This document shows positions 1 to 12,373 of a stretch of 12,373 nucleotides of DNA, piece by piece (the first letter of the stretch is position 1; each line of letters begins with the position of its first letter). The stretch lies in assembly GCA_020061285.1 (NCBI GenBank), contig JAGUYQ010000305.1, positions 1 through 12,373 of the forward strand, read 5' to 3'. The notes under the pieces are model-generated. The model ran no database searches. It was not told where the DNA came from and saw nothing but the letters and a program-made list of their open reading frames with translations. Origin of the DNA: Betaproteobacteria bacterium. GTDB taxonomy: Bacteria > Pseudomonadota > Gammaproteobacteria > Burkholderiales > UBA9220. Position numbers and translations under genes: made by a program.

Positions 1-126
1 AAGGTCGAGCAGCACCGGGGTACCGCCCGCCCGCGCCACCACCTCGGCGTGCTGGCGGCCGAGCAGGCCAGCGGCACCGGTGATGACAATGACGCGGTCT
101 TGCAGAGAAAACAGGGAATCGCTCAT
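1..126 (-). CDS. SDR-family oxidoreductase, N-terminal fragment (cut by window edge)
   Basis: Only the first 42 codons are inside the window. They begin MSDSLFSLQDRVIVITGAAG and show the first beta strand and the glycine-rich NAD(P)-binding turn TGAAGLLG of a short-chain dehydrogenase/reductase, followed by a second strand ending in VLLDL. The Asp after the second strand is typical of NAD(H)-preferring members. The ATG at 124-126 has a GAAGGA ribosome site 7 nt upstream and lies 11 nt after the preceding SDR's stop, so it is the last visible gene of the minus-strand sugar-acid operon. The catalytic YxxxK is off the window. Substrate is unknown; from context it probably oxidises, reduces or epimerises a sugar intermediate. 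Confidence 0.85.
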   Translation of the reverse strand, partial: MSDSLFSLQDRVIVITGAAGLLGRQHAEVVARAGGTPVLLDL

Positions 127-137
127 GGGAATATCCT

Positions 138-911
138 TCAAAACAGGCTAACGGTCTGCCCACCATCCACCACCAGGCAAGTGCCGGTGATGAAGCGGGC
201 GCGTTCGGAACAGAGAAATAGGACAGCGTCGGCCATTTCTTCGGGGGTGCCAAAGCGCTTCATTGGCACCGTCGCCTCGATCAACGCGGCCACACGCTGC
301 GGGTCGGCCTGGATTTTGGCGTCCCAGCTACCGCCGGGGAAGTGGACGTTGCCGGGAGCAAGGCAATTGACTCGCACCGTCGGCGCAAGACGACGGGCCA
401 TTTGCTTGGTCAGGGCCAGGAGGGCGGATTTGGCCACGGAATAGTCAGTGGGGGCCCCGATGTACTCCAGGCCGGCGATGGACGACACGAACAACAGGCT
501 GCCCGCGCTAGCTTCCAACAAGGGCAGGGTGGCACGGGCCACGGCTTCGGCGCTGACGAAATTACTGCGCCAGGCTTCCGCAAAGCGCTCCGCATCCGGC
601 AGGGCGTCCCGGGGACCCCGCCCATCACCCACGTTGGCGACGGCCACGTCCAACCCGCCCCAGGAGGAACCTATTTCTTCAAGGATAGGTGGCCACGCTG
701 CCTCGTCGGCACAGTCGGCGGGCAGGGCCAAAACCCGCTCCCCACCGTACTCCGCCCCCAGACGGTCAGCGGCTTCGGCAAGAGGGCCGGCGGTACGCGC
801 CAGCAGAGCCACCCGCGCGCCTTCCCTCAGAAAACTCTCGGCGATGGCCAAGCCGATGCCCCGGGAGGCACCGGCGACCAGAACCCGTTTATCGGTGAGG
901 CCGAGATCCAT
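138..911 (-). CDS. SDR-family oxidoreductase (3-oxoacyl-ACP reductase-like)
   Basis: A 257-residue classical short-chain dehydrogenase. Visible motifs are the cofactor turn GASRGIG (residues 14-20), the VANVG strand (91-95, equivalent of NNAG), N117 in RSNFVS, the catalytic serine region FVSSIAG (141-147), Y157 and K161 in YSVAK, and the C-terminal ITGTCLVVDGG. All catalytic residues are present, so it should be an active NAD(P)-dependent oxidoreductase. A longer open frame runs upstream to 1091, but the ATG at 909-911 has GAGGAG just before it, starts the family alignment, and lies 10 nt after the upstream gene's stop. Membership in the operon suggests a keto/hydroxy interconversion on a sugar or sugar acid; the substrate cannot be read from sequence. 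Confidence 0.9.
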   Translation of the reverse strand: MDLGLTDKRVLVAGASRGIGLAIAESFLREGARVALLARTAGPLAEAADRLGAEYGGERVLALPADCADEAAWPPILEEIGSSWGGLDVAVANVGDGRGPRDALPDAERFAEAWRSNFVSAEAVARATLPLLEASAGSLLFVSSIAGLEYIGAPTDYSVAKSALLALTKQMARRLAPTVRVNCLAPGNVHFPGGSWDAKIQADPQRVAALIEATVPMKRFGTPEEMADAVLFLCSERARFITGTCLVVDGGQTVSLF

Positions 912-921
912 CAGCTCCTCT

Positions 922-1752
922 TCACAGATAGCGCCGGCGCACCCACTCCAACTGCTGCCGGAACACCGCCACGCCTTCATCGTCCCGATAGGCCTGCATG
1001 ATGAAAGGACCCCGGTAGTCGAAGGGTGAGAGGGCATCGAAAAACCGCTCGAACTGGGTATTACCGCTGCCCAGCACCACCGAGCCGCCACCTAGCACCC
1101 GATCCTTGATGTGGATGTCGGAAATGCGCCCGCCATAGCAGGCCAGTTCCTCCGTGGGATCGAACCCCAGGGCGGCACTGTTGCCGGTATCGTAGTTCAC
1201 CGTCACCCGGGGCGAGTCGAAACGCGCCAGCAGTTCAGCGAATGGCTGCGGCGCCAAATCGGTCTCCAAGGACAGGTTGATACCGGCCTCGTCAGCCTGC
1301 TCCACCAATGGCTGGAGACGTGCCACGAAGCGGTCTTGGGCGGCAGCGTCCCGCATCGAAGACTGGTCCACGCAAGGGATGACGATGTCCGTCAACCCCA
1401 GTTTCTTGCCGTGCGCCAGCAAGCGCCGTAGCACGCCCTGACTGTGAGCGGCGATGGCCTCGTCGGAATGGTGCAACGGCGCTTCCATGAAATAGTCGGC
1501 ACACACCGTGTACACCTTGACGCCGCTCTTGCCGCTCACCGCCAAAATCTCATCGGGGCCGTCAGGACGCAGCAGGGGATTGTCCTCGGCGTCGTTGAAA
1601 TCGAGGATAAACTCGATGCAGTCCAGTCCCAATTCCGCTGCCTTGGAAAATTCGTCCTGCCAATAACCCACCGGGTGGGCCTGGTAGCGCCCCTGGTACT
1701 TGGGCAGCAAGCGGCCTTGCATGACGCCGATGGGGTTTTCTGAATAACTCAT
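922..1752 (-). CDS. Sugar phosphate isomerase/epimerase (xylose isomerase-like TIM barrel)
   Basis: A 276-residue protein of the xylose isomerase-like/AP endonuclease 2 superfamily. It opens with the typical PIGVMQGRL segment, and has ELGLDCIEFILDF (about 40-52), the SLETDL strand with a likely metal-binding Glu, the VNYDTGN strand with an Asp, and the DIHIKDR strand with a His. These are the usual divalent-metal ligands of the barrel. The family interconverts ketoses and aldoses or epimerises keto sugars. The start at 1750-1752 (MSYSENPIG) has AAGGA/AAGAAG upstream and begins at the domain edge; the 14-residue upstream extension is not family-like. It follows the SIS gene after 109 nt, the widest gap in the operon. 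Substrate is unassigned; a role in the sugar-acid precursor pathway is inferred. Confidence 0.85.
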   Translation of the reverse strand: MSYSENPIGVMQGRLLPKYQGRYQAHPVGYWQDEFSKAAELGLDCIEFILDFNDAEDNPLLRPDGPDEILAVSGKSGVKVYTVCADYFMEAPLHHSDEAIAAHSQGVLRRLLAHGKKLGLTDIVIPCVDQSSMRDAAAQDRFVARLQPLVEQADEAGINLSLETDLAPQPFAELLARFDSPRVTVNYDTGNSAALGFDPTEELACYGGRISDIHIKDRVLGGGSVVLGSGNTQFERFFDALSPFDYRGPFIMQAYRDDEGVAVFRQQLEWVRRRYL

Positions 1753-1861
1753 GACTTCTTTATCCTTGCTTAATCGCGGTCGAGGCAGGCCCACGAGGCA
1801 TTACGTAGCTCAAGATTGAAAGAGAAAGAGCAAACCGCACGCTACTCAGTAAAGACGGCAG
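1753..1861 (-). other. Widest intergenic gap in the operon
   Basis: All other junctions in this operon are about 10-25 nt, whereas this gap is 109 nt. No convincing hairpin, palindrome or sigma-70 promoter pair was seen. The gap may be a degraded spacer or hide a weak internal promoter; nothing further is claimed. Confidence 0.3.
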
Positions 1862-2455
1862 TCATACCGCTTCCGACTTGTTGCCCTTAAAGTAGGCGTT
1901 TTCCACCAACCCGCATAGGATGTGGCCGAGCAGGATGTGCCCTTCCTGAACGCGTTCAGTGCGGCGGGACGGCATACACAGGCAGGGACAGAGGGTAGCC
2001 AGCTTCCCACCACCCTCACCGGTGAAGCCCATGGTGCGGATCGACAACTCCCGCGCCACGTCCACCGCCGCCAGGATGTTGGGACTATTGCCGCTGGTGG
2101 TGATAGGAACGAACACGTCGTGAGAGCCCGCCATCGCCCGCAGTTCCCGGGCAAACACCTGATCGTAACCGTAGTCATTGCCGATGGCGCTCATGGAGGA
2201 ACTGTTGGTGCCCAAGGCGATGGAAGGCAAGGGCGCACGATCAAACTGGAGGCGGGAAACAAACTCCGCCGCCAAGTGCTGGGAATCGGCAAAACTGCCG
2301 CCGTTGCCGGCGAAGAAAATCTTCCCCCCTTGGCGCAGGGCGTCCAGGCACCAGCCGGCGAGTTCGGCCAGTTGCCCGTGCAACGCCTCGTCCCCGGCCA
2401 GGGCTTGATGCACGGCCAAGGCGCTATGCAAATCGGTTTGAACTTGCTGTTTCAT
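1862..2455 (-). CDS. Phosphoheptose isomerase-type SIS protein (GmhA-like)
   Basis: A 197-residue single-SIS-domain protein, the usual GmhA length (E. coli about 192). The core has GNGGSFADSQHLAAEF (50-65), TTSGNSPNI (119-127) and ERVQEGHILLGH (167-178). The zinc/catalytic set known for GmhA (His-x3-Glu, then Gln-x7-His) is reproduced as H60, E64, Q170 and H178 with identical spacing. It is therefore likely a working metal-dependent ketose/aldose phosphate isomerase rather than a DiaA-like scaffold. GmhA converts sedoheptulose 7-phosphate to D-glycero-D-manno-heptose 7-phosphate; whether that is the substrate here is open. The start at 2453-2455 (MKQQVQTD) follows AGGAGG and lies 13 nt after the aminotransferase stop; the longer upstream frame is noise. 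Confidence 0.88.
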   Translation of the reverse strand: MKQQVQTDLHSALAVHQALAGDEALHGQLAELAGWCLDALRQGGKIFFAGNGGSFADSQHLAAEFVSRLQFDRAPLPSIALGTNSSSMSAIGNDYGYDQVFARELRAMAGSHDVFVPITTSGNSPNILAAVDVARELSIRTMGFTGEGGGKLATLCPCLCMPSRRTERVQEGHILLGHILCGLVENAYFKGNKSEAV

Positions 2456-2468
2456 CTCCCCTCCTGGA

Positions 2469-3452
2469 TCACTTCTTCTTGAAGCGGTAGGGCGTCGGGG
2501 CATCTGAAGAAACTGCCGTATCCGTCGCATTCCACGCCTTGATCTGCTGGGCGATGTCCACCCCGACGTTGGCAGACCACCGGTCGAGCAGCGCATTGAA
2601 ACCGGCACCCACCTGGCCGTTGCCAATGGGCAGGCCGTTGAGGCGGGTCACCGGCAGCATGCAAAACGGCGTACCGGTCATGAAAGCCTCATCGGCCGTG
2701 TACACGTCGTAGGGTTCGATGTTCTTTTCCACCACCGCCATACCTAGCTGAGGCCCCAGCTCCTCCATCACGTAGGCGCGAGAGATGCCCCGTAGGATAT
2801 TGCGCCCCTCCGGGGAGATGATGGTGTTGTTCTTGATGATGAAGAAGTTGTCGCCGGTGCCCTCGGCGATGAAGCCGTCCGGATCCAACAGCAAAGCCCA
2901 GTTGTCGTCTCCGGCGATGTTGGAGGCTTCGATATTTGCCATCAGATAATGGATGCGGCTACGGTTTTTGATCTTCGGATCCAGCAGGGTACCGGGAATA
3001 GCCCGCTGGGAGGTGATGACGGCGTTGATGCCGCTATCGAACAAGTATCCCATACCGGCCACCGTCCAGCGCAGGGGGAAATCGGCGATGATGACGTTGG
3101 GACCCTTGTGGAGCCCCTCCACCCGCTGATAGATGCCCAGAGTACCGCGAGAAACGTCGATCATCAGGCGATGCTCGTCGTCGTCCCCGAAGAGGTGCTC
3201 GTTGGCCTCGTTGACCTCGATGCAGTGGCGCTCCATTTCGTCGATGGTCATGTCGAGCGGAATCTGCAGAATCTTCAGACCCGCATACAACCGTTCGAGA
3301 TGTTCCCGCAGCTTAAACTGCTTTTTGCCGAAGGAGCGCGTCATCTCGAAGACCATGTCGCCGAACATGAGGGCCGAATCATAGACGGAAATCTTCGCCT
3401 CCGACTCCGGCACCAGTTTCCCGTTCACCCATATCACACGACCGCTGCTCAT
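2469..3452 (-). CDS. Class IV PLP-dependent aminotransferase (BCAT/D-amino acid transaminase fold)
   Basis: A 327-residue fold-type IV transaminase. The N-terminus VIWVNGKLVPESEAKISVYD is typical of IlvE/Dat proteins. The Schiff-base lysine is predicted as K162 in DPKIKNRSRIH, 14 residues before the EA that closes the following helix, as in D-amino acid transaminase. E197 in IAEGTGDNFF is the expected PLP N1 partner and TGTPFCMLPV (259-268) the phosphate-binding region. ATG at 3450-3452 is preferred over an in-frame GTG six nt upstream because GAGAGG sits 6 nt before this ATG and abuts the GTG. It begins 10 nt after the NeuB-like gene's stop. Sugar aminotransferases are usually fold I (DegT), so its job here is unclear: an unusual sugar amination or supply of an amino acid substituent are both possible. 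Confidence 0.88.
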   Translation of the reverse strand: MSSGRVIWVNGKLVPESEAKISVYDSALMFGDMVFEMTRSFGKKQFKLREHLERLYAGLKILQIPLDMTIDEMERHCIEVNEANEHLFGDDDEHRLMIDVSRGTLGIYQRVEGLHKGPNVIIADFPLRWTVAGMGYLFDSGINAVITSQRAIPGTLLDPKIKNRSRIHYLMANIEASNIAGDDNWALLLDPDGFIAEGTGDNFFIIKNNTIISPEGRNILRGISRAYVMEELGPQLGMAVVEKNIEPYDVYTADEAFMTGTPFCMLPVTRLNGLPIGNGQVGAGFNALLDRWSANVGVDIAQQIKAWNATDTAVSSDAPTPYRFKKK

Positions 3453-3462
3453 CGCCACCCTC

Positions 3463-4317
3463 TCAGTTCTTGTATTCGCTTTCGAAGGGAATGTGTGCGC
3501 GCAGCTTCTCTGCGATCGGCGCCTCCTTCGGATTCATTTCCAGGCGGCCATCGCCCATCGCTTTCTCGATCTTGCGCACGGCACCGACCAGCATGCGGAA
3601 GCCGGAAGGCTCCACCGACGCCGCCTGATCGGAACCGTACATGGCGCGGTCGAGCGTAATGTGGCGCTCAAGGGAGGTAATACCCAGCGCCGCCGCCGCG
3701 TAGGAGACAGCCAGGCCAACCTCGTGGCCGCTGTAACCGACATTGCAACCGAAGCGGTCGCGCAGGGCTTTTATCCGGTTCAGGTTGGCATCCTCATCTT
3801 CCATGGGATAGGTAGAAATGGTATGCATCAGCTCAAAGGGGCAGCCGACCTCTCGGAAAATCGCGATAGCACGCTCCACGTCCTCGATCTTGCTCATGCC
3901 GGTAGAAATGAAGGTGTGCTTCTTTTCTTCCGCCACCAGCCGCAGCAGCGGTTCATGCACCAGCATGGCGGAAGCAAGCTTGTTATATTTCAGATCAAAT
4001 TGGCACAGAAACTTCTGGCTTTCTACATCCCATGCCGACGCGAACCATTCGATTCCCTTTTCCCGGCAATAACCATCAATTTCCCGAAATTGCTCAGCAG
4101 TAAACTCCAGCCCCGCCTTCTGGTCACGCTGCGTTTTGCCCCATGGGCTTTCCCGAGGAGAATTCAAAAACTCCTGGGTATAAACCAGATCGAGCGTTCG
4201 CTTCTGGAATTTAACGGCATCCGCCCCCGCATCCTTGGCCACGTCGATGAGCTGCTTGGCGATATCAAGACTGCCATTGTGGTTAATACCGATTTCAGCG
4301 ATGACAAAAATGGCCAT
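3463..4317 (-). CDS. NeuB-family sugar-acid synthase (PEP condensation), no SAF domain
   Basis: A 284-residue NeuB TIM barrel, which condenses phosphoenolpyruvate with an aldose or aldose phosphate to make a 2-keto-3-deoxy sugar acid. Motifs seen: IAEIGINHNG (6-15), DAVKFQKR (33-40), STGMS (138-142), GYSGHE (194-199) and SLERHITLD (215-223). H198 and H219 are 21 apart, matching the two metal-binding histidines of the meningococcal enzyme. The family is normally about 340-350 residues with a C-terminal antifreeze-like SAF domain; here the protein ends right after the barrel at IPFESEYKN. ATG at 4315-4317 has AGAGGA 6 nt upstream; an in-frame TTG just before it is too close to that site. The product could be a nonulosonate or its 9-phosphate. 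Confidence 0.92.
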   Translation of the reverse strand: MAIFVIAEIGINHNGSLDIAKQLIDVAKDAGADAVKFQKRTLDLVYTQEFLNSPRESPWGKTQRDQKAGLEFTAEQFREIDGYCREKGIEWFASAWDVESQKFLCQFDLKYNKLASAMLVHEPLLRLVAEEKKHTFISTGMSKIEDVERAIAIFREVGCPFELMHTISTYPMEDEDANLNRIKALRDRFGCNVGYSGHEVGLAVSYAAAALGITSLERHITLDRAMYGSDQAASVEPSGFRMLVGAVRKIEKAMGDGRLEMNPKEAPIAEKLRAHIPFESEYKN

Positions 4318-4341
4318 CTTCAATCCTCTTTAATTTAAGGG

Positions 4342-5544
4342 TTAAATGTTCAGACTGAGCCGGGGACCCAGCAGCACTTCGGAAATCTCTTTCAGCACAC
4401 CTTCCCCACCACGGGCGCGAGTAATGTATTTTGCCATCGCCAATACCGCTGGGTGCGCATCCGCCGGCGCCACGGGAAATCCGACTTGGCGCATTGCATC
4501 GAGATCATTGACGTCATTGCCGACATAAAGCACTTGATCCAGCGCGACCCCCCTGACCTCGCAACACGCCATCAGATCCCGCCGCTTATCGCCACTTCCC
4601 TGCAATACATCCAACCCCAGCTTCTTTGCTCGTGCAGCAACGACCGGATTGGTTTCGGTGCTTAAGATAACCTGCTGAAATCCGGCGTGGCGTAGCTGCC
4701 CCACACCCCAACCATCCGCGCGGTTGGCGAGGACGGCCTCGCTGCCATCTTGCAGCACCAGTACGCGATTGTCCGTCATCACCCCATCGAAATCATACAC
4801 AATCAAAGCCGGCTGGAACCCCGCAATGTCACATTCCTGCTGCCAACTCGCAAGCAGATACTTGCAGAAGTAGAACTCACACAGCTCAATGTTCTCGATG
4901 GTATCGATCTCGAAGGATTTCCAGAAGTCCATGGAGTAGCGGGCAATCTTGCCGCCTAGGCGATTGCCGGCTTGCCGCAAAAGGGATGGCTTGAATACGT
5001 AGATTGAGCCGTTTTCGAGAAAAAGGGGGGTGCGGTCCTGGCGACGGCCGCGATTGAATGGATCGAAGGTTTTGCCCCTCAACACACCATCTTCTTCGTG
5101 CCACGCACAAAAATCATCGAGCATGGCATCAGAAAAAAGCGAGTCTGCGGCTTGCGACACGAATGCCTCAACGGCACCATCAATATCCGACGGTTCTCGC
5201 AGTGGAGAAGTCGCCTGCAGGAACACGATACGCTCCGGTTCGGCGCCACGCTCCGCAGCTATTACATCCAATGCGTGCAACAAAGCAGATTCAGATGTCG
5301 CCGTGTCCGTCGAAAATGCATCAGGACGTTTGATGGTTTTTGCCCCATAGCGTGCCGCGACATCAAGGATGGCGTTGCTATCGGAGGACACATAAACGTC
5401 ATCCACCGTCTTGGCCGCCTTCGCCTGAAGAACCGACCAGGCCAGCAAAGGCTTACCGGCGAAATTTATCAGGTTTTTATGGGGAATTCCCTTAGACCCG
5501 CCGCGTGCCAGAATAATGGCGATCGACCCAGTAGAGGAAAGCAT
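4342..5544 (-). CDS. CMP-sugar-acid cytidylyltransferase fused to KdsC-like HAD phosphatase
   Basis: A 400-residue two-domain protein. Residues 1-235 are a NeuA/CMP-N-acylneuraminate synthetase domain, with the CTP-binding ARGGSKGIPHKN (13-24), VSSDS (52-56) and LQATSPLR (109-116). Residues 246-395 are a KdsC/KDN-9-phosphatase-like HAD domain with motif I DFDGV (D251, D253), motif II ILSTE (S295), K320 in GSGDKR, and motif IV GNDVND (D344, D347), all apparently intact. The architecture resembles vertebrate CMAS. It suggests that the sugar acid is made as a phosphate, dephosphorylated and then CMP-activated by the same polypeptide. This is the first gene of the operon and ends 24 nt before the NeuB-like gene. 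No clear ribosome site precedes the ATG at 5542-5544, but the synthetase motif region begins within 10 residues and supports this start. Confidence 0.92.
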   Translation of the reverse strand: MLSSTGSIAIILARGGSKGIPHKNLINFAGKPLLAWSVLQAKAAKTVDDVYVSSDSNAILDVAARYGAKTIKRPDAFSTDTATSESALLHALDVIAAERGAEPERIVFLQATSPLREPSDIDGAVEAFVSQAADSLFSDAMLDDFCAWHEEDGVLRGKTFDPFNRGRRQDRTPLFLENGSIYVFKPSLLRQAGNRLGGKIARYSMDFWKSFEIDTIENIELCEFYFCKYLLASWQQECDIAGFQPALIVYDFDGVMTDNRVLVLQDGSEAVLANRADGWGVGQLRHAGFQQVILSTETNPVVAARAKKLGLDVLQGSGDKRRDLMACCEVRGVALDQVLYVGNDVNDLDAMRQVGFPVAPADAHPAVLAMAKYITRARGGEGVLKEISEVLLGPRLSLNI

Positions 5545-5600
5545 TTTTTATGTTTTACAGGTAATTGGCCGTATTGCCGGCAAGAAAAACTGATGCAGCT

Positions 5601-5629
5601 ATGTTACAGTAGTGCCCCATATAATTCAA
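5601..5629 (-). promoter_or_regulatory. Candidate sigma-70 promoter of the sugar-acid operon
   Basis: Read on the minus strand, TTGAAT (5629-5624) and TAACAT (5606-5601) are separated by exactly 17 nt. Each box matches 4 of 6 consensus bases. Transcription would begin near 5593, leaving a leader of about 50 nt before the cytidylyltransferase ATG at 5544. This is a pattern match only. Confidence 0.4.
5620..5625 (+). promoter_or_regulatory. Candidate -10 box for the divergent ligase/GT9 transcript
   Basis: A perfect TATAAT on the plus strand, with no recognisable -35 at 16-18 nt upstream, so an activator or weak promoter would be needed. It overlaps the -35 of the minus-strand promoter. A start near 5632 would make the ATG at 5593 unusable and favour starts at 5659, 5671 or 5713 for the membrane protein. 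Confidence 0.35.
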
Positions 5630-5670
5630 AATCAGTTTCTGCTTCCCAGCTCCCTCAAATGCATCACCCG

Positions 5671-6927
5671 ATGAATGGAAAACTTTGTTCCCGGATAGGC
5701 TGGACCCCCCCGATGTCCGCCAATGGACAGATCGCCGGCTGTGCCGCATTGGCGTTAATGGCGGTCTATTTATGGGCACTCCCCACCGCCCACACCATCG
5801 CACTTCGTCAAGTCGCCTTTTTTTCTCTAATTCTGCTGACTTTATGGAGCACTTGGCGCTACGGGCTGCGTCTGCACCTACCCCTTGCCGCGCCGTGGTT
5901 GATATTCGGCGCCGTTGCACTGGCATCCCTTACTTACGCCGTTGACCTAACGTTTTCGCTCGGGGAAATAAAAAAAGAAATTGGCTATGGAATGCTGGTC
6001 CTGGTTCTGAGCGCATCATGGGTAAGAAACATCGCTTCGCTGGAACGGCTGATCATAATTCTTGCCATCGGCAATATTTTTCTGATTGGTTCTGTTCTGT
6101 TCAAGATCACCATCCTTGACCCATTTTGGCACCACCCCGCTTCCCAGATCAGCTCGCTCCTATATAACGGCCCAGGGAAAAGCCTGTACAACGGCGTTGG
6201 CAACTTCAGTACTTATTTGGTTACCATCATGCCCTTAATAGCGGCCTATGCATTCTCTCTACCAAAGAGCCGACGGGTGGCCCGGCTCAGTCTGTTCGTT
6301 CTCCTTGCTTTTAATGTTGTGGCATTATTTTTGACCGGCAACCGCATGGGATTAGTCATCTGCCTACTGGAAATACTTTTCGTCACTGGCTTTCTGATTG
6401 CACGAGGAATCATCTCTTGGCGAACACTAATTGTCGCTGTAATGGCGCTGGCCACCATTGGCATCCTGACCTGGGGACAAATGCACGTCCGCACGCCGGT
6501 TGACGACATACGCTGGAAAATGTGGTCCTGGATCATCACCGACATTCGCACCAATCCGCTGGCCGGCGGCGGATTTGGCCGTACTGTGTTATGCCTATAC
6601 GATCCGAAATTTTGCCAAGTCTTTCCTTTTGAGCATGCGCACAACATGCTTCTCGACAAAGGCGTGCAGATGGGAATTCCTGGTATCGCAGCCTTTCTGT
6701 TCCTGCTCGGCGCGACCTTTCATAGCCTATGGCCCAGCCGCAAAACCTATCCCAACCCACAATGGGGGTACTTACTGGGAGCCGCGACCATGTTTGTAGG
6801 GGTTTTTCTCAAGAGCATGACGGACGATTTCTTCGTCGACCATAATGCTCTTCTCTTCTGGGCATTGACGGGAGGAGTGCTCGGCGCCCTGGCCGAACAA
6901 CGAGTAGATACAAAGGCGCAAAACTGA
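5671..6927 (+). CDS. O-antigen ligase / polymerase-type membrane protein (WaaL/Wzy_C family)
   Basis: A polytopic inner-membrane protein of about 418 residues with roughly ten hydrophobic segments. Two signatures of the O-antigen ligase superfamily are visible: LTGNRMGL (221-228, conserved Arg after a membrane helix) and FEHAHNMLLDKGVQMGIPG (320-338, catalytic-type HxHN in a periplasmic loop). Members transfer undecaprenol-linked glycan to lipid A-core or polymerise repeat units; sequence alone does not separate these. The open frame runs back to 5098, but that part is antisense to the cytidylyltransferase and hydrophilic. No start has a good ribosome site; ATG 5671 places a basic N-terminus before the first helix, and ATG 5713 (404 residues) is the main alternative. 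Its TGA overlaps the ATG of the GT9 gene by one base, indicating coupling. Confidence 0.82.
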   Translation: MNGKLCSRIGWTPPMSANGQIAGCAALALMAVYLWALPTAHTIALRQVAFFSLILLTLWSTWRYGLRLHLPLAAPWLIFGAVALASLTYAVDLTFSLGEIKKEIGYGMLVLVLSASWVRNIASLERLIIILAIGNIFLIGSVLFKITILDPFWHHPASQISSLLYNGPGKSLYNGVGNFSTYLVTIMPLIAAYAFSLPKSRRVARLSLFVLLAFNVVALFLTGNRMGLVICLLEILFVTGFLIARGIISWRTLIVAVMALATIGILTWGQMHVRTPVDDIRWKMWSWIITDIRTNPLAGGGFGRTVLCLYDPKFCQVFPFEHAHNMLLDKGVQMGIPGIAAFLFLLGATFHSLWPSRKTYPNPQWGYLLGAATMFVGVFLKSMTDDFFVDHNALLFWALTGGVLGALAEQRVDTKAQN

Positions 6928-8006
6928 TGAAAACGGAGGCGCCTAAGTTTCTGATCATACGTCGCGACAACATCGGCGACCTAGTCTGTACCACCCCCCT
7001 AATCCACGCTCTGAGGCAGCACTACCCGCACAGTCAAATCTATGCTTTCGTCAACAGCTACAATGCCGGGGTACTCGAGAACAACCCCGATGTGGATGGA
7101 ATCTATTCTTACACCAAGATAAAACACCGCACGGGCAATCAGTCAATTATCAAAGTCCTTTGGCAGCGCGTCGTTACACTAACCCAACTCCGCTTAAGGC
7201 AATTCGACTACGCCATACTCGCCGGGGCGCCCTATCTACCGAGAGCCCTTCAATTCGCTCGTCTAGCCGCCCCTCGCCATATCATCGGGTTTACTGAACC
7301 AGGAAAACCAGGCATTCAGCATATCGACCTGCCGGTGCCCTATGGAGAACAGCAACCTCTGCACGAAAGTGAAGATATTTTTCGACTTCTTAGCCCCCTC
7401 GGCATACAAGGGAAACCCGGGCCACTCAAAGTCGTGCCTGACGAGAAGATGGCTCTGGAGGCGAGAAAAGCCCTAGCTGACAAACATATTGATTCGAATC
7501 AGATGCTGATTGGGATTCATATCAGCGCCCGAAAACCCAGCCAACGGTGGCCCGTAAGAAATTTTATTGAACTGATGCGCAGGCTACATCAGCAATACCA
7601 AGCCGCCTTCCTGCTACTTTGGTCCCCCGGTGACAGCAGCAATCCTTTACATCCGGGCGATGACGACAAGGCAAAAGAAATCCAACAGGCACTGAGTGAC
7701 CTGCCTTTACTTGCTTACCCTACGCACGAGCTCAAAGAACTTATCGGCGCCCTGTCCCTGTGCTCAATGGCCATCTGCAGTGATGGTGGCGCCATGCACT
7801 TGGCCGCGGGCATGGGGAAACCGATTCTATGTTTTTTCGGACAATCCACGCGCAGCCGCTGGTACCCATGGAGGGTGCCGTATATGCTGCTGCAACCAGA
7901 AAGCCAGAACGCCTCGGATATCAACGTGGAAGAAGCGCTCGCCGCATTTGGCCGTTTACGCGACCAATCCCGACACGAGGCCAGGCTAGATGTAGTGTTT
8001 CAATAG
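6927..8006 (+). CDS. Glycosyltransferase family 9 protein (heptosyltransferase-like)
   Basis: A 359-residue GT9 protein of the WaaC/WaaF/WaaQ type, which transfer heptose from ADP-heptose to LPS core at the cytoplasmic membrane face. The N-terminal FLIIRRDNIGDLVCTTPLI (8-26) has the GD motif with D18 at the position of the catalytic Asp. The C-terminal domain has IGIHISAR (195-202) and SDGGAMHLAAGMGKPILCFFG (285-305), the nucleotide-sugar binding region. Donor and acceptor are not determined; many GT9 proteins near O-antigen ligases have uncertain sugars. It is coupled to the ligase (TGATG overlap). The stop at 8004-8006 is followed within a few bases by IS-derived sequence, so any further gene of this transcript has been cut off or displaced. 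Confidence 0.88.
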   Translation: MKTEAPKFLIIRRDNIGDLVCTTPLIHALRQHYPHSQIYAFVNSYNAGVLENNPDVDGIYSYTKIKHRTGNQSIIKVLWQRVVTLTQLRLRQFDYAILAGAPYLPRALQFARLAAPRHIIGFTEPGKPGIQHIDLPVPYGEQQPLHESEDIFRLLSPLGIQGKPGPLKVVPDEKMALEARKALADKHIDSNQMLIGIHISARKPSQRWPVRNFIELMRRLHQQYQAAFLLLWSPGDSSNPLHPGDDDKAKEIQQALSDLPLLAYPTHELKELIGALSLCSMAICSDGGAMHLAAGMGKPILCFFGQSTRSRWYPWRVPYMLLQPESQNASDINVEEALAAFGRLRDQSRHEARLDVVFQ

Positions 8007-8008
8007 GT

Positions 8009-8105
8009 TGTTCACCCGGAAATTTCTGGGAAACTGGAGTTCTCGACGCTTCAGCACCCTCAGGAGGACAACCGGATGAACAGCCATAAGAATGCCAGAA
8101 CCACG
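8009..8105 (+). mobile_element. 5' remnant of an IS481-family element
   Basis: The segment starts TGTTCACCCGGAAATTTCTG shortly after the GT9 stop, which resembles an IS end, and is followed by a strong AGGAGG (8062-8067) and an ATG at 8076 opening a typical IS481 transposase N-terminus. The remainder is missing: the complete neighbouring element begins at 8106, and no continuation is seen beyond its other end at 9322. The outer boundary (8009) is estimated from where the terminal repeat should begin. Confidence 0.55.
8076..8105 (+). pseudogene. Truncated IS481-family transposase (first 10 codons)
   Basis: The ATG lies 8 nt after AGGAGG and reads MNSHKNARTT, which matches the characteristic MNxHKNARxT opening of many IS481-family transposases (recognised from memory, not from a search). 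The next codon lies in the terminal repeat of the intact element; read-through gives seven foreign residues and a TGA at 8127-8129. The rest of the gene is absent from the window, so this is a dead remnant. Confidence 0.6.
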
Positions 8106-8130
8106 TGTGCAGTTACCGTAATCACCTGAC
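8106..8130 (+). repeat. Left terminal inverted repeat of the IS
   Basis: The 25 bases match the reverse complement of 9298-9322 at 24 positions; the single difference is C at 8123 against T in the partner. This end lies downstream of the transposase stop. Confidence 0.92.
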
Positions 8131-8156
8131 ACCTGCCGTTTCTGGCGGGTACTAGT

Positions 8157-9206
8157 TTAAGCGGCCTGAGGGGTATTTTCCATGGTGGCCGCTTTTGCCT
8201 TGGGCTTGCCCCGCTTGAACTGCGCCAGGGGGGGTCTGCCCTCCATCATCCGGCCCTGGTGGGGCCGCTTGGTGTTGTACTGGACGAGGTAAGCGTCCAG
8301 GTCCTTCTGCATCTCCTCCACGCCCTCGTACCACTTCGTCCGGCCCATGATGCGGAAGTGCTCATCCAGCAAGGTTCGATGCAGCCGCTCGATGAAGCCG
8401 TTGCTTTGGGGACGGCGGACCTTGGTGGTCCGGTGAGCGATGCCTTCCAATTGTAGGAACAGCTCATAGGGGTGGCTATCCGCCCGGCCGCAGTATTCTC
8501 GCCCGTTGTCCGAGAGGATGGTCTGCACCGCGATGCCCTGGGCCTCGAAGAACGGCAGCACGTCCTCATTCAGGAGGTGCACCGCCGTCGCCGGCAGCTT
8601 GCTGGTGTACAGCCGCCCGAAGGCGTACCGGCTGTAGCAGTCCAGGGCTGTTTGCAGGTAGACCTTCCCCACGCCCTTGAGGCTGCCGACGAAGAAGGTG
8701 TCTACGGCCACCAGTTCCCACGGGGCATGCACTTCGATGTGCCGTTCCCGGAACTCGGGGCTGAAGCGTTCAAGCAGTCGGACCTGGTCGTCGGTGAGTT
8801 CCAGGGTCTTCTCCCGCACGGCGGCTTCCATGCGCAGCAGCCGTTCGTGTTTGGGGAGCAGGTTGTGCCGGCCCCAGACGCCCCGCACCCCGTTGGAGCT
8901 GACCCGGACGCCCTGAAGGGCCAGTTCCTGAGCCACCCGCAGGCAGCCTTGGGTGGGCTGGGCCAGACTGTGGGCCAGGACGGCAGCTTCGATCTCGTCC
9001 GATACCCGGTTGGGATGGGGGCCGCGGGCGCCGGGGAGCTTGTCCAATAGGCCGGCAGCCCCGCAGGTCTGATACTGGCGCCGTATCTCGTAGAACTGCT
9101 GGCGGGAGTAGCCCGTCACCCGGCAGGCCCGGCTGACATTGCTCAATTCCGAGGCCAATTCCAACAAGGACAGCTTCCGCCGTGCTACTTTCTCTTCTGT
9201 GGTCAT
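8157..9206 (-). CDS. IS481-family DDE transposase
   Basis: A 349-residue transposase with an N-terminal helix-turn-helix (ASELSNVSRACRVTGYSRQQF, about 17-37) and an rve integrase core. The DDE triad is visible as Asp in ELVAVDTFFVG, Asp in ILSDNGREYCG and Glu in SNGFIERLHRTL; the core ends with the usual YNTKRPHQGRMMEGRPP. ATG at 9204-9206 has GGAG 8 nt upstream; the in-frame extension to 9278 runs through noncoding IS sequence and is not family-like. No frameshift or premature stop is present, so it should be functional. It cuts and joins the terminal repeats at 8106-8130 and 9298-9322. Confidence 0.93.
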   Translation of the reverse strand: MTTEEKVARRKLSLLELASELSNVSRACRVTGYSRQQFYEIRRQYQTCGAAGLLDKLPGARGPHPNRVSDEIEAAVLAHSLAQPTQGCLRVAQELALQGVRVSSNGVRGVWGRHNLLPKHERLLRMEAAVREKTLELTDDQVRLLERFSPEFRERHIEVHAPWELVAVDTFFVGSLKGVGKVYLQTALDCYSRYAFGRLYTSKLPATAVHLLNEDVLPFFEAQGIAVQTILSDNGREYCGRADSHPYELFLQLEGIAHRTTKVRRPQSNGFIERLHRTLLDEHFRIMGRTKWYEGVEEMQKDLDAYLVQYNTKRPHQGRMMEGRPPLAQFKRGKPKAKAATMENTPQAA

Positions 9207-9297
9207 GTCGTTTTCTCCAAGGTTGCTTCCAGGTAGGGGTACCCGGAATTTAACCTCCAGAAACGACATCGACCACACCCCTTAGTCGTGGCCTACT

Positions 9298-9322
9298 GTC
9301 AGGTAATTACGGTAACTGCACA
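9298..9322 (-). repeat. Right terminal inverted repeat of the IS
   Basis: Partner of 8106-8130 with one mismatch. It lies upstream of the transposase start, so the transposase promoter is expected between here and 9206. Confidence 0.92.
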
Positions 9323-9388
9323 GTCAGGCGAACTTATCCAAGATTACAGAGGGCTAGGACCCAAACTTAGGCATTTTTCACATAGCTG

Positions 9389-10282
9389 TCAATCTTGATC
9401 AAAGAGTATGTCACCCTCGTGTTGACCTAACAGGTTTTCGAAGTCGAATAGCGATTTATCCATTAGATGCGAGGGAACTACGTTGGTTAGTGCAGTGAAC
9501 ATACTCTTCAGCCTTCGTGGGTCTTCTTTTTCCCACTTTTGCAGCAGTTCACGCATAACCTGACGTTGCAGATTTGGCTGCGACCCACACAAATTGCATG
9601 GAATAATCGGAAAGGACATTGCTGCCGCGTATTTTTTGATGTCCTCTTCTCTGCAATAGGCCAGCGGCCTGATTACGACGTTAGTACCATCGTCGGAACG
9701 CAGCTTCGGCGGCATGGCTTTTAACTTTCCACCGAAAAACAAATTCAATAGCAGTGTTTGGAGAATATCATCCCGGTGATGCCCAAGGGCGATTTTCGTA
9801 GCGCCTATTTCCTTTGCTGTGCGATACAGAATCCCTCGTCGCAGGCGGGAACATAGAGAACATGTCGTTTTCCCCGTGGCTATCTTCTCTTTTACGATGC
9901 TGTAGGTATCTTGTTCGACAATCTTGTATTCAATTCCAATTTTTTCCAGGTATTCAGGCAATACATGCTCAGGAAATCCCGGTTGTTTCTGGTCTAGGTT
10001 AACTGCAATTACCTCGAAACGAATCGGAGCAACACTTTGCAGGTACAACAAGGTATCGAGCATGGTGTAACTATCTGCTCCGCCGGAAAGGCAGGCCATG
10101 ACCCGATCGCCGCCCTCAATCATGTTGAAGTCGATAATCGCCTTACCAGCTAGTCGCCGGATCTGTTTCTGCAGTCTCTCTACACTGCGAGAACGTGCGG
10201 GTTCTGAAATCCTTCCCTGTACCCTATCAAGGTGAAGATTAATTGGAAAAGAGTCTACCGGGAGGTTGGTACGGGCAGTCAT
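9389..10282 (-). CDS. ttcA: tRNA 2-thiocytidine biosynthesis protein TtcA
   Basis: A 297-residue PP-loop ATPase that thiolates C32 of certain tRNAs using a [4Fe-4S] cluster. It matches TtcA along its length: [18 protein letters not shown] (51-68), [19 protein letters not shown] (95-113), [18 protein letters not shown] (139-156), [10 protein letters not shown] (167-176) and [17 protein letters not shown] (227-243). The cluster cysteines C141, C144 and C229 are present. The PP-loop reads SGGADS (66-71) where E. coli TtcA has SGGKDS. The ATG at 10280-10282 has AGGA 7 nt upstream. Codon use is clearly more AT-rich than in the genes at either end of the window, suggesting transfer. It lies 66 nt from the IS and is divergent from a second TtcA-like gene. 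Confidence 0.93.
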
Positions 10283-10367
10283 TCTGGATTCCTAAATACA
10301 TTCTCGCAGGTGTTCAGCAGTCAAAACGAACTCCTCACAGACATACGTCTTCAATCTGATGCGCTCG

Positions 10368-10381
10368 AATTGCATGCAATT
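10368..10381. promoter_or_regulatory. 14-bp perfect palindrome upstream of ttcA (possible operator)
   Basis: AATTGCATGCAATT is its own reverse complement. It lies about 90 nt upstream of the ttcA start and overlaps a TAAAAT on the minus strand (10384-10379) that could be a -10 box, although no good -35 accompanies it. A regulator site is a guess from symmetry and position. Confidence 0.3.
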
Positions 10382-10510
10382 TTATCCTGTGTGATTTCCC
10401 GCGTCTGCCTCTTCTTCTCGCCGAACGCTTCCAGTTATAACTTTGCATTAGAATTAAATCCGTGCCATGGACATTCAGGCCCGTTTTTTCCTTGAAACCC
10501 GCCAAATCTC

Positions 10511-11239
10511 ATGGACATCGTTTCCCGAGGTAAGCGACCGCGCCCACAAAGGAGTGCAGCCGATGTCATCGGTGCGCCAACTAACCGGTGCGGCGGGAAG
10601 GATTCCCTGTCACTGCTTCACGTTCTGCTGCATCTCAAGCAGAAGGCCCCCATCCGCTTCGAACTGGCCGCCTGCACCGTGGACCCCCAGTCGCCGGATT
10701 TCGACCCCTCCCCGCTTAAAGCGTATTTGGCGGAACTGGGGGTGCCCTATTTCTACGAGAGCCAGCCCATCGTCGAGCAGGCGGAGAAGAGCATGGTGGG
10801 GGATTCCTTCTGCGCCTTCTGTTCGCGCATGAGGCGCGGCATCCTCTACCGGGCGGCACGGGAGCACGGCTACAACGTCCTGGCCCTGGCCCAGCATCTG
10901 GACGACCTGGCCGAAACCTTCCTCATGTCCGCTTTCTTCGGCGGCAAGCTGCGCACCATGGCCGCCCATTACACCATCGATGCCGGCGACCTGCGGGTGA
11001 TCCGCCCCTTCGCCTACGTGCGGGAGCGGCAGACCCTGGCTTTCGCCCGCAATGCCGAACTGCCCGTCATCTTCGAGAATTGCCCGGCCTGCTTCAGCAA
11101 GCCGATGCAACGCTACCAGTTGAAGCAACTGCTGGCAGGGGTCGAGAAGGACCATTCCAAGGTATTTTCCAGCCTGCGCACGGCCATGAAGCCGCTGATG
11201 GGCGGGAAAGGTGAACCCCAGCGCGGCGGCGAGGACTAA
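10511..11239 (+). CDS. TtcA-like PP-loop ATPase, 5' end disrupted (probable pseudogene)
   Basis: The frame gives 242 residues. From CGGKDSLSLLHVLLHLKQ onward it is a clear TtcA-family paralogue: AACTVDPQSPDFDPSPLKAY, SFCAFCSRMRRGILYRAA, ALAQHLDDLAETFLMSAFFG and ENCPACFSKPM, with both Cys pairs present. The first 26 residues do not resemble the family's segment before the PP-loop (normally an AIxDFxMIxxGDRV-type stretch), and the PP-loop Ser is Cys. No other frame restores the missing part. A better initiation signal lies at AAAGGAG (10548-10554) with ATG 10563, but in a different frame. An internal deletion with frameshift near 10590 explains this best. It may be a pseudogene, or a protein starting at 10511 without a ribosome site. 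Confidence 0.6.
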   Translation: MDIVSRGKRPRPQRSAADVIGAPTNRCGGKDSLSLLHVLLHLKQKAPIRFELAACTVDPQSPDFDPSPLKAYLAELGVPYFYESQPIVEQAEKSMVGDSFCAFCSRMRRGILYRAAREHGYNVLALAQHLDDLAETFLMSAFFGGKLRTMAAHYTIDAGDLRVIRPFAYVRERQTLAFARNAELPVIFENCPACFSKPMQRYQLKQLLAGVEKDHSKVFSSLRTAMKPLMGGKGEPQRGGED

Positions 11240-11247
11240 GCCGCGTA

Positions 11248-11262
11248 CCCCCCGGAAGGGGG
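11248..11262. terminator. Possible hairpin between convergent genes
   Basis: A CCCCC/GGGGG stem closing a short CGGAA-type loop sits in the 32-nt gap between the converging TtcA-like and M48 genes. Neither strand has a good T-run after it, so efficient intrinsic termination is doubtful. Confidence 0.3.
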
Positions 11263-11271
11263 CAGCCGAGT

Positions 11272-12129
11272 TTATTTGCCGTTGGGTTTGTGCTTGAGGA
11301 AACGGGCAGCCAGGGTGGGCTGGCTGCCGTAGGCGTCCAGCTTGTTCCCGGCGGCTTGGTCGATGGCCTTGATCCGGTCGGGGGGCGCGGGATGGGTCTC
11401 GAACAGCAGTTCGGCTCCCGGGTCCTTGGGGTTGAGCTTTTCCAGGTCGTGAATCACTTCCGGCAGGGCGAAAGGATCGTAGCCGGCCCGTGCGGCGATG
11501 ACGATGCCCATGCGGTCGGCTTCGTATTCGTCGTCCTTGTCCAAGCCGCGGGCGTAGAGCTCCTTGGTGCCCTGGACCAGGTTGGCCAGCACCTGGGATT
11601 TCGTATCTCCCTCGCCGTGGGCTTCCACCGCCATGGTGGCCACCTCGGCGAAAGCGCCGTAGGAGGCGTTCTTCTGGATCGCTTTGAGATGGTGCCTCTG
11701 CAGGACGTGGGCGATTTCGTGGGCGAGGACGCCGGCCAGTTCCGCTTCGTTGTCGAGGCGCTTGAGCAGACCCTTGGTGATGAAAATGTACCCTCCCGGC
11801 GCGGCGAAGGCGTTGACCGCCTCGCTGTCCAGTACGCCGAAATGCCACACCAGGTCCGGGCGTTCGGTTTGCAGGGCGAGCCAGCGGCCCACGTCGTTGA
11901 CGTACTTTTCCAGGGCCGGGTTGTTCACCAAGGGGGCGCCGCCCAGCAGGGTGGCGGCCATTTGCTCTCCGATGGCCACTTCCTCCTTTTCCGGCACTTC
12001 CCGGTTGGCTTCCTGGACGTTCTTGATGACGCTGCCGATGCGGTTGAGATTGATGTTGCCCAGGTCGAAGGCATGGCCGGCCACGGGCATCGCCAGGGCG
12101 GCGAGCAGGAGGGCTAGACGCTTGTTCAT
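11272..12129 (-). CDS. Secreted M48-family zinc metalloprotease
   Basis: A 285-residue protein with a Sec signal peptide (MNKRLALLLAALAMPVAGHA, cleavage expected after residue 20; no lipobox Cys) and an M48 peptidase domain. The zinc site is HEIAH (H137, E138, H141) with the third ligand E203 in DDEYEADRMG. PGGYIFITKGLL (111-122) and ETHPAPPDRI (244-253) are typical of the BepA/LoiP-like periplasmic branch, which helps with outer-membrane protein quality control; there is no TPR region, so it is a short member. ATG at 12127-12129 has GGGGAGG 6 nt upstream and overlaps the stop of the upstream gene (ATGA), indicating coupled translation. The exact substrate is unknown. Confidence 0.92.
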   Translation of the reverse strand: MNKRLALLLAALAMPVAGHAFDLGNINLNRIGSVIKNVQEANREVPEKEEVAIGEQMAATLLGGAPLVNNPALEKYVNDVGRWLALQTERPDLVWHFGVLDSEAVNAFAAPGGYIFITKGLLKRLDNEAELAGVLAHEIAHVLQRHHLKAIQKNASYGAFAEVATMAVEAHGEGDTKSQVLANLVQGTKELYARGLDKDDEYEADRMGIVIAARAGYDPFALPEVIHDLEKLNPKDPGAELLFETHPAPPDRIKAIDQAAGNKLDAYGSQPTLAARFLKHKPNGK

Positions 12130-12373
12130 TGAATGCCTCCCCAGCCGGAGTTTTGGTTGCCGCCATTGGCGGCGGAGGCCGGCTCTTTCAGGTAATCCAC
12201 CTGCCGGGCCTTGAGTCCGCCAGCGGCGGCGAAGGTCCGCGCCTCCTTGGCGCCGACCGTGTATTGCTTGAGCTTCTTCAATTCCGCCGGGTTGGGCTGG
12301 GCGTTTTGCAGTTCTTCCTTGGTCAGGCCGCGGACCCCGGTGGCGACGGTGGTGCCGCTGCTGCCGGTGCGGG
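12126..12373 (-). CDS. Unrecognised protein, C-terminal fragment (cut by window edge)
   Basis: The last 81 codons of a minus-strand frame enter from the right edge. It is rich in Gly/Ser/Thr at first (TGSSGTTVATGVRGLTKEEL), then charged and probably helical (NPAELKKLKQYTVGAKEART), and ends NSGWGGIQ. The stop TGA overlaps the M48 ATG by 4 nt, so the two are translated together. The coding-type bias and the tight overlap support a real gene. No domain is recognised; since its partner is a periplasmic protease, an envelope protein is a reasonable guess only. Confidence 0.7.
   Translation of the reverse strand, partial: RTGSSGTTVATGVRGLTKEELQNAQPNPAELKKLKQYTVGAKEARTFAAAGGLKARQVDYLKEPASAANGGNQNSGWGGIQ

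Follow-up and report, generated by a model that had tools for sequence, protein, structure and literature searches.

Bacterial sialic-acid-like sugars are commonly predicted from a few gene sets, those for Neu5Ac, legionaminic acid (Leg) and pseudaminic acid (Pse). The Pse pathway has an enzyme list comparable to that for Leg. In the sections of PMC3438082 that deal with Leg, this list includes a nucleotide-sugar dehydratase, an aminotransferase of a family other than the one described below, an acetyltransferase, and a hydrolase or hydrolysing epimerase. The relevant part of PMC6200933 describes another known route, to phosphorylated ulosonates, for human Neu5Ac and for the Kdn of B. thetaiotaomicron and of the alga Prymnesium. 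In Leptospira interrogans, the portions of PMC3438082 and PMC4758666 on the NulO cluster LA_1611-LA_1615 list a nucleotidyltransferase, a hypothetical protein, NeuB, an aminotransferase, and a CMP-synthetase. The passages of PMC3438082 on this cluster leave the second aminotransferase without an assigned step.

A seven-gene operon and its enzyme families

We analyzed a stretch of 12,373 nucleotides from a Betaproteobacteria bacterium (contig JAGUYQ010000305.1), here called the window. It contains an operon of six complete genes and a seventh truncated at the window edge. All seven lie on the minus strand and start with ATG. In order of transcription these genes, followed by two divergent neighbors, are:

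4342..5544, minus strand: NeuA-HAD fusion, 400 aa, with an N-terminal CMP-ulosonate cytidylyltransferase and a C-terminal HAD domain like KdsC and Kdn-9-P phosphatase
3463..4317, minus strand: NeuB-type synthase, 284 aa, without a C-terminal SAF domain
2469..3452, minus strand: AT4, a class IV (PLP fold IV) aminotransferase related to branched-chain aminotransferases yet distinct
1862..2455, minus strand: SIS-domain ketose-/aldose-phosphate isomerase like phosphoheptose isomerase (PF13580)
922..1752, minus strand: TIM barrel of the xylose-isomerase type, similar to sugar 3-epimerases (Pfam)
138..911, minus strand: SDR5, a short-chain dehydrogenase/reductase (PF13561/PF00106)
1..126, minus strand: SDR3, a second SDR with its first 126 bases inside the window (NCBIfam and the match to locus L001)
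5713..6927, plus strand: divergent neighbor, Wzy_C/O-antigen ligase-like protein (PF04932), start picked by eye
6927..8006, plus strand: divergent neighbor, family 9 glycosyltransferase, heptosyltransferase-like (PF01075), scoring 89.4 bits against heptsyl_trn_III (cutoff 170.2)

Pfam places the six complete genes in the families named in a preliminary description of this DNA. The 46-aa piece of SDR3 has no Pfam match; it matches NCBIfam SDR models and is 84% identical over 44 aa to a full-length SDR (PF13561) in L001. In L029, SDR3 was considered as PtmA and rejected, with a score of 106.6 against a cutoff of 350. The operon may continue beyond the window edge, past SDR3. The gaps between genes in transcription order are 24, 10, 13, 109, 10, and 11 bp, so the tight spacing reported earlier applies to the gaps of 10-24 bp and does not extend to the 109 bp between the SIS and TIM genes, the site of a methyltransferase gene in L001. 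Among the six complete genes Pfam recognized neither a nucleotide-sugar dehydratase nor a DegT aminotransferase nor an acetyltransferase, in agreement with the preliminary description, although the operon leaves the window.

The NeuA-HAD protein contains PF02348 and PF08282 and falls short of the cutoffs of two phosphatase models, with 99.5 bits against 208 for KdsC and 87.2 bits against 180 for KDN-9-PPhBT. In the PDB it matches the HAD proteins 3mmz and 4nav as well as 1qwj, a CMP-Neu5Ac synthetase. A further match, 3ewi, is entered as an N-acylneuraminate cytidylyltransferase and aligns with the HAD half; it is the C-terminal domain of mouse CMAS. A feature of the phosphorylated route, a dedicated KdsC/Kdn-9-P-phosphatase-type HAD, is present in the window as a fusion to NeuA. 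The same fusion occurs in L113. In the scan of AT4 loci, 15 of 27 HAD matches are 14-93 bp from a NeuB profile match, three of these (L002, L003, and L035) being also 31-46 bp from a NeuA match, and genome G226 (L107) has a consecutive SIS-HAD-NeuB-NeuA run.

Characterized NeuB, PseI, and SpsE enzymes have a C-terminal SAF/antifreeze-like domain. The sole Pfam domain of the 284-aa NeuB from the window is PF03102 (234.2 bits, positions 23-257) and no SAF domain was matched, whereas the long NeuB of L016 has one. The window protein is below the equivalog cutoffs for NeuB_NnaB (247.5 versus 399.65 bits) and PseI (188.5 versus 340.25 bits), and its nearest PDB entry is 6ncs (141.9 bits). Genes for an HddA/HddC-like kinase and nucleotidyltransferase adjoin NeuB in long-NeuB relatives. 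Nucleotide sugars may therefore play a part in the wider family, although the earlier proposal was of a precursor made without nucleotide-sugar modification.

AT4 is a PLP fold IV protein with a conserved catalytic lysine. The nearest solved structures are branched-chain aminotransferases (BCATs) and include no sugar aminotransferases, and many of the listed source records name AT4 as a branched-chain amino acid aminotransferase. It is nevertheless below the cutoffs of all 18 NCBIfam models that it matched, including those for amino acid aminotransferases. On these scores (IlvE_I, 173.1 against 245.55 bits; D_amino_aminoT, 90.2 against 277.45 bits) we rejected an assignment to the branched-chain or D-amino acid enzymes, which survives solely among the rival ideas about the substrate. 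Directly past the catalytic lysine, Arg166 is found in 96 of 97 aligned rows and Arg168 in all 97, at positions where the three aligned archaeal BCATs have Leu and Tyr. These two residues could suit a charged substrate. Invariance extends to Arg41 and Arg97, but the aligned BCATs have both, so they were discarded as AT4-specific charged residues.

The SIS protein is below the GmhA equivalogs (TIGR00441, 155.2 versus 209.45 bits; PRK13936, 167.2 versus 276 bits). All 29 aligned SIS rows retain D, H, E, Q, and the last H at the positions of the catalytic and metal residues of GmhA. The D of the TTDTS motif (2xbl) is N in 16 of the 29, including the window, and with just this proportion the substitution is not diagnostic of a new substrate. 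The TIM barrel scored 67.0 bits against a model for L-ribulose-5-P/ketose 3-epimerases that has a cutoff of 200 bits. The four metal ligands of these epimerases are Glu-Asp-His-Glu. In 67 of 71 TIM sequences, including that of the window, Gln replaces the final Glu of the epimerase relatives, making an epimerase role for this protein uncertain.

Recurrence in other genomes and exchange of modules

Neighboring gene families of 80 AT4 loci were assigned by profile scans. In a separate clustering of neighboring ORFs, some ORFs from GC-rich loci resemble antisense artefacts. NeuB lies within 6.5 kb of AT4 in 72 of the 80 loci (70 with stricter bit scores) and a CMP-transferase homologue in 73 (72 with stricter bit scores). 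Three AT4 loci keep the gene order of the window, one of them with an insert. In an independent sample of 398 genomes we found AT4 in three, each with NeuB and CMP-transferase beside it; 13 genomes of this sample have a NeuB that shares 51% identity or more with that of the window, and three of these contain AT4. TIM was found in 12 sample genomes, nine with the short NeuB and three with a long NeuB in the same cluster. In G104, NeuB is about 15 kb from TIM. In a second sample of 369 genomes from the class of G001, TIM was found in G001 alone. Record titles in the set include aquatic and groundwater MAGs, Prochlorococcus, Pelagibacteraceae, and Nitrosopumilus, source names include Leptospira, and related sets occur across many bacteria as well as in a number of archaea and phages. 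These results demonstrate that the seven-gene set recurs in other genomes and is not a chance assembly; a lack of co-conservation, which the preliminary description named as grounds for refutation, is not what we find.

The preliminary description regarded the seven genes as a single unit. Instead, they behave as exchangeable modules, with parts swapped between loci. Between the CMP-transferase and TIM genes, where AT4 is placed in many loci, five loci have another SDR (SDR-X) and three have a class III aminotransferase with a VOC gene. None of the fetched loci with both AT4 and TIM has SDR-X at 400 bits or above or the class III aminotransferase at 200 bits or above. On the TIM tree, SDR-X and the class III aminotransferase each require two changes and all labels together six. 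AT4 in turn has partners other than TIM, namely radical SAM (seven loci), PhyH (five), and iron alcohol dehydrogenase (Fe-ADH; three), and TIM at 300 bits or above is in none of these 15 loci (hypergeometric 4.9e-7, a descriptive value only, since it ignores relatedness and the families were chosen post hoc). Another 20 of the 80 loci have neither TIM at this score nor these three partners, some of them being short contigs or holding weaker SDR or TIM matches. Two genomes do not follow the slot arrangement: a Gfo/Idh gene in G128 is on the opposite side of NeuA, outside the slot, and AT4 in G001 is not immediately ahead of TIM.

AT4 was also found on 18 uncultured virus contigs, 14 of which contain NeuB. 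NeuA, AT4, TIM, and SDR3 occur together on 11 of the 18 (three of the 11 are near-duplicates), with TIM scores of only 176-190 bits, and SDR5 was found in none of these 18 phage loci. The set adjoins terminase and portal genes on the two phage contigs tested. On contig L149, a single ORF of 545 aa contains CTP_transf_3 and Aminotran_4, that is, a CMP-transferase fused to AT4. The near-identical contig L150 has an ORF of equal length. AT4 matches in plasmid and GenBank phage records were set aside; they are only 31-36% identical and annotated as aminotransferase or unannotated.

A putative pathway to a CMP-activated amino sugar acid

We give roughly even odds (about 0.5) that the product of the operon is a cell-surface sugar acid of the 2-keto-3-deoxy type, substituted with an amine and activated with CMP. 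We infer the core route, which would be phosphorylated and Kdn-like, from the enzyme families, the gene order, and the fusions. The SIS enzyme would convert a ketose phosphate to an aldose phosphate, which the SAF-less NeuB would condense with phosphoenolpyruvate; the HAD domain would then take off the end phosphate and the NeuA domain would charge the sugar acid with CMP. The phosphatase step is suggested by HAD being fused to NeuA or close to NeuB and NeuA. This order of steps, from sugar phosphate through condensation and dephosphorylation to activation, is the one put forward in the preliminary description, and the isomerase, NeuB, phosphatase, and CMP-transferase fit it. In a decoration module, acting either before or after the NeuB step, one SDR could oxidize a hydroxyl, the TIM barrel could epimerize next to the resulting ketone, and AT4 could transaminate this exposed ketone to an amine. 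In sister clusters, the class III aminotransferase would make another amine in the place of AT4, or another SDR would make a hydroxyl. Oxidation followed by transamination is suggested by this substitution of the class III aminotransferase or SDR-X for AT4, and by the absence of TIM from the 15 loci where AT4 is beside radical SAM, PhyH, or Fe-ADH. The pathway as a whole is further supported by the fusion of AT4 to CMP-transferase on L149 and L150, by the co-conservation of AT4 with NeuB and CMP-transferase, by the phage contigs on which NeuA, AT4, TIM, and SDR3 occur together, and by Arg166 and Arg168 of AT4.

Several observations count against this pathway. The closest solved relatives of AT4 are BCATs, which share Arg41 and Arg97, and a quarter of the AT4 loci (20/80) have neither TIM at 300 bits or above nor the alternative partners. 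The Gln of the TIM barrel makes its epimerase step uncertain. A sugar amine would be uncommon with no N-acyltransferase recognized among the genes. No obvious function falls to the second SDR, and SDR5 was not found in the 18 phage loci. The placements of Gfo/Idh in G128 and AT4 in G001 and the distant NeuB in G104 count against the slot idea.

AT4 could instead act off the sugar backbone and supply a building block, either an amino acid or a small amine, for later attachment to a plain ulosonic acid. We consider this unlikely. Both the sequence and fold of AT4 are closest to BCATs and D-amino acid aminotransferases, and AT4 varies less between loci (54-91% identity) than NeuB (30-92%), as if its substrate were constant, although the loci were picked by AT4 sequence. 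Against this stand the scores below 18 NCBIfam cutoffs and AT4's own residues past the catalytic lysine, the SDR or class III aminotransferase taking its slot, and the fusion to CMP-transferase; in addition, no amide ligase is among the identified neighbor families, which cover part of all neighbors. Quite unlikely, in our view, is an ordinary product, Kdn or Neu5Ac, made by a phosphorylated route in which AT4 supplies the C5 amine on a hexose phosphate or on Kdn. The available sections of PMC3438082 report that L. interrogans, with a similar published gene order, makes Neu5Ac, and propose an animal-like phosphorylated route there; Kdn-9-P synthase/phosphatase pairs are known from the part of PMC6200933 on Kdn. 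However, according to the same portion of PMC3438082 L. interrogans also has a full legionaminic set, so its Neu5Ac need not depend on this aminotransferase, and its NeuB, as far as its published description goes, carries an additional C-terminal domain. For such a product the TIM barrel and the two SDRs would seem superfluous, and no acetyltransferase was recognized in the operon.

It is very unlikely that two unrelated surface-sugar pathways merely adjoin, with NeuB, NeuA, HAD, and SIS in one and AT4, TIM, and the SDRs in the other. This would explain why only 3 of 13 sample genomes with a similar NeuB contain AT4, and why AT4 is found without TIM and the SDRs. It is at odds with the presence of CMP-transferase and NeuB in most AT4 loci, with the NeuB, short or long, that accompanies TIM in the sample genomes, and with phages in which both halves occur together and AT4 is fused to CMP-transferase.

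If the product is an amino-ulosonic acid, it might have ten carbons: the GmhA-like isomerase would provide a heptose 7-phosphate, NeuB would add three carbons, HAD would strip the phosphate, and AT4 would put the amine on a ketone bared by the TIM/SDR module. A modular family of CMP-sugars would result, with an amine or hydroxyl at one place by a single-enzyme swap, spread over bacteria, archaea, and phages, the last of which may employ it in glycosylating virions or the surfaces of their hosts. We regard this scenario as distinctly improbable. The preliminary description was right that the exact product is not predictable.

Comparison with described systems

The operon resembles the phosphorylated sialic acid route in combining a NeuB-type synthase that would act on a sugar phosphate, a phosphatase, and a CMP-synthetase, and resembles animal CMAS in the fusion of a HAD-like domain to the CMP-synthetase. 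The synthases of that route use Man-6-P or ManNAc-6-P. It differs in its SAF-less NeuB, in having a GmhA-like isomerase, and in adding an aminotransferase, a TIM barrel, and two SDRs. The nucleotide-sugar enzymes of the Neu5Ac, legionaminic, and pseudaminic routes, to which the earlier description pointed, were not recognized among the six complete genes, but the phosphorylated part is not new on its own, since the human Neu5Ac and Kdn routes are known (PMC6200933, in its part on this route). NeuB-type condensation and CMP activation are shared with the legionaminic and pseudaminic pathways.

KdnB and KdnA make 8-amino-Kdo in Shewanella by oxidizing a sugar-acid hydroxyl and then transaminating it. 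The same logic is proposed here, and Fe-ADH adjoins AT4 in L061, L067, and L079; KdnA is a DegT-type enzyme, unlike AT4. The Fe-ADH of L079 was rejected as KdnB, since KdnB (5k8c) ranks only 11th among its matches (48.9 bits), no closer than other Fe-ADHs. The YcjS-YcjR-YcjQ system for glucoside/guloside interconversion in E. coli uses other dehydrogenase families. It also differs in having free glucosides as substrates, and the TIM family of the operon has Gln where the aligned epimerases have Glu. In the available part of PMC3765264, Shewanella sfmA-E pair NeuB with other enzymes. The sections of PMC8053191 on an enrichment with Kdn and Pse/Leg name no gene of the AT4 kind, and neither PMC10958091 nor PMC13111663 contains the words sialic, nonulosonic, or aminotransferase in its main text.

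An operon of this kind is at risk of being misread as a Neu5Ac, Leg, or Pse set or as branched-chain amino acid metabolism. Should its product prove to be an amino-ulosonic acid not described before, surface sugars of a common class have been overlooked so far, and the swap between aminotransferase and reductase would make the choice of amine or hydroxyl directly accessible to genetics. Among the matches listed in the open-licence literature, only the Leptospira papers offer a candidate for an AT4-type aminotransferase in a CMP-ulosonate operon, and AT4 in other Leptospira species is 79-82% identical. By its published gene list, as far as we have it, the L. interrogans cluster looks like a close cousin of the operon, differing from the window in a NeuB described with an extra endonuclease-like C-terminal domain. 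With a new amino-ulosonic acid as product, the Leptospira aminotransferase, whose step carried a question mark in 2012, would also gain a testable role.

The operon and its surroundings

Seven genes, each beginning with ATG, run on the minus strand from position 5544 to the window edge in the order NeuA-HAD (a CMP-transferase fused to a HAD phosphatase domain), NeuB, the class IV aminotransferase AT4, the GmhA-like isomerase SIS, the xylose-isomerase-type barrel TIM, an SDR (SDR5), and a second SDR (SDR3) of which the first 126 bases lie inside the window. Successive gaps are 24, 10, 13, 109, 10, and 11 bp. Features discussed here are as follows.

922-1752, minus strand: TIM barrel
Divergent from the operon: Wzy_C/O-ligase-like gene and family 9 glycosyltransferase gene
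8157-9278, minus strand: transposase (rve integrase core, helix-turn-helix domain), lying between the genes for the glycosyltransferase and TtcA
9389-10282, minus strand: TtcA (468.5 bits, cutoff 272)
10511-11239, plus strand: second TtcA-like ORF, recognised by eye only

Because of the divergent ligase-like and glycosyltransferase genes, we link the operon to surface polysaccharide. Across positions 1-7500, G+C drops from the SDR/TIM half (approximately 0.65) to NeuA (0.54) and the divergent genes (0.51-0.53), which may reflect a mosaic origin. The 109-bp gap between SIS and TIM (1753-1861) is where the related locus L001 has a methyltransferase gene; a search of the gap for traces of that gene gave only a 19-bp match at chance level. 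In 67 of 71 members of the TIM family (the window's barrel and its homologues), Gln occupies the position of the final metal-ligand Glu in ketose 3-epimerases, and the four barrels lacking this Gln go with a Gfo/Idh dehydrogenase.

Neighbours of the aminotransferase gene

We scanned genome contigs for AT4 and obtained 130 relatives; the analysis uses the best 80 (54-91% identity). Their record titles name about twenty bacterial and archaeal phyla by our grouping, labels no more reliable than the binning because most loci come from metagenome-assembled genomes. Using profiles built from these same loci, we found NeuB within 6.5 kb of AT4 in 72 of 80 loci and a NeuA- or SpsF-type CMP-transferase homologue in 73, with both present in 68; stricter scores gave 70, 72, and 66. 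TIM occurred in 49, SDR5 in 44, SDR3 in 51, and all three in 37 (stricter: TIM 45, all three 34), followed by SIS (30), HAD (25), and a LIC12162-type transferase (16). Where NeuB is lacking (eight loci), AT4 sometimes lies near a contig end (L028, L050, L068, L071). The window's gene order with all seven genes is kept in L001-L003, with the methyltransferase gene inserted in L001. A separate, independent sample comprised 398 genomes from one phylum: 3 contain AT4 (E<=1e-90), 18 contain NeuB (E<=1e-60), and 12 contain TIM (E<=1e-25). NeuB adjoins AT4 in 3/3 AT4 genomes.

A long NeuB (~630 aa) was seen near an HddA-like kinase in L005-L012, L015, L016, L038, L040, L055, and L133-L135, often with an HddC-like nucleotidyltransferase. 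In L016 it comprises NeuB, SAF, and a xylose-isomerase-like domain; the kinase of L040, the one tested, has a CBS domain.

AT4 was also present in 18 IMG/VR contigs of uncultured viruses (L140-L157; 48-73% identity; near duplicates L142/L143, L148/L157, L149/L150). By annotation, 17/18 carry a CMP-transferase homologue (weak in L154, 94 bits) and 0/18 carry SDR5. NeuB was found in 14 (split over two ORFs in L152, a piece in L156); 11 have both TIM (176-190 bits, below cellular TIM scores) and SDR3 directly after AT4. A PHROGs search with one to three ORFs from each of six contigs placed AT4 beside terminase, portal, and scaffold genes in L141. In L147 its neighbours matched terminase and portal, together with DnaB helicase; L151 yielded an exonuclease and L155 RtcB; the single ORF searched in L156 and the fusion ORF of L149 had no match. 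This 545-aa fusion joins the CMP-ulosonate cytidylyltransferase and AT4 (L149:3796-5433, where the domains were tested, and L150:1220-2857). L145, L148, L149, L151, and L153 encode, upstream of their CMP-transferase, MptE-like proteins of PF01973, the family to which Maf flagellin glycosyltransferases belong; L142 has a match just under cutoff. The best AT4 match in the GenBank phage collection has 32% identity.

Exchangeable modules

The operon genes do not travel as a single block. Among the 12 TIM genomes of the independent sample, the slot adjoining TIM or in the same operon holds AT4 in G001 (not immediately before TIM), G044, and G160; another SDR, SDR-X, in G226, G116, G042, G166, and G342; and a class III aminotransferase, accompanied by VOC and methyltransferase genes, in G120, G180, and G104 (NeuB ~15 kb distant). 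G128 has none of the three; its Gfo/Idh gene and second TIM lie on NeuA's opposite side. The G226 locus (L107) reads SIS-HAD-NeuB-NeuA, a 170-aa ORF, SDR-X, TIM, SDR5, and SDR3, without AT4. Sister clusters L108, L110, and L136 have a class III aminotransferase and a VOC/glyoxalase-fold protein where AT4 would be. SDR-X (>=400 bits) and the class III enzyme (>=200 bits) were each absent from every fetched locus with both AT4 and TIM. In a tree of 58 TIM barrels (48 labelled AT4, including the window; L139 duplicates L020), well supported branches force two changes each for SDR-X and the class III enzyme, and all labels require six.

TIM is absent from 15/15 AT4 loci with radical-SAM (7), PhyH (5), or Fe-ADH (3) genes, detected with profiles from the same loci (for Fe-ADH, from a single member); 20 of 80 AT4 loci have none of these and no TIM (>=300 bits). 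We infer that TIM with the SDRs, radical SAM, PhyH, and Fe-ADH are alternative routes to a carbonyl, on which AT4, the class III aminotransferase, and SDR-X would be alternative finishing steps.

Proposed route and nearest known systems

Most likely, a phosphorylated SIS-NeuB-HAD-NeuA route is combined with a ketone made by SDR/TIM and transaminated by AT4. SIS would convert a ketose phosphate to an aldose phosphate, NeuB would condense this with PEP, HAD would dephosphorylate the product, and NeuA would activate it with CMP; the SDRs and TIM would open and epimerise the ketone that AT4 aminates. Kinship to GmhA would permit a C10 product, and hexose phosphates a C9 product. A phosphorylated backbone route has been described for both Kdn and human Neu5Ac (PMC6200933), and the ycj operon encodes a keto-sugar epimerase next to a pair of sugar dehydrogenases (PMC11543891). 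We file the operon as a variant of CMP-ulosonate pathways, the variant itself being new. The nearest published case we found is a Leptospira interrogans cluster whose NeuB carries an endonuclease-like domain at its C-terminus and which also encodes an aminotransferase and a CMP-synthetase (PMC3438082, PMC4758666). The aminotransferase, given there as step '4, 13, or ?' (PMC3438082), is probably AT4, judging from gene order and the presence of AT4 in other Leptospira. The C-terminal domain, read by the authors of that study as a phosphatase (PMC3438082), gives this NeuB an architecture like that of NeuB + SAF + PF01261 in L016.
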